This document shows, piece by piece, positions 1 to 64,000 of a stretch of 64,000 nt of DNA. The stretch is from a candidate division WOR-3 bacterium (GTDB taxonomy: Bacteria > Hydrothermota > Tepidihabitantia > SM23-42 > JAOAFX01): contig JBDRVV010000006.1 in the NCBI GenBank assembly GCA_039802005.1, positions 1-64,000 of the forward strand, given 5' to 3'. The notes under the pieces were generated by a model. It was not told the origin of the DNA and did not search any database. It was given only the letters and a program-made list of their open reading frames with translations. How positions within the stretch are numbered: the first letter of the stretch is position 1; the number at the start of each line of letters is the position of its first letter. The position numbers and the translations under genes are program-made.

Positions 1-1
1 A

Positions 2-385
2 ATGAATATTGCGAGTAAATTTATGGAGCTTGCTATTGTCAATATCGATGGTACTAATTTCCAGGTTTTAACCAACGATACCTTTCCTGATTTTGCGCCG
101 GCAATTTCACCGGATGGAAAGTTTATTGCCTTTGAGTCGGTCCGGGAACGGAACAGGGATATTTATATAATGGAAATTGAAAGTAGAAAACTAACCCGAT
201 TAACTGAACATCCTGCGGATGATTATTCACCTACCTGGTCGCCGGATGGTAAGCGTGTTGCCTTTATATCGGATCGTGATGGTCATTCGCATATTTATGT
301 GATCAATGCTGATGGGACAGGGTTGTTTCAATTGACCAAAGGTGAGTTTGAAGTCTGGCCCGGCATTTCCTGGTCCCCGAGATAA
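2..385 (+). CDS. TolB/PD40-type beta-propeller protein, C-terminal part
   Basis: This is the last 127 residues of a protein that very probably begins before the window, since the first ATG is at base 2. Three PD40/WD40-like propeller motifs are visible: SPDGKFIAFES, then SPDGKRVAFISDRDG, then a final SPR, each alternating with a strand of the type DIYIMEI or HIYVINADG. This is the pattern of TolB-like propellers found in periplasmic or secreted proteins that use the blades as a binding surface. No catalytic domain is visible in this part. The 3' end overlaps the convergent gene by 58 bases. The exact role cannot be told. Confidence 0.75.
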   Translation: MNIASKFMELAIVNIDGTNFQVLTNDTFPDFAPAISPDGKFIAFESVRERNRDIYIMEIESRKLTRLTEHPADDYSPTWSPDGKRVAFISDRDGHSHIYVINADGTGLFQLTKGEFEVWPGISWSPR

Positions 386-711
386 CTTTCCTGTGCCTTT
401 TTCGTCTTACGCATCTTTGCCCGAATTTTTCTTTTATACATTCGCCAATAGCGTCTTAATTTTTTTCTATTTTTTAAACGATAATTTTGATAATAACCCG
501 GATGTTTTTCTCTAAACCTTCGCGAATTTTCAGCGGCATGATTAGGATTATCTGTTTTTAACTTTTTGTAATAATACTTCCAATAATCAGGATGAATCTT
601 CCGCCAGTTTAAATAATAATCAGGATTTAACTGGCACCAAACACTTCTATATAATCTTGTATAATAACCATCTTCGTCATTTTTTTGATTGTTAATATCA
701 TCGTTAATCAT
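328..711 (-). CDS. small Tyr/Arg/Lys-rich protein with HPDY repeats
   Basis: A 127-residue, very basic protein. A strong AAGGAGG site lies 7 bases before the ATG at 711, which supports real translation. The middle holds degenerate repeats of the form (H/N)P(D/G)Y followed by aromatic and basic residues: NPDYYLNWRK, HPDYWKYYYKK, then HPGYYQNYRLK. The tail after about residue 108 is antisense to the neighbouring propeller gene and looks less constrained. I do not recognise a characterised family. Short proteins with comparable HPDY repeats exist as hypothetical proteins in other bacteria, from memory and unchecked. High positive charge would fit nucleic-acid binding, but that is inference only. 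Confidence 0.6.
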   Translation of the reverse strand: MINDDINNQKNDEDGYYTRLYRSVWCQLNPDYYLNWRKIHPDYWKYYYKKLKTDNPNHAAENSRRFREKHPGYYQNYRLKNRKKLRRYWRMYKRKIRAKMRKTKKAQESYLGDQEMPGQTSNSPLVN

Positions 712-974
712 TTTTTAACCTCCTTATGTTCAATTTTGTAAATTAATGTAAAAGGTATCTTTCTCAATCATTACTTTTCTCCTTTCGCCTTTAACTTTTC
801 TCTTTCAAGATTCACCTTCAACCCCTTTGTTTAACCCGCCCCGCCGGGAGGAAACAGCGGGGCGGAGGGGAGTGTGAAGGGGAGGTTTGTCCTTCACGAA
901 AAAATTAATTTTAGCCTTTTTATGCCCTTTTTAGCCCTCTGCCATACATATATAGCAAAAATCGTGCCTGCTCA

Positions 975-1125
975 AAAGTGCTGAAATTTCAACACTTTCA
1001 ATTTTTTCACTGACATTTAATGTCAGTAAGTTATCCACAAATTATCCACAAAATCGTGTAAATGCAGGACAGTTCAGCATTTTAGCCACTGACATTTTAT
1101 GTCAGTGGTTTGACATAAAATGTCA
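975..1125. repeat. cluster of four palindromes around two DnaA boxes
   Basis: Palindrome 1 (975-998) pairs AAAGTG-TGAAA with TTTCA-CACTTT with one mismatch. Palindrome 2 (1009-1027) is ACTGACATTTAATGTCAGT, perfect around a central T. Palindrome 3 (1086-1108) has 10-bp arms CCACTGACAT/ATGTCAGTGG around TTT. Palindrome 4 (1111-1125) is TGACAT-AAA-ATGTCA. Two tandem TTATCCACA boxes sit between palindromes 2 and 3. The layout resembles a protein-binding array (operator, iteron or origin-like element); no gene in the window is an obvious partner. Confidence 0.85.
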
Positions 1126-1451
1126 GTAAAACCGATTTTTGCCACTTTTTTGCAGAAAATCCTCAAACCCCATCAAATTTCAACACTTTGATATTAAAAA
1201 TCAGGGCTATTTTTGATAAAATTTGTAGTATTTTTCTATTTTTCCTACGATTAAGTCTCGTAAAAATCACAACTTTTCAGGCAAAAATCTTAAAAAAAGT
1301 TAGAAAATTTACACAAATATTTGCGATTGTTTATATTGATTTTTATTTGCTGAAAAAATTTCTGACTTTGTTTAGGCGATACAGAGAATTACATTTTGTA
1401 CAGAAAAAATTATGGTAAAAAAGGAGAATGTGAAATTTATTTGATGCGTTA

Positions 1452-1479
1452 TTGACATATTGGATTTTTTATTTATATT
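1452..1479 (+). promoter_or_regulatory. promoter of serine dehydratase gene
   Basis: TTGACA at 1452-1457, a 16-bp spacer, and TATATT at 1474-1479. The predicted transcription start falls at about 1486-1487, on the ATG itself, so the mRNA would be leaderless. No ribosome binding site is seen before the ATG. Confidence 0.75.
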
Positions 1480-1486
1480 TTAGCCC

Positions 1487-2698
1487 ATGGAGTCTATAAG
1501 GGAATTATACAGAGTTGGTAAAGGACCTTCAAGCAGTCATACAATGGGACCTTCAACCGCCGCAAGGATTTTCAAAGAAAAAAATCCTGATGCCTTAAGT
1601 TATCGTGTAACACTTTATGGTAGCCTTGCTGCAACAGGAAAGGGACATCTCACAGAACAGGCAATCAAAGAGATATTGCCTCCCCAGAATACAACGATCA
1701 TTTTTAAGAAAGAAACATTTCTACCTCAACACCCTAATGGTATGCTTTTTGAGGCAAAAAAAAAGAATGGTAAAAAAGTTAAATGGCTTGTCTTTTCAAT
1801 AGGTGGGGGCGCCATTCGCGACCTTAAATCAATCAATAAATATAAAAAAATCTATCCCCACAAAAGTTTTGAGGAAATCAATGATTTTTGTTCAAAGAAG
1901 GGAATTACTTTATATGAATATGTATTTAAGTACGAAGGTAAAGAAATCAAAAAATTTCTATCGGCTATCTGGAAATCAATGCAGGACGCGATTAGAAGAG
2001 GAATAAAGACAGAAGGAATACTTCCAGGACCGTTAAAGCTGGAAAGGAAGGCAGCATCTATTTTTATAAAGTCCTGTAATAGTCGTGGATTGATGGAAAG
2101 GATAAGCCGGGTATTTTCCTATGCCCTTGCTGTCGCTGAAGAAAATGCTGATGGTGGAATCATAGTCACTGCACCAACCTGTGGTTCAAGCGGAGTATTG
2201 CCCGCGGTATTCAAATATCTAAGCGAAAATTATAAATTTTCTGAAGAAAAAATTATAAACGCCCTTGCGATTGCCGGACTTTTTGGCAATCTTGTAAAAC
2301 ACAATGCCTCAATCTCTGGTGCTGAGGTTGGGTGCCAGGGAGAGATCGGAACCGCCTGCTCAATGGCCGCAGCAGGTGCAACATATCTCTTAGGTGGAAG
2401 TATCAAGCAAATGGAATATGCTGCTGAAATGGCGCTTGAACACCATCTTGGTCTTACCTGTGATCCGGTTGCAGGAATGGTTCAGGTTCCATGCATAGAA
2501 AGAAATGCAATGGCAGCGGAAAGGGCATTGGATTGTGCGGTATATGCACTTCAAACTGATGGAACTCATAAGATCTCTTTTGATGAGGTTGTGAGAATAA
2601 TGAAGCAAACTGGAATGGATTTAAAAATTCAATACCGGGAGACTTCTGGTGCGGGTCTTGCAACACTTCTTAAGAATAAAAAATTAACCAGAGGTTAA
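1487..2698 (+). CDS. sdaA: L-serine dehydratase, iron-sulfur type, single chain
   Basis: Converts L-serine to pyruvate and ammonia with a 4Fe-4S cluster in place of pyridoxal phosphate. The N-terminal (beta) domain carries the family motif GPSSSHTMGP at residues 13-22. The C-terminal (alpha) domain starts near residue 170 and contains APTCGSSGVLPA (about residue 230), EVGCQGEIGTACSMAAAGA and GLTCDPVAGMVQVPC, which hold the conserved cysteines. At 403 residues it is shorter than the roughly 450 of the E. coli enzyme but contains both domains, so it is the fused form. It stands alone with its own promoter. The ATG start is fixed by the promoter position and appears leaderless. It would feed serine carbon into pyruvate metabolism. 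Confidence 0.93.
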   Translation: MESIRELYRVGKGPSSSHTMGPSTAARIFKEKNPDALSYRVTLYGSLAATGKGHLTEQAIKEILPPQNTTIIFKKETFLPQHPNGMLFEAKKKNGKKVKWLVFSIGGGAIRDLKSINKYKKIYPHKSFEEINDFCSKKGITLYEYVFKYEGKEIKKFLSAIWKSMQDAIRRGIKTEGILPGPLKLERKAASIFIKSCNSRGLMERISRVFSYALAVAEENADGGIIVTAPTCGSSGVLPAVFKYLSENYKFSEEKIINALAIAGLFGNLVKHNASISGAEVGCQGEIGTACSMAAAGATYLLGGSIKQMEYAAEMALEHHLGLTCDPVAGMVQVPCIERNAMAAERALDCAVYALQTDGTHKISFDEVVRIMKQTGMDLKIQYRETSGAGLATLLKNKKLTRG

Positions 2699-2761
2699 TG
2701 CTTAAAATTTTCTGGATGAATAGAAAAAGAGCTGACCCATTAGACTTAAGTCTTGTTGGGA

Positions 2762-2789
2762 TTGACAGAATCAGTTTTTTAGATATAAT
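2762..2789 (+). promoter_or_regulatory. promoter of the V-type ATPase operon
   Basis: TTGACA at 2762-2767, 16-bp spacer, TATAAT at 2784-2789. The first gene starts at 2801, only 12 bases after the -10, with no ribosome binding site in between. This implies a leader of about 5 bases. Confidence 0.8.
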
Positions 2790-2800
2790 TAAAAGATTAT

Positions 2801-3715
2801 ATGATTAAAGGAACTGAAGATACCCGATATGCCTTTGTTAATGGCATTGTCCGCGCGAAAGAAGCAAAATTTTTAAAAAAAAGTCATTTTGATAGGCTCA
2901 TTGATGCCGGAATTGATAACTTCCGGCCAATCCTTAGTGATACGGTCTATACCGGCACCGGTGAATTTCTTGATCTGCTTACTGATATAGAAAAACAGGA
3001 AAGGCACTTTTTTGATAAATATTGTTTACATTATGAAATTAAAGAAATGATAACTTTACCCGAGGCAATACATAATCTAAAGGTAAAATTAAAGAATGGG
3101 GAGACCAGGTTATTATATGACCTTGATATATCAGCATTGGAATCTTCAACCGAAATAATTGAAATAATTTCTGAACACCTCAAACATAAAAATAGTTTTA
3201 TTCTGTCAACAGAACTTGATAAATTCCTTTGTAAAAAACTCTGGGAATTTTCAAAGGTCTCGCAGTTTTTTGTAGAATATTTTAAAATCTATTTTGACTT
3301 AGAAAATATCCGCAGTTTCTTCCGTGCAAGACAGTTTGAAAATTCGTTTGAAATATTTAAGCAGGTTTATATTGAATATGGTAGTATTCCTAAAAAGATA
3401 TTTTTAGAAAATCTAAATAAAGATCTGCGCACGATTATTAGAGCATTTCGTAATACTATATATGGTTATATCGTGGAACAGGGTGGTACCTACTTGGAAA
3501 CTCAGGGTTCATTTCTAAGACTTGAACGACTCTGTGATGAAATGAGACTTTCATTTTTGAAATTAACAAGATACTTTACATTTGGAGTGGAACCATTGTT
3601 TGGTTATTATCAATTCAAATTGAGTGAAATCAAAAGATTGCGCCAGGTTTATATGGGAAAACAATACAATATTCCTTCACCACAATTAAAGGAGAGTATC
3701 CCTGATGTCTGGTGA
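2801..3715 (+). CDS. ntpC: V-type ATP synthase subunit C
   Basis: Central-stalk cap subunit (equivalent of eukaryotic V-ATPase d) that sits on the membrane c-ring and couples the rotating shaft to it. The protein is all-helical by composition, 304 residues, close to the usual 320-350. Recognisable features are the N-terminal DTRYAFVNGIVRAKEAKFL and the C-terminal FGVEPLFGYYQFKLSEIKRLRQV, typical of the vATP-synt_AC39 family. It is the first gene of a nine-gene ATPase operon; the next gene begins 11 bases before its stop. The ATG is preceded by a promoter rather than a ribosome binding site. Confidence 0.9.
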   Translation: MIKGTEDTRYAFVNGIVRAKEAKFLKKSHFDRLIDAGIDNFRPILSDTVYTGTGEFLDLLTDIEKQERHFFDKYCLHYEIKEMITLPEAIHNLKVKLKNGETRLLYDLDISALESSTEIIEIISEHLKHKNSFILSTELDKFLCKKLWEFSKVSQFFVEYFKIYFDLENIRSFFRARQFENSFEIFKQVYIEYGSIPKKIFLENLNKDLRTIIRAFRNTIYGYIVEQGGTYLETQGSFLRLERLCDEMRLSFLKLTRYFTFGVEPLFGYYQFKLSEIKRLRQVYMGKQYNIPSPQLKESIPDVW

Positions 3716-4025
3716 CCTGGCAATTCTCGGCAAAAAACAGGAGATCTTGCCCTTTTTAGCAACCGGTGCAATGATCTGCGCAGTTGAAAAGGGTGAAGTA
3801 GATAAAAAAGCCCAGGAATTAATTAATCAAGGTGTGCGGGTGATATTATTTGCTGAAGAGTTTACAGACGAATTAAAAGATGTGCTCAGAAAATATCAAA
3901 CTGAAACATTTCCTTGTCTTATTCCATTTTCTACTGGTGCTACAAAGACCCGCATTGCGATTGAAAGGCTTAGAGGAATTATTAAAAAAGCCGTAGGTGC
4001 AGATATTTTTCTGGAGGAAAAATGA
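3705..4025 (+). CDS. ntpG: V-type ATP synthase subunit F
   Basis: Small central-shaft subunit (called F in Thermus and archaea, NtpG in Enterococcus) that binds subunit D and helps regulate rotation. 106 residues, the expected size. The sequence has the Rossmann-like pattern of the family, with GVRVILFAEEF and the Pro-rich strand TFPCLIPFS followed by GATKTRIAIERLRG. It overlaps the end of ntpC by 11 bases and its stop overlaps the start of ntpA (ATGA), indicating translational coupling. A GGAG-type site lies before the ATG, within the end of ntpC. Confidence 0.9.
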   Translation: MSGDLAILGKKQEILPFLATGAMICAVEKGEVDKKAQELINQGVRVILFAEEFTDELKDVLRKYQTETFPCLIPFSTGATKTRIAIERLRGIIKKAVGADIFLEEK

Positions 4026-5794
4026 GACAGGGTGAAATTGTCAAGGTCTCTGGACCACTGGTTATTGCAAGCAATGTTACCGGTGCCCGTATGTATGATG
4101 TGGTCCGGGTGAGCAATGAAAGATTGATTGGCGAGATAATTGGATTAGAAGGTGACCGTGCATCTATTCAGGTCTATGAAGATACTTCAGGTATTGGACC
4201 CGGTGACCCGGTATTCCTGACCGACCAGCCTCTTTATGTAGAATTGGGTCCGGGTCTTATTGAGAACATATATGATGGCATCCAGAGGCCTTTAAACTTG
4301 ATAAAAGAAAAAGCAGGTTCAAATATTACGAGGGGTATTGAGGTACCTGCACTTGATAGAGAAAAATTATGGGAATTTGAGCCGTTGGTTAAACCTGGCA
4401 TTAAAGTCTCGGCCGGTGATATAATCGGGCAGGTGAGAGAAAGTGTGCTCGTTATTCATAAAATTATGATTCCGCCGGGTGTATCAGGTGTATTAAAAGA
4501 TATAAAAGGTGGAAAGTATAAAGTCACGGATGTAGTATATGTTGTAGAAACAGAAGAAGGAATTAAAGAATTTAATCTGATACAGCGCTGGCCCGTGCGT
4601 GTTCCCAGACCTTATGATAAAAGATTAGCACCAACAACAATATTAAGTACCGGACAAAGGGTGATAGATACTTTCTTTCCAATCGCGCGTGGTGGTACTG
4701 CCTGTTGTCCAGGACCTTTTGGCTCAGGTAAGACAGTCATACAACATCAATTGGCAAAATGGGCAGACGCAGAAATAATAGTCTATGTTGGATGTGGTGA
4801 GCGTGGAAATGAAATGACTGATGTACTCATTGAATTCCCAGAATTAAAAGATCCAAAGAGTGGTGAACCATTGATGAAAAGAACGGTTCTTGTTGCCAAT
4901 ACATCAAATATGCCTGTTGCGGCAAGGGAGGCATCGGTTTATACTGGTATTACAATTGCGGAATATTTCCGCGATATGGGTTATTCTGTAGCATTGATGG
5001 CGGATTCTACTTCAAGATGGGCAGAGGCAATGAGGGAAATTTCGGGAAGGCTGGAAGAGATGCCGGGAGAAGAAGGTTATCCCGCCTATCTCGGCGCAAG
5101 GATAAGTTCTTTTTATGAACGGGCAGGCAGGGTAAAACCTCTCGGTAATCCTGAAAGGGAAGGTGCATTGAGTGTGATTGGTGCAGTCTCACCACCGGGT
5201 GGAGATTTATCAGACCCGGTTGTTCAGGCAACACTCCGTGTAGTAAAGGTATTCTGGAGCCTTGAAGACCGTCTTGCCTATCAGAGACATTTCCCCGCGA
5301 TAAGCTGGTTGAATTCATATTCACTTTATATAGACGATGTAAGTGACGACCTTGATTCCATCGCATCTGGTTTCACAACCCTATCAAAAGAAGCAATGAG
5401 AATCCTCGAAGAAGAGGCAGAATTGCAGGAGATTGTGCGTCTTATAGGAATTGACGCCTTATCACCTCAGGACCGATTGCTCTTAGAGGGTGCCCGTTCA
5501 ATTCGTGAAGATTTTTTGCATCAAAACGCCTTCCATGAAATTGATACATATACATCCTTGCTGAAGCAATATAAAATGCTTGAATTATGTTTGTTTTTCT
5601 ATAATCAAGCTCAAGATGCATTAAGTAAAGGTGTACCGTTTAATGATATTGTTCAAATGTCCGTACGGGAAAAGATTGCGAGGGCAAAGTATATGGATGA
5701 AAAAAATTTGAATCAGATTGATAAAATAAAAGAAGAAATTTTAAAGGATTTTAAAGAATTAATAAGCAAAATACCAGCAGGAGTTGGAAAATGA
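4022..5794 (+). CDS. ntpA: V-type ATP synthase catalytic subunit A
   Basis: Catalytic subunit of the soluble head; hydrolyses or synthesises ATP. The P-loop GPFGSGKTV, the catalytic-glutamate motif CGERGNEM, and [26 protein letters not shown] (a hallmark of the family, split here across two blocks) are all present. Length of 590 residues matches the family, including the 80-90-residue non-homologous insert at about residues 115-200 that separates A subunits from F-type beta subunits. Start and stop overlap its neighbours by 4 bases each (ATGA). It works in an A3B3 hexamer with the next gene product. Confidence 0.97.
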
Positions 5795-7170
5795 TTAAAG
5801 AATATACGAGCATTGCCAATGTGAGTGGACCACTTTTACTTGTTGAAGGAACCCAGGGCGTAAAGTATGAAGAGCTCGTTGAGATATACACACAGACCGG
5901 TGAGAAAAAAAGAGGCAGGGTTCTTGAGGTTGATGGAGATAAAGCCCTGGTCCAGATATTTGAAGGTTCTTCAGGTATTGATGTAGCAAATTGTCGTGTT
6001 AGGTTTCTTGCAAAGACTCTACAGATCGGTGTATCGTCAAAAATGCTGGGCAGGGTATTTGATGGATTAGGCAGGCCGATTGATGATGGTCCAGAGATTG
6101 TTCCTGAGGCATTGCTTGATATAAATGGCGCGCCGATAAACCCTACAGCAAGGGATTATCCAAATGAATTCATTCAGACTGGAATTTCCGCTATAGACGG
6201 GATCAATACCCTTGTGCGCGGTCAAAAACTTCCGATTTTCTCTGGCTCAGGATTACCACATAATAGACTTGCTGCCCAGATCGTCAGACAGGCAACCGTG
6301 CTTCAAGAAGGAGAAGAGTTTGCAATCGTTTTTGGTGCAATGGGAATCACATTTGAAGAAGCAAACTTTTTCATCAGTAATTTCACATCAACCGGCGCTC
6401 TGGAAAAAGTTGTTATGTTTTTAAATCTCACTGACGATCCGGCAATTGAACGTGTATCAACACCAAGGGTTGTTCTTACAGTTGCGGAATATCTTGCATT
6501 TACAAAAGGTTATCATATCCTCGTTATACTCTCTGATATGACGAACTATGCTGAGGCACTGCGTGAAATATCAGCAGCGAGAAAAGAAATTCCTGGTCGC
6601 AGGGGTTATCCTGGTTATCTTTATACAGATTTAGCAACGATCTATGAGCGTTCAGGCAGAATAAAAGGAAAAACGGGCTCAATAACATTAATTCCAATTC
6701 TAACAATGCCCGAGGATGACAAAACCCACCCAATTCCTGATTTGACCGGATACATTACTGAAGGTCAGATAATTCTTTCCAGGGCATTATATAGAAAGAA
6801 GATTTTACCGCCGGTGGATGTAATGCAATCATTATCAAGGTTAAAAGACAAGGGAATTGGTAAGGGAAAAACACGTGAAGACCATTCAGATTTATTCAAT
6901 CAATTGATTGCCTGCTATTCAAGGGGTAAAGAAGCTCAAGAACTGGCAATTATTCTTGGTGAGGCAGCACTTTCTGATATGGATAAAATCTATTTAAAAT
7001 TTGCCACTATCTTTGAACAACGATATATCAATCAGGGAGAATACGAAAATCGCACAATTGAACAGACACTAAATTTAGGCTGGGAGCTATTAAAACTGGT
7101 GCCCAGGACTGAAATGAAACGTGTAAGAGAAGAATACTTGAAAAAGTATTATGATAATTCAGAAAAATAG
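5791..7170 (+). CDS. ntpB: V-type ATP synthase subunit B
   Basis: Regulatory, non-catalytic partner of subunit A in the A3B3 head. 459 residues, the normal length. It lacks a Walker A lysine: the equivalent region reads [15 protein letters not shown], as in all B subunits. [18 protein letters not shown] and the following [30 protein letters not shown] (read in parts) are diagnostic. It starts inside the ntpA stop codon (ATGA). It is followed by an unusually long 120-base gap before ntpD, which contains a short tandem repeat. Confidence 0.96.
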
Positions 7171-7176
7171 ATTTTC

Positions 7177-7204
7177 AAATCCGAAATCCGAAATCCGAAA
7201 TCCG
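7177..7204 (+). repeat. 7-bp tandem repeat, four copies
   Basis: Four exact copies of AAATCCG in the gap between ntpB and ntpD, followed by a degenerate AGATTAAAGATTAAAG stretch. Genes before and after this gap overlap or nearly touch, so the expansion looks like an insertion by slippage into the operon. Confidence 0.9.
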
Positions 7205-7290
7205 AGATTAAAGATTAAAGAACTCAATCATTGGTTAGCATGCCAGAGTTCGGTTTATAGGTTTAAAATCTTTTTCGGGATTCCGCAATT

Positions 7291-7911
7291 ATGAGATTAG
7301 ATATTCCTCCTACCCGAATGCAATTGTTAAGGTTAAAGCGAAGAAATGTTATCGCCCGCCGCGGGCATAAATTATTGAAGGATAAACAGGATGAGTTAAT
7401 TAGAAAGATAATGGAGCTTGTTAAACAGATTCAGGATTTACGATTGAAAATTGAAAAAGAGCTTGATTCCGCTTACAGTTTTTTCTATTTTGCATCAAGC
7501 AAACAGACACCGAATACTACAGAAGAAGCATTGCTTGGCGGAAATAAAAAAATTGAAATAGAATATACTACAGAACGAGTCTTTAATGTCCGCATACCAA
7601 AATTCATTCAGAAAATTTCCGGGACAATGCTCAGTTATGGATTCTTAAATACCTCAGGGGACCTTGATCTGGCACTAAAAAAGATTGATACGCTGCTTGA
7701 AGGATTACTAAAAATTGCCGAATTAGAAAAAGCCCTGGAACTCCTTGCAATAGAGATTGAGAAGACCAGACGCCGGGTAAACGCACTGGAATTTATACTA
7801 ATACCCTCGATAGAAGAGACAATAAAATATATAAATTTAAAGTTGTCGGAAATTGAGAGATCTGATTTAACAAGGTTAATGAGGGTAAAAGAAATACTTG
7901 GAAAAAGGTAG
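7291..7911 (+). CDS. ntpD: V-type ATP synthase subunit D
   Basis: Coiled-coil rotor shaft that runs through the A3B3 head. The N-terminus MRLDIPPTRMQLLRLKRRN is diagnostic: the family begins with a short strand, then P-T-R and L-R-L-K. The 206-residue length is normal. Two long amphipathic helices (about residues 15-65 and 135-205) form the antiparallel coiled coil, with a short globular part between them. The only sequence in front is the ntpB-ntpD gap with TTTTTCGGGATTCC; no strong ribosome binding site is evident, so expression may depend on readthrough or reinitiation. The ATPase peripheral stalk gene follows 5 bases later. Confidence 0.93.
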   Translation: MRLDIPPTRMQLLRLKRRNVIARRGHKLLKDKQDELIRKIMELVKQIQDLRLKIEKELDSAYSFFYFASSKQTPNTTEEALLGGNKKIEIEYTTERVFNVRIPKFIQKISGTMLSYGFLNTSGDLDLALKKIDTLLEGLLKIAELEKALELLAIEIEKTRRRVNALEFILIPSIEETIKYINLKLSEIERSDLTRLMRVKEILGKR

Positions 7912-7916
7912 GTTAT

Positions 7917-8237
7917 ATGGATTTAATTGAAGCAATAAAAAATGCTGAAAATGAGGCAGAGAGACTAAAAAAAGAAACAGAACAAAAAGGCGCTGATTTG
8001 TTACAAAAAATTAAAGAAGATTTACAGAAGCAACTTGAAAGGGTGGACCAAAAGAGAAGTAGATTATTGGAGGAAAGCAGACACGAGACCGAAAGGATTA
8101 TTGCTGAACAAAAAAAATTGCTTGAAGAAGAATATGAAAAGTTAAGCAAAGAACTTAAAGAGAAATTCAAAAAATTTAAAACCAAGGCAATAGAAGAAAC
8201 CCAGGAGATGATTTTGAAATGGCAACAGTCCCGTTAG
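7917..8237 (+). CDS. V-type ATPase peripheral stalk subunit (G/H-like coiled coil)
   Basis: A 106-residue protein made almost entirely of charged heptad-type sequence (Lys, Glu, Gln, Arg), predicted to be one long coiled coil, for example EAERLKKETEQKGADLLQK. Its position between ntpD and ntpI matches subunit G (Thermus), H (archaea) or NtpF (Enterococcus), which pairs with subunit E to form the peripheral stalk that stops the head from turning. Sequence conservation in this family is weak, so the call rests on composition, length and position. It overlaps ntpI by 19 bases. Confidence 0.8.
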   Translation: MDLIEAIKNAENEAERLKKETEQKGADLLQKIKEDLQKQLERVDQKRSRLLEESRHETERIIAEQKKLLEEEYEKLSKELKEKFKKFKTKAIEETQEMILKWQQSR

Positions 8238-10252
8238 AAAAGATTGCGATAGTTATCCATAAAAGCATAAAAGAGCAGTTTATTGATAAACTACATAAAC
8301 TCAAAATAATACATATAACCGAATTAAAAGAGGCACCATTTTATACCCCCACAGAATTAGAAAAAATAAAAGAGGCAATCAGCCAGATTGCGTCGTATCA
8401 GAAAAAAGGAGTTCTTGATAATTTTGTGCCCCCACGCATCCCGCTCAGTTTAAAAGACTTTGAACAACTCACAAAAAGGTATGATTTCCAGAGAACTGCT
8501 GATGAACTTGAACAGATAAAGAAAGAAAGAGAAATTTCAAACAGCCAATTGCAGAGTTTCAAAACTTTATTGTCAGTACTCATCCCTTTTGAACCATTGA
8601 AATATAAATTAAGTGAATTAAAAACCTTTAAAAAAGTTGAGTCCATACCGGTTCAAATAAAATCTGAAGAAATGTACAAGATTATAGAATCATCAATTAT
8701 AGACATACCTTTCTCTTTTGAAATTGTAAACAGACTCGGCTCAAAGATTTTTGGTTTATTCTTTGTCCGCCAGGTTGATGTACAAAAATTTAAAGGGAAA
8801 TTGATTGAACTTGGATGCGAGATTATAGAGCTTCCTGATATAGATAAAACACCGGCGGATTTGATACAAGAATACAATGAACAAATTAAAAAAATAGAAA
8901 AAAGACTTATTGAACTTAACCAGAGAGAATCGGAACTCGCCCAGGAGATTATCAACTTGAAGATTATTTATGACTGGATAGATAATGAGTTTAAAAAGAA
9001 CGGTATTGCTCAGGCATTACCGGAGACTTCAAGTACATTAAATATCATTGGATGGATAAAAAAGAAAGATTTACAGAAACTAAAAAAGATTGCCGAAGAA
9101 TTCAAACTTGTAGCATTTGAAAGGATCGCTCCAGAACCAGATGAAAAGCCACCCGTAGCAATTGAAAATCCCTGGTGGAGCACCCCTTATGAGATGTTGA
9201 TTAGACTTTATAGTATGCCGGATCAGAAAGAATATGACCCGACACCATTTATTGCAGTTTTTTTCCCAATATTCTTTGCCCTTTGTCTTACTGATGCAAT
9301 ATATGGAATATTTCTTGCATTATTTTCATTATATCTTATGCGCAAGGTGCCCGGGGATAAGAGTTTATTATGGATTTTATTTGCAGGTGGTATTATTACC
9401 ATATTCACTGGTAGTATGGTGGGTGGCTGGGCAGGAAATTTATTTGATTTAATTGGAATTGGATTTTTTAAAAATTTAAAAAAATTGATGCTCTTTGACC
9501 CGCTGACCAATCCGATGCCATTTTTCTATCTATCGCTTGGGATTGGATATGTCCATGTTCTTTTAGGAGTGCTGATAGAAGTTTTTGATGATCTGCGTAA
9601 CAAAGAATATGCCCGGGCGATATTTGAAAATTTAACCTGGGCGATATTAATTGTATGCCTGCCATTGTATTTTACTGTTTTAAAATTGCCCGTTTTAAAA
9701 ATTTTGATACTTTTATCGATCACAGGTATTATACTATTTTCAAACCGGACCGGTAATCCACCATTACTGGACCAGATTTTATGGACACTGCTTGTATTGT
9801 TTTTATTAGGAACTCTAATGAAGGTTTTCCCTGGGTTTTTTAAATATATCTGTCTCGGATTATTTGTCATAAATATCATTCGTATAAAATATGGGAAAAA
9901 GGTTCTGATTCGTATTGCCTGGGGATTATATACACTCTACGGCATAACATCTTTTGTAAGCAATATTCTTTCGTATATTAGATTAATGGCTTTAGGAATG
10001 GTTACGGGTGGAATAGCAGTTACTGTTAATATGATTGCCTGGATGGTATTAAAAGTTCCAGTTATCGGCATAGTTTTAGCCATTGTAGTATTGATTATCG
10101 GACATAGTTTCAATATTGTGATAAATGCACTGGGTGGTTTCATACATACAATGCGTCTTCATTATATAGAATTTTTTGGCAGATTTTATGCGGGCGGCGG
10201 CAAAATGTTCAGACCATTCGGAATGGAGACAAGATATGTGGAGATTAAATAA
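8219..10252 (+). CDS. ntpI: V-type ATP synthase membrane subunit I (a-subunit)
   Basis: Stator membrane subunit that forms the ion half-channels against the c-ring. The 677-residue protein has a soluble N-terminal half (to about residue 335) containing a coiled coil (about residues 215-250), and a membrane half with about seven or eight hydrophobic segments. The conserved essential arginine of the ion path is in SNILSYIRLMALGM at about residue 586, and GHSFNIVINALGGFIHTMRLHYIEFFGRFY (in parts) near the end is diagnostic. Its start overlaps the preceding stalk gene. A 186-base gap with a TTTTGGCA tandem duplication follows before ntpK. Confidence 0.95.
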   Translation: MATVPLEKIAIVIHKSIKEQFIDKLHKLKIIHITELKEAPFYTPTELEKIKEAISQIASYQKKGVLDNFVPPRIPLSLKDFEQLTKRYDFQRTADELEQIKKEREISNSQLQSFKTLLSVLIPFEPLKYKLSELKTFKKVESIPVQIKSEEMYKIIESSIIDIPFSFEIVNRLGSKIFGLFFVRQVDVQKFKGKLIELGCEIIELPDIDKTPADLIQEYNEQIKKIEKRLIELNQRESELAQEIINLKIIYDWIDNEFKKNGIAQALPETSSTLNIIGWIKKKDLQKLKKIAEEFKLVAFERIAPEPDEKPPVAIENPWWSTPYEMLIRLYSMPDQKEYDPTPFIAVFFPIFFALCLTDAIYGIFLALFSLYLMRKVPGDKSLLWILFAGGIITIFTGSMVGGWAGNLFDLIGIGFFKNLKKLMLFDPLTNPMPFFYLSLGIGYVHVLLGVLIEVFDDLRNKEYARAIFENLTWAILIVCLPLYFTVLKLPVLKILILLSITGIILFSNRTGNPPLLDQILWTLLVLFLLGTLMKVFPGFFKYICLGLFVINIIRIKYGKKVLIRIAWGLYTLYGITSFVSNILSYIRLMALGMVTGGIAVTVNMIAWMVLKVPVIGIVLAIVVLIIGHSFNIVINALGGFIHTMRLHYIEFFGRFYAGGGKMFRPFGMETRYVEIK

Positions 10253-10918
<666 letters not shown>

Positions 10919-10920
10919 TT

Positions 10921-11484
10921 ATGCAGAATGTAATTGAAAAGATCTTGGAAGAAGCAAAGAAAGAGGCTGAGGCAATCACCGAGAGATACGAGAAAGAAAT
11001 TTCAAGGTTAAAGCGGGAATATGAAGAAAAGATTTTAGAAGCAGAGAAGAAATTGAACGAAGAAATTGAAAAAAAGAAGAAAGAAGAAGTGATGAAGGCA
11101 ATCGCTCAGGCAAGGCTTGAATATAATAAAAAACTCGCAGGAGAGATGCAGGAGTATATAGATGATGTTCTTAATTCAGCGATAAAAAAATTGCCCGAGC
11201 ATAAGAAGTATTTTAATTTTCTAAAAGATTTGATAAAAAACAGCGATGTCAAAGAAGGAGAATTGTATTTGTCCAGCGCGGATAAACAAAAATATCAATC
11301 CCAGATCGAAAAATTCATAAAACAGGAAGGCTATAATTTTATAATAAAAAATGATGATAAAATGTCTGGTGGAGTCATTATCAAAAAAGGAAAAGTCACA
11401 TTTCTTGGTTCGATTGATGTGATTGCTGAAATAATGAAAGAAGAACTGAAAATTATGATTGCCCGCTCTCTTGGTTTCGTGTAA
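10921..11484 (+). CDS. ntpE: V-type ATP synthase subunit E
   Basis: Peripheral-stalk subunit that pairs with the G/H-type coiled coil and clamps the head. 187 residues. Residues 1-80 are a charged helix (ILEEAKKEAEAITERYEKEI), and the C-terminal half is a globular alpha/beta domain with KMSGGVIIKKGKVTFLGSID, similar to the conserved GGv...G.i..dnsld pattern of the family. It starts 2 bases after the ntpK stop and ends the operon. No clear intrinsic terminator follows; a short element shared with 48441-48470 lies 27 bases downstream. Confidence 0.9.
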   Translation: MQNVIEKILEEAKKEAEAITERYEKEISRLKREYEEKILEAEKKLNEEIEKKKKEEVMKAIAQARLEYNKKLAGEMQEYIDDVLNSAIKKLPEHKKYFNFLKDLIKNSDVKEGELYLSSADKQKYQSQIEKFIKQEGYNFIIKNDDKMSGGVIIKKGKVTFLGSIDVIAEIMKEELKIMIARSLGFV

Positions 11485-11582
11485 ATCAAGTTATTGAAAA
11501 TCTTCATTTTGTGCGAAACCACCATTATACATAAATGTAGCAATGTGTATTTTTATTAAGAATTAGAGTTGATATTTTTGTA

Positions 11583-11610
11583 TTGACAATCTCCAATTCC
11601 TGAATATAAT
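11583..11610 (+). promoter_or_regulatory. promoter of AcoR-like regulator leader
   Basis: TTGACA at 11583-11588, 16-bp spacer, TATAAT at 11605-11610. The predicted start at about 11617 coincides with the first base of the attenuator hairpin. Confidence 0.8.
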
Positions 11611-11616
11611 AACCAT

Positions 11617-11684
11617 AAGGTATAAGGCCCCTACCTTAAGAGTTATAAAATACACTTGAATACGGCGCCTTGTACCTTTTTTTT
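11617..11684 (+). promoter_or_regulatory. attenuator-like terminator or small RNA with competing hairpin
   Basis: AAGGTATAAGGC (11617-11628) pairs with GCCTTGTACCTT (11667-11678) over 12 bp with one G-U pair, followed at once by six further T residues: an intrinsic terminator. The same 5' arm can instead pair AAGGTA (11617-11622) with TACCTT (11632-11637), a competing hairpin that would block the terminator. The regulator gene begins 69 bases after the T-run. The element is either an attenuator in the mRNA leader or a stand-alone RNA of about 68 bases. No ligand class is recognised. Confidence 0.7.
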
Positions 11685-11752
11685 ACAAATTATTGGGGAG
11701 ATTTTCTTTCCAAATTATGGAATTGGATTATTAATAAAAGGCGGGTCTATAT

Positions 11753-13543
11753 ATGTCTGAAATATCAGAAAGAAAGAAATGGATTGCTGAATCCAAAGCG
11801 CGTTGCAAAAAATTGGGATTGGATCCCAATAAGCAGCGTATTACAAAATCATTGACCCGCTCTGAACTTATTCACCGACAGACAATCAATGAGTCTTTTA
11901 TAAAATCAGCGCTTCCGTATATGAAACTTTGTAGCGAAACATTTAAGTTATGCGGCTCAATAGTTGTATTAACCGATAAAGAAGGCTATATACTAAAAGC
12001 GATCGGTCCAGAATCTATTCTACAGAGCAGGCGTAAGATGGGACTTGGAGAAGGAGGGTCACTTCGCGAAGAGGATGCGGGAACAAATGCAGTAGCACTT
12101 GCCATAAAACATTTAAGGCCGGTTTATGTGGAAGGTAAAGAGTATTATTTAAAAATCTTTCAGTCCGGTGCCTGTTTTTGTGCGCCAATTATTCATAATG
12201 AAATCTTTTTGGGAACAATTGTAATAGTGCATCCGGAAAAGAAGGGACATCCCCATACCTTTACACTGGTAAAACTCCTTGCTGGAGTAATTCAAAAAGA
12301 TTACCAGAGGTCATCGGAATTAAAATTTTTTGCTGACTTATCAAAATTACTCAATTTAATTTTTGTGATTACAGATTATAAAGGTAATATAATCTGGCTT
12401 AGCGAACGTGCGAAAAAAGTGCTAAGGTGTAGCAACAAAGATAATATTACAACTAATTTTGATATTGAAATCATAACTAAAAAATCAGTTATAAATGAAG
12501 TATTTAAATCTAATAAAACCTCCTCAAAGTATTATGTATTACGAAGGGAATATGATGATAAATATATATTTATCTTTGAGCCCGTATCTGAAGAAATGAT
12601 AGAAGAAGGTGATTTCACTCCGCGGGCTCCTTATACTTTCGATGATATTATCGGATTAGAAGAAATCAAATTGAGTGCTAAGAATATAGCATTACAGGAT
12701 ACCAATCTTCTAATCATCGGGGAAAGTGGAACCGGAAAAGACCTCCTTGCTTCAGCAATTCACAACGCAAGCCCCAGGGCAAAGGAAAAATTTGTAGTGG
12801 TTAACTGTGCAGCAATACCGGAAAATCTTTTTGAGTCTGAATTGTTCGGATATAAGAGAGGCGCATTTACTGATGCCCGTTATGACAAGATAGGGAAAAT
12901 TGAATATGCAAACAACGGAACACTTTTCTTCGATGAGATTGCTGAACTGCCACCCAATGTTCAGGCTAAACTTTTGCGTGTTCTTGAAGATAAAAAAGTT
13001 ATTCCATTGGGCACTAACGAAGGACGTATTGTGAACATTAGATTTATTTTTGCTACAAATCGTAACCTTGAAGAGCTTATAGAAAGAGGTAAATTTAGAG
13101 AAGATTTATACTATCGGATACATTCACCTAAGATTGAAATTCCGCCACTCCGTGAGCGCCGTAAAGAAATACCGGTTTTAATTGAACATTTACTATTAAA
13201 AATACGCGAGAGATATAAAGGTTTTGTTTCTGGACTAACTGAACAGGCAAAAAAGGCTTTAATGGAATTTGATTATCCTGGCAATGTACGTCAGCTTGAG
13301 AAAATTTTAGAACAGGCTTTCTTGACCTGCAGAAAAGAGTATATTGATGTGGAGGATTTAGGATTAGAAATTGTTGAGCCACTTTCAATTGAGCAAAAGG
13401 TTCAACGATATAAGGCGAATCTGATTTATGAAGTTTTTATAGCCAATGGCAGAAATATTAAAAAGACTTGTTTAGAACTTGGCTTATCTGAACGTCAGGT
13501 CTATAGATATTTGAAGATGATAAAAGTGAATAACAATATATAG
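11753..13543 (+). CDS. AcoR-like sigma-54-dependent transcriptional activator
   Basis: Enhancer-binding protein that uses ATP to open sigma-54 promoters. Order of domains: N-terminal GAF-type sensor (about residues 60-190), a PAS-like domain (about 195-285), AAA+ domain (about 295-525) and a Fis-type helix-turn-helix (about 550-592). GESGTGKD is the Walker A, FDEIAELP the Walker B region. The sigma-54-contact loop reads GAFTDA where most members have GAFTGA. The layout resembles AcoR/DhaR regulators of acetoin or glycerol use, but the inducer is unknown and no sigma-54 target is evident nearby. The weak AAGGCGG site lies before the ATG. Expression is probably controlled by the upstream attenuator-like hairpin. 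Confidence 0.88.
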   Translation: MSEISERKKWIAESKARCKKLGLDPNKQRITKSLTRSELIHRQTINESFIKSALPYMKLCSETFKLCGSIVVLTDKEGYILKAIGPESILQSRRKMGLGEGGSLREEDAGTNAVALAIKHLRPVYVEGKEYYLKIFQSGACFCAPIIHNEIFLGTIVIVHPEKKGHPHTFTLVKLLAGVIQKDYQRSSELKFFADLSKLLNLIFVITDYKGNIIWLSERAKKVLRCSNKDNITTNFDIEIITKKSVINEVFKSNKTSSKYYVLRREYDDKYIFIFEPVSEEMIEEGDFTPRAPYTFDDIIGLEEIKLSAKNIALQDTNLLIIGESGTGKDLLASAIHNASPRAKEKFVVVNCAAIPENLFESELFGYKRGAFTDARYDKIGKIEYANNGTLFFDEIAELPPNVQAKLLRVLEDKKVIPLGTNEGRIVNIRFIFATNRNLEELIERGKFREDLYYRIHSPKIEIPPLRERRKEIPVLIEHLLLKIRERYKGFVSGLTEQAKKALMEFDYPGNVRQLEKILEQAFLTCRKEYIDVEDLGLEIVEPLSIEQKVQRYKANLIYEVFIANGRNIKKTCLELGLSERQVYRYLKMIKVNNNI

Positions 13544-13577
13544 ATTCAAATGCAAGATTTCAATTTTTAATATTTTT

Positions 13578-13613
13578 CAACATTTTTCCACCTGCTGAAA
13601 AATGTTGCTTTTT
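13578..13613 (+). terminator. intrinsic terminator after the AcoR-like gene
   Basis: CAACATTTTTC (13578-13588), loop of 8 bases, GAAAAATGTTG (13597-13607), then CTTTTTG. An 11-bp perfect stem. The arms are AT-rich and the T-run is short, so efficiency may be moderate. Confidence 0.75.
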
Positions 13614-13632
13614 GAAAAGAACTGATTATAAT
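13605..13632 (+). promoter_or_regulatory. probable promoter of small membrane protein gene
   Basis: TATAAT at 13627-13632 is clear. The -35 at 16 bp distance is only TTGCTT (13605-13610), overlapping the terminator tail. An ATG at 13640 lies 8 bases past the -10 and opens a 10-codon frame that overlaps the real gene start. Confidence 0.5.
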
Positions 13633-13661
13633 CGGCATTATGATAGAAAATAGGAGTGCAA

Positions 13662-14207
13662 ATGGAAAATAATTATCTTTCAGAAAAAGAGGGAATAAAA
13701 GGAATAACTGATTGTGATCAAAAAGGGACAGCAAAAGAAGATATAATTTTTAGAATAGAAGCAAAAGCAAAATATATGATGTATACAAATTTTGGTGGAA
13801 TTATTTTTGGAATTTTATTATTATACATTTTACTATCTATTCGTAAATCATATTCCATTATTCTTTTCATTGTTGGAATTTTTATAATTGTTCTATATAT
13901 GGTTATTGACTACTTAATCTGGCAAAAAAAGGGAATAAGAGTTATTGAAATTGATGCAAATGGAATAAACTTTTACAAGGGCAAAGATAGAAAATTATTC
14001 AGGGTAGAGAAAAGTCAAATAACAGAGATCAATTTTTTCAGTAAATTAGGAAGAAGGGTGATTAATATAATTCTCATTGGGGGCAAGGTAGTACACATAA
14101 CTCCATGGATTACCTTATTTTTCGGTCCGCGCATAAGAATCACCGATGATGCATTTAACGATAACCAGTTCACCAATTTTGTTGAAAAGTTGAGGCAATT
14201 AAAATAG
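13662..14207 (+). CDS. small membrane protein with PH-like C-terminal domain
   Basis: About 181 residues, starting at the ATG at 13662 because AGGAG lies 5 bases before it; a GTG at 13656 is inside that site and less likely. Two adjacent transmembrane segments (about residues 43-62 and 67-88) are followed by a soluble part of about 90 residues with alternating strands (RVIEIDANGINFYKG, RVINIILIGGKVVHITP). This resembles the bacterial PH-like domains of small membrane proteins of the YcxB/YdbT type, but the match is by shape only. Function unknown. It stands alone between the AcoR-like gene and convergent korC. Confidence 0.7.
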   Translation: MENNYLSEKEGIKGITDCDQKGTAKEDIIFRIEAKAKYMMYTNFGGIIFGILLLYILLSIRKSYSIILFIVGIFIIVLYMVIDYLIWQKKGIRVIEIDANGINFYKGKDRKLFRVEKSQITEINFFSKLGRRVINIILIGGKVVHITPWITLFFGPRIRITDDAFNDNQFTNFVEKLRQLK

Positions 14208-14281
14208 TATATTTTTGTTATTTGTTGAAAATATGTATCTGCTTTGTTTTTTCTACAAAAATAATTATAATGCGTAAAAGT

Positions 14282-14827
14282 TTATTTAATTTTCTGTGCC
14301 GCAGATATGCCGGCGCGGAATGCCTTAATATTGAGTTCTTCTGTTCCTTTTGGAACACGAGAAAGGATTGCGGACTCCATTGATTCCTTGGATACAACGC
14401 CTGTTAACTCAGTGATCATACCCAAGGCAACAATATTTGCAACCAATGTCTTGCCGGTCTCTTTTTCAGCAATTTCTGTAATGGGGGCTGAAAAAACTTT
14501 AAATTTACCTTCAGGGATTCTATTTACAAATCCTGAATCAACAAGTATAACGCCGTTCTCTTTCACATCTTTACTATATTTATCACAAGCCTCCTGGGTT
14601 AAGGCAAGAAGGAAATCGATATTCACCGCCTTTGGGTAATCAATATCTTCATCGCTGATGATAACTTCTGACCTGCTTGAACCACCCCTCGCCTCAGGAC
14701 CATAAGATTGGCTCTGTGTTGCGTTCTTTCCATCATAGATTGCTGCTGCTTCAGCGAGAATCTTTCCGGCAAGGATTAACCCCTGACCACCTGAACCACT
14801 CAATCTAAATTCATATCTAAAAGGCAT
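14282..14827 (-). CDS. korC: 2-oxoacid:ferredoxin oxidoreductase gamma subunit
   Basis: Gamma subunit of a KorABCD-type enzyme that decarboxylates 2-oxoglutarate or a related 2-oxoacid to the acyl-CoA with reduction of ferredoxin. 181 residues, normal length. The N-terminus FRLSGSGGQGLILAGKILAEAA is the diagnostic glycine-rich motif, and QSYGPEARGG follows at about residue 40. It is the last gene of the minus-strand cluster korD-korA-korB-korC, 27 bases after korB, with a site of the type AAGGAG before the ATG. Substrate cannot be fixed by sequence reading alone. Confidence 0.92.
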   Translation of the reverse strand: MPFRYEFRLSGSGGQGLILAGKILAEAAAIYDGKNATQSQSYGPEARGGSSRSEVIISDEDIDYPKAVNIDFLLALTQEACDKYSKDVKENGVILVDSGFVNRIPEGKFKVFSAPITEIAEKETGKTLVANIVALGMITELTGVVSKESMESAILSRVPKGTEELNIKAFRAGISAAQKIK

Positions 14828-14854
14828 ATAACTCCTTTTTAGTTAAAAAACATA

Positions 14855-15673
14855 TCAGCTATGTTTAATTTGAACTCGATCTAATAACTTCTGATATTCC
14901 TCGCAAAATTCAGGTCTTTCAATATCATGCAAAACACCTATCGTGATCTTTCCTTTTTTCTCCTCTTCACTCAATTTTTTTGCAGTCTCTACAGGAATGC
15001 TATTTTCTTTATAGTATCTTAACATATCAACTGCATTCCCTAAACGATTCGGCCTTCCATAATAAGTAGGACATTGTGCGAGAACTTCAATCAAAGAAAA
15101 ACCCTTTTTTAATAATGCCTTTTCAATCAATTTATCTAATTGTGTAGCGTGATAGCAGGTAGAACGTGCAACAAAGGAAGCACCAGCAGCAATGGCAAGA
15201 ATTGAAATATCAAAATCAGGCTCGGTGCTTCCATAGGGAGCAGTACTTGCCCTTTTCCCAAATGGTGTGGTTGGCGAAACCTGCCCTCCGGTCATTCCAT
15301 AAATATGATTATTATAAAGTATCACAGTCATATCAAGATTTCTTCTTGCGGCATGGATAAAATGGTTTCCACCAATTGCAGTAGCATCCCCATCTCCAGT
15401 GACGACAATAACCTTCAATTTGGGTTTTGCAAGTTTGACTCCTGTAGCAAATGCAATTGCCCTGCCATGATGGGTATGCAATGTATTAAAATCAAGATAA
15501 CCCGGGGTTCTGGAAGAACATCCAATTCCAGATACTATTGCTACATCATCTTTCTGAATTTTTGCACGCTCAATTGCCCTCAACATTGCTTTCATTATTA
15601 TGCCACAACCACAACCCGTGCACCAGATATGAGGAAATTTATCTAATCTTAAATATTTTTTATACGGAAACAT
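14855..15673 (-). CDS. korB: 2-oxoacid:ferredoxin oxidoreductase beta subunit
   Basis: Thiamine-diphosphate-binding subunit. 272 residues. WCTGCGCGIIMKA (about residues 17-30) supplies cysteines for an iron-sulfur cluster, and GDGDATAIGGNH (about residue 95) is the GDG...N motif for the cofactor. ILYNNHIYGMTGGQVSPTTP in the middle is shared by Kor beta subunits. The start overlaps the end of korA by 14 bases, indicating coupling. Together with the alpha subunit it forms the catalytic core; electrons pass to the ferredoxin-like KorD. Confidence 0.94.
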   Translation of the reverse strand: MFPYKKYLRLDKFPHIWCTGCGCGIIMKAMLRAIERAKIQKDDVAIVSGIGCSSRTPGYLDFNTLHTHHGRAIAFATGVKLAKPKLKVIVVTGDGDATAIGGNHFIHAARRNLDMTVILYNNHIYGMTGGQVSPTTPFGKRASTAPYGSTEPDFDISILAIAAGASFVARSTCYHATQLDKLIEKALLKKGFSLIEVLAQCPTYYGRPNRLGNAVDMLRYYKENSIPVETAKKLSEEEKKGKITIGVLHDIERPEFCEEYQKLLDRVQIKHS

Positions 15674-16802
15674 ATTTTATCTTCTCCAGAATTTCTTGAG
15701 GGGTTATTGGACTCCCATCAACCCGATTTACCTTTATACACTCGGTCCTTGTGGCACATTCAACTTCGTGGGCTATCTGTCCTAAATTCATCTCTGGTAC
15801 TATGAATTTTTTAATTCTGTTTGATATTTCTCTCAATGCCTCACAGGGAAAGGGCCAGAGCACATATATCTGGAATAATCCTACTTTTATTCCCGAAGCC
15901 CTGGCTTCGCGCATTGCCCTTTTTGCTGAACGCGCACTTGAGCCATAGGAAACCAGACATATTTCTGCATCATCAAGTAGTTCTGTTTTATAAAAAATTA
16001 TTTCATTTTTATATCTTTCTATTTTGCGGTTGATACGTCTGTATAATGCATCAATCTTTTTTGGGTCGTTTGTTGGAAATCCTGTTTCATCGTGGCTTAA
16101 CCCAGTAACATTGAATCTATAACCGGTTCCATAATGGGCAATGGGTGGAATATCATTTTCAGTTAATTTATAAGGAATATACTTTTCCGGTGGATCTGTG
16201 GTGATGGGTCTATTGATAATCTCAATTTCATTAGCATCAGGGATTACTATCTTTTCATTCAAATGTCCTACAATTTCGTCCATCAAAATAATTACCGGTA
16301 CACGGTATTTTTCTGAAAAATTGAATGCCTTTACAGTCCATTCATAGGTATCCTGGACCGTTGATGGCGATACCGCAATCACTGGATGATCCCCATGGGT
16401 GCCCCATCTTGCCTGCATAACATCTGCCTGAGAAGGTAATGTTGGTAATCCAGTGCTTGGTCCACCGCGTTGAACATTAACTACAACGACCGGAACCTCT
16501 GCCATTGATGCATAACCAATATTCTCCTGCATCAAAGAAAATCCCGGACCGCTTGTTGCAGTCATTGATTTCAATCCTGATAATGAAGCACCAATTATTG
16601 CTCCCATAGATGCAATTTCATCTTCCATTTGAATAAAAACCCCTCCAACTTCCGGTAACCTTTTGGATAAAACTTCAGCAATTTCGGAAGATGGGGTGAT
16701 TGGATAACCAGCGAAAAATCTCATTCCGGCAACTATCGCAGCCTCGGCGCAGGCTTCATTGCCGGTCATTATCTTTATAGATCTATTGTTTAATTGTGCC
16801 AT
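15660..16802 (-). CDS. korA: 2-oxoacid:ferredoxin oxidoreductase alpha subunit
   Basis: Alpha subunit with the pyrimidine-binding transketolase fold, 380 residues. GNEACAEAAIVAGMRFFAGYPITPSSE (read in parts, from about residue 14) and EDEIASMGAIIGASLSG are diagnostic. RGGPSTGLPTLPSQADVMQARWG in the middle is typical of KorA rather than of pyruvate or indolepyruvate enzymes, as is the following GDHP. The gene lies after korD and overlaps korB. Four 8-bp tandem repeats fill the gap to korD. Confidence 0.94.
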   Translation of the reverse strand: MAQLNNRSIKIMTGNEACAEAAIVAGMRFFAGYPITPSSEIAEVLSKRLPEVGGVFIQMEDEIASMGAIIGASLSGLKSMTATSGPGFSLMQENIGYASMAEVPVVVVNVQRGGPSTGLPTLPSQADVMQARWGTHGDHPVIAVSPSTVQDTYEWTVKAFNFSEKYRVPVIILMDEIVGHLNEKIVIPDANEIEIINRPITTDPPEKYIPYKLTENDIPPIAHYGTGYRFNVTGLSHDETGFPTNDPKKIDALYRRINRKIERYKNEIIFYKTELLDDAEICLVSYGSSARSAKRAMREARASGIKVGLFQIYVLWPFPCEALREISNRIKKFIVPEMNLGQIAHEVECATRTECIKVNRVDGSPITPQEILEKIKYVSV

Positions 16803-16812
16803 TATATCAACC

Positions 16813-16844
16813 CTGATAACCTGATAGTCTGATGACCTGATATG
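16813..16844 (-). repeat. 8-bp tandem repeat, four copies
   Basis: CTGATAAC, CTGATAGT, CTGATGAC and CTGATATG follow each other on the plus strand in the korD-korA gap. Three positions at the end of the unit vary. Confidence 0.85.
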
Positions 16845-16854
16845 CTTCTATCCT

Positions 16855-17058
16855 TCATACTTTCTCTACTTCTATAGCAAAGTCCGGACAATAAATCTCG
16901 CATAGCTGACAACCGGTGCAGGCTTCTAAATTGGCGACCTTTGCCTTTGCCTTTTCCATAATCAAAACCTGTTTTGGGCAAAAGGCAACACAAATTTCAC
17001 AGCCTTTACACCATGATTCATTTATTTTAATCTCAAATTTTCGTGTAGAAGTTGTCAT
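16855..17058 (-). CDS. korD: ferredoxin-like delta subunit, two 4Fe-4S clusters
   Basis: A 67-residue ferredoxin with two CxxCxxCxxxCP motifs: WCKGCEICVAFCPK (about residues 17-30) and CTGCQLCEIYCPD (about residues 47-59). It is the electron-carrying subunit of the Kor complex and the first gene of the cluster. A promoter lies directly upstream; the ATG has no ribosome binding site and only a few bases of leader, so it is probably translated as a nearly leaderless message. Confidence 0.92.
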   Translation of the reverse strand: MTTSTRKFEIKINESWCKGCEICVAFCPKQVLIMEKAKAKVANLEACTGCQLCEIYCPDFAIEVEKV

Positions 17059-17067
17059 TTAAAAATA

Positions 17068-17095
17068 ATTATAATCAATTTAGAAATAAAGTCAA
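17068..17095 (-). promoter_or_regulatory. promoter of korDABC
   Basis: On the minus strand TTGACT (17095-17090), 16-bp spacer, TATAAT (17073-17068). The korD ATG at 17058 is 10 bases past the -10. Confidence 0.8.
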
Positions 17096-17122
17096 GCACC
17101 CGATCTACTTACAAAATATATA

Positions 17123-17150
17123 TTGACAAAGAATATTTTTTGAATATACT
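17123..17150 (+). promoter_or_regulatory. promoter of the aromatic/histidine operon
   Basis: TTGACA at 17123-17128, 16-bp spacer, TATACT at 17145-17150. The predicted start, 7 bases on, is the GTG of the leader peptide. Its -35 lies 28 bases from the divergent korD -35. Confidence 0.8.
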
Positions 17151-17156
17151 TTGCCC

Positions 17157-17237
17157 GTGGTTAAGAGATTTTTTTATATCTCATATAATACCGACCATCA
17201 GATAACGGTGGAGTCGGATAACTATTCTCTTTACCAC
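17157..17237 (+). promoter_or_regulatory. 5' hairpin enclosing the leader-peptide start
   Basis: GTGGTTAAGAGA (17157-17168) can pair with TCTCTTTACCAC (17226-17237), 11 of 12 positions, and encloses a smaller CCGAC/GTCGG hairpin (17191-17217). The GTG start codon is the first part of this stem. It could compete with ribosome loading or with downstream structures. Confidence 0.55.
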
Positions 17238-17294
17238 ACAACACGCACCTTCCAATTTAATCACTACTGGTATTGGCGCTTCCGGGCCCAATAA
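17157..17294 (+). CDS. leader peptide rich in Phe, Tyr, Trp and His codons
   Basis: A 45-codon frame that starts with GTG exactly at the predicted transcription start and ends with TAA at 17292-17294. It contains 5 Phe, 6 Tyr, 2 Trp and 3 His codons, 16 of 45 residues. The last eleven codons read NHYWYWRFRAQ, and the stop lies inside a long hairpin whose 5' arm is made of these codons. The operon behind it makes Phe precursors, Trp precursors and contains hisD, so the codon content matches the products. This is the layout of ribosome-mediated attenuation; the mechanism itself is inferred. Confidence 0.75.
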   Translation: MVKRFFYISYNTDHQITVESDNYSLYHTTRTFQFNHYWYWRFRAQ

Positions 17295-17329
17295 GGGTCA
17301 AAAAAACCTTTTTGGTCCCGGAAGTGCCA
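17274..17329 (+). promoter_or_regulatory. long hairpin over the end of the leader peptide
   Basis: Arm 1 from 17274 (TGGCGCTTCCGGG...) pairs with arm 2 ending at 17329 (...CCCGGAAGTGCCA). Outer 16 positions contain one mismatch, and pairing continues through AA-AAGG with CCTT-TT to a 10-base loop at 17297-17306, about 21 pairs and two mismatches in all. No T-run follows, so it is not a standard intrinsic terminator. A ribosome completing or stalling on the leader would unfold it. Confidence 0.75.
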
Positions 17330-17400
17330 CTAATCTAAGTAAATAATTCCATCATTTCAATACAATTTTAAAAGTAAAAATAAGAAAAGGAGGTAATATT

Positions 17401-18417
17401 ATGATTATTACAATGTCTGTCCAGGCACAGGCTGAAGATATTGAAAGGGTCAGGAAAAAAATTGATGAGTTAGGTTATGAGACAAAACTCTTTCGCGGTG
17501 AGAAGAAAACCGTTATCCATGTCATCGGGGTTACCGACAGAGAAAAACTTGCCAAGGCAGTTGAGTCACTCGCCGGTGTTGAGAATTTAATTCCAATTTT
17601 GAGTCCTTATAAACTCGCCAGCAGGGAATTCCATCCTGAAGATACTGTTATTTCAATAAATGGGAAAAAGATCGGAGACAAGTCAATCGCGGTGATTGCT
17701 GGTCCGTGTGCAGTAGAATCAGAAGATATGATGATTGAAATTGCTATTGCTATCAAAGAAGCAGGCGCACAATTTTTAAGAGGTGGTGCATATAAACCAC
17801 GCAGTTCGCCATACAGCTTTCACGGACTTGGTGAGAAAGGACTTGAGATACTCGCAAAGGCAAGGGAAAAGACCGGTTTATACATTGTAACAGAAGTTCT
17901 CTCTGAAATTGATGTTCCGCTGGTGTATAAATATGCCGATATACTACAAATCGGAGCGAGAAATATGCAAAATTTCCCATTGCTTAAAACTGTTGGCAGA
18001 TTTAATAAACCAGTTTTATTAAAAAGGGGAATGTCTGCAACGATTGAAGAATGGCTCATGGCAGCAGAATACATACTTTCTGAAGGAAATCAAAATGTCA
18101 TATTATGCGAAAGAGGAATCAGAACCTTTGAAACATATACACGAAACACCCTTGATATATCTGCTGTCCCCGTGATAAAACGCTTTTCTCATCTCCCAAT
18201 AATTGTTGATCCCAGCCATTCATCTGGTGATTGGAGATATGTAAATGCCCTTGCCCGTGCAGGTATTGCTGCGGGAGCTGATGGAATTATTGTTGAGGTT
18301 CACCCTGATCCGGCAAATGCCCTTTCTGATGGAAAGCAGTCATTAAAACTTGAAGTATTCAAAGAACTTATGGAAGAGGTTAAAAAGATTACTTCGGTAA
18401 TCGGGAGGACGTTATGA
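17401..18417 (+). CDS. aroF: 3-deoxy-7-phosphoheptulonate (DAHP) synthase
   Basis: First enzyme of the shikimate pathway, joining phosphoenolpyruvate and erythrose 4-phosphate. 338 residues. Residues 1-70 form a ferredoxin-like regulatory domain ([17 protein letters not shown]) of the type found in Thermotoga DAHP synthase, which binds aromatic amino acids. The catalytic barrel follows with AGPCAVES (about residue 100), [14 protein letters not shown], and the metal-binding C-terminal HSSGDWRYV and [15 protein letters not shown] lies 6-9 bases before the ATG. It is the first enzyme gene of the operon and overlaps pheA by 4 bases. Likely controlled by the leader peptide as well as by allosteric inhibition. 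Confidence 0.95.
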
Positions 18418-19268
18418 ATAAAAATAGAATAAGAGTATATTTTCAGGGAACGAAAGGTGCATACAGTGAACTTGCAGCGAAAACCTATTTTGGCGACAGA
18501 TTAGAAAGCCTTGGCTTACCACGATTTGAAGATTTAACCCTTGCTTTAAACGATGACCCTGAGGCATACGCAATATTGCCCATTGAAAATTCCCTTATGG
18601 GTAGTATACACAGAAACTATGATTTGCTTCTATCTAATGATATCTGGATTATAGCCGAAGTTGAACTAAAGATAACTTATAATCTTTTTGGACTCGGTTC
18701 TGAAGAAGATATAAAGGAAATCTGGTCCCACCCTGCAGTACTTGAGCAATGTAGAGAATTTATCTCAAAAAATTCCCTTTACAAAACTGTATCATTTTTT
18801 GATTCTGCCGGTGCCGCAGAAATTGTGGTAAAAGAAAGTAGAAAGGATATAGGTATAATCGCCGGTCCACAGGTCGGTTTTATCTATGGATTGAAAGCAA
18901 TAAAACAGCATATAGAAGATAATTCAATGAATTTCACAAGATTTCTGATTCTTTCAAAACAAAAAAAGATTTATCCAGGAATAGATGCAAAATCTTCACT
19001 TGTCTTTGGTGTCAAAAATGAACCAGGAATTCTGTTTCGGTGTTTGAGTATATTTGCCCTGCGCAATATTGACCTTATGAAACTTGAATCAAGACCAATA
19101 ATTGGAAAGCCGTGGGAGTATATCTTTTATATCGATCTTAAAGGAAGTATTGAAGACGAAAAAATTAAAAAGGCAATTGAAGTATTGCAGGACATCTCAA
19201 TTTACTTCAAGTTTTTAGGTAGTTATCCAGTAATAAAGGAGGGCAATGATGAATCTCGTTGTCCATAG
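18414..19268 (+). CDS. pheA: prephenate dehydratase
   Basis: Converts prephenate to phenylpyruvate, the last committed step to phenylalanine. 284 residues, a stand-alone enzyme without a chorismate mutase part. N-terminal catalytic region starts with [30 protein letters not shown] and [11 protein letters not shown] (the Thr-Arg-Phe active-site motif) are present. A C-terminal ACT domain (about residues 200-275) contains the phenylalanine-sensing ESRP motif in LMKLESRPI. Start overlaps the aroF stop (ATGA). The reading frame extends 23 bases into aroA. Confidence 0.95.
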
Positions 19269-20562
19269 TTGTGAGAGTATTTCAGGGAAAATATCGGTCG
19301 GCGGAGATAAATCAATAACCCATCGGAGTCTGATTCTTGGGTCAATTGCCAGAGGAAGAACCGAGATAATTAATTATTCGTCGGGCAAAGATTGTATTTC
19401 AACATTAAATTGCCTTAAGTCATTGGGCGTAGCAATAAATTTAAGTAAAAGAAAGATTTCAATTGAGGGCAAAGGGTTGAATGGTCTCAAAGAACCCGAA
19501 AATATTCTTGATTGTGAAAATTCCGGTACAACAATGCGTCTTCTTGCAGGATTGTTATCGGCACAAAAGTTTTATTCTGTCCTCACCGGTGATGATTCAT
19601 TGAGGAAAAGACCTATGGGAAGGGTAATTGAACCTTTAAAATTTATGGGCGCAAGGATTGAAAGCAGGAAAGGGAATTTTGCCCCGCTGAGTATAGTGGG
19701 CAATGAATTAAAGGGGATAGAATATACAATGCCGGTTGCCAGTGCCCAGGTGAAATCTTCATTGATGCTTGCGGGCTTATATGCAAAACCTAATACAATC
19801 ATACATGAGCCAATTCCATCAAGGGATCATACTGAAAGATTATTTGAGTTTTTTGGAATAAAATTTATCAAAGTGAACAATAATATTGTAGTGCCCCCGA
19901 CGAAAGTATTCTTCGGGAAAACCATATTAATTCCAAATGACATATCATCTGCTGCATTCTTTTTGATACTGGGCATTCTTTCTGCGGATAAACTTGTGCT
20001 CAAGGACACAGGAATAAATCCCATGCGCAGTGGTTTAATGGAGGTACTTAAAATTTCTGGAGCAAAAATTGATATAGAAAATCAAAAGAATTTTTGTAAT
20101 GAGCCAGTTGCCGATATAGTTGTAAAAAGGCAGAACCTGAAACCATTTATTATTGCAGATGCAATGGTTCCCAAATTGATTGATGAAATTCCCGTGCTGG
20201 CGGTTCTGGCAACCCAGTTAGAGGGCAGGTCAATAATAAAAGATGCAAAAGAACTGCGTATCAAAGAGACTGACCGCATAAAGGCAATTGCGGGTGAATT
20301 GAAAAAATTTGGTGCAGATATAAAAGAGATAGAAGACGGATTGATAATAAATGGACCAACAAAGTTGCAAGGGACTGTATGTGATAGTTATAAAGACCAT
20401 AGGATTGCTATGGCACTTACAATTGCGGGATTGATTGCAAAAGGTAGCACAATAATCAAGGACATCGATTGTATAAATATATCGTTTCCCGATTTTGTAA
20501 ATATCTTAAAGGAGGTCTGTGGTGAGGAATTTATTCAACTTGATGATAAATGCCTATATTGA
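19246..20562 (+). CDS. aroA: 3-phosphoshikimate 1-carboxyvinyltransferase (EPSP synthase)
   Basis: Transfers the enolpyruvyl group of phosphoenolpyruvate to shikimate 3-phosphate. 438 residues, the usual size. GGDKSITHRSLILGSIA (about residues 19-35), NSGTTMRLLAGLL (about residue 93) and DHRIAMALTIAG (about residue 386) are the family signatures, and RIKETDRIKAI holds the conserved Arg and Glu. Two consecutive ATG codons (19246, 19249) follow a strong AAGGAGGG site; either could be used. It overlaps pheA by 23 bases and trpE by about 40 bases. Confidence 0.95.
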   Translation: MMNLVVHSCESISGKISVGGDKSITHRSLILGSIARGRTEIINYSSGKDCISTLNCLKSLGVAINLSKRKISIEGKGLNGLKEPENILDCENSGTTMRLLAGLLSAQKFYSVLTGDDSLRKRPMGRVIEPLKFMGARIESRKGNFAPLSIVGNELKGIEYTMPVASAQVKSSLMLAGLYAKPNTIIHEPIPSRDHTERLFEFFGIKFIKVNNNIVVPPTKVFFGKTILIPNDISSAAFFLILGILSADKLVLKDTGINPMRSGLMEVLKISGAKIDIENQKNFCNEPVADIVVKRQNLKPFIIADAMVPKLIDEIPVLAVLATQLEGRSIIKDAKELRIKETDRIKAIAGELKKFGADIKEIEDGLIINGPTKLQGTVCDSYKDHRIAMALTIAGLIAKGSTIIKDIDCINISFPDFVNILKEVCGEEFIQLDDKCLY

Positions 20563-21904
20563 AAAATTCAATATATCGCCCTTGGAGGCATTTTCTCTTC
20601 TCTATGGACAGGATTCTTATGCATTTTTGTATGAATCGCTTGAACTCGGTGGAACTACTGGAAGATATTCTTTTCTTGGTGGAATACCAAAAATTATTTT
20701 TAAGGCAAAAAATGGTGTAATAAATTTAATGGCTTCTGATAGCAGAAAAACAAACTATGGAAATCCATTTCTATGTCTGCGGGATTTGTTAAAACTCAAT
20801 AAAAAAATGACATATTTTGCCCCCCTTACCGGGGGCGCAGTAGGTTATGTTTCATACGATTCAATAAGATATATTGAAAAGATTCCTGATAAAAACCCTG
20901 ATGAAATAAATATGCCCGATTTATTTTTTATCTTTCCTCAGGAATTCATTATATTTGACCATAAATACAAAATTGCGCGAATAATTATGTATTACAGAGA
21001 TAGCACCCGTCTAAAATTCATTAAAGAAATTCTCCGTTCTAAACCAATGTTGAAAGATATCATTATGAAACCCAGCAGAAAAATAAAATACAATTCAAAT
21101 TTTACTCCCCAGGAATTTCATAATATAGTAAAAAGAGCGAAGGATTATATCTTTGCTGGAGATATATTTCAAGTCGTGCTTTCGCAAAGATTTAAAACAA
21201 AGATATCCTCCTCGCCTTTTGCTATATATCGTGTATTGAGAATTACCAATCCTTCGCCCTATATGTATTATCTCAAACTCAATGATATAACGGTTTTGGG
21301 TTCTTCGCCGGAGATACTTATAAAATTAAAAAATAGAACCGCTATATCAAGGCCTCTTGCCGGAACAAAACCACGGGGTAGAGATAGTAAAGAAGATAAA
21401 AAACTGGAAAAGGAATTGCTAAAAGAGGATAAAGAAATTGCCGAGCACATAATGCTCGTTGATCTGGCAAGGAATGATTTAGGTAAAGTTTGTGAATACG
21501 GAACTGTTAAGCCGACTGCATTACTAAAAATAGAAAAGTATTCAAAGGTAATGCATATTGTATCAAATGTAACTGGCAGATTGCGGAATGATTGTGATAT
21601 GATTGATCTTTTTATTTCATCTTTCCCTGCCGGCACAGTCTCGGGCGCACCAAAAATCAGGGCAATGGAAATAATTGATGAATTAGAACCGGTTAAAAGA
21701 GGATTATATGCAGGTGCAATTGGCTATTTTGATTTTAGTGGAAATATGGATTTTTGCATCGCAATTAGAACGATTATTATTAAAGAACATATTGCTTATA
21801 TCCAAGGCGGCGCAGGAATTGTCGCCGATTCAATTCCTGAAAAAGAATATCTGGAGACAATAAATAAAACAGCAGCATTGAAATCAGCATTGGAGATGAT
21901 ATGA
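20522..21904 (+). CDS. trpE: anthranilate synthase component I
   Basis: With TrpG converts chorismate and glutamine to anthranilate, the first step to tryptophan. About 460 residues. The N-terminal region has LYESLELGGTTGRYSFLGG, the site of tryptophan feedback in the family (usually LLES). The catalytic part contains DLARNDLGKVCEYGTV and FPAGTVSGAPKIRAMEIIDELE. AAAGGAGG at 20508-20515 points to the GTG at 20522, 6 bases on; a GTG at 20519 and an ATG at 20543 are alternatives. A long overlap with aroA remains in every case. The gene stops on the first codon of trpG. Confidence 0.93.
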   Translation: MRNLFNLMINAYIEKFNISPLEAFSLLYGQDSYAFLYESLELGGTTGRYSFLGGIPKIIFKAKNGVINLMASDSRKTNYGNPFLCLRDLLKLNKKMTYFAPLTGGAVGYVSYDSIRYIEKIPDKNPDEINMPDLFFIFPQEFIIFDHKYKIARIIMYYRDSTRLKFIKEILRSKPMLKDIIMKPSRKIKYNSNFTPQEFHNIVKRAKDYIFAGDIFQVVLSQRFKTKISSSPFAIYRVLRITNPSPYMYYLKLNDITVLGSSPEILIKLKNRTAISRPLAGTKPRGRDSKEDKKLEKELLKEDKEIAEHIMLVDLARNDLGKVCEYGTVKPTALLKIEKYSKVMHIVSNVTGRLRNDCDMIDLFISSFPAGTVSGAPKIRAMEIIDELEPVKRGLYAGAIGYFDFSGNMDFCIAIRTIIIKEHIAYIQGGAGIVADSIPEKEYLETINKTAALKSALEMI

Positions 21905-22485
21905 TAATTTTGATTGACAATTATGATTCATTCGTCTATAATCTTGCCCAGTATTTAGGAGCAATGGGTGCAGAATTATCTGTTTTTCGGAATGATGAGG
22001 TGACAATAAAAAAGATAAAAAGAATGAAACCAAATTATATTTTTATCTCACCCGGTCCAAAAACACCCAAAGAGGCTGGAATGACCTGCCGTATAATTGA
22101 ATATTTTGCAGGGAAAATTCCGATCTTTGGTGTTTGTCTTGGGCACCAGGCTATTGCTGAAGTATTTGGAGGAAAAATCACGAGGGCAAACAATGTTGTT
22201 CATGGAAAGGTATCTTTAATCTTTCACAACCGAAAAACAATCTTTCAGAAGATAAAAAATCCATTTTATGCAACCCGATATCATTCATTAATTGTGGACA
22301 AAGAATCCCTTCCTGATTGTCTTGAAATAACTGCCTGGACAATTGATGGTTTAGTAATGGGAATAAAACACAAAAATTATAGTGTTGAAGGTGTACAATT
22401 CCATCCTGAATCAATCTTAACAGAAAAGGGAAAAAGAATTTTAAAAAATTTCTTGATTAATTACAGAAATAATTATAAATCATAA
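21901..22485 (+). CDS. trpG: anthranilate synthase component II (glutamine amidotransferase)
   Basis: Supplies ammonia from glutamine to TrpE. 194 residues, a class I amidotransferase. The catalytic cysteine is in GVCLGHQAIAEVFGG (about residue 79), and the His-Glu pair is in GVQFHPESILTEKG (about residues 164-175). LIDNYDSFVYNLAQYLG at the N-terminus is diagnostic. In some bacteria the same protein also serves aminodeoxychorismate synthase, which cannot be excluded. ATGA overlap with trpE. hisD follows after 14 bases with a strong binding site. Confidence 0.95.
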   Translation: MIILIDNYDSFVYNLAQYLGAMGAELSVFRNDEVTIKKIKRMKPNYIFISPGPKTPKEAGMTCRIIEYFAGKIPIFGVCLGHQAIAEVFGGKITRANNVVHGKVSLIFHNRKTIFQKIKNPFYATRYHSLIVDKESLPDCLEITAWTIDGLVMGIKHKNYSVEGVQFHPESILTEKGKRILKNFLINYRNNYKS

Positions 22486-22499
22486 TAAAAGGAGGAAAG

Positions 22500-23768
22500 T
22501 TGCGAATCATTAAATACCAAGATTTAGATAAAGAAATTTCTGATTATCCGGTTGAAGATATTTTATTTGATGTTTATAAGATAATAAATGAAGTAAAAAA
22601 ACACGGAAATGAGGCTGTGTATAAATATACAAAAAAATTTGATAAAGTTGCATTAACGAATTTCCGGGTCACGCCCAAAGATTTGAAAGACGCATATTGC
22701 AAAATTGATAAAGAATTAATGAGTGCAATCAAAATAGCGAAAATGAATATTGAAAATTTTTCTATTGCCCAGTTGAAACAGTTGAAGAATCTAAGAGTTA
22801 AGATCGCAAAGGGTGTTATTGCCGAGCAAAAAGTAATACCAATAAACAGGATAGGAATATATGTACCGGGTGGGAAATTTCCTTTAATCTCAACAGTGTT
22901 AATGTGTGGTATACCAGCAATAGTTGCGGGTGTTAAAGAGATAGTCCTCTGCTCTCCACCTGGATACAAAGGCTCAATCCACCCGGCAATACTTGCCACC
23001 GCAAAACTTTTAGGGATTAAGGAAATATATAAAATTGGTGGTATCCAGGCAATTGCTGCGCTTGCCTACGGGACAGAAACAATAAAACCTGTGGATAAAA
23101 TATTTGGACCTGGTAATATCTATGTGGCAACTGCTAAGAAAATTGTTTACGGAGATGTAGGGATTGATTTCATTGCTGGGCCAACAGAAATCTTGATAAT
23201 TGCCGATAGTTCTGCAAAACCAGAAATTATTGCTGCCGATTTGCTTGCTCAGGCAGAACATGATACAAACGCAATCCCAATTCTTGTTACTGATTCAAAT
23301 AGTTTAGCGAAAAAAGTAAAAGAAGAATGCAAAAAACAAATGCATTTTCTAAGAACAAAAGAGATTGCTGAGAAATCAATCCAAAAAAATGGATTAATAA
23401 TTATTGTAAAAAATTTAAACCAGGCGATTGATATTGCTAATAAAAAGGCACCGGAGCATCTGGAACTACAAATAAAAAATCCAACAAAGTATATCAAGAA
23501 ATTAAAAAATTATGGCTCATTATTTGTTGGAAGATATTCAGCCGAGGCACTCGGTGATTATAGCAGTGGATTGAATCATACACTACCAACTGGTGGTTCA
23601 GCAAGATATACAGGTGGACTTCATATCAAGGATTTTTTAAAATTTCAGACGGTCCTGATTGTAGACAAAAATGGACTTAAAAAAATTGGTCCGAGCGCTG
23701 AAATGATTGCTAAAGCAGAAGGACTTTATGGGCATTTTAACTCAATAAAAATAAGAGAGAAGTATTGA
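22500..23768 (+). CDS. hisD: histidinol dehydrogenase
   Basis: Performs the last two oxidations of histidine synthesis, histidinol to histidine, with NAD and zinc. 422 residues. NRIGIYVPGGKFPLISTVLM (in parts), VFGPGNIYVATAKK-like sequence (FGPGNIYVATAKKIVYG), AGPTEILIIAD and DYSSGLNHTLPTGGSARY are the family signatures. The start is TTG at 22500, with AAAGGAGG 4 bases before it; no ATG is available nearby. It is the last gene of the aromatic operon and the only histidine gene seen here, an unusual association that matches the His codons in the leader peptide. Confidence 0.95.
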   Translation: MRIIKYQDLDKEISDYPVEDILFDVYKIINEVKKHGNEAVYKYTKKFDKVALTNFRVTPKDLKDAYCKIDKELMSAIKIAKMNIENFSIAQLKQLKNLRVKIAKGVIAEQKVIPINRIGIYVPGGKFPLISTVLMCGIPAIVAGVKEIVLCSPPGYKGSIHPAILATAKLLGIKEIYKIGGIQAIAALAYGTETIKPVDKIFGPGNIYVATAKKIVYGDVGIDFIAGPTEILIIADSSAKPEIIAADLLAQAEHDTNAIPILVTDSNSLAKKVKEECKKQMHFLRTKEIAEKSIQKNGLIIIVKNLNQAIDIANKKAPEHLELQIKNPTKYIKKLKNYGSLFVGRYSAEALGDYSSGLNHTLPTGGSARYTGGLHIKDFLKFQTVLIVDKNGLKKIGPSAEMIAKAEGLYGHFNSIKIREKY

Positions 23769-23778
23769 AAGGATGCCC

Positions 23779-23806
23779 TTGATTTTTTGACGGAGATATA
23801 TAGAAT
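23779..23806 (+). promoter_or_regulatory. promoter of the 23.8-25.6 kb pair
   Basis: TTGATT at 23779-23784, 16-bp spacer, TAGAAT at 23801-23806. The ATG at 23813 is 7 bases past the -10, so the transcript appears leaderless. Confidence 0.65.
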
Positions 23807-23812
23807 TATTAT

Positions 23813-24421
23813 ATGATTACAAATGTTCTTAGCCTTATACTCTTTACACTCACCATCAAATCATCAAATGGTGCGTACATTGGAGATGTGGTGTACACAG
23901 GAGGCACAAATCTTCAAACTGCCTCATTCAAACTTTATGACCAAGATGGGAATATGTTGTATCAGATTTTAAATCCTGAGGCAATCTCATTCTTCATTAG
24001 CAATTCTGGGGTGGTCTTTGCAACAAACGAGCAAAATCTTTATCTCTATAAGACCGATGGACAGATATTAAATTTGAAAAAATTGAATTATCCAAATGGC
24101 TTTGGGTTTTCACCTGATGGCACAATATTCTTTGCCTCAGACCGCGATGGGATGTATGCATACTCATTGTCAGGAAGTTTGGTTTACCAATTCAAACCAG
24201 GAAGATTGTTTGCCAGTACTGATATTGCACAAAAGGTGGCGGTTGTATCGAATGATACAATTGTTTATTATGAAAATGGAGAATTGAAATTTCAGAAGAT
24301 ACTTGAAAGTCCTTTTGTCCGCAGTCTGGAATTCTTTGACAATGATAAGATAATAAAAATTGAACTGCCTGATAAAGTAGAAAAGATAAAAATTGATGAT
24401 ATTTTGAATAAGGGGGATTAA
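23813..24421 (+). CDS. secreted propeller-like protein of unknown function
   Basis: 202 residues with an N-terminal signal-like hydrophobic segment (about residues 4-16). The rest alternates strands in a propeller-like fashion: GNMLYQILNPEAISF, GFGFSPDGTIFFASDRDGMYAYSLSG resembles a single PD40/NHL blade. No catalytic motif is visible and the protein is too short for a full propeller, so it may pair with another or form a partial sheet. It shares a promoter with the metallopeptidase gene that begins on its stop codon (TAATG). Function unknown. Confidence 0.7.
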   Translation: MITNVLSLILFTLTIKSSNGAYIGDVVYTGGTNLQTASFKLYDQDGNMLYQILNPEAISFFISNSGVVFATNEQNLYLYKTDGQILNLKKLNYPNGFGFSPDGTIFFASDRDGMYAYSLSGSLVYQFKPGRLFASTDIAQKVAVVSNDTIVYYENGELKFQKILESPFVRSLEFFDNDKIIKIELPDKVEKIKIDDILNKGD

Positions 24422-25626
24422 TGCTTTTACTTTTGTTATTCAGTGTTGGCTGGCCCCTTTCACCGCAGAATCAGGCACATCCCTTAGGTAATAACTGGGG
24501 TGAATTTCAGGACTACGGTGGAAGCCCATATATGCATCCAGGAATTGATGTAATGGGAATAACAGTGGGACGTCCTGTTTATGCGGTTCAAAGAGGAATA
24601 GTCAAGGCGTGGCTTACAACCCAGGCTGAACTTCACTGGCGTTTAGCAATTGCTGATACAAATATTTCTACAGATTCTGTTGAAGCATGGTTATATGCAC
24701 ATATTGACCCGAACCAGTATCATAAGAATGTAGGTGATGTAGTAAACGCTGGTGATTTAATTGGCTATCTGGTCCAATGGCCTATAACTGGTTTTGACCA
24801 TTGCCATTTTGCACGGATTAAAGATATTGGCGCAACATGGAATACAGCGGATTGGGCATTTGTTAGAAATCCATTAGTCATAATTTCACCAAATACCGAT
24901 ACGGCAAAACCAGTCTTTGAAAATGCCTATGGTAATTATAAATTTGCAATCTGCAATAATAATACCAGTACATATTTAAACCCACCTACTGTTGTATCAG
25001 GAAATGTTGATATTATTGCGAAGATTTACGATAAAACTGGACTTCCATTGACTCAGAATCCAGTATGGGAAAAAATGATACCCATGCGTATAAGTTATGA
25101 AATTCACGGTCCCCAAAATGTTCCAGAAAGACTCTCCTTTTTGTTCAGAGGGTATTTATACTATACAAGCAATGTAGGTGTTGTATACAAGGATGATGCA
25201 GTCTGTAATACGCGCGGCGATTATGATTATCGTGATTTTTATTTCATTGTCACAAATACCGATGGAGATAGTCTGATTGAGGCTACTGATGCTAATTATT
25301 CCTGGAATACTACAGGATTTCCGCCGGGCAATTACTGGATTGTAGTTACTGCGTCTGATGCAGCAGGCAATACGACAAAGGATAGCATGATGGTTACAAT
25401 TCCTGGGCAATATATTGCTGAAAATTCATCTGCAGTCATTAAAGCGAGCAATTTCGGGAATTTCATTAAAGAACTAAGCACTTTGTTCATTGAAAATGAC
25501 GCAAGGTTATATGATATCAATGGTAGAACTGTGAATATCCAGACGAACCCTTCTGCAGGAGTGTATTTTTTAGTCTACAAAAAAGATGAGCAGGTACGTC
25601 ATAAAAAGATAGTAATTGTTAAATAG
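24421..25626 (+). CDS. secreted M23-type metallopeptidase with T9SS-like C-terminal tail
   Basis: 401 residues. A short signal peptide (MLLLLLFSVGWPLS) is followed by an M23/LytM domain (about residues 15-160): MHPGIDVMG supplies the first zinc His and Asp, WLYAHID and FDHCHFARI supply further His residues. The middle (about 165-340) is Ig-like, with VVTASDAAGNTTKDSM. The last 40 residues (LYDINGRTVNIQTNPSAGVYFLVY then KKIVIVK) closely resemble type A sorting signals of the type IX secretion system. It probably acts on peptidoglycan or extracellular peptides. Translation is coupled to the previous gene through TAATG. Confidence 0.82.
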   Translation: MLLLLLFSVGWPLSPQNQAHPLGNNWGEFQDYGGSPYMHPGIDVMGITVGRPVYAVQRGIVKAWLTTQAELHWRLAIADTNISTDSVEAWLYAHIDPNQYHKNVGDVVNAGDLIGYLVQWPITGFDHCHFARIKDIGATWNTADWAFVRNPLVIISPNTDTAKPVFENAYGNYKFAICNNNTSTYLNPPTVVSGNVDIIAKIYDKTGLPLTQNPVWEKMIPMRISYEIHGPQNVPERLSFLFRGYLYYTSNVGVVYKDDAVCNTRGDYDYRDFYFIVTNTDGDSLIEATDANYSWNTTGFPPGNYWIVVTASDAAGNTTKDSMMVTIPGQYIAENSSAVIKASNFGNFIKELSTLFIENDARLYDINGRTVNIQTNPSAGVYFLVYKKDEQVRHKKIVIVK

Positions 25627-25639
25627 AATTTTCTAAGTC

Positions 25640-25667
25640 TTGACTTAACAGAAATATTATGTAATAT
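25640..25667 (+). promoter_or_regulatory. promoter of tRNA-Gln(CUG)
   Basis: TTGACT at 25640-25645, 16-bp spacer, TAATAT at 25662-25667. A start at about 25674 would give a 46-base 5' extension before the tRNA. Confidence 0.6.
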
Positions 25668-25719
25668 TATAGAGGGCAGACTTGAAGATTATGCCCTATA
25701 TCAAATAACCATCTTCTAC

Positions 25720-25790
25720 TGGGGGATCGTCTAATGGTAGGACGGTTGGCTCTGGACCAACTGATCGGGGTTCAAATCCCTGTCCCCCAG
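25720..25790 (+). tRNA. tRNA-Gln (anticodon CUG)
   Basis: Acceptor stem TGGGGGA/TCCCCCA with discriminator G at 25790. Anticodon stem GTTGG/CCAAC (25745-25749 and 25757-25761) encloses loop CTCTGGA, giving anticodon CTG at 25752-25754. T arm CGGGG-TTCAAAT-CCCTG. CCA is not encoded. A second glutamine tRNA lies at 50743-50813 on the other strand. Confidence 0.95.
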
Positions 25791-25794
25791 TCTT

Positions 25795-26196
25795 TTACAA
25801 TATTTTAAATTCAAACTCGGGTTGATTTTTAAGTGTCGCCAGAACCGAGCAGTATTTATCCCTTGATAATTCAAATGACCTGACCAAGTCTTCGCGTTTG
25901 TAATCCCCTTTACATTCGATTTCATAAAATATCTTAACATATCTTCTTGGATGTTCAGGGTTCTTTTCACCCTTAAGAACCATTTTGAATGAATCAATCT
26001 TTCCACCTTTTTTTTGTAAAATCGCAACGATATCCATCCCCATACAGCCTGCGAGCGCAACGAGCAATAAATCCATTGGCTTAAACCCTTGACCAAAACC
26101 ACCAGTTTCTGTATCAGTATCAACGATTATACTATGATTTTGTTGATCCTGGGCAGTAAATTGCAATCCTTTTTTATTCCAAGTTAAAGTTATCAT
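25795..26196 (-). CDS. OsmC/Ohr family protein
   Basis: 133 residues, probably a thiol-dependent peroxidase or a related reductase of the OsmC family. KPMDLLLVALAGCMGMDIV (about residues 39-57) carries the first conserved cysteine and DKYCSVLATL near the C-terminus the second. The TGGFGQGFKPMDLL loop is typical of the YhfA-like branch whose substrate is unclear. It ends 5 bases from the convergent tRNA-Gln. It appears to be the last gene of a minus-strand group of redox proteins, after a TlpA-like and a thioredoxin-like gene. Confidence 0.88.
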   Translation of the reverse strand: MITLTWNKKGLQFTAQDQQNHSIIVDTDTETGGFGQGFKPMDLLLVALAGCMGMDIVAILQKKGGKIDSFKMVLKGEKNPEHPRRYVKIFYEIECKGDYKREDLVRSFELSRDKYCSVLATLKNQPEFEFKIL

Positions 26197-26223
26197 TTTG
26201 CTCTCTCATATTATCAATAGACC

Positions 26224-26718
26224 CTATTCATTTATTAGGGTTTCAATCAGGTTTTCAAATTCCGGGAGAAAATCATCTGAATAACCTATCTGCGTTTTTC
26301 TTACATTTCCTTTTTTATCAATGAATAATGTGTGGGGAATTGAACGAACTCCGAATTTTTGAAAAACTTCATTATTTCCTAAAAGAATTGGATATGTTAC
26401 ATTATTTTCTTTTCTAAAAGTATCAAGCGTCTGCCGGTCTTCGGTGCTCACACCGAGGATTATCAATCCTTTATCTTTATATTTGTTATAAAAATTGACA
26501 AGATGTGGAACTTCTCTTTTGCACGGTGGGCACCAAGTTGCCCAGAAATCTACTATAACAACATTCCCTTTAAGTTTTGAAAGGGTGTATTCTTCGCCTT
26601 CAAGGGAATTCAGGGTGAAATCATTGCCTGTGGCAACTGGTTTACTTCCTGCTTTATTTGAACAAAAAATATGGAAGATTGCTAATGTTATTAACAGAAG
26701 TTTTATTGATTTTATCAT
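26224..26718 (-). CDS. TlpA/ResA-like thiol-disulfide lipoprotein
   Basis: 164 residues. N-terminal hydrophobic segment ends in HIFCSN, a plausible lipobox, so the protein is probably anchored on the outer face of a membrane. The thioredoxin fold follows with the active site WATWCPPCKREVPHLV (Cys-Pro-Pro-Cys at about residues 62-65) and the cis-proline loop VRSIPHTLFID. This is the pattern of AhpC/TSA-like ResA/TlpA proteins that reduce extracytoplasmic disulfides. Its start overlaps the stop of the preceding thioredoxin-like gene by 4 bases, so the two are made together. Confidence 0.9.
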   Translation of the reverse strand: MIKSIKLLLITLAIFHIFCSNKAGSKPVATGNDFTLNSLEGEEYTLSKLKGNVVIVDFWATWCPPCKREVPHLVNFYNKYKDKGLIILGVSTEDRQTLDTFRKENNVTYPILLGNNEVFQKFGVRSIPHTLFIDKKGNVRKTQIGYSDDFLPEFENLIETLINE

Positions 26719-27065
26719 TTTGCCCCCTTTGTTTTCTTGGTTTTTGTCCCAAGATATTTATTTAATCTTTTTAACAAAACTTCTTTTGTTATCGTTCCTA
26801 TTATTCTCTCTTTTACAACACCGCCCTCAAATATAAGGATTGTAGGGATATTTTGAATATCGTATTCATTAGCGGTTTTTATTTCATTATCTACATTTAC
26901 CTTACCGATATTTAATTTATCAGGATATTTCTTATCTATTTCTTCAATATATCGGGTCATTGTTATACAATTTGGGGACCAAATTGCCCAGAAATAAACT
27001 AAATAAGGAATTGGAGACTTTTCTACCTCCTGAAAAAAATCTATATCGGTGAGTTCTTTTATCAT
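26715..27065 (-). CDS. thioredoxin-like protein with a Ser-Pro-Asn-Cys site
   Basis: 116 residues with a typical thioredoxin fold: YLVYFWAIWSPNC, then IGKVNVDNEIKTANEYDIQNIPTILIFEGG (in parts). The active site reads W29-S30-P31-N32-C33 where thioredoxin has WCGPC, so the attacking first cysteine is replaced by serine and only the second remains. The cis-proline loop (NIPTILIF) is intact. A monothiol protein of this kind cannot perform the ordinary dithiol exchange and may act as an adaptor, trap or monothiol reductase. GGAGG lies before the ATG. Coupled to the TlpA-like gene. Confidence 0.85.
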   Translation of the reverse strand: MIKELTDIDFFQEVEKSPIPYLVYFWAIWSPNCITMTRYIEEIDKKYPDKLNIGKVNVDNEIKTANEYDIQNIPTILIFEGGVVKERIIGTITKEVLLKRLNKYLGTKTKKTKGAK

Positions 27066-27084
27066 AGTTTAATTACCTCCTCTC

Positions 27085-27104
27085 AATGTTTCACGTGAAA
27101 CATT
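27085..27104. promoter_or_regulatory. parS centromere-like site
   Basis: AATGTTTCACGTGAAACATT, a perfect 20-bp palindrome. Its central TGTTTCACGTGAAACA (27087-27102) matches the widely conserved ParB-binding parS consensus TGTTNCACGTGAAACA. It sits at the 3' end of a barrel gene and before the thioredoxin-like gene, about 25 kb from dnaA. parA and parB are not in the window. Confidence 0.93.
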
Positions 27105-27774
27105 AAAAATTTGACTTATAGCCTATTTTTATCATCCTGTTCAATTGCTGGTTTTTATTGCTATTATCAAGTAAATCCCTGAGTGCAAATTCAAAAAATA
27201 CCTGTTCATAAAAAATAAATCTTATACCAGCGTTGAAATACCCTTTATTTTGATCCCTGGGGTCATTAAGATTGGGTGAATAATCAAGCATTAATTGTGT
27301 TGAACCTATTTTAAATTTTATTCCACAAAAAAGGTCTAGCCTTCCACCCCGTTCAAAACAATAATTTACACCAATATTTGGTGCAATCAGTAAATCAGGA
27401 TATTCAAATTTTTCACCAATCTGTAGATATAATCCTTTTGACATAATATCATACCTTGATGAATCATATACCCCATATCCCTGATTATCAAATCCACATA
27501 TTACAGTCGGAATCATCATGGTTTGTTCAAACGCAAGCAAACTTACCTGGATACCCGGTAATTTATAGAACCCCGGGTTCCCCGCACCAATGAGGTTTGA
27601 TGCCCCATAGCTCAATCCAAAGGACAATCTATCAAATAAACCTAATGCACCATATCCAATTATCTCTCCACCAGGACCAAACCTCAATTGCAATCCATAC
27701 TCCCCGTGATTCAAGAAATCTATATCAGGCTGGTCAACAAGATAAAATGAGAGCAAAAAGATAATTAACACCAT
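27103..27774 (-). CDS. outer-membrane beta-barrel-like protein
   Basis: 223 residues. N-terminal hydrophobic segment (about residues 1-12) followed by many alternating strands rich in Gly and aromatic residues (YGLQLRFGPGGEIIGYGALGLF), and the chain ends in Phe, the usual signal of outer-membrane barrels. Strands such as FNAGIRFIFYEQVFFEFALRDLL (in parts) resemble YjbH-like or generic barrel proteins. No specific function is recognised. It is 11 bases downstream of dnaE and its stop lies in the parS palindrome. Confidence 0.75.
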   Translation of the reverse strand: MVLIIFLLSFYLVDQPDIDFLNHGEYGLQLRFGPGGEIIGYGALGLFDRLSFGLSYGASNLIGAGNPGFYKLPGIQVSLLAFEQTMMIPTVICGFDNQGYGVYDSSRYDIMSKGLYLQIGEKFEYPDLLIAPNIGVNYCFERGGRLDLFCGIKFKIGSTQLMLDYSPNLNDPRDQNKGYFNAGIRFIFYEQVFFEFALRDLLDNSNKNQQLNRMIKIGYKSNF

Positions 27775-27785
27775 ATTACCTCCTT

Positions 27786-30700
27786 TTAAAATTTGCCTAT
27801 TATTTTTAATGCATTGTTTCCAAAAAGTTCTTTGATTTTTGATAAAACCTCTGGTTTTGGGTTTATCTTTAAGCTTCTTGACCTGATATTTTTGAATCCA
27901 TTTGAATCAGGAACCATAAACCATATTTCACATTCACCACGGTAATTATTAATTAATTCATAAAACGCCTTTAGTTTATCGGATTGAATTTCTGAAACCT
28001 TACACTCAATAAGTATTTTTTGGTAATAATTATAAACTTCGTTGAATGGGCAAATAAACTCAGCCTTTATTTTTTTCTTCTCTTCCTCTCCAAATACCGA
28101 ACCCTTTATAATCAAAATATTATCTTCTTTTAATAAATTAATATACCGCTCAAACTGGTCAGCAAAGACAAAAACATCTATATTTCCTTCAAAATCTTCA
28201 ATTGTGATAATGGCATACTCCCTGTTTTTCTTATCTTTTTTAATTCTTTTTGTACTCAAAACACCGCCTATGGTGATTGTTCTGCCATTTTCAAACCCGT
28301 TTACTTTGGAACAGGGTATTATACCTATGGTCTTAAATTCTTCTCTATATTTTTCCAATGGATGTTCCCGGAAATAAAAACCAAATGCCTCTTTTTCAAG
28401 GGCAAAAAAATCTATTTTTTCTTTTTTAACTGGCTCTTTTTTATTTTTATGATTATTTTTATGTTCTATTTCACCAAAAAGTGTTTCTTGAGATCCGCTC
28501 ATTTCTTTTTCTGTTATTCTATCAAGTAATTTCTCAATATCAGGGTCAAGACTGGCAAAGGCACCGGATTTTATTAAAGATTCAAGGGCTTTTTTATTCA
28601 ACCCCTTATTTCTGACCTGAAAATCCAAAAATGAGCGGAAGATACCCCTTGCCCTTTCTTTTACAATCGCATCGGCAACGGGTTTTCCCAGATTCTTTAT
28701 TGCACCAAGCCCATATCTTATTTCCTTCCCCTCTTTAACAAAACCATAAAAACTTTTATTGATATCGGGTGGAAGGACCTCTATGCCAAAATTTCTCGCA
28801 TCTTTTATAAGAATATTTATCCTATCGGTGTCGTTCATTTCACTATTTAGTGAACATAACATAAATTCAAGTGGGTGATGGGCTTTTAAATATGCCGTTT
28901 GATATGCAATCACTGCATAGGCAGTCGCATGGGATTTATTAAATCCATAACCAGCAAATGGTGCTATTTGATTAAATATCTTTTCTGCTGTTTCAACGGT
29001 AATTCCATTCTTTTCTGCCCCTTTTATAAACTTTTCCCTTATTTCTTGCATTAGTTCTGGAATTTTTTTTGCCATCGCCCTTCTGAGGTTATCTGCTTCA
29101 GATAAAGAGAATCCTGCGATTACCGAGGATATCTGCATTACCTGTTCTTGATAAAGGATTGTGCCATATGTCTCTCTCAGTATCGGCTCTAATTTTGGAT
29201 GAAGATATACAATCTTTTCTGGATTCTTCTTATTTTCAATCAATTTTTGAATATTTACATTTCCCATGGGACCAGGACGGTACAATGCAATTATAGCAAT
29301 TATATCCTCAAAGCACTCAGGTTGCATGCTTTTTAAGAGTTCCTGCATTCCATGACTTTCTAATTGGAATACGCCTATCGTCCGTCCCTCTTTTAACAAT
29401 TTATATGTCTCATGATCTTTAAAGTCTATATCTTCTTTTTTTAGACCAACCATTTTTAAACATTCATCAATAACAGTAAGGGTCTTTAGACCGAGGATAT
29501 CCATTTTTAATAATCCGATTGATTCAAGGGCATTTTTTTCGTATTGGGTGGAAATATCGCCTTTTTCTGGATTTCTATATAACGGGACATATTCGGTCAA
29601 TTCCTTTGGTGTTATAACTACTCCTGCAGCATGGATTGATGGATGGCGTGCCAATCCTTCTAATTTTTTTGCTATTTCAATCAATTCTATATATTCTTTT
29701 TTTGAATTTATTAAAGTGGAAAATTCTTTGTTCTCTTCAAGAACCTGGACAATTTTTTTATTCGGTGGTATAAGCTTTGCTATCAAATCTACTTCGCTAT
29801 AGGGTATTCCTAAAACCCTTGCGACATCCCTTACCACTGCCCGTGCCTGCATCGTTCCAAATGTGATGATTTGACTCACATTATTCACTCCATATCTCTT
29901 TTTAATATAATCTATCACCTCATCCCGTCTTGTATCACTAAAATCAACATCCACATCCGGCAGACTGATGCGTTCTGGATTCAAAAATCGTTCAAAAAGT
30001 AGATTAAATTGCAAAGGATTTACTTCTGTTATATCAAGTGCATATAAAACAAGACTACCGACTGCTGAACCCCTGCCCGGTCCCACGGGAATTCCATTTT
30101 CTTTTGCAAACTGGATTATATCACGAACGATCAAAAAATACCCTGTTAGACCCATTCTCTTTATCACCTTCAATTCATATTCAAGGCGGTTTTTTATCTC
30201 ATCGTTCAATTGAGGAAATTTTTTTTCTATATTCTTATATGTTAAATCTTTTAAATAATCAAAATCAGATTCGTATTGTTCAGGCCTTGGAAAGCTCGGC
30301 AATTTTACATCCCTGCCCGATGTATCAATTAATAGATTACATCTTTCACCAATCAGCCATGTATTTGAGATTGCTTCTGGAAGATCATTGAACAAATCTG
30401 CCATTTCTTTTGGACTCCGGAAATATGCTTGATGAGTTTCAAATTTCAATCTTTCTTTGTCATTTATTGTCTTTTTGGTTCCTATACATAAAAGGACATC
30501 ATGGGCTTTGTAATCATCCGCTGAAAAGTAATGGCAATCATTTGTAGCAACAATCGGTGCGTCATATCTCTGACTAAATTCCAAGAGTTTTTTTATAGTC
30601 TCTTCTTCATTTTTTAAGCCCAGTCTCATAATTTCAATATAGAAATTATCTTTACCAAATATCTCCTGATATTCCTGTAATGCATACTCTGCACCTTTTA

Positions 30701-31160
30701 AATCACCAATATTGATTCTATAGGGAATTTCACCCTTAAAACAACCTGATAAGGCGATTAGCCCTTCACGGTATGTCATCAACAATTCTTTATCTACCCT
30801 TGGTTTATAATAAAATCCCTCAAGATATGCAAAGGATGAAAGTTTTATCAAATTTCTATACCCTGTCTCATTTTCACATAAAAGGGTCAAATGAAATGAT
30901 GATTCGGGAATTCTTGAATCCCTTGTCTGATCTTTCCTTGAACCAGTGGCAACATATGTTTCCATTCCAATAATTGGTTTGACACCCCTCTCCCTTGCGG
31001 TCTTATAAAATTCAATTGCACCAAAAAGATTACCATGGTCAGTTATTGCCAGTGCTTCCATTTCATATTTATGTGCAAGTTTTATGAGTTCTTCAATATT
31101 CATTGCTCCATCAAGCAAGGAATATTCGGTGTGATTATGGAGATGAATAAATGATTTCAC
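27786..31160 (-). CDS. dnaE: DNA polymerase III subunit alpha
   Basis: Replicative polymerase of 1124 residues. The N-terminal PHP domain (about residues 1-220) begins with HLHNHTEYSLLDGA. Its apparent metal ligands are retained: HLHNH, ITDHGNL, GMETYVA, LSGCFKG, NDCHYF, which suggests a working PHP site that may proofread, as in Thermus. The palm contains LPDVDVDFSDTRR with two catalytic aspartates, and helix-hairpin-helix and OB-fold regions follow to the end. It is in one minus-strand run with the zinc-ribbon gene and mglA upstream. Its ATG lies 6 bases after the zinc-ribbon gene. Confidence 0.97.
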   Translation of the reverse strand: MKSFIHLHNHTEYSLLDGAMNIEELIKLAHKYEMEALAITDHGNLFGAIEFYKTARERGVKPIIGMETYVATGSRKDQTRDSRIPESSFHLTLLCENETGYRNLIKLSSFAYLEGFYYKPRVDKELLMTYREGLIALSGCFKGEIPYRINIGDLKGAEYALQEYQEIFGKDNFYIEIMRLGLKNEEETIKKLLEFSQRYDAPIVATNDCHYFSADDYKAHDVLLCIGTKKTINDKERLKFETHQAYFRSPKEMADLFNDLPEAISNTWLIGERCNLLIDTSGRDVKLPSFPRPEQYESDFDYLKDLTYKNIEKKFPQLNDEIKNRLEYELKVIKRMGLTGYFLIVRDIIQFAKENGIPVGPGRGSAVGSLVLYALDITEVNPLQFNLLFERFLNPERISLPDVDVDFSDTRRDEVIDYIKKRYGVNNVSQIITFGTMQARAVVRDVARVLGIPYSEVDLIAKLIPPNKKIVQVLEENKEFSTLINSKKEYIELIEIAKKLEGLARHPSIHAAGVVITPKELTEYVPLYRNPEKGDISTQYEKNALESIGLLKMDILGLKTLTVIDECLKMVGLKKEDIDFKDHETYKLLKEGRTIGVFQLESHGMQELLKSMQPECFEDIIAIIALYRPGPMGNVNIQKLIENKKNPEKIVYLHPKLEPILRETYGTILYQEQVMQISSVIAGFSLSEADNLRRAMAKKIPELMQEIREKFIKGAEKNGITVETAEKIFNQIAPFAGYGFNKSHATAYAVIAYQTAYLKAHHPLEFMLCSLNSEMNDTDRINILIKDARNFGIEVLPPDINKSFYGFVKEGKEIRYGLGAIKNLGKPVADAIVKERARGIFRSFLDFQVRNKGLNKKALESLIKSGAFASLDPDIEKLLDRITEKEMSGSQETLFGEIEHKNNHKNKKEPVKKEKIDFFALEKEAFGFYFREHPLEKYREEFKTIGIIPCSKVNGFENGRTITIGGVLSTKRIKKDKKNREYAIITIEDFEGNIDVFVFADQFERYINLLKEDNILIIKGSVFGEEEKKKIKAEFICPFNEVYNYYQKILIECKVSEIQSDKLKAFYELINNYRGECEIWFMVPDSNGFKNIRSRSLKINPKPEVLSKIKELFGNNALKIIGKF

Positions 31161-31166
31161 TTTTAT

Positions 31167-31445
31167 TTAAAGATGAACATTATCCAAAGGTAAAAATAAA
31201 GGGTTTGCACAGTATATTTCTTTGCACCTTGGGCAGAGGATGAATGTAAATTCCTTGAATACTTCTTCTTCCAAAAGATCCTCAGGAACGGATTTGATCT
31301 TTTCAAACTCTTTTTTAAAATCAACATTTGTATTCTTTATATTTATTACTCCATCAAAATCAGCAAAAACCTTTATCATAAGCCGATAAAACAAATCACC
31401 AGGGTTGATGATTTTCTGGCAACGACTGCATCGTTGTGAAGCCAT
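31167..31445 (-). CDS. small protein with two zinc-binding Cys pairs
   Basis: 92 residues with CSRC near the N-terminus (RCSRCQKI) and CPRC-EIYC toward the C-terminus (FILCPRCKEIYCAN). This suggests one zinc ribbon that joins the two ends, with a variable middle (about residues 25-70). No family is recognised. The gene lies 2 bases after mglA and 6 bases before dnaE, so it is translated from the same message. A role with MglA or in DNA replication cannot be told apart. Confidence 0.75.
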   Translation of the reverse strand: MASQRCSRCQKIINPGDLFYRLMIKVFADFDGVINIKNTNVDFKKEFEKIKSVPEDLLEEEVFKEFTFILCPRCKEIYCANPLFLPLDNVHL

Positions 31446-31447
31446 TT

Positions 31448-32029
31448 TTAAGATAGGGTCAATAAAACCCTTTTACATACCTCTTTTAATGTTTCAAACA
31501 CCCCTATGCCCTGCACTGCCACTGCTTCAAAATAAGGATATTTCAGATGTGGATTGAGTACTTTCTGAAGTTCCTCCACTGATGTAATATTAGGTAAATC
31601 CCTTTTATTATACTGAATAACAATCGGAATCTTTTCAATTGAAATATTATATGTCTTTAGATTATCCTCCATATTTTGAAAAGATTCTATATTTTCGTCA
31701 AATCTTTCAATCTGAGAATCTGCCACAAATACGATTCCATCAACACCTTTTAAAATCAACTTCCTTGAGGCATTATAAAAAACCTGACCCGGGACAGTAT
31801 ACAAATGAAATCTGGTTTTGAACCCCTTTATAGTGCCGAGGTCTACCGGTAAGAAATCAAAGAATAGTGTTCTATCTAATTCGGTAGCAAGACTGATTAA
31901 TTTTCCTTTAATGTCGGGATTAAGTTTGGTATAGATATATTTTATGTTTGTAGTTTTACCGCCCAAACCGGGTCCATAATACACAATCTTGCAGTTAATC
32001 TCTCTTGAAGCGTAATTTATTAATGCCAT
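31448..32029 (-). CDS. mglA: MglA-type Ras-like GTPase
   Basis: 193 residues. P-loop [10 protein letters not shown] (about residues 19-28), a switch region ending in [12 protein letters not shown] in place of the usual DxxGQ, and NKRDL for guanine specificity. These features identify MglA, the polarity GTPase of Myxococcus and Thermus. MglA marks a cell pole and directs motility or protein positioning; MglB, its GTPase-activating partner, is encoded directly before it. The gap to mglB is 6 bases. It is followed by the zinc-ribbon gene and dnaE. Confidence 0.93.
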
Positions 32030-32035
32030 ATTATA

Positions 32036-32530
32036 TTAAAAGCCAAATAGTTTATCAAGTTCGTCCTCGGCTGCTTTTGTAAAGTCTAAATCAAAAGGCT
32101 TTTGCGATATCTGGTCTTTGCCGAGTTTTTTGAAAATATCTTCGAAAATCTTTTCTAATTCCTGAGCAGTGTTCTTTGCCTTAACCCTTACTAAACCCAA
32201 TGTTGTGCGCTGGTCAAATATCACAGCAAGTATTACACGATTTGCAACCAGACACACATAAAGATTTTCTTTTTCTCCTTGATGAAATAATGTAGAAAAT
32301 TCTTTTTCACCAATTAAAGAAGCGAGCTGGCTTGTCGCAGCAAAATCTGCAGCAGAGAGTGTGGCAAAAGAAGAGACATCCATTCTTGAGGTATCGCCAG
32401 CAGAAGTAATGAGCTGACCTGCTTTATCAATAAGCAATATTACCCGGGCGTTCGTCCCCTGAAGTAATCTATTTAATGCTTCAGTTATCGCCCAGAAATC
32501 GTCTTCAAAGATGTTAAGTCCTTCCTGCAT
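32036..32530 (-). CDS. mglB: MglB-type roadblock/LC7 protein
   Basis: About 164 residues with a roadblock/LC7 fold over residues 10-135: LLQGTNARVILLIDKAGQLITSAG then ANRVILAVIFDQRTTLGLVRVKA (in parts). MglB dimers activate GTP hydrolysis by MglA. The C-terminal extension (about 135-164) is charged and ends in LDKLFGF. Two ATG codons are adjacent (32533 and 32530); the second lies 7 bases past the -10 box, where other leaderless genes of this window begin, and so is preferred. No ribosome binding site is present. Confidence 0.9.
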   Translation of the reverse strand: MQEGLNIFEDDFWAITEALNRLLQGTNARVILLIDKAGQLITSAGDTSRMDVSSFATLSAADFAATSQLASLIGEKEFSTLFHQGEKENLYVCLVANRVILAVIFDQRTTLGLVRVKAKNTAQELEKIFEDIFKKLGKDQISQKPFDLDFTKAAEDELDKLFGF

Positions 32531-32536
32531 CATAAC

Positions 32537-32564
32537 ATTATAAATATAATTTGATAAAAGTCAA
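32537..32564 (-). promoter_or_regulatory. promoter of mglB-mglA-dnaE run
   Basis: On the minus strand TTGACT (32564-32559), 16-bp spacer, TATAAT (32542-32537). Start codons at +4 and +7 past the -10, so translation is leaderless. Confidence 0.8.
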
Positions 32565-32578
32565 GACTGATTTTAATA

Positions 32579-32606
32579 TTGACATACAATGATTTTAAGA
32601 TAAAAT
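32579..32606 (+). promoter_or_regulatory. promoter of lipoprotein-birA-coaX run
   Basis: TTGACA at 32579-32584, 16-bp spacer, TAAAAT at 32601-32606. Divergent from the mglB promoter. A GAGGAGG site at 32612-32618 and ATG at 32624 follow, so this gene has a short leader with a binding site. Confidence 0.7.
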
Positions 32607-32623
32607 TTATTGAGGAGGTCGTA

Positions 32624-33130
32624 ATGAGATTTTTCCATTTTGCCTTTTTTTCAATATTAATGATAATTGCGTGTGCCCAGAATGCCTCAGTTGAAATTGG
32701 ATTTAATGATGGTCTCCTTTTGAGAGGAACTTATGGTGATATAATTGTTCGGGTGACCAAGATAGAGATATTTCAGGGTGGAGAATTTATTGATATATGG
32801 AACAATAATAATATCGTGGGTATCCCGTTAAATAGCAATGATTACTGTAGCATCACCAATGGTTATCTTTCAGTTTCTTCTGGTTCTTATAAAAAAATGC
32901 GGATAACAATTGATTCATTGAGTTATAAAATTGATAACACAACTATTACCTTGCTTGATTCAGCTTACCAGTTTACTGCTAATGCATTTACTGATATTGT
33001 TATTGACGCTAATGATGAATACCGACTCGTTGTGAGTATTGCCAGCGCTAATTGGTTTGACCCGGATTCGCAAAAGATTAAAACCGGACATCAACCATTT
33101 GAGGGTGCAAGTTTAAAGGTCTATTATTAA
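32624..33130 (+). CDS. small lipoprotein of unknown function
   Basis: 168 residues, starting at the ATG at 32624 because GAGGAGG lies 5 bases before it and the promoter -10 is just upstream; an earlier frame extension is not translated. The signal segment FFHFAFFSILMIIACAQ ends in a lipobox-like IIAC. The mature part contains VRVTKIEIFQGGEFIDIWN and SSGSYKKMRITIDSLSYKI, a pattern like the DUF4382-type lipoproteins in which a ligand-bound loop and strand pairs recur. Function unknown. Its stop overlaps the birA start (TAATG). Confidence 0.7.
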   Translation: MRFFHFAFFSILMIIACAQNASVEIGFNDGLLLRGTYGDIIVRVTKIEIFQGGEFIDIWNNNNIVGIPLNSNDYCSITNGYLSVSSGSYKKMRITIDSLSYKIDNTTITLLDSAYQFTANAFTDIVIDANDEYRLVVSIASANWFDPDSQKIKTGHQPFEGASLKVYY

Positions 33131-33825
33131 TGCATAGGGAACTACTCAAGTTTAAACAAGTTGCATCCACTCAGGATGTATTAAGAAGACTAATAAAAAA
33201 TGGAAAAGAAATTGCTGTATTCGCCTATCGCCAGACAAGAGGAAGGGGTAGACATAAAAGAGAATGGTTTTCACCTGCAGGTGGATTATATCTTTCTGTG
33301 CTTGTATTCCCTGAAAGGCATATAAATTCCATTCCTTTGATTTCCTGCCTTTCGGTGATTGAAACATTGAAGGAATTGAACTTTAACAAAGTTTCCATTC
33401 ACTGGCCCAATGATGTATTTCTGAACAATAAAAAGATTTGTGGTATTTTGTGCGAGAGGATTGATAATGCAATAATATGTGGGATAGGACTGAATGTTAA
33501 CATAAAAAAGTTTCCTTCAAAGTTGTCAAATGCTACTTCCCTATACATAGAAACAGGCAAAATTTATAGCCTTGAAAAAATTCTAAAATTGTGTCTGACA
33601 AACTTTTGGAAGCTTTATGATTCCTCACAGAATGGCTCATTCAATATCGCAGATGCCTACAAATATATAAGTGGTGTAGGTGAATCGGTTGTAGTAAAGT
33701 TATCGTCAAGGGAAATAATAAGAGGTATTATTCACAATGTAGATGAAGACTGGAGTCTCATTGTGCGAACCAACGACGGGTTGATCAAAAGAATTTATTA
33801 TGGAGATGTAATTAGATTATTATGA
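33130..33825 (+). CDS. birA: biotin--[acetyl-CoA-carboxylase] ligase
   Basis: Attaches biotin to the carboxyl carrier protein through biotinyl-AMP. 231 residues, without the N-terminal DNA-binding domain of E. coli BirA, so it is a class I, non-repressor ligase. RGRGRHKREWFSPAGGLYLS (about residues 36-57, in parts) is the biotinyl-AMP site, HWPNDVFLNNKKICGIL the second conserved block, and a short C-terminal SH3-like domain follows (SSREIIRGIIHNVDEDWSLIV). First of a five-gene run of housekeeping genes with overlapping ends. Confidence 0.94.
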   Translation: MHRELLKFKQVASTQDVLRRLIKNGKEIAVFAYRQTRGRGRHKREWFSPAGGLYLSVLVFPERHINSIPLISCLSVIETLKELNFNKVSIHWPNDVFLNNKKICGILCERIDNAIICGIGLNVNIKKFPSKLSNATSLYIETGKIYSLEKILKLCLTNFWKLYDSSQNGSFNIADAYKYISGVGESVVVKLSSREIIRGIIHNVDEDWSLIVRTNDGLIKRIYYGDVIRLL

Positions 33826-34550
33826 TCCTAATTTTTGATATTGGCAATACAAATATTCATATTGGATACTACAAAAACGATAAACTAATTCAAGACAGAA
33901 ATTGGCGCACCGAGAATGGATTTAATAATAAATTGCTAAAATATTTAACTCATGATAAGGCCATTGAAGGCGTAGGTATCGCCTCGGTGGTGCCTTCATT
34001 AGATCGAAAGTTATACAGATTTTTTTTGAAAAAATATTCTGTAAAGGCATTCTTTGTCAATGCAAAAATAAGAATGCCCGTAAAGATTGCGTATGATAAT
34101 ATTGGTTCAGACCGTGTCGCAAACATCAATGGTGCGTATATCCGTTACAAAAGTGATTTGATAATTTTTTCATTTGGAACCGCTGTTACTGGAGATGTAG
34201 TATTAAAAAATGGGATTCATGTGGGTGGATTGATTATTCCCGGGATTGACACACAAATATGGAGTTTAAAACAGAAAACCGCATTGATTAGAAATATTTA
34301 TCTACAAAAATCTCCGCCGCTATTAGGCAAAAGTACTAATGGTTGTGTGCAGACTGGTATCATAAATGGAATAAAATTTTCTGTAGAAGGATTTATAACT
34401 AAGATAAAAGAAACTTATAAAAGGGATTTTAAAGTAATCGTTACGGGTGGATGGGCAAAAAGATTTAGTTCTTTAATATCTGTAATAGACAGGTATGATA
34501 ATGATTTAACATTTTTTGGAATTTATCAGCTCTACAGGCAAAATGTCTAA
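33822..34550 (+). CDS. coaX: type III pantothenate kinase
   Basis: First step of coenzyme A synthesis. 242 residues with the ASKHA fold: IFDIGNTNIHIGYY at the N-terminus is the phosphate-1 motif, NIGSDRVANINGA the pantothenate/acidic motif, and SFGTAVTGDVV with GGLIIPGI the remaining nucleotide motifs. The FGTA-T block reads FGTAVTGD, close to the family's GTAtT.D. Start overlaps birA (ATGA). The end overlaps the start of tsaE. Confidence 0.93.
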   Translation: MILIFDIGNTNIHIGYYKNDKLIQDRNWRTENGFNNKLLKYLTHDKAIEGVGIASVVPSLDRKLYRFFLKKYSVKAFFVNAKIRMPVKIAYDNIGSDRVANINGAYIRYKSDLIIFSFGTAVTGDVVLKNGIHVGGLIIPGIDTQIWSLKQKTALIRNIYLQKSPPLLGKSTNGCVQTGIINGIKFSVEGFITKIKETYKRDFKVIVTGGWAKRFSSLISVIDRYDNDLTFFGIYQLYRQNV

Positions 34551-34977
34551 AATTAAAAGATATTTTACCAAAACATCAAGAGAAACAATTGCCCTGGCAA
34601 AGAAATTTGCTCGTGAATTAAAGCCAAAGGATATTCTATTTCTTGCTGGAGAGCTTGGTAGCGGTAAGACTACTTTTACCAAAGGAATCTGCATTGGACT
34701 TGGAATTAAAGAACCCGTGACGAGTCCAAGCTTCGTCATTGTATCTGAATACAAAGGGAAATTTAAGGTCAGCCATATAGACCTCTATCGTCTAAAAGAG
34801 TCTGACTTTTCCTTGCTTCCATTGGAAGAATACTACATAAATGATGGCATAACGATTATTGAATGGGCAGACCGATTACCTCAATTTTTAGCACGTAGCA
34901 TTAATGGGATATATATATGTTTCAAGGTTTTAAAAAACAACAAAAGGGAGATTACAATTGAGGATCTTAGGAATTGA
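34543..34977 (+). CDS. tsaE: tRNA t6A37 synthesis ATPase TsaE
   Basis: About 144 residues. P-loop AGELGSGKTTFTKG (about residues 34-47), SPSFVIVSEY and HIDLYRL are diagnostic. TsaE is the ATPase that drives turnover of the TsaB-TsaD complex making threonylcarbamoyladenosine at position 37 of tRNAs that read ANN codons. The ATG at 34543 overlaps coaX by 8 bases and is a more usual start than the TTG at 34516, which would overlap by 35. It overlaps tsaB by 20 bases; tsaD is not in the window. Confidence 0.92.
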   Translation: MSKIKRYFTKTSRETIALAKKFARELKPKDILFLAGELGSGKTTFTKGICIGLGIKEPVTSPSFVIVSEYKGKFKVSHIDLYRLKESDFSLLPLEEYYINDGITIIEWADRLPQFLARSINGIYICFKVLKNNKREITIEDLRN

Positions 34978-35671
34978 TACATCAACCACCATCTTTTCTT
35001 TTTGTATTTTTGATGATAATAAACTTCTTTACGAGTTAAATCGGGAGCGGACTTTTAGTAAAGAGACAAAAGATGCTGGTCTCTTTTTTGCATTACAGGA
35101 ATTAATGGAATATACGGATAACGAATCGATACATGCAATCGCCCTTAGTATCGGTCCTGGCATGTTTACTTCCTTAAGGGTTGGACTTGCCCTTGCTAAG
35201 GGATTAAATTTCAGTAGAAATATTCCCTTATGTGGAGTCAATACTCTGGATGTTATTGCCCAGCCGTTTTTGTCCTTTGATTTTATAAAAAAAGAAAAAG
35301 GTGTTATCTGTGCGACTGTCATGGAAGCATTCCAGGGAGAAATTTTTGTAGCATTTTATAATCAAAAAACAAAGATCAGCAATGATATTGTTTGCAGTCC
35401 GAGTGAATTTATGCACTATATTAATCAGCATTTTAAGGATAAAAAAGTGTTTGCCATTGGACCCGGGGTTAAAGTATTAACAGGATTTAAAATGGCAGGA
35501 GTTATGAAAAAAAATCTGTATATTACAGATTCGCATTTCTTTTATCCTTCGTCGTCCAAAGTTGTTTATGCCGCACTTAATAAAATAAAATTGGGTTATT
35601 TTGATGATCCAGACAATCTTGAGCCTTATTATATAAAAAAGAGTTCAGCAGAATTAAAAGGAAGAAAATGA
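34958..35671 (+). CDS. tsaB: tRNA t6A37 synthesis protein TsaB
   Basis: 237 residues, an inactive ASKHA-type paralogue of TsaD that forms the core of the t6A complex. LGIDTSTTIFSFCIFD at the N-terminus and ALSIGPGMFTSLRVGLALAKGL (in parts; about residues 61-85) identify it. The start is TTG at 34958, with a GGGAG site 8 bases before it. It overlaps tsaE at its start and rimI (ATGA) at its end. The tsaE-tsaB-rimI order is common in bacteria. Confidence 0.92.
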   Translation: MRILGIDTSTTIFSFCIFDDNKLLYELNRERTFSKETKDAGLFFALQELMEYTDNESIHAIALSIGPGMFTSLRVGLALAKGLNFSRNIPLCGVNTLDVIAQPFLSFDFIKKEKGVICATVMEAFQGEIFVAFYNQKTKISNDIVCSPSEFMHYINQHFKDKKVFAIGPGVKVLTGFKMAGVMKKNLYITDSHFFYPSSSKVVYAALNKIKLGYFDDPDNLEPYYIKKSSAELKGRK

Positions 35672-36117
35672 ATTGTATAATAAGGGCTATGAAATTTACT
35701 GACATTGACCATGTATATAAGATTGAGTGTCAGGTATTCCCCAATCCTTGGCCCAAATCATTCTTTGAAAATGATCTGCACAAGCATAATACTATTGCCC
35801 TGATTGCTGATACCAATGGCGAAGTTAAAGGATATGCACTTGCTGATTGTGTGGCAGATGAGTTACACATTACAAATATCGCAGTTGATCCCAGATATCA
35901 TCATCAGGGTATAGGTAAACAACTCCTTTCAGAATTAGAAAAATTAGGAATAGAAAGGAATTGTATATATGCTTATCTTGAAGTAAGGGTGAACAACCTG
36001 AATGCAATTAATTTTTATAAAAAATTTGGTTACCGTATTATACAGATAAGAAAAAACTATTATCTTGATGGCACAGATGCCTATGTGATGGCAAAGGAAT
36101 TAAAGGAGGTTTTATGA
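35668..36117 (+). CDS. rimI: RimI-type ribosomal protein N-acetyltransferase
   Basis: 149-residue GNAT acetyltransferase. Acetyl-CoA motif A is ITNIAVDPRYHHQGIGKQLL (residues about 71-90), and the C-terminal motif is LEVRVNNLNAINFYKKFGY, both close to RimI, which acetylates the N-terminus of ribosomal protein S18. A related role on other proteins is possible. It overlaps tsaB (ATGA) and the next gene (ATGA), within the same run. Confidence 0.9.
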   Translation: MNCIIRAMKFTDIDHVYKIECQVFPNPWPKSFFENDLHKHNTIALIADTNGEVKGYALADCVADELHITNIAVDPRYHHQGIGKQLLSELEKLGIERNCIYAYLEVRVNNLNAINFYKKFGYRIIQIRKNYYLDGTDAYVMAKELKEVL

Positions 36118-36629
36118 GTTTAATATTAATATCTTTTATTGCCCAGTTAAATCTGTATTTTTTAAAAGATTCTCCAAACCTTCTGGTTCGAATAAAATTA
36201 GAAACGCCTGCTCAGCAAATAATTCTCTACTACAGTTTTGGAGATGCAAAATGGGACTCTGTTATTGCCCAGTCATATGCTACACATTTTGATGCAGTAA
36301 TTCCAGCCCCTGATACTATAAATGCTGTTGGATTCTATTTTCTTTATGATGGTAAGTTGAACAATAACAACGGCAATCTTTATCTCTATGAAGTTAAAAA
36401 ATCACCGAGAATGATACTACCATTATCTATTGACTATCTTGAAACAATACTCAAGCAGGCACGAAAAAAAATTACAAGCCAGACACATATCGATGAAGGA
36501 ATTGCACTCGTTGAATATGTTGAGAAGACATTAAAAACAATTCCTTATTTGAAGGGGTCTGAATTGGATAATAAGATCAATCTTTTAATGAGCGAAGTTA
36601 ATGAATTGAAAGCGCTGGGAGGGCGATGA
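36114..36629 (+). CDS. secreted or anchored protein of unknown function
   Basis: 171 residues. A short hydrophobic N-terminus (LILISFIAQLNLYF) suggests export or a single anchor. The first 90 residues read as a small beta domain (LLVRIKLETPAQQIILYYSFG); the last 60 are helical and charged (SIDYLETILKQARKKI, NKINLLMSEVNELKAL). No family is recognised. It overlaps rimI and the large cyclase gene by 4 bases each, so it may be functionally tied to the signalling protein. Confidence 0.7.
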   Translation: MSLILISFIAQLNLYFLKDSPNLLVRIKLETPAQQIILYYSFGDAKWDSVIAQSYATHFDAVIPAPDTINAVGFYFLYDGKLNNNNGNLYLYEVKKSPRMILPLSIDYLETILKQARKKITSQTHIDEGIALVEYVEKTLKTIPYLKGSELDNKINLLMSEVNELKALGGR

Positions 36630-39600
36630 ATTGCCCAAGATGTGGATATAATAATCCTGATACCGCAAATTTTTGTAGCCGTTGCGGACTGCAATTGCTT
36701 AAAACAACAGGGCAGCGCAGGCCTGTAGCGGTGATTTTTGCCGATATATCAGGATTTACGCCTCTGGCTGACAAAATGGATCCGGAAGAAGTAAAAGACC
36801 TTATTGACCAGTGCCTCCAGCGTTTGGCATTGATTATTCAAAAATATGAAGGTTTTGTAGATAAGTTCATAGGTGATTGTGTAATGGCGCTTTTTGGTGC
36901 GCCCCTTGCTCACGAAGACGATCCACTACGGGCAGTCCTTGCCAGCCTTGACTTATTAAAAGAAATCAAGGTATTTAATTCTGAAAAAAAGCAAAATTTA
37001 TCACTTTCCATTGGTATTAATTATGGATTGGTCGCTACCGGTGACCTGGGAAGGCCGGGTGGATATACAGTTATGGGGGATACAGTAAATATTGCACAAA
37101 GGCTTCAGGTTGCTGCACCCAGAGGAAAAATATATGTAAGTGAAGAAATTTATAAATATACCAATCGAGAAATCCTTTATAAGAAACTCAAGAAGATTTC
37201 AGTCAAAGGTAAAAAAGAAAAAATTCTGGTCTATACTCCACTGCGAGTGCGATTAAAATATGGACAGAGAAAAATTCAAGAAATCCCGTTGATTGGCAGG
37301 GTAGAAGAAATGAATCTTCTCAATAAAATATTTCAGGAAGTGAATGCAGGCAGAGGGCGCGTTGTGGCGATAATTGGCGAGGCAGGAATTGGTAAAACTA
37401 AACTCGTTTATGAATTCAAAAGGCAGTTAGAAAAAAATGTATTTATCACCGAAGGCAAAGGGATAGAGTATCATATAAATTCCCCTTATTTTGTTCTAAA
37501 GGAAGTCTCGAAAAAGATTTTCGGAATAAACGACAACGATACACCTGCAATGATTACACGGCGGATTACCAAATTCATTGAAAGTAGTGATGATGCTATC
37601 TTGAAGGTAAAGATTCCATATTTTAAATATTTTCTTTCTGCAGATTTAACAAGATCTGAGCGGATGCAGATTGAATCAATGCAGAGTGAAGACCGAATCA
37701 GATTATTGCTTGAAGCTATTAACTTACTTTTTGTGAAATTATCCAGGTCCAAACCTCTGTTGATGATCTTTGATGACTGCCATTGGATTGATAAGGAAAC
37801 AATAGATTTTATTCATAATATTGCTGGATCAATAGGATATAAACCAGTTATGCTTATCACCCTTTATCGTCCCACCTTTGATATAGGCAAGATAAGTCGG
37901 CTTCCTTATTTTAACACCATAACACTAAAACCGCTGGGGATTGATGAAACGACTGTGCTTTTAAAGAAGATATTACGCTGTGAAAAAATTGACAGTTACT
38001 TATTTGCACTCCTTCTTAAAAAATCAGGCGCCATACCATTTTATATAAGTGAGCTCGCTTTAAATCTTGTTAGCAACAATATGATACAAATAAAAGATGG
38101 TACTGCTATCTTAAAAGGAGATTTAACACTTACACTGCCGCGCAGCCTTGATGAGCTCATTATGACAAAAATTGACAAGTTATCAGCTGAATTACGATAT
38201 ATCGTTGATATCGCTTCCGTAATAGGAGAAGAATTTTCTTTTAAAATTCTCAATGCCTTGATCCCCGGAAAAGAGAGACTTAAACAGAATCTTGCCTATA
38301 TTGTCCAGCAAAATATATTTAAAGTAACTGGGGATAAAGATTCTTCAGAAGATGAAAAGTATGCTTTTACTCACAGTATCATGCGGGATGCTGTATATAA
38401 TTCTTTGTTAAAAAAACAAAGAAGAGAATATCATCAGAAAGTTGGTTTTATTATAGAAAAGATCTTCAATCTCACGATTGAAGAATATTTTGATGCCCTT
38501 GCCCACCACTTCTATCTCGGCGGGGAAATTATGAAAGCACTCGAATATCTGGAAAAGGCAGGAGACCAGAAAAAAGAACTTTATCTGAATAGTTCAGCAA
38601 TTGAATTATACAAAAAGTGTTTAACAATGATTCCTGATGGAATGCCTCACATAACCACAAGAATTTTTGAAAAACTTGGAACGATTTATGAATTAATTGG
38701 CGATTATGAAAATGCCTTGAATGCGTATTATAAGATGGAAAGCTATGCAGGAGAAGATTTGGTGGTTAAAGCCAGGAGCTTAAGGCATCGTGCAAACATC
38801 ATTGCAAATCAGGGAGATTATGATAAAGGATTAGAACTGTTATCACGGGCTTATGAATATTTAAAATCACTAAAAGAAAAATCAAATTTATCAGTATTGC
38901 TTGAGTTATCAAATATCAGAAATCTTGAATGCTGGCTTTATCGGATTAAAGGAAAAATGGAAATAGCCGAAAGCAAGGGACTTGAGGCAATTAAAATCAT
39001 CACAAAAATCAAGGATTGGAAGTTTAAAATTGAATTAAAGCAAGCATTGACCAAGGCATATAATCATCTTTCTGTGATATATTGCGTGAAAGGCGATTTC
39101 GAAAAAGCACTTAAATTATGTAAAGAAGCAATTAGTATCGCTGAAGATACCGGAGATTTAAGGGGCAAAGTAAATGCATATAATGTTATGGGCACGGTAT
39201 TCAAAGCCCAGGGAAATTATGAAAAGGCTATAGATTCTTTCACGGTAAACCTTAAGATTACAGAAGAATTAGGAGATAAGAGAGGCATTGGTGTTGCATA
39301 CTGCAATCTGGGAAATGTCTATCAACATATCGGTGATAATTCTACCGCCCTTGATTTATATCAAAAATTTCTCGAAATATCACAAGATCTGCGTGATAAA
39401 TCAAGTATTGGCATGGCATCAAATAATATGGGCATTATCTACTTCAATATGGGTGATTATGAAAGGGCGTTAAAGTTTTTTGAAAACTATCTAAAAATCT
39501 CTGAGGAACTCGGTGACAAAAGAGGGATTGCAATCGCATATGGCAATTTAGGAGAAGTTTTAATGAATAAGTTTGAATATAATAAGGCTGTGGCGCTGTT

Positions 39601-40126
39601 TAAAAAATTTCTAAAAATTAGTCAGAGGATAGGTGATAAAAGAGGGATTGCATCCGCATCCTATAATCTCGGATATGTATATGCTGAAATTGGCAAACTG
39701 AAACTGGCATATAAATACTCAAATGAAGCAAAGAATTTTTTTGAATCTATTGGGAATAAAAATGCCCTTGGTATGGTATTGAACACAATTGCTTTGATCA
39801 GATTTAAAGACAATAACTTAGAAGAGGCGCTAAAAATTTTAAATTCATCGTTAAGTCTTGCCGAAGCAACCCATTCCATGGAATTAAAGATAAATTGTTT
39901 ATTCAATCAAGCACGGGTATATGCAGAGATCGATAAAGAAAAGGCTAAAGAAGCTTTTCTCGCAGCAATAGAATTATCTCAGAAATCAAAGATAAAAAAA
40001 CTCCTGGCAGATATTTATTATGAATATGCACACTTTCTCTACCGAATTGGCGAAATTCAAACAGCAAAAAAATATAAGAATCTTGCTATAAAATTTTATA
40101 ATGAAATGAACATAAAAAGAAAATAG
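36626..40126 (+). CDS. zinc-ribbon / class III cyclase / AAA ATPase / TPR signalling protein
   Basis: 1166 residues. Domains in order: zinc ribbon with CPRCGYN and CSRCG (residues 3-20); class III adenylate/guanylate cyclase (about 30-200) with metal aspartates in FADISGFT and IGDCVMALFG and the catalytic Asn/Arg in VNIAQRL; ATPase of the STAND/AAA_16 type (about 220-560) with P-loop IGEAGIGKTKL and Walker B LMIFDDCHW; and about twelve tetratricopeptide repeats (about 640-1160), for example NVYQHIGDNSTALDLYQKFL. The cyclase residues appear intact, so cyclic nucleotide production is likely. Input signal unknown; the TPR array suggests protein binding. Confidence 0.9.
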   Translation: MNCPRCGYNNPDTANFCSRCGLQLLKTTGQRRPVAVIFADISGFTPLADKMDPEEVKDLIDQCLQRLALIIQKYEGFVDKFIGDCVMALFGAPLAHEDDPLRAVLASLDLLKEIKVFNSEKKQNLSLSIGINYGLVATGDLGRPGGYTVMGDTVNIAQRLQVAAPRGKIYVSEEIYKYTNREILYKKLKKISVKGKKEKILVYTPLRVRLKYGQRKIQEIPLIGRVEEMNLLNKIFQEVNAGRGRVVAIIGEAGIGKTKLVYEFKRQLEKNVFITEGKGIEYHINSPYFVLKEVSKKIFGINDNDTPAMITRRITKFIESSDDAILKVKIPYFKYFLSADLTRSERMQIESMQSEDRIRLLLEAINLLFVKLSRSKPLLMIFDDCHWIDKETIDFIHNIAGSIGYKPVMLITLYRPTFDIGKISRLPYFNTITLKPLGIDETTVLLKKILRCEKIDSYLFALLLKKSGAIPFYISELALNLVSNNMIQIKDGTAILKGDLTLTLPRSLDELIMTKIDKLSAELRYIVDIASVIGEEFSFKILNALIPGKERLKQNLAYIVQQNIFKVTGDKDSSEDEKYAFTHSIMRDAVYNSLLKKQRREYHQKVGFIIEKIFNLTIEEYFDALAHHFYLGGEIMKALEYLEKAGDQKKELYLNSSAIELYKKCLTMIPDGMPHITTRIFEKLGTIYELIGDYENALNAYYKMESYAGEDLVVKARSLRHRANIIANQGDYDKGLELLSRAYEYLKSLKEKSNLSVLLELSNIRNLECWLYRIKGKMEIAESKGLEAIKIITKIKDWKFKIELKQALTKAYNHLSVIYCVKGDFEKALKLCKEAISIAEDTGDLRGKVNAYNVMGTVFKAQGNYEKAIDSFTVNLKITEELGDKRGIGVAYCNLGNVYQHIGDNSTALDLYQKFLEISQDLRDKSSIGMASNNMGIIYFNMGDYERALKFFENYLKISEELGDKRGIAIAYGNLGEVLMNKFEYNKAVALFKKFLKISQRIGDKRGIASASYNLGYVYAEIGKLKLAYKYSNEAKNFFESIGNKNALGMVLNTIALIRFKDNNLEEALKILNSSLSLAEATHSMELKINCLFNQARVYAEIDKEKAKEAFLAAIELSQKSKIKKLLADIYYEYAHFLYRIGEIQTAKKYKNLAIKFYNEMNIKRK

Positions 40127-40128
40127 TT

Positions 40129-41049
40129 ATGCTCGTTACCTTAAATGAAATATTACCAAAAGCAAGAAAGCACAATTATGGGATTGGACATTTTAATACA
40201 TCAAATCTTGAAATAACTCAGGCAATAATTACAACTGCAGAAGAACTGAATTCACCGGTTATCATTGGTGTAAGTGAAAAGGCGATAAATTATGCGGGTA
40301 TGAAAATGCTCGTAGGGATCGTCAGCAGTCTTGCTGAAGAGTCAAAAATCCCAATTGTTCTCCATCTTGACCATGGGAAGAACTTTGATATTGCAAAAAG
40401 GTGTATAGATGCTGGTTTCACATCCGTAATGATAGATGGCTCATATCTACCTTTTAAGGAGAATTTGAAACTTACAAAAAAAGTGGTAGAGTATGCACAT
40501 AAGAAAAATGCTTCAGTAGAAGCGGAAATTGGAAGACTCGCCGGGATAGAGGATGATATAGAAGTAGAAAAAAATATTTATACAAATCCTGAAGAGGCAA
40601 GGATTTTTACGAAAGAGACTGGTTGTGATGCTCTGGCGGTTGCTATTGGTACATCTCACGGTGCATATAAATTCAAAGGTAGACCAAAATTACGTATAGA
40701 TATTCTTAAGGAAATCGCTGAAAAAGTAAAAATTCCATTGGTTCTGCATGGTGCATCTGGGGTAAAGCCAAAATGGGTTAATTACGCAAATAGATTCGGA
40801 GCAAAAATAGAAAAGACGAGTGGCGTGCCCGACCGTTTAATAAAAGAAGCAATCAAAAATGGGATAGCGAAGATAAATGTTGATACTGATATCAGAATTG
40901 CATTCACTGCAGGGATTCGTGAATTTTTAATCAAAAATCCCCAAGAATTTGACCCGAGAAAGATTCTTGGTTACACTCGGGAATTGATAAAAAAGGTGGT
41001 AAAAGAAAAGATAATCCTCTTCGGCTCTGCAGAAACAGGAAACAGATAA
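40129..41049 (+). CDS. fba: class II fructose-bisphosphate aldolase
   Basis: Cleaves fructose 1,6-bisphosphate in glycolysis and runs in reverse in gluconeogenesis. 306 residues, zinc-dependent. GIGHFNTSNLE near the N-terminus, VLHLDHGKNFD (His and Asp of the active site, about residues 80-90), GRLAGIEDD (about 135-143) and LHGASGVKP (second zinc His) are family marks. Tagatose-bisphosphate aldolases are close relatives, so the sugar is not certain. The ATG lies 2 bases after the cyclase stop, with no clear binding site, so it may rely on coupling. A terminator follows at 41117. Confidence 0.92.
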   Translation: MLVTLNEILPKARKHNYGIGHFNTSNLEITQAIITTAEELNSPVIIGVSEKAINYAGMKMLVGIVSSLAEESKIPIVLHLDHGKNFDIAKRCIDAGFTSVMIDGSYLPFKENLKLTKKVVEYAHKKNASVEAEIGRLAGIEDDIEVEKNIYTNPEEARIFTKETGCDALAVAIGTSHGAYKFKGRPKLRIDILKEIAEKVKIPLVLHGASGVKPKWVNYANRFGAKIEKTSGVPDRLIKEAIKNGIAKINVDTDIRIAFTAGIREFLIKNPQEFDPRKILGYTRELIKKVVKEKIILFGSAETGNR

Positions 41050-41116
41050 TAGCAAAAATCAACATTTTCTGACAGAAAAATCTGCTACGATTTTGGAATT
41101 GGGTGGATAGTTTAAC

Positions 41117-41150
41117 CCGGCGTGTGCATTAATACACACGCCGGTTTTAT
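41117..41150 (+). terminator. intrinsic terminator after fba
   Basis: CCGGCGTGTG (41117-41126), 8-base loop, CACACGCCGG (41135-41144), then TTTTAT. A 10-bp perfect GC-rich stem. The convergent DUF4242-like frame ends 2 bases further. Confidence 0.85.
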
Positions 41151-41151
41151 G

Positions 41152-41394
41152 TTATCCGTTATACACTGTTACGGATTTTATTGATTCGGGCTTAACCTGA
41201 GCCTTCTTAAAGATATCTTGTATCGTCTTCTCATCTGGTGCATTCCAGCAACAGATTGCCTGTCCTGTTTTATCGTCTATATAAGCCCGATCCATCTTTG
41301 CGTTGCTTCCCACGGAAGCATTTATAACCTGTGATCAGCTTGACAATACCTGATCTTTAGGCATTGGCGGTAATGTTATTAAAAACATAGCCAT
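41152..41394 (-). pseudogene. DUF4242-like small protein interrupted by in-frame TGA
   Basis: The minus strand encodes 80 residues beginning MAMFLITLPPMPKDQV after a strong AAGGAGG site, and ending in a normal TAA at 41152-41154. Codon 20 is TGA (41335-41337); after it the frame continues as NASVGSNAKMDRAYIDDKTG and then CCWNAPDEKTI, clearly a DUF4242-type (SCO4226-like nickel-binding) domain. The simplest reading is a nonsense mutation. A hairpin GCTTCC-GTG-GGAAGC begins 15 bases after the TGA, within the range of bacterial selenocysteine insertion elements, so recoding is not excluded. TGA ends many other genes here, so it is not a general sense codon. Confidence 0.75.
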
Positions 41395-41809
41395 TGTAAC
41401 CTCCTTCGTATATATTATATCTATTTTCATAGAAAACTCAAGAGGCAAAAATCCTGAGTCCTCTCCATATCTTAGTCTCTTGAGATATTAAGTTTTCATA
41501 CCATATGTCATTATGTATTTTTTTCTGTTGTAACCACTTTTCACAGATATGTATGGAATCACAATTTCAATCCCCCTCTTTCCCCCTTTTGTAAAGGGGG
41601 ATAACAGGGGATTATTAAATGGAAAAAATCAAGAACTAACTTTTAATATTGAAAAATGTGGAGAGGAGACAGATAAAAAACTGCTTCCTTTCCGGTTTTT
41701 GAAACTTAAATTCGCAACACTGGAAAAAATTAAGGCTAAAAACTTGTTAGATTTGCTTTATTTAACCTTGACTTTTGCCAAATGGAAAATAAAATTATAA
41801 GAGGTTTAT
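41395..41809. other. spacer with a C/G-run hairpin repeat
   Basis: 415 bases. It holds the upstream region of the DUF4242-like frame, a G/C-run hairpin element at 41570-41613, and otherwise AT-rich sequence. An open frame across 41549-41800 includes the hairpin and does not look like a gene. Confidence 0.7.
41570..41613. repeat. palindromic CCCCCTTT element (REP/MITE-like)
   Basis: ATCCCCCTC, then CCCCCTTT-TGT-AAAGGGGG (41582-41600), then ACAGGGGAT: a hairpin with an inner perfect arm and an outer imperfect arm. Very similar elements are scattered through many unrelated bacterial genomes and are thought to be small non-autonomous mobile repeats; this is from general knowledge. Confidence 0.7.
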
Positions 41810-42742
41810 GTGAAGAACTCTGTCTGCCATTTATTGAAAATAATACTTTTTACAGTGATAAATTTCTTCGCAGATTGCGGAAAAAAAACACCACTAATTG
41901 ATATCACCAATCCCAAAGACGGGGCAGTCGTTGAAGGCATTGTAGAAATAACAGCGCAGGTAATGAATGGGGAAGATATATGGAGTGTAGGATTTTTTAT
42001 TGATGATTCCCTTGTAAAATTTTTTGAAGAAGCACCGTATTCATATTTATGGAATACAATTCCCCTTCCTGATAGTTCAATTCATACGATATATGCAAAG
42101 GCTGAACTTGAAAACGGGAATTATATATACTCCGAAACAATCTCAGTAATGGTCTATAATATTCTGCTCTTTTATGATGATTTTGAATTTTATTATATTC
42201 ACAATTACCCTTCCCAATACTGGTTTCAAATCTGGCCCGGAATCGGTGAAAGTACCTATGTTGATTCACTTTTTTCCTATGATGGATTTAAGAGTTTCCG
42301 ACTTTGTGGCTCTTCACAGTGGGTAAGAACTGATGGCATTGAACTTGATTTAAAAAAATTGCATAAACTTACTTATGAATATGCCTTAATGATTCCGGAG
42401 ACGAGCCCAGCCGGTGCGCTTGCAGGATTTTTTGTAAAATTGAGCCCCACACTGGGTACGATATATAACGGTGTTCTTTTTGATTTCAACGATAGTCTGG
42501 TGTATGTGCGGGGTGTTGATCCACAACCAACCGGATATAAGTGGCAAAAAAATCTGTGGTATAATGTAAAAGTGCACCTTGATTATGATAATCTGTTAAT
42601 GGATGTCTGGATAAACGAACAGAAGATTGCTGATAATGTTCCTGCGGCAGAGGAATCAATTTCTGACACCTTTGCCCTATCCACCGAATACGGCGCAGGG
42701 GGCGCAGTATATTTTGATAGAATCCAGATATTAAAAAAATAA
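41810..42742 (+). CDS. lipoprotein with Ig-like and lectin-like domains
   Basis: 310 residues starting at GTG (41810), with AAGAGG 5-10 bases before it. The signal segment ends in NFFADCGKK, a likely lipobox. An Ig-like domain follows (about residues 28-115; ITNPKDGAVVEGIVEITAQV and PYSYLWNT resemble the Big_7 family). The remaining 190 residues look like a concanavalin-type beta sandwich (NLWYNVKVHLDYDNLLMDVWIN). Such proteins bind sugars or serve as surface modules. No catalytic residues are recognised. It ends before the convergent polyferredoxin gene. Confidence 0.75.
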   Translation: MKNSVCHLLKIILFTVINFFADCGKKTPLIDITNPKDGAVVEGIVEITAQVMNGEDIWSVGFFIDDSLVKFFEEAPYSYLWNTIPLPDSSIHTIYAKAELENGNYIYSETISVMVYNILLFYDDFEFYYIHNYPSQYWFQIWPGIGESTYVDSLFSYDGFKSFRLCGSSQWVRTDGIELDLKKLHKLTYEYALMIPETSPAGALAGFFVKLSPTLGTIYNGVLFDFNDSLVYVRGVDPQPTGYKWQKNLWYNVKVHLDYDNLLMDVWINEQKIADNVPAAEESISDTFALSTEYGAGGAVYFDRIQILKK

Positions 42743-42758
42743 TTAGTTGGAATTTCTT

Positions 42759-44252
42759 TCACTTAATCATAAACCCCGAAGGGATGTCTTCCTCTTTTTC
42801 TTCACAACTCCGCAATTTTTCTTTTTCTTCAGTGATATAAGAACCAGATTGCTTCCTTTCTTCGCCAATGGAATATACCTGTATCGCAGCGGTTCCTTCA
42901 ACCGGGCAGCGATTTTCACACATACCACAGCCTGTGCATATTCTTTCGTCCACCACGGGCCTGCTTAAAGAAATTCCATAGATTGTTTCATTAATCATCT
43001 TAATTGCATTATACTGGCAGGCTTCATCACATATCAAACAGGCCTTGTTTTGTTCCCATGCAATACACCTCGCCTTGTCAATAATTGCAGTCCCGATCTT
43101 CGCATAACTCTTTTCTTTCAAAGATAAATTCCTTATTGCCGAAGTCGGACAAACCTTGCCGCACATATTACAATTTTTTTCACAGGCACCAATGCGCGGC
43201 ACGAGTCTTGGTGTCCAGAGCCCCAGAATGCCTGATTCAAAAAGACAGGGCTGGAGTCCATTCGTGGGACATACCTTCATACACCTGCCACAATGCAAGC
43301 ATCTACTTAAAAATTCTGATTCAGGAATTGAGCCGGGCGGACGGATCAATCTTCCTTCAATTTTTTGATGATGAACTGAACGCAATAATGGTGCAAGGAC
43401 AAAAGCACTGCCGATAGAGAAGATTACCTGACGTTTCTTAATATCAAATTCAGGTTGTGTAAATCTTATTTTATATTTAATTACATTTTCCGGACACTCA
43501 TAGATACAGTTAAGGCAGATAATACATTCGCCTGTGTCAATCGTCTCATTTTTTGAATCTATCGCACGGGTCGGGCAGATCTTTTCGCATAAAGCACATT
43601 GCTTACACCCATCACCAAAGATAAACTTAAATAATGAGAATTTTGCAAAGAAGGCGAATAATCCACCCAATGGGCAGATATTCTGACACCAGAATCTTTT
43701 TGAAAAAAAATTCAGCCCGAGTATTATTGCGAAAAATAAAATGGCAAACAATCTTTCGGTATAAGCAAAAGAAGCCTTTAGAGTAAAAATGCCGACAAAA
43801 AATGAAATGACAGGAAATACAATCAACAAAAGAGTTCTTTCAAATATCACAATTGGGTCAAAATATTGAATAAAAGAAAAACCGAGAACCGCCGCTGTAA
43901 TTATAAATATCAGTATTAGATATTTGAATTTTTTGAGTTTATTTTGTATAATCAACAATTTTTGTGGTTTAATGAGCATTCCGGATAAATCAATTACTGT
44001 CCCTAACGGACAAATAAAACCGCAGAAAAATCTGCCAAAAATGAGTGTTAAAAAAATTAGAATAAGGGAAAAAAGGTATGGACTGAGCAATATGCGGGTT
44101 GAAATGCTGATAATAAAAAATATTAAAGGGTCAAAATAATAAAAATATTGAAAATGAATCTTTGAGCCGTAATGAATTTTGAAGAACAGAAAGACAAAAA
44201 ATAACAAAAAGATTAACTGAATGGATAATCTAAGTGCGCGGTGCTTCTTTAT
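42759..44252 (-). CDS. membrane polyferredoxin, NapH/MauN type
   Basis: About 497 residues if started at the ATA at 44252. Four to five transmembrane segments in the first 200 residues frame two cysteine motifs CGFICPLG and CQNICPLG typical of NapH/RnfB-like proteins. Then come several 4Fe-4S motifs: CALCEKICP, CIICLNCIYECP, CLHCGRCMKVCP, CNMCGKVCP, CLICDEACQ and CTGCGMCENRCP. The protein should pass electrons across or along the membrane. A GGAGG site at 44264-44260 points to ATA with 7-base spacing; the first usual start codon in frame is TTG at 44207, which would remove the basic N-terminus. It forms a coupled pair with the DUF362 gene. Confidence 0.85.
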   Translation of the reverse strand: MKKHRALRLSIQLIFLLFFVFLFFKIHYGSKIHFQYFYYFDPLIFFIISISTRILLSPYLFSLILIFLTLIFGRFFCGFICPLGTVIDLSGMLIKPQKLLIIQNKLKKFKYLILIFIITAAVLGFSFIQYFDPIVIFERTLLLIVFPVISFFVGIFTLKASFAYTERLFAILFFAIILGLNFFSKRFWCQNICPLGGLFAFFAKFSLFKFIFGDGCKQCALCEKICPTRAIDSKNETIDTGECIICLNCIYECPENVIKYKIRFTQPEFDIKKRQVIFSIGSAFVLAPLLRSVHHQKIEGRLIRPPGSIPESEFLSRCLHCGRCMKVCPTNGLQPCLFESGILGLWTPRLVPRIGACEKNCNMCGKVCPTSAIRNLSLKEKSYAKIGTAIIDKARCIAWEQNKACLICDEACQYNAIKMINETIYGISLSRPVVDERICTGCGMCENRCPVEGTAAIQVYSIGEERKQSGSYITEEKEKLRSCEEKEEDIPSGFMIK

Positions 44253-45169
44253 ACACTAACCTCCTTAATCACCATTTTTTCTGTATCAATCTCACCGAGT
44301 CCGAGCTCATAAGCATAGGCGATGTGTTTTACATTCTTACCGGTAAACGATTTATTGTACCACTGACTTATGCCTACGGTATAAGAATCAACCGCAACCA
44401 TATCTGCACCCGCAATAACGGTATTTAATATCACCGTCTTACCTGGACCACCCGGTCCGCCACTCGTCAGAACCCTGGTTGCATCAACGATTGTAAGGTC
44501 GGGTTTAAATACCAGTCCAAGTTCAGCAATTGCCCGATGAAGGTCAACCCGATGCAAATAACTTCGGTCCCAGATAAGTCCCATCAAGTTTTTTATTCCC
44601 AGACTCACCCCGGTTGCCGAGTGTGATTTTGCTGTAGGAAGGTTGATAAATTTATCTACTTTCTGCAGTTCCCGGGCAATCTTGATGGTTTTCAGTTCCT
44701 TGCCGCCTGGCACTTCAATCTCAATAAATTGGCGTTCTTTATTTAGCATCAATAAATTAACTTTGTTTGAATCCACAATTGCCTCTCTAACCCTGCTTTT
44801 TTCAATACATATTTCAGCATTGGCCAGCGGATAATCAATAATAACGATCTTTGATGCACCTGCTTCAAGGCAGAGTTCAACGACCTGTTTTATTATCTCA
44901 ACACTCGTCGTTGCCCCACACTCGGCATTGGCAGAAAAAGAAATATTCGGTTTAATAAGCACTCTTTCTTCAGGCTTAATAAATTTTTCTATACCACCTA
45001 TCGCATCAACCGCTGCCTTTACAAGTTTACCCTTGTTTCCGCGTGCAACACCAATCATTGGTCTGACTGAATTTTTCCCATTGCTTGCAAAAATTTTCAC
45101 TGGCAGTGCTAAACTTGCAACAACACCAGCACTTATTTTTAAAAAATTTCGACGGCTGATTATTTTCAT
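44249..45169 (-). CDS. DUF362 family protein with Tat-type signal
   Basis: About 306 residues. The N-terminus ISRRNFLKISAGVVASLALP is a twin-arginine signal, so the protein is exported folded, probably with a cofactor. The DUF362 domain follows (RVLIKPNISFSA, INLPTAKSHSATGVSLGIKNLMG in parts). The ATG at 45169 is preferred over the GTG at 45178, since that GTG is part of the AGGTG binding site. DUF362 and polyferredoxin genes are frequently adjacent and are thought to form a redox unit of unknown role. It overlaps the polyferredoxin start. Confidence 0.88.
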   Translation of the reverse strand: MKIISRRNFLKISAGVVASLALPVKIFASNGKNSVRPMIGVARGNKGKLVKAAVDAIGGIEKFIKPEERVLIKPNISFSANAECGATTSVEIIKQVVELCLEAGASKIVIIDYPLANAEICIEKSRVREAIVDSNKVNLLMLNKERQFIEIEVPGGKELKTIKIARELQKVDKFINLPTAKSHSATGVSLGIKNLMGLIWDRSYLHRVDLHRAIAELGLVFKPDLTIVDATRVLTSGGPGGPGKTVILNTVIAGADMVAVDSYTVGISQWYNKSFTGKNVKHIAYAYELGLGEIDTEKMVIKEVSV

Positions 45170-45211
45170 TATTTTCACCTATTATTTAAAAAATAATCCG
45201 TTTAATACTTA

Positions 45212-45239
45212 AGTATATAAATATTCCCATCCCTGTCAA
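45212..45239 (-). promoter_or_regulatory. promoter of DUF362-polyferredoxin pair
   Basis: Minus strand TTGACA (45239-45234), 16-bp spacer, TATACT (45217-45212). The message would have a leader of about 36 bases. Divergent from the PhzF promoter; the two -35 boxes are 20 bp apart. Confidence 0.75.
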
Positions 45240-45259
45240 GCATAATCTCTATACAATGC

Positions 45260-45287
45260 TTGACAAATATTAAAATTTGTGTATCAT
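45260..45287 (+). promoter_or_regulatory. promoter of the PhzF-like gene
   Basis: TTGACA at 45260-45265, 16-bp spacer, TATCAT at 45282-45287. The ATG at 45294 is 7 bases on, so the message is leaderless. Confidence 0.8.
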
Positions 45288-45293
45288 TTTAAT

Positions 45294-46214
45294 ATGGCAA
45301 AATGGGTTAAGGCAAAAAGATTAAGTGTATTCACCTCAAACCCATATACAGGAAATCCAGCATGGGTTGTTATGGGCGTGGACGATGTCAATGAAGAAAA
45401 TTTAAAATTACTTGCCAGTGATTTGAACCCAGTCTCTGATACGGCATTTGTTCTCACCGAATCAACCCATGAAGCAGATATTTATTTAAGATTTTTCACG
45501 GGCTCTGGAGAAATAAATTTCTCCGGACATGCCTCAATCGCTGCCTATTTTGCCTTGAGTGGCGAAAACATATTGAATTTACAAGAACCCGACACAATAA
45601 TAAGACAAAGAACAAAATCGGGCATTCAGCAGGTTGAATTGAGGGTAAAGGATAATAAAGTCACAAGGGCAACAATGACACTTGCAAAACCTAACTACCT
45701 TGATATTGAAGTCAATCCGGTTCAGCTATCAAGGATCCTTGGTATCAGTCAACATGACCTTCTTGCTGCTAATCTACCTTTTGATATTATTTCAACAGGT
45801 TATTATGACCTGATTGTTCCTATAAAATCACTTGAAATAATGAGAAATCTAAAGCCCGATTTTACATTTATGAACAACTTTTGTGTCCGCCTTGGTATAC
45901 ACGGTATCATTGCATTCTGTATGGAAACATTTGAACCCGGTGATACTGTATTTATGAGGCACTTTGCGCCGGTGGTAGGTATTAATGAAGACCCAATTTC
46001 AGGAGCAGCAGCAGGAAGCGTAGGATGTTATCTGATAAGAAAAAATCTAATTGAACCGAGTAATTTTTCAAGGATAATTGTGGAGCAAGGTTATTTACAA
46101 AACCGCCAGGGGAAGGTATACGTTCACGTTGAATGCAGTCGTGACCAAATATTCAGAGTCAAGGTTGGCGGAAATGCTGTTTTAACCTTCACAGGATATA
46201 TACTCACACCTTAA
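45294..46214 (+). CDS. PhzF-like isomerase family protein
   Basis: 306 residues starting at the ATG at 45294; a GTG 15 bases earlier lies in the -10 box and cannot be the start. The protein has the diaminopimelate-epimerase-like two-domain fold: VFTSNPYTGNPAWVV near the start, FTGSGEINFSGHASIAAYFAL (in parts) in the first domain and DPISGAAAGSVGCYL in the second. PhzF enzymes use a catalytic glutamate in a SETAFV motif; here it is SDTAFV (Asp49), so the general acid is shortened by one carbon. Substrate unknown. It stands alone. Confidence 0.88.
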   Translation: MAKWVKAKRLSVFTSNPYTGNPAWVVMGVDDVNEENLKLLASDLNPVSDTAFVLTESTHEADIYLRFFTGSGEINFSGHASIAAYFALSGENILNLQEPDTIIRQRTKSGIQQVELRVKDNKVTRATMTLAKPNYLDIEVNPVQLSRILGISQHDLLAANLPFDIISTGYYDLIVPIKSLEIMRNLKPDFTFMNNFCVRLGIHGIIAFCMETFEPGDTVFMRHFAPVVGINEDPISGAAAGSVGCYLIRKNLIEPSNFSRIIVEQGYLQNRQGKVYVHVECSRDQIFRVKVGGNAVLTFTGYILTP

Positions 46215-46231
46215 AATATATCACAATATAT

Positions 46232-46879
46232 TTATTTCTTTTTTGTAATATACTTAATAAATATTCTGACGATTGCCGGGTCAAATTGTGTTCCGGCATT
46301 TGCCTTCAATTCTCTTATTGCTTCTTCTTTAGACATTGCATTTCGGTAGGGTCTCTTTGAGGTCATTGCGTCGTACGCATCCGCAACAGCAATTATTCTT
46401 GCGATAATGGGTATTTCCCCTTTTTTCAATCCTTCTGGATAACCAGAACCATTGTAATGCTCATGGTGATGTTTTACACCACCGAGGGCTTCAATAAGTT
46501 CATTAAAACCTGCAAGCATATAATAACCGCGCATCACATGCATATCTACTTCTTCTTTCTCCTGTTCACTTAATTTTCTTGGCTTTAATAATATACTTTC
46601 GTCTATTCCAATCTTCCCAAAATCGTGTAACAGTGCTGCAACTTCCAGGACAACTTTTTCTTCTTCAGTGAATCCTAATTCTTCGGCAATTGCAAGTGAA
46701 TATTCCGTAACCCTGAGGATATGACCGTCGCGATATGGAATCTGCCTATCAATGTCTTTCCCTATTTTTCTTAAGGATTTCAATGCCTTTTTTGGATTCT
46801 CCCGAAGGGTCATCGCCACAGAACTCAGGGTTCGTATAATCTCATCAAGATCAAGCTTAAAGGGCTTATCATTGTCCAT
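46232..46879 (-). CDS. HD-GYP domain phosphodiesterase
   Basis: 215 residues, almost only an HD-GYP domain after a 45-residue helical start. HDFGKIGIDESIL holds the HD pair and KHHHEHYNGSGYPEGL the HxxHE-type and GYP motif. HD-GYP proteins degrade cyclic di-GMP (or other cyclic dinucleotides) through pGpG to GMP, and the metal residues look complete. No sensor or membrane region is present, so control may be by partner proteins. The ATG lies 6 bases past a -10 box and is leaderless. It is divergent from the PQQ-propeller gene. Confidence 0.92.
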   Translation of the reverse strand: MDNDKPFKLDLDEIIRTLSSVAMTLRENPKKALKSLRKIGKDIDRQIPYRDGHILRVTEYSLAIAEELGFTEEEKVVLEVAALLHDFGKIGIDESILLKPRKLSEQEKEEVDMHVMRGYYMLAGFNELIEALGGVKHHHEHYNGSGYPEGLKKGEIPIIARIIAVADAYDAMTSKRPYRNAMSKEEAIRELKANAGTQFDPAIVRIFIKYITKKK

Positions 46880-46884
46880 ACATA

Positions 46885-46912
46885 AGTATAATCAGATATT
46901 AAAATCTGTCAA
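46885..46912 (-). promoter_or_regulatory. promoter of the HD-GYP gene
   Basis: Minus strand TTGACA (46912-46907), 16-bp spacer, TATACT (46890-46885). The ATG at 46879 lies 6 bases past the -10. Confidence 0.8.
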
Positions 46913-46941
46913 GGATATAACTAATTATTCGTTATTTCCTC

Positions 46942-46969
46942 TTGATTATGTGGAATATTTAGTTATCAT
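46942..46969 (+). promoter_or_regulatory. promoter of the PQQ-propeller gene
   Basis: TTGATT at 46942-46947, 16-bp spacer, TATCAT at 46964-46969. A 22-base leader with GGGAGG (46988-46992 region) precedes the ATG at 46998. Confidence 0.65.
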
Positions 46970-46997
46970 TATTGTATATATCTACTGGGAGGCAAAA

Positions 46998-48404
46998 ATG
47001 GGTTTAAGATGGACTTTTTGTTTAACGATTTTTTTGTATATGGGTTTTGCACAAATTGAAGAGGTGCAGAAAAAGGCATTTAATGCAGAGGAAGCAGTAT
47101 TACAGAATCGAGACTTAGAGTCCTCTGGTATCAATCCGGAGAATATTACATTACCCGGTGGTCATAAGGCATGGAAGGTTAGAATTCCGGGGAACCTGCC
47201 ATTGGCAACAGTTGCTTATGAAAATGGGTTAATATTTTTAGGTGGTGGATATGGCAGTTATGAGTTTTATGCATTGAATGCGGAGACGGGCAAATTGGTT
47301 TGGAAATTTAAAACAGGTGATGATGGGCCAACTGCAGCAGTGGTGATAAATGGCTATGTGATTTTTAATACTGAATCCTGCATTATTTATGTTCTAAAAG
47401 CAAAGACCGGTGAAAAGGTGTGGGAAAAATGGTTGGGTGACCCATTGATGAGTCAACCCGCAGCAGATGAAGAAAATGTTTATATGGCATATCCGGGGCA
47501 GGATGGTTCACATCACCTTGCCTGTATGAAATTAAAAACCGGTAAAGAAGTATGGAATTCCACAATTGCAGGAGATTTGATATCAGCACCCATTATTTAC
47601 AAAAATTCAGTTTATATAACATGTTTTGATGGGACTGTTTATAGATACGACAAAACCAATGGGAAACTGATATGGTCACAGAAAAAGAACGCTACCAGCG
47701 CACCGACAGTATACAACGACAGAATATTTGTCAGTCTGCGCGAGGCAAAAAAAGTTGGAAAAGATTCAATAAAACAATATGAAGGTATTGCCACGCTGGA
47801 TCAAAATAATGGAAACCAACAACAACAGGAACTTTGGGCAAAAAGGACTGCTGAATATCTTGTTTATGGCAGACAATCAGCAAATAGAAAGGTTCAGACA
47901 GAACTTGATGCCAGTGTCGGGTTCGGTTCAGCACCAAGTACAGCGAAAATAGAACAGGCAAAAGAAAATGTTGGACAGGGTTCGGTTGTGGGCTGCTGGG
48001 CATATCAGGGGTCGCGGCCATTTGTACGCGATATTTACTCTTATAATACCATGGGGAATGAGATACTCAGCATTGACATTAATACAGGAAAGGTCAGGTG
48101 GTCACAAAAATATGATAAATTGTCTGAAGAGAGTATAGGAGGCAGGGTATTTACGCCCCCATCCTATGCTAACTCAAAACTTTTTGTCTGTTCAGGAAGT
48201 GGTGAGCTATTCTGCCTGCGCGAAGAGAATGGAAAACTGCTGTGGAAAGAAAAGGTAGATGGAGCGATAAGTTTTCAACCAGCTGTGGCAAATGGTTATG
48301 TCTTTGTTTCCTGTGATAATGGAAATCTGTATGGTATTAAAACCGGCGATAAAAATGATGATGGATGGTATATGTGGGGCGGAAACGCCCAGCATAATAA
48401 ATAA
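46998..48404 (+). CDS. exported PQQ/BamB-type beta-propeller protein
   Basis: 468 residues, starting at the ATG at 46998 just after GGGAGG; the frame is open further upstream but overlaps the divergent HD-GYP gene and has no signals. A signal peptide (LRWTFCLTIFLYMGFAQ) precedes about six blades with the PQQ-like motif, e.g. ALNAETGKLVWKFKTGDDG, VLKAKTGEKVWEK and SIDINTGKVRWSQ. A non-blade insertion of about 70 residues lies near residues 270-340. These proteins occur as binding propellers (BamB-like) or alcohol dehydrogenases; the dehydrogenase catalytic residues are not recognised here. Function therefore open. Confidence 0.85.
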   Translation: MGLRWTFCLTIFLYMGFAQIEEVQKKAFNAEEAVLQNRDLESSGINPENITLPGGHKAWKVRIPGNLPLATVAYENGLIFLGGGYGSYEFYALNAETGKLVWKFKTGDDGPTAAVVINGYVIFNTESCIIYVLKAKTGEKVWEKWLGDPLMSQPAADEENVYMAYPGQDGSHHLACMKLKTGKEVWNSTIAGDLISAPIIYKNSVYITCFDGTVYRYDKTNGKLIWSQKKNATSAPTVYNDRIFVSLREAKKVGKDSIKQYEGIATLDQNNGNQQQQELWAKRTAEYLVYGRQSANRKVQTELDASVGFGSAPSTAKIEQAKENVGQGSVVGCWAYQGSRPFVRDIYSYNTMGNEILSIDINTGKVRWSQKYDKLSEESIGGRVFTPPSYANSKLFVCSGSGELFCLREENGKLLWKEKVDGAISFQPAVANGYVFVSCDNGNLYGIKTGDKNDDGWYMWGGNAQHNK

Positions 48405-48477
48405 TTTTTACAAAAATAATGTAGTCCAAAAATTTTCCTCGCGCAAAACCGCCATTTTATTATGCATAAAAGATAAA

Positions 48478-49050
48478 TTAGCTTTCAGTAAATCTGAAGG
48501 CATTTATAAAATTCTGTGCTTTTTCAGCTCCTTGAGTTATAAAAATCTCAATACCCTCGATTGCCTTTTCAATAACATTAATAAGAATCTTCTTCTCAGC
48601 CCTTCTAAATGGACTCAAAACAAAATCAGCCGAATCAATCTTTCGCTCAATAATTTCCTGATTTGCAACGCCGATTCGTAATCTTGGAAAATCTTCGGTA
48701 TTTAATGCCTCAATGATAGATCTTAAACCAAGGTGTCCACCATCACTACCTTTTGCACGAAATCTCATTCTGCCCAGTGGGAGATTGATATCATCAAGAA
48801 TAACTACAAATTCATCGCATTGTTTCTCCAGGATATGAGAAACAACTATGCCTGAGCGATTCATAAACAGAAGCGGTTTTATCAGTAATATCTCTTTTTT
48901 CTCTACAACTATCTTTGCCTTTTTGTATTCAGGATAACGGAAAAATTTCTTCTTGAATTTTTTTGCCAGACGATCAATAAATATGAAACCTACATTATGC
49001 CGTGTCCATTTATAATTTAAACCTGGGTTTCCCAGGCCGAAAATTATCAT
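48478..49050 (-). CDS. pth: peptidyl-tRNA hydrolase
   Basis: Releases peptides from tRNA dropped by the ribosome. 190 residues. FGLGNPGLNYKWTRHNVGF (in parts) contains the catalytic histidine at about residue 19, LLFMNRSG and LDDINLPLGRMRFRAKGSDGGH (in parts) are the second and third motifs. The gene follows rplY by 17 bases; prs-rplY-pth is a common order. AT-rich 3' flank with a GCGCAAAACCGCC-type element also found near ntpE. Confidence 0.94.
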   Translation of the reverse strand: MIIFGLGNPGLNYKWTRHNVGFIFIDRLAKKFKKKFFRYPEYKKAKIVVEKKEILLIKPLLFMNRSGIVVSHILEKQCDEFVVILDDINLPLGRMRFRAKGSDGGHLGLRSIIEALNTEDFPRLRIGVANQEIIERKIDSADFVLSPFRRAEKKILINVIEKAIEGIEIFITQGAEKAQNFINAFRFTES

Positions 49051-49067
49051 TTAATATTCTATTTAGC

Positions 49068-49751
49068 CTATTCCTTTTTTTCTTTCTGGACTTCCTTTGT
49101 CGGTTTTTCTTCTTTACCTTTTTCTTCTTTGGGTTTTTCCTCTTTTGCTTCTTCTGCCGCTCCTTCAGCTGGTGCTGCGGCTGGTGTCGGAGCCGCCTTT
49201 TCAACCTTCGGTGCAAGAATTGAAACAATCGGCGTCTCTGGTTTTATTTCAAATTCAATATTGGGAATCGTTATGTCTTTTAAATGAATCGTCTTTCCTA
49301 TATCCAGACTTGAAATGTCCACATCAATATGGGAAGGCATATGGTCAGGCAAGCAGCGAATAACAACTTCATATAGGTGTTGGTCGAGAAGACCGCCTTT
49401 CTTTACACCCGGTGCCTCACCGACTAAGTGTATTGGGATTGTTGTCTTTATCTTTTCTTTTTTGCTTATATGCTGGAAATCAATATGTAATAAACTTCCA
49501 TCTATTGGATTATGCTGAATGGATTTAATAAGACAGGAATAGGTTTTTTCTTTTAACTTTAAGTCGATAGTAACTGTTTCCTTTCTAAGTGTTTCAAGAA
49601 TTTTTTCAAATTCCTTTTTTAACACATAAATTCTTTTGCTCTTTTCTTTGTGCCCATATAAAACACCCGGAATCTTTCCTTCCATTCTCATTCTTCTCAC
49701 ATCACCCTTTTTCTGGGGTTCATATATATAGGCTTCAAGTTCCATTTTCAT
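49068..49751 (-). CDS. rplY: ribosomal protein L25, CTC type
   Basis: Binds 5S rRNA in the large subunit. 227 residues with the N-terminal L25 domain (about 1-90; GKIPGVLYGHKEK) and the C-terminal CTC beta domain (about 95-185; VGEAPGVKKGGLLDQHLYEV). The last 40 residues are a low-complexity Ala/Pro/Glu/Lys tail, in which Lys-Glu repeats dominate; its function is not known. AAGGAGG precedes the ATG by 7 bases. Start overlaps the end of prs (ATGA). Confidence 0.95.
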   Translation of the reverse strand: MKMELEAYIYEPQKKGDVRRMRMEGKIPGVLYGHKEKSKRIYVLKKEFEKILETLRKETVTIDLKLKEKTYSCLIKSIQHNPIDGSLLHIDFQHISKKEKIKTTIPIHLVGEAPGVKKGGLLDQHLYEVVIRCLPDHMPSHIDVDISSLDIGKTIHLKDITIPNIEFEIKPETPIVSILAPKVEKAAPTPAAAPAEGAAEEAKEEKPKEEKGKEEKPTKEVQKEKKE

Positions 49752-50698
49752 TCTGCTACCTCCTTAAATAATGAACTTATTGATTCGTTATGATGAATTC
49801 TTTTTATTGCCTCAGCAAGAAGATAGGCAATAGAAAGTATCTTCAATTTCCCCACTATCTTCTCTCGGGCAATTTTAAGCGTATTGGTTATTGCAACTTC
49901 TTTTATTGGAGATTTTTCAATCTTTTCTATTGCGTTTCGGGAAAAGAGTCCATGAACCGCGCAAACATATATCTCTTTGACTCCCTTATTGGACAGTGCC
50001 TCTGCAGCATCAACTATTGTACCACCTGTGTCAATCATATCATCATATATTATTGCGTTTTTACCCTTTACATCCCCAATAACATTGATAACATTTGACT
50101 GATTCGGTCCAGTCCGTCTTTTATCAATTATTGCAATTGGAACATTTTTTCCCAAGCGACGGGCAAAGGCACGGACTCTATTTACCCTTCCTGCATCTGG
50201 AGAAACAACTACATAGTTTTCAATGCCTTTCTCGTTATAATAATCAATAAATACAGGTGCGGCATAAAGATGGTCCACTGGAATATTAAAAAATCCCTGG
50301 ATTTGTTCGGCATGCAGGTCGATAGTTAAAACCCTTTTTGCACCACTCGTGGCAAGTAAATCCGCAATCAACTTTGCAGAAATTGGCACCCTTGGTTCAT
50401 CCTTGCGATCCTGGCGGGCATAGCCGTAATATGGAATAACTGCTGTTATCCTTTCTGCCGATGCCCTCTTTGCAGCATCAAGAAAGAGTAAGAGTTCTAA
50501 TAAATTTTCTGCGGGTGGATTTGTTGATTGAACGATAAAAACATCTTGTCCTCTAATATTTTCTTCTATTTTGACCTTCAATTCACCATCAGCGAATTTA
50601 GTTACCGTGCTCTTGCTTAAAGGAATATTAATAATCTTTGCTATTTCTTTAGTCAATTCGCTATTTGAATTTCCCGAAAATAACATTATTTTATCCAA
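49748..50698 (-). CDS. prs: ribose-phosphate pyrophosphokinase
   Basis: Makes PRPP from ribose 5-phosphate and ATP for nucleotides, histidine and tryptophan. 316 residues. FSGNSNSELTKEIAK at the start, RQDRKDEPRVPISAKLIADLL (in parts; the flexible catalytic loop), and the PRPP-binding signature YDDMIDTGGTIVDAAEAL (about residues 215-232) are all present. It lies 44 bases downstream of tRNA-Gln(UUG) and may be transcribed with it. Confidence 0.96.
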   Translation of the reverse strand: MDKIMLFSGNSNSELTKEIAKIINIPLSKSTVTKFADGELKVKIEENIRGQDVFIVQSTNPPAENLLELLLFLDAAKRASAERITAVIPYYGYARQDRKDEPRVPISAKLIADLLATSGAKRVLTIDLHAEQIQGFFNIPVDHLYAAPVFIDYYNEKGIENYVVVSPDAGRVNRVRAFARRLGKNVPIAIIDKRRTGPNQSNVINVIGDVKGKNAIIYDDMIDTGGTIVDAAEALSNKGVKEIYVCAVHGLFSRNAIEKIEKSPIKEVAITNTLKIAREKIVGKLKILSIAYLLAEAIKRIHHNESISSLFKEVAE

Positions 50699-50742
50699 TC
50701 AACCCCCTTTATCCTTATCCCTTGTGCACCTTCTCATCAAAT

Positions 50743-50813
50743 CTGGGGCGGGAGGAGTCGAACCTCCGCAACAGGATCCAAAATCCTGGGTCCTGCCATT
50801 AGACGACGCCCCA
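50743..50813 (-). tRNA. tRNA-Gln (anticodon UUG)
   Basis: Read on the minus strand: acceptor TGGGGCG (from 50813) with CGCCCCA (to 50744), discriminator G, anticodon stem CAGGA/TCCTG with loop TTTTGGA giving anticodon TTG, and T arm GGAGG-TTCGACT-CCTCC. CCA is not encoded. It resembles the other glutamine tRNA of the window in its D arm (TCGTCTAATGG). Confidence 0.95.
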
Positions 50814-50952
50814 ATAAAAATAGTTATCAGTTATAGGGCATTGATGCCGGTATGATAATAGATTTTAAGTCTATGGTATTTTTAACCATAAAACTATGCC
50901 CAAAGACCGTACTGGCTGCTACGCCATAAAACCACGAAACACAAACCTATTT

Positions 50953-51786
50953 CTATATCGTTTCTGTCTCAAAATACATTGCGCCAATACTGGATAAATA
51001 TTTTATAACATTTTTCTTTACATTCTTCTCATCTACGACTGCATAAAGGCAAGACCCACTACCAGATAAAGAAACCATATATGCACCAGCCCCCAATAAA
51101 TTCGCCTTTACATCCATTAAATCAGGATGTGCTTTGAAAACAACCTTCTCAAAATCATTTACTATATTTAGCCCAACTCTATTTTTTTTCTTTTTTTGCA
51201 TTAATATATTATCCACTTCCATACCTGTTGTCAACATTGTTTTATTATATTCTTCGTATGCCCATTTTGTTGAAACTTGATAACCAGGATAATATATTAC
51301 TAAAAGCATTTTGGGAAGTTTAAAAAATTTTAACTCATCCCCAACACCCCGGGCAATCGCTGCACCACCTTTTATAAAAAACGGAACATCACAACCTAAT
51401 TCCCTGCCTAATTTCATTAACTCTTCATCCGGAATATTCAAATTAAAGACCTCACACATACCTTTCAATACCCCGGCTGCATCTGATGAACCTCCACCTA
51501 ACCCTCCACCAATTGGAATATTTTTCTGAAGTGTTATCTTTATGCCCTCATCAATATCATAAGTTTTTAAAAATAACTGTGCCGCTTTATAACATAGATT
51601 GTCTTCAACAGGAATTTTCAATCCCGGAGATATTAACTCAATTCCTTTTTCAATTTTTTCAAGCAGAATTTTATCACTCAACGAAATTGTGGATAATGTT
51701 GTTTCAATATTGTGATAGCCATCATCTCTCTTGTTGAGTATTGTTAGTCCTATATTTATCTTTGCATGAGCATTGATGCGAATCAT
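50953..51786 (-). CDS. ispE: 4-diphosphocytidyl-2-C-methyl-D-erythritol kinase
   Basis: Fourth-step kinase of the methylerythritol phosphate route to isoprenoids. 277 residues, GHMP kinase fold. AHAKINIGLTILNKRDDGYHNIETT (in parts) is the substrate-binding start, IPIGGGLGGGSSDAAGVLKG (about residues 90-109) the ATP loop, and VSLSGSGSCLYAVV the C-terminal GHMP motif. It overlaps the upstream rlpA by 4 bases and shares its promoter. Confidence 0.94.
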   Translation of the reverse strand: MIRINAHAKINIGLTILNKRDDGYHNIETTLSTISLSDKILLEKIEKGIELISPGLKIPVEDNLCYKAAQLFLKTYDIDEGIKITLQKNIPIGGGLGGGSSDAAGVLKGMCEVFNLNIPDEELMKLGRELGCDVPFFIKGGAAIARGVGDELKFFKLPKMLLVIYYPGYQVSTKWAYEEYNKTMLTTGMEVDNILMQKKKKNRVGLNIVNDFEKVVFKAHPDLMDVKANLLGAGAYMVSLSGSGSCLYAVVDEKNVKKNVIKYLSSIGAMYFETETI

Positions 51787-52130
51787 CTGATAATCTCTAT
51801 TTTGACTTTAACAATACCCTTTGTTATCATATCTATGTCCCGCGCGGCAGCGTAAGATAGGTCAACAATTCTATCCCGTTTCTGGGGACCTCTATCATTG
51901 ACTTTTACAACTACGCTCTTTTTATTTTCTAAATTAATGACCTTCAGTTTTGTACCAAAAGGGAGCGTTCTGTGTGCACAGGTATAGTCCCATTTATCGT
52001 AAATTTCTCCCGATGCTGTTTTTTTTCCATGAAAAGAATCACTGTAATAACTTGCCATTCCAATTTCAACGAATTTCGTCTGTGGCTGTCCAGTAAGGCA
52101 GCAGGAAAGAAGAAAATAAATAACATTCAT
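51783..52130 (-). CDS. rlpA: RlpA-like septal ring lytic transglycosylase family protein
   Basis: 115 residues, only the double-psi beta-barrel domain after a short signal (YFLLSCCLTG, possibly a lipobox). GMASYYSDSFHGKKTASGEIYD (in parts), AHRTLPFGTKLKVIN and VKVNDRGPQKRDRIVDLSYAAA (in parts) are the RlpA motifs; the catalytic Asp in NDRGP is present. It may cleave naked glycan strands of peptidoglycan. No SPOR domain is present. The ATG lies 6 bases past a -10 box and is leaderless. It is divergent from dnaA. Confidence 0.9.
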   Translation of the reverse strand: MNVIYFLLSCCLTGQPQTKFVEIGMASYYSDSFHGKKTASGEIYDKWDYTCAHRTLPFGTKLKVINLENKKSVVVKVNDRGPQKRDRIVDLSYAAARDIDMITKGIVKVKIEIIR

Positions 52131-52135
52131 AATTT

Positions 52136-52163
52136 ATTATAATGGAATTTATCATTTTGTCAA
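52136..52163 (-). promoter_or_regulatory. promoter of rlpA-ispE
   Basis: Minus strand TTGACA (52163-52158), 16-bp spacer, TATAAT (52141-52136). The ATG at 52130 lies 6 bases past the -10. Confidence 0.82.
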
Positions 52164-52246
52164 TGAAGTTTTTTGTTAAAATCTATTTCAAATTCAAGAA
52201 ATGCAAATCCTGTGCCAAAAAATTTTTTTAATTTATTTATTTTTTC

Positions 52247-52274
52247 TTGACTTTTTCTAACTTTTGGATAAACT
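52247..52274 (+). promoter_or_regulatory. probable dnaA promoter
   Basis: TTGACT at 52247-52252, 16-bp spacer, TAAACT at 52269-52274. Start at about 52281, so the DnaA boxes would lie in the transcribed leader, 80-110 bases in. Confidence 0.5.
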
Positions 52275-52358
52275 TATCCTGCTTAAATTTTTTTATTTTG
52301 TAAAATTTTTTCTAAAAATTAAAACATTATGAAATTTCAAGGAGTTTTAAGGAAAAAT

Positions 52359-52394
52359 ATGTGGATAACTTTGTGGATAAATGTGGATAACTAA
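52359..52394 (+). CDS. possible 11-codon leader peptide overlapping the DnaA boxes
   Basis: ATG at 52359 follows AAGGA (52349-52353) at 5-base spacing; the frame reads MWITLWINVDN and stops with TAA at 52392-52394, two bases before the dnaA ATG. dnaA itself has no ribosome binding site, so it may be translated by reinitiation after this small frame. The frame consists almost entirely of the three DnaA boxes, so it may also be accidental. Confidence 0.4.
   Translation: MWITLWINVDN
52360..52390 (+). promoter_or_regulatory. three tandem DnaA boxes
   Basis: TGTGGATAA at 52360-52368, 52372-52380 and 52382-52390, all perfect complements of the TTATCCACA consensus and all in one orientation, ending 6 bases before dnaA. 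Suits initiation and autoregulation by DnaA. Confidence 0.93.
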
Positions 52395-52396
52395 AT

Positions 52397-53719
52397 ATGG
52401 GTGAACAAGCAAAAATATATTGGCAAAACATATTAGCATATATTAAAGAGCGGATACATCCGCAGTCATTTGCCACCTGGTTTAACCAGAGTAAAGGTAT
52501 TGAGATAAAGGATGATGTCTTGCTCGTTGAAATGCCGACCAATTTTCATATTGATTGGATAACGATGCATTATTCAAAAATTCTTGAAGAGGCGATTGGT
52601 TCGGTCAATGGCGCCAACATGAGACTTTCTTTCAAGGCAGCTAACCAGGAGGCAAATCGTCCTGTGGTCAAGAAGAAAAGAATAATTCTTTCGCATGATG
52701 TGACAAAACTCCAGGAAAGATATACTTTTGAAAATTTTGTCGTGGGCAAAAATAATGAACTTGCCCATGCTGCGGCGCTTGCTGTTGCCGAGGCACCTGG
52801 AGAGGCATACAATCCACTATTTTTATATGGTGGAGTAGGTTTAGGGAAGACCCATTTAATGCAGGCAATAGGCAATTTTATTCACAAGCAGCACAAAAAT
52901 TTAAATGTCTATTATACCCAGGCCGAGAATATAATGAATGAATTGATTGATGCAATTCAGAAAAAAGATCAATTATCTTTTAAAAAGAAATATAGAAATA
53001 AGGATATTTTATTGCTCGACGATATTCAGTTCATTTACGGAAAAGAACGTCTTCAGGATGAAATCTTTCATACCTTTGATTATCTCTATACTCAGGGGAA
53101 ACAGATTGTATTGACTTCAGACCGTCCGCCGAAAGAGCTATCTACGCTTGAAGAACGTCTTACTTCAAGATTTCAGGGAGGACTTGTTGTGGATATTCAA
53201 CCCCCTGATCTTGAAACAAGGATTGCAATTCTTCAAAAGAAAGCAGATATGGAAAATGTAAAAATACCAAATAACGTCGCATATTATATTGCATCCAGAG
53301 TAAAATCAAATATCAGAGAATTAGAAGGATGTCTCATCAGACTCCTTGCCATATCATCTCTTTCGGGACAGGAAATTAATGAGGCACTTGCTGAGGAGGC
53401 ATTAAAAGACCTCTTGGGGAACGGATACAAAGTGAGTAAAGAGAAGATAATTCAGGTTATCTGTAATGAATTTGGCTGCTCGCATGAAGATTTAAAAGGA
53501 ACAAGACGAACCCAGAGACTTGCCCTTGGAAGACAGGTTACAATGTATCTTTTACGTAACTTACTGAATTTATCACTTGCTGAAATTGGTGCGTTTCTTG
53601 GCGGAAAAGATCACAGCACGGTGATTCATGCTATAGAAAAAATCAATAATTTAAAAGAGAAAGACCCTGAATTTTCAAGATTATTAGAGCGGATAAATTC
53701 AAAGATAAATGGTGGATAA
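52397..53719 (+). CDS. dnaA: chromosomal replication initiator DnaA
   Basis: 440 residues in the usual four-domain order: N-terminal domain I (about 1-75), short linker, AAA+ domain III with Walker A LYGGVGLGKTHLMQ (about residues 140-153) and Walker B ILLLDDIQF, and DNA-binding domain IV with GKDHSTVIHAIEKI at the C-terminus. The linker (domain II) is short, about residues 78-105. The ATG at 52397 has no visible ribosome binding site and follows a mini-frame by two bases. dnaN comes next after a 193-base AT-rich gap. Confidence 0.97.
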   Translation: MGEQAKIYWQNILAYIKERIHPQSFATWFNQSKGIEIKDDVLLVEMPTNFHIDWITMHYSKILEEAIGSVNGANMRLSFKAANQEANRPVVKKKRIILSHDVTKLQERYTFENFVVGKNNELAHAAALAVAEAPGEAYNPLFLYGGVGLGKTHLMQAIGNFIHKQHKNLNVYYTQAENIMNELIDAIQKKDQLSFKKKYRNKDILLLDDIQFIYGKERLQDEIFHTFDYLYTQGKQIVLTSDRPPKELSTLEERLTSRFQGGLVVDIQPPDLETRIAILQKKADMENVKIPNNVAYYIASRVKSNIRELEGCLIRLLAISSLSGQEINEALAEEALKDLLGNGYKVSKEKIIQVICNEFGCSHEDLKGTRRTQRLALGRQVTMYLLRNLLNLSLAEIGAFLGGKDHSTVIHAIEKINNLKEKDPEFSRLLERINSKINGG

Positions 53720-53912
53720 AATGTTGATATTTTTATTTAATAAATTTTTTTTGAATTTATCAAAATTTATAAACATGATTATTAACATAAAAGAATATAT
53801 TTTGTTAAGAAATTTCATAGAATACAATAAATATCAACATATCCACATAGTCAGCAACAATAACTATATTTCATTTTATTTAAAAAATTTGTTGACTTAT
53901 AAGGAGGCTTAA
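53720..53912 (+). other. AT-rich dnaA-dnaN gap
   Basis: Very AT-rich with T- and A-runs. Contains ATATCAACA at 53831-53839 and its complement at about 53722-53731, and ATATCCACA at 53839-53847, one mismatch from a DnaA box. May be part of the origin (unwinding region). It ends in a strong AAGGAGG site for dnaN. Confidence 0.6.
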
Positions 53913-55007
53913 ATGGAATTTAAAGTCAGTAGAATTAATTTTGAGAAAACGCTTAATAGTATTGTGAAATTAATTCCACCTAAGAGTACACACACAGTTT
54001 TACAAAATGTTATTATAGATGTTAAAAATAACATTTTGAGTATAGAAGGAACAGACCTTGATATTTTTATAAGAAAATCAATAGGTTGTGATGTTAAAAG
54101 AGAAGGTAAGGCATTATTGCCAGGAAAAAAACTTCTTGAGATTGCGCGCGAATCAAATGTTGATGAATTATCATTTAAACTTAAGGAATTGAATCTTCAA
54201 ATAAATGCCGGTAATGCACAATTTAATATTCCTGCACTTGATTATAACGAATTTCCTGAAATTCCATCTTTTCCTAAGCAGAAATGGATAACTTTAAATA
54301 TTAGTGAATTAAATGAAATGGTAGATTCAACGGTATTTATGGTCTCAAAAGATGTGAGCAGAAGGGCAATGAATGGTGTTCTGTTGCAGATAAAAGATGA
54401 TAACCTCAACATCGTTACAACCGATGGAGCACGATTGGCTTTATATAGAAAAGAATTGAAATCTGCAAATGGTGAATTAATAGTACCACCAAAGGTCTTT
54501 GATCTGCTTGATGTAAATCAATCAGAAGAACCTGTAGACATATTCATTGAAGAAAGAATGATTGGTTTGAAATTTTCTTCAACCGCAATCATTGCAAGAC
54601 TCATCGAAGGTCCTTATCCAAATTATGAAAGTGTTATTCCAAAAGTCTTTCCTGGTACCTGTACAATTGAGAAAGAAATTCTGGATGGTGCTTTAAAAAG
54701 AGTTTCTCTTGTTTCAAGTCCAACCATAAGAAGTGTAAAGTTTGACTTTGGCGGCGATAATCTATTGTTATCGGCATCGTCGCCCGATTTTGGCGAAGCC
54801 AAAGAAGAGGTACAGTGTATTTACGAAGGCGAAAAGATTTCTATCTGGTATAATGCAGGGTATCTTCTTGAGATCATAAGACGTATCCCCTCAAATGATA
54901 TTGTTTTCCAATTGACATCACCATCAACCGCCTCGCTGATAAAGCCCAAGAATATTGATAATTTATTTTATTTGTTAATGCCCTTAAGGATTGATTCATA
55001 TGAATAG
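53913..55007 (+). CDS. dnaN: DNA polymerase III beta sliding clamp
   Basis: 364 residues in three similar domains of about 120 residues. EFKVSRINFEKTLNSIVKLIP at the start and STASLIKPKNIDNLFYLLMPLRI (in parts) at the end are typical; the latter matches the common C-terminal LMPxR sequence of clamps. It clamps the DnaE polymerase to DNA. AAGGAGG precedes the ATG by 6 bases. The following small barrel gene overlaps its end by 8 bases. Confidence 0.96.
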   Translation: MEFKVSRINFEKTLNSIVKLIPPKSTHTVLQNVIIDVKNNILSIEGTDLDIFIRKSIGCDVKREGKALLPGKKLLEIARESNVDELSFKLKELNLQINAGNAQFNIPALDYNEFPEIPSFPKQKWITLNISELNEMVDSTVFMVSKDVSRRAMNGVLLQIKDDNLNIVTTDGARLALYRKELKSANGELIVPPKVFDLLDVNQSEEPVDIFIEERMIGLKFSSTAIIARLIEGPYPNYESVIPKVFPGTCTIEKEILDGALKRVSLVSSPTIRSVKFDFGGDNLLLSASSPDFGEAKEEVQCIYEGEKISIWYNAGYLLEIIRRIPSNDIVFQLTSPSTASLIKPKNIDNLFYLLMPLRIDSYE

Positions 55008-55491
55008 AAAAATTATTCTGTTATCTTTTATTGGCATATTTGTTCTTTTAAATATTGCCAATGCCCAGCATTTAGGAATTGGTATAATAATTGGTAGTCC
55101 AACTGGGTTTACTGCGAAATTTATAATGACACAAAGGTCAGCGCTCGCAGCGAATATTGGATGGTCTTTGGGAGACAATCCAAAACTTCATTTGACCTGC
55201 GATTATCAATTTCTCTTTCCTACTGTTTTGCGGTGGACCGATGATATGAATGGAGAACAGAGAGAGATAAAAAACTTAACTCCTTATATAGGAATTGGTG
55301 GAAGATTTAAATTCAAAGAAGATGAACCGGATCATAATACAGAGTTAAATATAGGACTTCGTCTTGGTGGTGGTGCGGAGTATAAGATTTCACGTTTCGG
55401 TATCTTCTTGGAGATATATCCTGTGGTCAATATCTTGCCATCCACAGATTTTGACATTGAAGGTGGGCTGGGCGCAAGAATTTATTTTTAA
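55000..55491 (+). CDS. small outer-membrane beta-barrel protein
   Basis: About 163 residues from the ATG at 55000 (AAGGA 9 bases before). Signal peptide LLSFIGIFVLLNIANAQ with an AxA-type cleavage site, followed by alternating strands (LGIGIIIGSPTGFTAKF, YIGIGGRFKF, GLRLGGGAEYKI), ending with GARIYF. The final Phe and the pattern of strands fit a small OmpA/OmpW-sized barrel. No specific function. Its placement behind dnaN, overlapping by 8 bases, may be a simple read-through unit. Confidence 0.8.
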   Translation: MNRKIILLSFIGIFVLLNIANAQHLGIGIIIGSPTGFTAKFIMTQRSALAANIGWSLGDNPKLHLTCDYQFLFPTVLRWTDDMNGEQREIKNLTPYIGIGGRFKFKEDEPDHNTELNIGLRLGGGAEYKISRFGIFLEIYPVVNILPSTDFDIEGGLGARIYF

Positions 55492-55502
55492 CAAAATAGG
55501 TA

Positions 55503-55530
55503 TTGACATTGTCTTAAAATTGATTATAAT
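55503..55530 (+). promoter_or_regulatory. rRNA promoter P1
   Basis: TTGACA at 55503-55508, 16-bp spacer, TATAAT at 55525-55530: both boxes perfect. Confidence 0.88.
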
Positions 55531-55551
55531 TGCGTTCGTGCTTTTTTGCCC

Positions 55552-55579
55552 TTGACTTTTTTAAATAATTGAATATAAT
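55552..55579 (+). promoter_or_regulatory. rRNA promoter P2
   Basis: TTGACT at 55552-55557, 16-bp spacer, TATAAT at 55574-55579, 49 bp after P1. Start at about 55586, 134 bases before the 23S gene. A hairpin AATATGG/CCATATT lies at 55657-55677 in the leader. Confidence 0.88.
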
Positions 55580-55719
55580 ATATTGCGGGGGATAAAAGAT
55601 TTTCTAAGCAGATACTCATTTCTTATATAGCAAGCGTTAAAATGGGTTCTGCTAACAATATGGTGTGAAGCCATATTTTGATCTTTGAAAATTTATAAGA
55701 ATTGGCGGAAGGATCGTGG

Positions 55720-58746
<3,027 letters not shown>

Positions 58747-58807
58747 TTCCTTCCGCCATTTTAAATTTGAAAAATGGTTAAATGAAAAAATATTTAACCA
58801 ACAGAAT

Positions 58808-58925
<118 letters not shown>

Positions 58926-59106
58926 TTTTTTATTTTTACCTTTAATTTGTTATAAATTTTTGATTATAATATTAATGATAATGGTTATCATTTTCAATAA
59001 AGAAGAAATTTATGGCTAATGGGTTTAAACATTTTCCGCTATTGAAAACTTCTGTAGGGTGAATAAAATTGTTGTTTTCTTAAAATAAAAAGAAAGAAAG
59101 GCTAAA
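58926..59106. other. spacer after 5S rRNA
   Basis: 181 bases of AT-rich sequence: the T-tract after 5S, then no clear promoter; AAAGAAAGG at about 59092-59100 is the likely ribosome binding site of the Mrp gene. Confidence 0.5.
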
Positions 59107-59955
59107 TTGAAAGTCCCAGAAGAAGAATTAAAAAGGTTAGAAATACTTTTAGAAAAAAATATGACGCAGATCACCGCGAAGATTCTTGTCCTTTCAAATA
59201 AAGGTGGTGTGGGCAAGAGTTTCGTGGCGGTAAATCTTGCTGCGGGCTTGAGTAAACTTGGAGCCAAAGTGGGAATTTTGGATGCGGATATCCATGGTCC
59301 TTCAGTTGCTAAGATGCTCGGGTTTGAAGGGAGACCGCCGATGATGGATGAAGATGGAATAATACCATTTACTGTTAATTCTAATCTCGTTGCCTTTTCA
59401 ATGGCTTCATTATTGCAGGATGCAGATACACCTGTAATCTGGCGTGGTCCTTTGAAGATGAGTGTATTGAAGCAGTTCCTTGCTGAAATAAACTGGGGTA
59501 AACTTGATTATCTGGTCGTTGATTCACCACCGGGCACCGGTGATGAGCCATTATCAGTCATTCAATTAATACGCAATCTGACCGGTGCAATCATTGTGAC
59601 CACACCCCAGGACATTGCCCTGCTTGATTCAAGAAAGTGTGTCCATTTTTTACGCCAACTTTCAACACCAATTTTGGGGATATTGGAAAATATGAGTGGT
59701 TTTGTGTGTCCACATTGTGGTAAAGAAATAGATATTTTCAAAACTGGTGGTGGAGAAAAGGCGGCAAAAGAATTGGGTGTGCCTTTCTTAGGTAGAATCC
59801 CACTGGACCCCCATATCGTAGAAAGTACTGATAATGGTAAACCGATTGTTGCACAATATCCCGATTCAAATTCAGCAAAAGTAATTATGGCTATATGCAA
59901 AGAAATAGACTCAATTGTGCGTCCAAGTGAGAAACAAGGTGGACAGTCAAAATAG
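59107..59955 (+). CDS. Mrp/NBP35-type Fe-S cluster carrier ATPase
   Basis: 282 residues. Deviant P-loop [16 protein letters not shown] (about residues 29-44), DADIHGPS, and the CxxC motif VCPHCGKEI (about residue 205) for binding a transferable 4Fe-4S cluster. It helps load clusters into target proteins such as the ferredoxins and Kor enzyme of this organism. The TTG at 59107 has AAAGG 6-8 bases before it; an ATG at 59161 lacks a site and is less likely. The N-terminal DUF59 domain of Mrp is missing, as in many anaerobes. Confidence 0.92.
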
Positions 59956-60367
59956 CATAAGACATAAAAAGAGTTATATCCTGTTTATAAACAATTCAAA
60001 AACTCAAAAAATTTATATAGGCAAACTTGGTGGATTGAAATTTTGTAAAGGTTATTATAGCTATCTTGGTTCGGCGAAGAAAAATATTTTTCAAAGAATA
60101 AAAAGACATCTGTCAAAAGATAAAAAAATTTTCTGGCATATTGATTATTTTTTAACGAATAAAAGTATAAAGATAAAAGAAATCTGGATTGGTTCAAGTC
60201 GTGAGTGTAAAATGGCACAACAGTTTCTTAAACATGGTTTTCAATATATTAACCGATTTGGTAGTTCTGATTGTGGGTGCCCCTCCCATTTATTTATTCT
60301 TGATAAAAATATGATTAGAATCAAAAACATTTTGAAAAAAAATGGATTTGAAAAATTCAACGCTTAA
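59939..60367 (+). CDS. GIY-YIG-type DUF123 nuclease-like protein
   Basis: About 142 residues from GTG at 59939; TTG at 59915 and GTG at 59927 are alternatives and none has a clear binding site. Conserved features are [20 protein letters not shown] near the start, [21 protein letters not shown] (in parts), HIDYFLTN and [13 protein letters not shown], which match the DUF123 branch of the GIY-YIG (Uri) family. These are thought to be small endonucleases; biological role unclear. It overlaps the Mrp gene and the TrmO-OsmC gene. Confidence 0.75.
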
Positions 60368-61223
60368 GCCGATAGGGATTGTCCACTCGCCATATAAATT
60401 AAAATCTGAAGCACCCCATCAGGGTGATGAGACAATAAGCGAAATTGAAATCTTACCTGAGTTTGTTGAAGGGCTCAAGGATATTAGTGGTTTTTCACAT
60501 CTCCATATCATTTATTATCTGCACCAATCAGAATCATACAGCTTAATGGTGATAACCCCTTGGGATGAAGAACAACACGGACTTTTTGCCACCAGGTCTC
60601 CGAACCGCGTAAACCCTATCGGCTATGCAGTTGTAGAACTTATCAAGAGAGATAAAAATATATTAACAGTGAAATATCTTGATGCAATTGATGGAACACC
60701 GGTTCTGGATATCAAACCTTATGTTCCAGAAATCGACATCAAAAAGGTAAAAAAGACCGGCTGGCTTGGTAAGAAATATGGCAATCTACAGCCCAGAATT
60801 TATGAATTTGAATCAAATCTTAAATTTGTTGCGGGTAAAGAACTTATTCTGAGCAGCCAAAATAAACCAAACATCATAGCCGGCTGCGCCCCTGAATTCG
60901 GCGGTAAAAAAGAATTCTGGAGTCCTCAGCACCTTTTTGTAGCATCAATTGAACTCTGTTTGGCAACGACATTTTTATGGTTGCTTGAGAAAGAGAATCT
61001 AATTATTGCAGCATATAGAAGTCATGCAGTTGGTAAGGCGCATTTGAAAAATAAAGATTTTGTGTTTAGTGAGATTTTGATTAAACCAATTATCACCATA
61101 TGTGAAAAAAATATAAAAGAAAAAATTCTCAATTTGATTCAAGAGGCAGGGCAAGAATGTATGATATCAAAATCGATTATCTGTCCCATACTCATAGAAC
61201 CAGAGATAGAGATAAGTGATTAG
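60342..61223 (+). CDS. TrmO-like methyltransferase fused to an OsmC-like domain
   Basis: 293 residues. Residues 8-135 are a TrmO (YaeB/VirR) domain: PIGIVHSPYK, GFSHLHIIYYLH, TRSPNRVNPIGYAVVELI and DAIDGTPVLDIKPYVPEID. TrmO uses S-adenosylmethionine to methylate t6A37 of certain tRNAs. Residues 153-288 form a complete OsmC-type domain with both conserved cysteines, Cys206 (ASIELCLATT) and Cys281 (IICPILIEP). No stop or frameshift separates them. ATG at 60342 overlaps the nuclease gene by 26 bases. The fusion links a tRNA modifier to a thiol peroxidase-type fold and is unusual in my knowledge. Confidence 0.85.
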   Translation: MDLKNSTLKPIGIVHSPYKLKSEAPHQGDETISEIEILPEFVEGLKDISGFSHLHIIYYLHQSESYSLMVITPWDEEQHGLFATRSPNRVNPIGYAVVELIKRDKNILTVKYLDAIDGTPVLDIKPYVPEIDIKKVKKTGWLGKKYGNLQPRIYEFESNLKFVAGKELILSSQNKPNIIAGCAPEFGGKKEFWSPQHLFVASIELCLATTFLWLLEKENLIIAAYRSHAVGKAHLKNKDFVFSEILIKPIITICEKNIKEKILNLIQEAGQECMISKSIICPILIEPEIEISD

Positions 61224-61250
61224 AAAAAGCCTTGACAATTTTATTTAGTA

Positions 61251-61278
61251 TTGATTTTTTGACTTTTCTGTGTATAAT
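61251..61278 (+). promoter_or_regulatory. promoter of the 61.3-kb gene
   Basis: TTGATT at 61251-61256, 16-bp spacer, TATAAT at 61273-61278. An ATG at 61284, 6 bases past the -10, opens a leaderless 27-codon frame that overlaps the start of the main gene in another frame. Confidence 0.7.
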
Positions 61279-61317
61279 AGGATATGGAATTATTTAAATC
61301 GGAAAAAGGAGAGTTGA

Positions 61318-61767
61318 TTGAAGGAGAGTGTAAAAAGATATCTTTATCAAAGAAAAAATCAAATTAAAATTGAAGAAGAGCCCGAGGATATTGAAAATCC
61401 TTGCGAATTCTGGCCTGATTTAAAAAAGTGTGTGGAGATCTATTTTAAGATATTTCCTGCAATGCAGCAATATCACAATGTTTTAAAAGATCCGATAGAT
61501 TTTGAATATTCCGAGAGGTTTTTAAAAGAAGTGGTAAGATACTGCACCACTAATGAATTAAAAAGAAGATTTATTGACGCCCTGACCAAGGTTGTTTATA
61601 AAATTCCGAGTGCTGGGCTGGGAGATGTTAAGATAAAAGAAATGGGTGATTTGTATCATTTTTATGTGTCTTTTTTATTCCGGGTTTATTATCGAAAGTT
61701 AGACAATAAAATCATTCTTGAAAAATTTATCCCTCATAAGAAAAAAGGGTTTGAAAGGCATTTTTGA
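61318..61767 (+). CDS. protein of unknown function, RelE-like C-terminus possible
   Basis: 149 residues. The start is TTG at 61318, with AAAGGAG 6 bases before it. The first half is acidic and aromatic (ENPCEFWPDLKKCVEIYF); the second half contains RRFIDALTKVVYKIPSAGLGDVKIKEM then LYHFYVSFLFRVYYRK and KFIPHKK, with the strand pattern of RelE/HigB-type small proteins. No antitoxin-like gene lies next to it, so a toxin role is doubtful. I do not recognise a family. Confidence 0.65.
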   Translation: MKESVKRYLYQRKNQIKIEEEPEDIENPCEFWPDLKKCVEIYFKIFPAMQQYHNVLKDPIDFEYSERFLKEVVRYCTTNELKRRFIDALTKVVYKIPSAGLGDVKIKEMGDLYHFYVSFLFRVYYRKLDNKIILEKFIPHKKKGFERHF

Positions 61768-61786
61768 GAAAATTGAAATTTTGAAG

Positions 61787-63268
61787 TTAATCGTCTTTTT
61801 TACTCGTTCCCTTCCATTTATGTAGTATTTCGTTTATTTTTTTCAAACTATTTTTGTTAGCAAGAAATAGCAATGTATCCCCAGGTTCTAAAATAGTGCC
61901 ACCACTTGGCACAATAAAATTTTCACCCCGAACAATGAGAACAATAAGACAATCCTGGGGAAAACCAATTTCTACTATTGGTTTGTTTACTACTTCAGAC
62001 TCAAAAGGTACGATCAATTCTATTAATTCAGTGTCCACACCAGGCGGTGGTTCAAATTCAATTGGTGAAATACTTTTGTTCTCCAATGGCGCACATAATC
62101 CCAAAATTCTTGAGACAACAGGAATAGACCAACCCTGGAATAACGCTGAAGTAAGGACAATAAAGAAAACAAGATTGAAAATTAACTCGGAATTATGAAT
62201 TCCTGCAAGCAGCGGGAATGTAGCAAGAATTATAGGAACTGCTCCACGCAGTCCGACCCAGGCCACAAATAATCGCTCTCGTAAACTATATTTACTCAGA
62301 AACAGTGATAGAAAAACGCTTATCGGTCGGGCAACAAACATTAAAAAAATTGATAATAAAATCCCCGCTCCCGTAACCGGTAATAAATGTGAAGGATAGA
62401 CAAGCAATCCAAGGGTCAAAAACATTGTTATCTGGCTGAGCCAGGCAAGTCCATCAAAAAATCTCAAAAGACTCTTTTTCTTAACAATCTGTGAATTACC
62501 GATAACTATACCGGCAAGATACACAGCGAGGAATCCGCTTCCATTCAAAAGATAAGTTATACCATATATCAAAAATGCTGAAGCAAGACAGAAAACAGGA
62601 TATAATCCTTCGTAAAAAAGCCTGAGTCTATTTAGAATAAAAACGACTAATTTCCCGAAAGTCAAACCTATCACTGCACCTAATCCCATTTGGAGTATAA
62701 AAAAAGTCATTATCTGTAGTGGATTATTAGCAGATGAATTAATCAACTGAATACTTGCGATGGTCAAGAAAATTGCCATTGGGTCATTGCTTCCGGATTC
62801 TAACTCCAGTAAGGGTTTTAGCGTCCCTTTTAGTTTTACATTCTTTGAGCGCAATATGGAAAAGACAGCAGGAGCATCCGTGGATGAAACAATTGAGCCG
62901 AGCATAATGCAATACAAAATTGGTATTTTCAGCACGAACGAAGCAAAAAAGCCAACAAGAATTGCGGTGGCAAAAACTCCAAATGTAGAAAGTACTATTG
63001 CATGTTTAAAAATCGGTTTTACCTGGTTCCAATTTGTATCCAATCCACCCGCAAATAATATGAAGACTAATGCAACAATACCTATAGATTGTGCCAATCT
63101 GGCGTCATCAAAATTTATTCTACCTATACCCTCGGCACCGGCGAGTATTCCTATGCCCAAAAATAGCAGCAACACGGGTATGCCAAGATAATCAAAAAAT
63201 TTGAATATCAAAATACATAGGATTATTAATATTGAAACAATCAGCAATAATATCTCTAATGAAAACAT
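61787..63268 (-). CDS. K+/H+ antiporter, NhaP2/CvrA type
   Basis: 493 residues. About 12-13 transmembrane helices to residue 390 with the CPA1 exchanger pattern; GSIVSSTDAPAVFSILR and ESGSNDPMAIFLTI hold the ion-binding aspartates. The C-terminal 100 residues contain a TrkA-C (RCK_C) domain: LIVPFESEVVNKPIVEIGFPQDCLIVLIVRG (in parts) and LEPGDTLLFLANKNS. That combination is typical of potassium/proton antiporters such as NhaP2. Start ATG at 63268 lies 8 bases past its -10 and is leaderless. Convergent with the unknown gene. Confidence 0.92.
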   Translation of the reverse strand: MFSLEILLLIVSILIILCILIFKFFDYLGIPVLLLFLGIGILAGAEGIGRINFDDARLAQSIGIVALVFILFAGGLDTNWNQVKPIFKHAIVLSTFGVFATAILVGFFASFVLKIPILYCIMLGSIVSSTDAPAVFSILRSKNVKLKGTLKPLLELESGSNDPMAIFLTIASIQLINSSANNPLQIMTFFILQMGLGAVIGLTFGKLVVFILNRLRLFYEGLYPVFCLASAFLIYGITYLLNGSGFLAVYLAGIVIGNSQIVKKKSLLRFFDGLAWLSQITMFLTLGLLVYPSHLLPVTGAGILLSIFLMFVARPISVFLSLFLSKYSLRERLFVAWVGLRGAVPIILATFPLLAGIHNSELIFNLVFFIVLTSALFQGWSIPVVSRILGLCAPLENKSISPIEFEPPPGVDTELIELIVPFESEVVNKPIVEIGFPQDCLIVLIVRGENFIVPSGGTILEPGDTLLFLANKNSLKKINEILHKWKGTSKKDD

Positions 63269-63275
63269 ATGTAAA

Positions 63276-63303
63276 ATTATAGCCAGAATATATTAACAAT
63301 CAA
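63276..63303 (-). promoter_or_regulatory. promoter of the antiporter gene
   Basis: Minus strand TTGATT (63303-63298), 16-bp spacer, TATAAT (63281-63276). The ATG at 63268 lies 8 bases past the -10. Confidence 0.75.
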
Positions 63304-63326
63304 TGAAAAATTTAATTATAAAAACC

Positions 63327-63354
63327 TTCACAAAATTATATTTTTAGATATAAT
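63327..63354 (+). promoter_or_regulatory. promoter of mgtE
   Basis: TATAAT at 63349-63354 is clear; TTCACA at 63327-63332 at 16 bp is a weak -35. An ATG at 63361 (7 bases on) opens a six-codon frame, MIKGKC, ending at 63381, which may be a leaderless micro-frame before the real gene. Confidence 0.55.
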
Positions 63355-63406
63355 AGAGTTATGATTAAAGGGAAATGCTAATTAAAAGGAGTAAATCGAG
63401 GTTATA

Positions 63407-64000
63407 ATGCCAAAATTTAAATATAGTCCACTGGTTAAATTGGTAATGCCAGAAATTAAAGAAGCAATCAATGAGAAAAACTGGCATGTTTTAAAAGATT
63501 TTATTTCCACTTGGGAACCAGTAGATATCATTGAGCTATTTAAAGAACTTAATCCCAATGATATGCTTATAATCTTCTTACTCCTTCCAACAAAATTACA
63601 ATCAGCAATATTTGCCAAATTTGATGCTAATGCTCAGGAAAATATTCTTAAAAGTCTAAACGAGCAGCAGGTCAAACAGATTCTTTCTGAAATCAAACCC
63701 GATGATAGAACCGAATTGTTTGAAGAGTTGCCGCCGGATTTAATCCGTAAATTGCTTGATATTCTATCATTAGAGGATAGGAAAGAAGTTCTTCAGTTGC
63801 TCGCATATCCCAAAGATAGTGTGGGTAGGTTACTAACCCCTGATTATGTGGCGGTAAAACCTACGTGGACAATAATCGAGACTATGGAGTACATCCGCAA
63901 ATATGGCAAAGATGCAGAGACCATTAATGTAGTTTATGTGGTGGATGATAGTGGCAAATTACTTGATGATATTCCAATAAGAAAATTGATACTTGCTGAA
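63407..64000 (+). CDS. mgtE: magnesium transporter MgtE, N-terminal part
   Basis: The first 198 residues; the gene runs past the window end. Residues about 30-130 form the MgtE N domain, a helical superhelix with repeated ELFKELNPNDM and ELFEELPPDLIRKLL motifs that senses cytosolic magnesium. A CBS domain begins about residue 135 (YPKDSVGRLLTPDYVAVKPTWT). The membrane channel would follow outside the window. The ATG at 63407 has GAGG 5 bases before it; an AAAGGAG site further up is too distant. Confidence 0.88.
   Translation, partial: MPKFKYSPLVKLVMPEIKEAINEKNWHVLKDFISTWEPVDIIELFKELNPNDMLIIFLLLPTKLQSAIFAKFDANAQENILKSLNEQQVKQILSEIKPDDRTELFEELPPDLIRKLLDILSLEDRKEVLQLLAYPKDSVGRLLTPDYVAVKPTWTIIETMEYIRKYGKDAETINVVYVVDDSGKLLDDIPIRKLILAE

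Follow-up and report, generated by a model that had tools for sequence, protein, structure and literature searches.

A candidate family of sigma54 enhancer-promoters with tandem DnaA boxes in a candidate division WOR-3 bacterium and its relatives

The DNA analysed here (the window) covers the first 64 kb of contig C6 from a candidate division WOR-3 genome (G000; 2.54 Mb in 62 contigs, 97.6% complete). Near its start, a gene-free spacer (712–1486) precedes a small minus-strand gene (328–711). The initial annotation had reported four palindromes, two perfect DnaA boxes, a 15-base direct repeat and a GC-rich hairpin patch in or around this spacer, and all of these are present, the palindromes at 975–998, 1009–1027, 1086–1108 and 1109–1127. 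It had missed a minus-strand -24/-12 element 40–60 bp from the palindromes, an element that explains their arrangement. The features considered are as follows, with centres counted from a transcription start set 12 bases after the C of the -12 element. Comparisons draw on two congeneric sister species (G001 and G002), a genome of the same family (G003) and a genome of another family in the same order (G008).

328–711, minus strand: predicted target gene (127 aa, AAGGAGG ribosome site), uncharacterised
835–870 (approximately), minus strand: GC-rich hairpin in the predicted transcript leader, common to the G001 copy
955–968 (read 968–955), minus strand: predicted sigma54 promoter, -24/-12 element GGCACGATTTTTGC
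975–998: imperfect palindrome AAAGTGCTGAAATTTCAACACTTT, 24 bp with one mismatched pair, built around the GAAATTTC box
983–990, minus strand: GAAATTTC box, centre -43.5, also found at many sigma54-type promoters of the order
984–998, plus strand: left copy of the 15-bp direct repeat AAATTTCAACACTTT
1009–1027: operator 1 (proximal), ACTGACATTTAATGTCAGT, centre -75
1031–1039, plus strand: perfect DnaA box TTATCCACA, centre -92
1042–1050, plus strand: perfect DnaA box TTATCCACA, centre -103, 2 bp from the first and in the same direction
1061–1081: additional dyad AATGCAGGACAGTTCAGCATT, whose counterpart in two G002 copies resembles its reverse complement
1086–1108: operator 2, core TGACATTTTATGTCA, centre -154
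1109–1127: operator 3, core TGACATAAAATGTCA (15-bp core 1111–1125), centre -175
1175–1189, plus strand: right copy of the direct repeat AAATTTCAACACTTT
1190–1317: upstream flank, containing ACGAGACTTAA (near 1247–1262) like the region upstream of pilA
11753–13543, plus strand: proposed cognate activator, an AcoR/DhaR-like enhancer-binding protein with GAF, sigma54 AAA+ (PF00158) and C-terminal HTH domains
52360–52390, minus strand: oriC, three direct TTATCCACA boxes spaced by 3 and 1 bp, directly upstream of dnaA (52397–53719)

The -24/-12 element reads GGCACG-N4-TTGC and lies beside the palindromes. Its predicted transcription start is at about 943 on the minus strand, reading leftward, and the enhancer and promoter region together span 943–1127. 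The genome encodes RpoN (PF04552, E = 1.2e-46) and 11 strong enhancer-binding proteins. We searched 11 genomes for the GAAATTTC box combined with a -24/-12 pattern, using the reversed pattern as a control. G000 contains 10 such sites (0 for the control), and GAAATTTC followed by GGCAY-N5-TTGC occurs at 45 sites in 7 genomes of the order (again 0 for the control). The gap between GAAATTTC and GGCA is 10–15 bp at 31 of these sites and 21–24 bp at the other 14, with none in between. The bimodally spaced box marks sigma54 promoters across the order, and the one-turn difference in its spacing suggests contact by a protein or by the alpha-CTD. Like classical sigma54 promoters with upstream activating sequences (the NtrC, NifA, AcoR and PspF type), this one combines a -24/-12 element with dyad operators about 75–175 bp upstream, including a tandem pair two helical turns apart, in a genome with RpoN and AAA+ enhancer-binding proteins. 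Unlike them, it has the GAAATTTC box before -24, and across sites the spacing of this box takes two values that differ by one helical turn.

The three operators are near-identical copies of the consensus TGACAT-N3-ATGTCA, and operators 2 and 3 are 21 bp (two helical turns) apart. By number alone, the palindromes are unremarkable: the window contains 22 perfect dyads with arms of at least 8 bases (4–17 in simulations), and 5 of 12 simulations placed two such dyads within 150 bp. Because palindrome counts are not unusual, the argument is built on repetition, conservation and geometry. What stands above chance is the threefold occurrence of the same dyad, the fixed geometry across copies from four genomes, and the exact double DnaA box; the conserved geometry of the copies rules out pure chance. 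The additional dyad at 1061–1081 is also present within the genus in the copy alignment. Judged from these sequence features, the sigma54 promoter and its operators are almost certainly real. We also considered a structured RNA. This was rejected, as nothing in window positions 1–2000 came near the gathering score of any Rfam model, and the predicted leader folds no better than shuffled sequences (z = -0.92).

The initial annotation had raised the prospect that the palindromes belong to a dispersed repeat of hundreds of copies or are missing from sister strains. Neither was found: ACTGACAT-N3-ATGTCAGT occurs at two loci only in the 2.54 Mb (C6 and C55), and copies are present in both congeneric genomes (G001 C75; G002 C151, C120 and C76) and in one genome of another family (G008 C64, with shorter matches at C86 and C55, two in each). 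More distant genomes gave only marginal matches, in two of them. Contig C55 of G000 starts within the element, at the base equivalent to window position 1021, and its copy is 95% identical to 1021–1246. A further copy, on C39, lacks both operators and DnaA boxes: its two outer segments, including the upstream flank, are joined at the 15-bp repeat, as expected if the direct repeats had recombined. On the minus strand, GGCA(C/T)-N5-TTGC closes every complete copy. The three operators are centred at -175/-154/-75 in the window copy, in G002 C151 and C76, and in G008 C64 (where the proximal centre is -74.5). In G001 they are at -174/-153/-74. Three more G008 copies have them at -173/-151.5/-73.5, and the remaining one keeps two operators, at -95 and -73.5. 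These loci are a small paralogous family of sigma54 enhancer-promoters, and the operator array for an unknown regulator that the initial annotation had offered as one option stands, with a regulator that can now be proposed.

Across the copies, the DnaA boxes are centred at -103 and -92 (or -91). We searched for exact TTATCCACA pairs spaced by 0–6 bp, again with a reversed-pattern control. In G000, G001 and G002, such pairs occur genome-wide only at oriC and at these promoters (control 0), so that in G000 the oriC boxes are the only tandem exact boxes besides the C6 and C55 promoter copies. A laxer search allowing two mismatches gave one weak extra double box in G000, equal to the control. The same exact search of the whole G008 genome found no pair, and four of its five promoter copies are without DnaA boxes; since these copies lack them, the boxes appear to be optional, and DnaA would not be essential to the promoter design.

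One alternative keeps the same sigma54 promoter and operators and takes the boxes as a passive leftover, or as sites for another TGTGGATAA-binding protein, with DnaA having no role. The box-less G008 copies favour it, as does the fact that the evidence for DnaA comes from sequence. Against it, all 18 box bases are kept in each of the six genus copies retaining the segment, despite an overall identity of only 73–76% to the G002 copies. The spacing moves between 2 bp (four copies) and 3 bp (two copies) while the boxes stay unchanged, and E. coli DnaA prefers box pairs spaced by 2 or 3 bp, an additional base causing a large drop in binding (PMC11317965). The oriC has the same tandem arrangement. 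We consider a DnaA-free reading unlikely, at about one chance in four, and DnaA itself a likely ligand of the boxes. That DnaA is functional at the promoter is more tentative, a proposition at or slightly under even.

The boxes occupy the place of IHF in classical sigma54 promoters, where enhancer looping is usually IHF-assisted (PMC7057263, PMC7175178); a tandem DnaA double box at the usual place of this looping helper sets the promoter apart from the NtrC, NifA, AcoR and PspF type. Closely spaced boxes upstream of a promoter are shared with DnaA-regulated promoters of E. coli (PMC11317965), including the 2–3 bp spacing, and of Caulobacter (PMC4287350). Those known cases are mainly nucleotide, replication, repair and cell-cycle genes, whereas the boxes described here are part of a sigma54 enhancer that serves peptide-maturation clusters. 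Separately, G003 and G008 have a double DnaA box with one mismatch between metallo-hydrolase-like and MoxR-type ATPase genes (L162 1501–1520 and L163 1501–1520), possibly a second DnaA-controlled locus.

For the regulator, the best candidate is the AcoR/DhaR-like protein encoded at 11753–13543. It shares with such proteins a GAF-type sensor, a sigma54 AAA+ domain and a C-terminal HTH, the last only weakly matched in Pfam. The NCBIfam DhaR model aligns along residues 10–549, below every curated equivalog cut-off. It differs from AcoR/DhaR-like proteins in this respect, in its proposed control of a dispersed promoter family instead of a neighbouring catabolic operon, and in its L1 loop, which is GAFTDA instead of GAFTGA in all 7 orthologs. 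The loop counts against the candidate, although two more G000 activators have it, of which the one on C36 adjoins its own sigma54 promoter. Of 61 genomes, 7 have an ortholog (E ≤ 1e-120); these include each of the four that carry copies with operators, and G003, of the same family, has neither an ortholog nor promoter copies. In the window's genus, the activator gene does not adjoin the clusters, which also counts against it; in G008 the distance to one cluster promoter is 1.9 kb, and the gene stands beside an AsnC-type gene, a position that may be ancestral. We searched G013, G015 and G023 for operators of the activator orthologs; in G013 this gave two sigma54-type promoters whose palindromes are of another kind and could not be assigned to the activator.

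The operators and the recognition helix vary together. In two G002 copies, all three dyads read GTCTCA-N4/5-TGAGAC, and the recognition helix of the G002 activator starts with a change of two residues (SER to SRA), giving SRAQLYR in place of SERQVYR (G000), SERQIYR (G001) or SIRQVYR (G008). G001 and G008, with TGACA operators, keep RQ-V/I-YR. The C120 copy of G002 still has TGACAT at the proximal site, with decayed distal sites of the new type. PilR of the same genomes has the helix SRATLYR (SRSTLYR in G002), with ATGAGAC half-sites before pilA, a pairing that matches that of SRAQLYR with ATGAGAC in G002. Because operators and helix changed together in G002, the 11753–13543 protein is the likely cognate activator, and both this covariation and the co-occurrence of gene and promoter copies favour the pairing on sequence comparison; we put its probability on a level with that of DnaA as the ligand of the boxes.

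A different enhancer-binding protein, such as one of the giant kinase-type activators, could instead be the cognate activator. Recognition helices of the giant proteins change fast, also between species, so a helix change is not unique to 11753–13543, and these activators adjoin promoters with private palindromes. However, several other activators have their own adjacent operators, and the patterns of helix, operator, and presence or absence best fit the 11753–13543 protein. Among nine ortholog groups compared across the three congeners, the helix is unchanged or nearly so in seven; that of the giant kinase-type group differs in each species, and that of the window activator in G002 only. We regard another activator as improbable, roughly a one-in-five prospect. 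Two loci illustrate the giant type (L041 6830–11704 and L042 3085–7914): by reading, each encodes an activator of about 1600 aa that combines protein kinase, TPR-like, GAF-like and sigma54 AAA+ regions. Behind each activator gene come a sigma54-type promoter, which has palindromes of its own, and an HD-GYP-like gene.

The reading we prefer joins the sigma54 promoter, the 11753–13543 activator, and DnaA between enhancer and promoter as a DNA bender or cell-cycle gate; taken whole, we consider it very probable. The promoter would be read leftward on the minus strand, from about 943 into the small gene 328–711. Dimers of the AcoR/DhaR-like protein would bind the palindromes at -75, -154 and -175 and form a ring, which DNA looping would bring to the promoter, and the ring would then open the sigma54-RNA polymerase complex held at -24/-12. 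Two DnaA molecules would occupy the tandem boxes at -92 and -103, between the distal enhancer pair and the promoter, and would either bend the DNA, taking the classical place and role of IHF, or gate the promoter by replication state; DnaA may either help or block the promoter. If so, the system would join the replication initiator DnaA with the sigma54/enhancer machinery, offer a natural experiment on the joint change of an activator's recognition helix and its operators between sister species, and yield a predicted regulon for a phylum with hardly any cultured members. A literature search, mostly of journals open without subscription, found no description of a promoter combining DnaA with the sigma54/enhancer machinery.

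The genes behind the promoters suggest what such a regulon may contain. After the G001 C75 promoter come a radical-SAM peptide maturase, an S41 peptidase, a DUF5916 protein and an ABC exporter, and similar gene sets stand at G002 C76 and at G008 C86 and C55. Together with G000 C55, where the radical-SAM cluster genes are on the upstream side of the promoter copy, these are the copies found within or next to radical-SAM/SPASM peptide-maturase clusters. The maturases have strong NCBIfam matches to RiPP maturases (E down to 4e-80), all below curated equivalog cut-offs, so by sequence they are judged to be relatives of RiPP maturases and not members of the named equivalogs. The window copy precedes 328–711 instead of a peptide cluster, which counts against the preferred reading. 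The product of 328–711 is a basic, aromatic-rich repeat protein (rich in Tyr, Trp, Arg and Lys) with nothing significant in Pfam or NCBIfam; a degraded or broken relative stands behind the promoter copy of G002 C120, and weak relatives occur in G016 and G021. A literature search on WOR-3 and sigma-54, or on sigma54 and radical-SAM RiPPs, found nothing relevant. We tentatively suggest, at somewhat under even odds, that DnaA is the architectural or gating protein of the sigma54 enhancer, that firing of the RiPP-type clusters in this WOR-3 lineage is coupled to replication initiation, and that its exact-match DnaA regulon is essentially oriC and this promoter family.

The dispersed copies at unrelated sites, the 15-bp direct repeats and the contig breaks within copies could also fit a non-coding, MITE-like mobile element or a replicon remnant, its palindromes serving its own movement or replication. 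However, the copy alignment showed no common ends and its homology is centred on the promoter and operators, the copies stand before genes, and duplication of a cluster plus its promoter suffices to explain the spread. Plasmid and phage collections gave no match to the locus, and a viral contig with tandem TGACAT palindromes was rejected, as the rest of the layout was missing. With a sigma54 promoter in all complete copies as well, the replicon remnant proposed in the initial annotation is not supported, and we consider a mobile origin of this kind very improbable.

Loci of the datA/DARS type are characterised by a larger cluster of DnaA boxes with an IHF site, or by the DARS arrangement of boxes. 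A second origin, or a DnaA-titration or reactivation locus of the datA/DARS type, is the least probable reading of all, almost negligibly so: there are two perfect boxes here, on the oriC contig (51 kb away in G000 and 20 kb in G002), but they form only a single tandem pair, recur in several copies per genome on different contigs and always stand at the same distance from the sigma54 promoter. The second DnaA-binding locus of the initial annotation probably survives as a DnaA-responsive promoter and falls as datA, DARS or an origin. A cluster of at least three boxes, with dnaA and a skew change, was found at 52.36 kb instead, and its arrangement is conserved in G001 and G002. GC skew changes sign at oriC/dnaA (about 52 kb); the other point proposed for the skew comparison, at 1 kb, is the contig end, as the contig starts at base 1.

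Three further observations concern the window and its relatives. First, 23S and 5S rRNA genes lie at 55720–58925, with no 16S gene found in 54500–62000, and the rRNA operon may be split. Second, the PilR-pilA pair (L044 8400–8720, L148 and L150) has a conserved ACGAGACTTAAGTGTCGCAAAATGAGAC upstream, with ACGAGACTTAA in common with the window's flank. Third, a perfect palindrome, AATGTTTCACGTGAAACATT, with a canonical parS (ParB) site lies at 27085–27104, about 25 kb from oriC.
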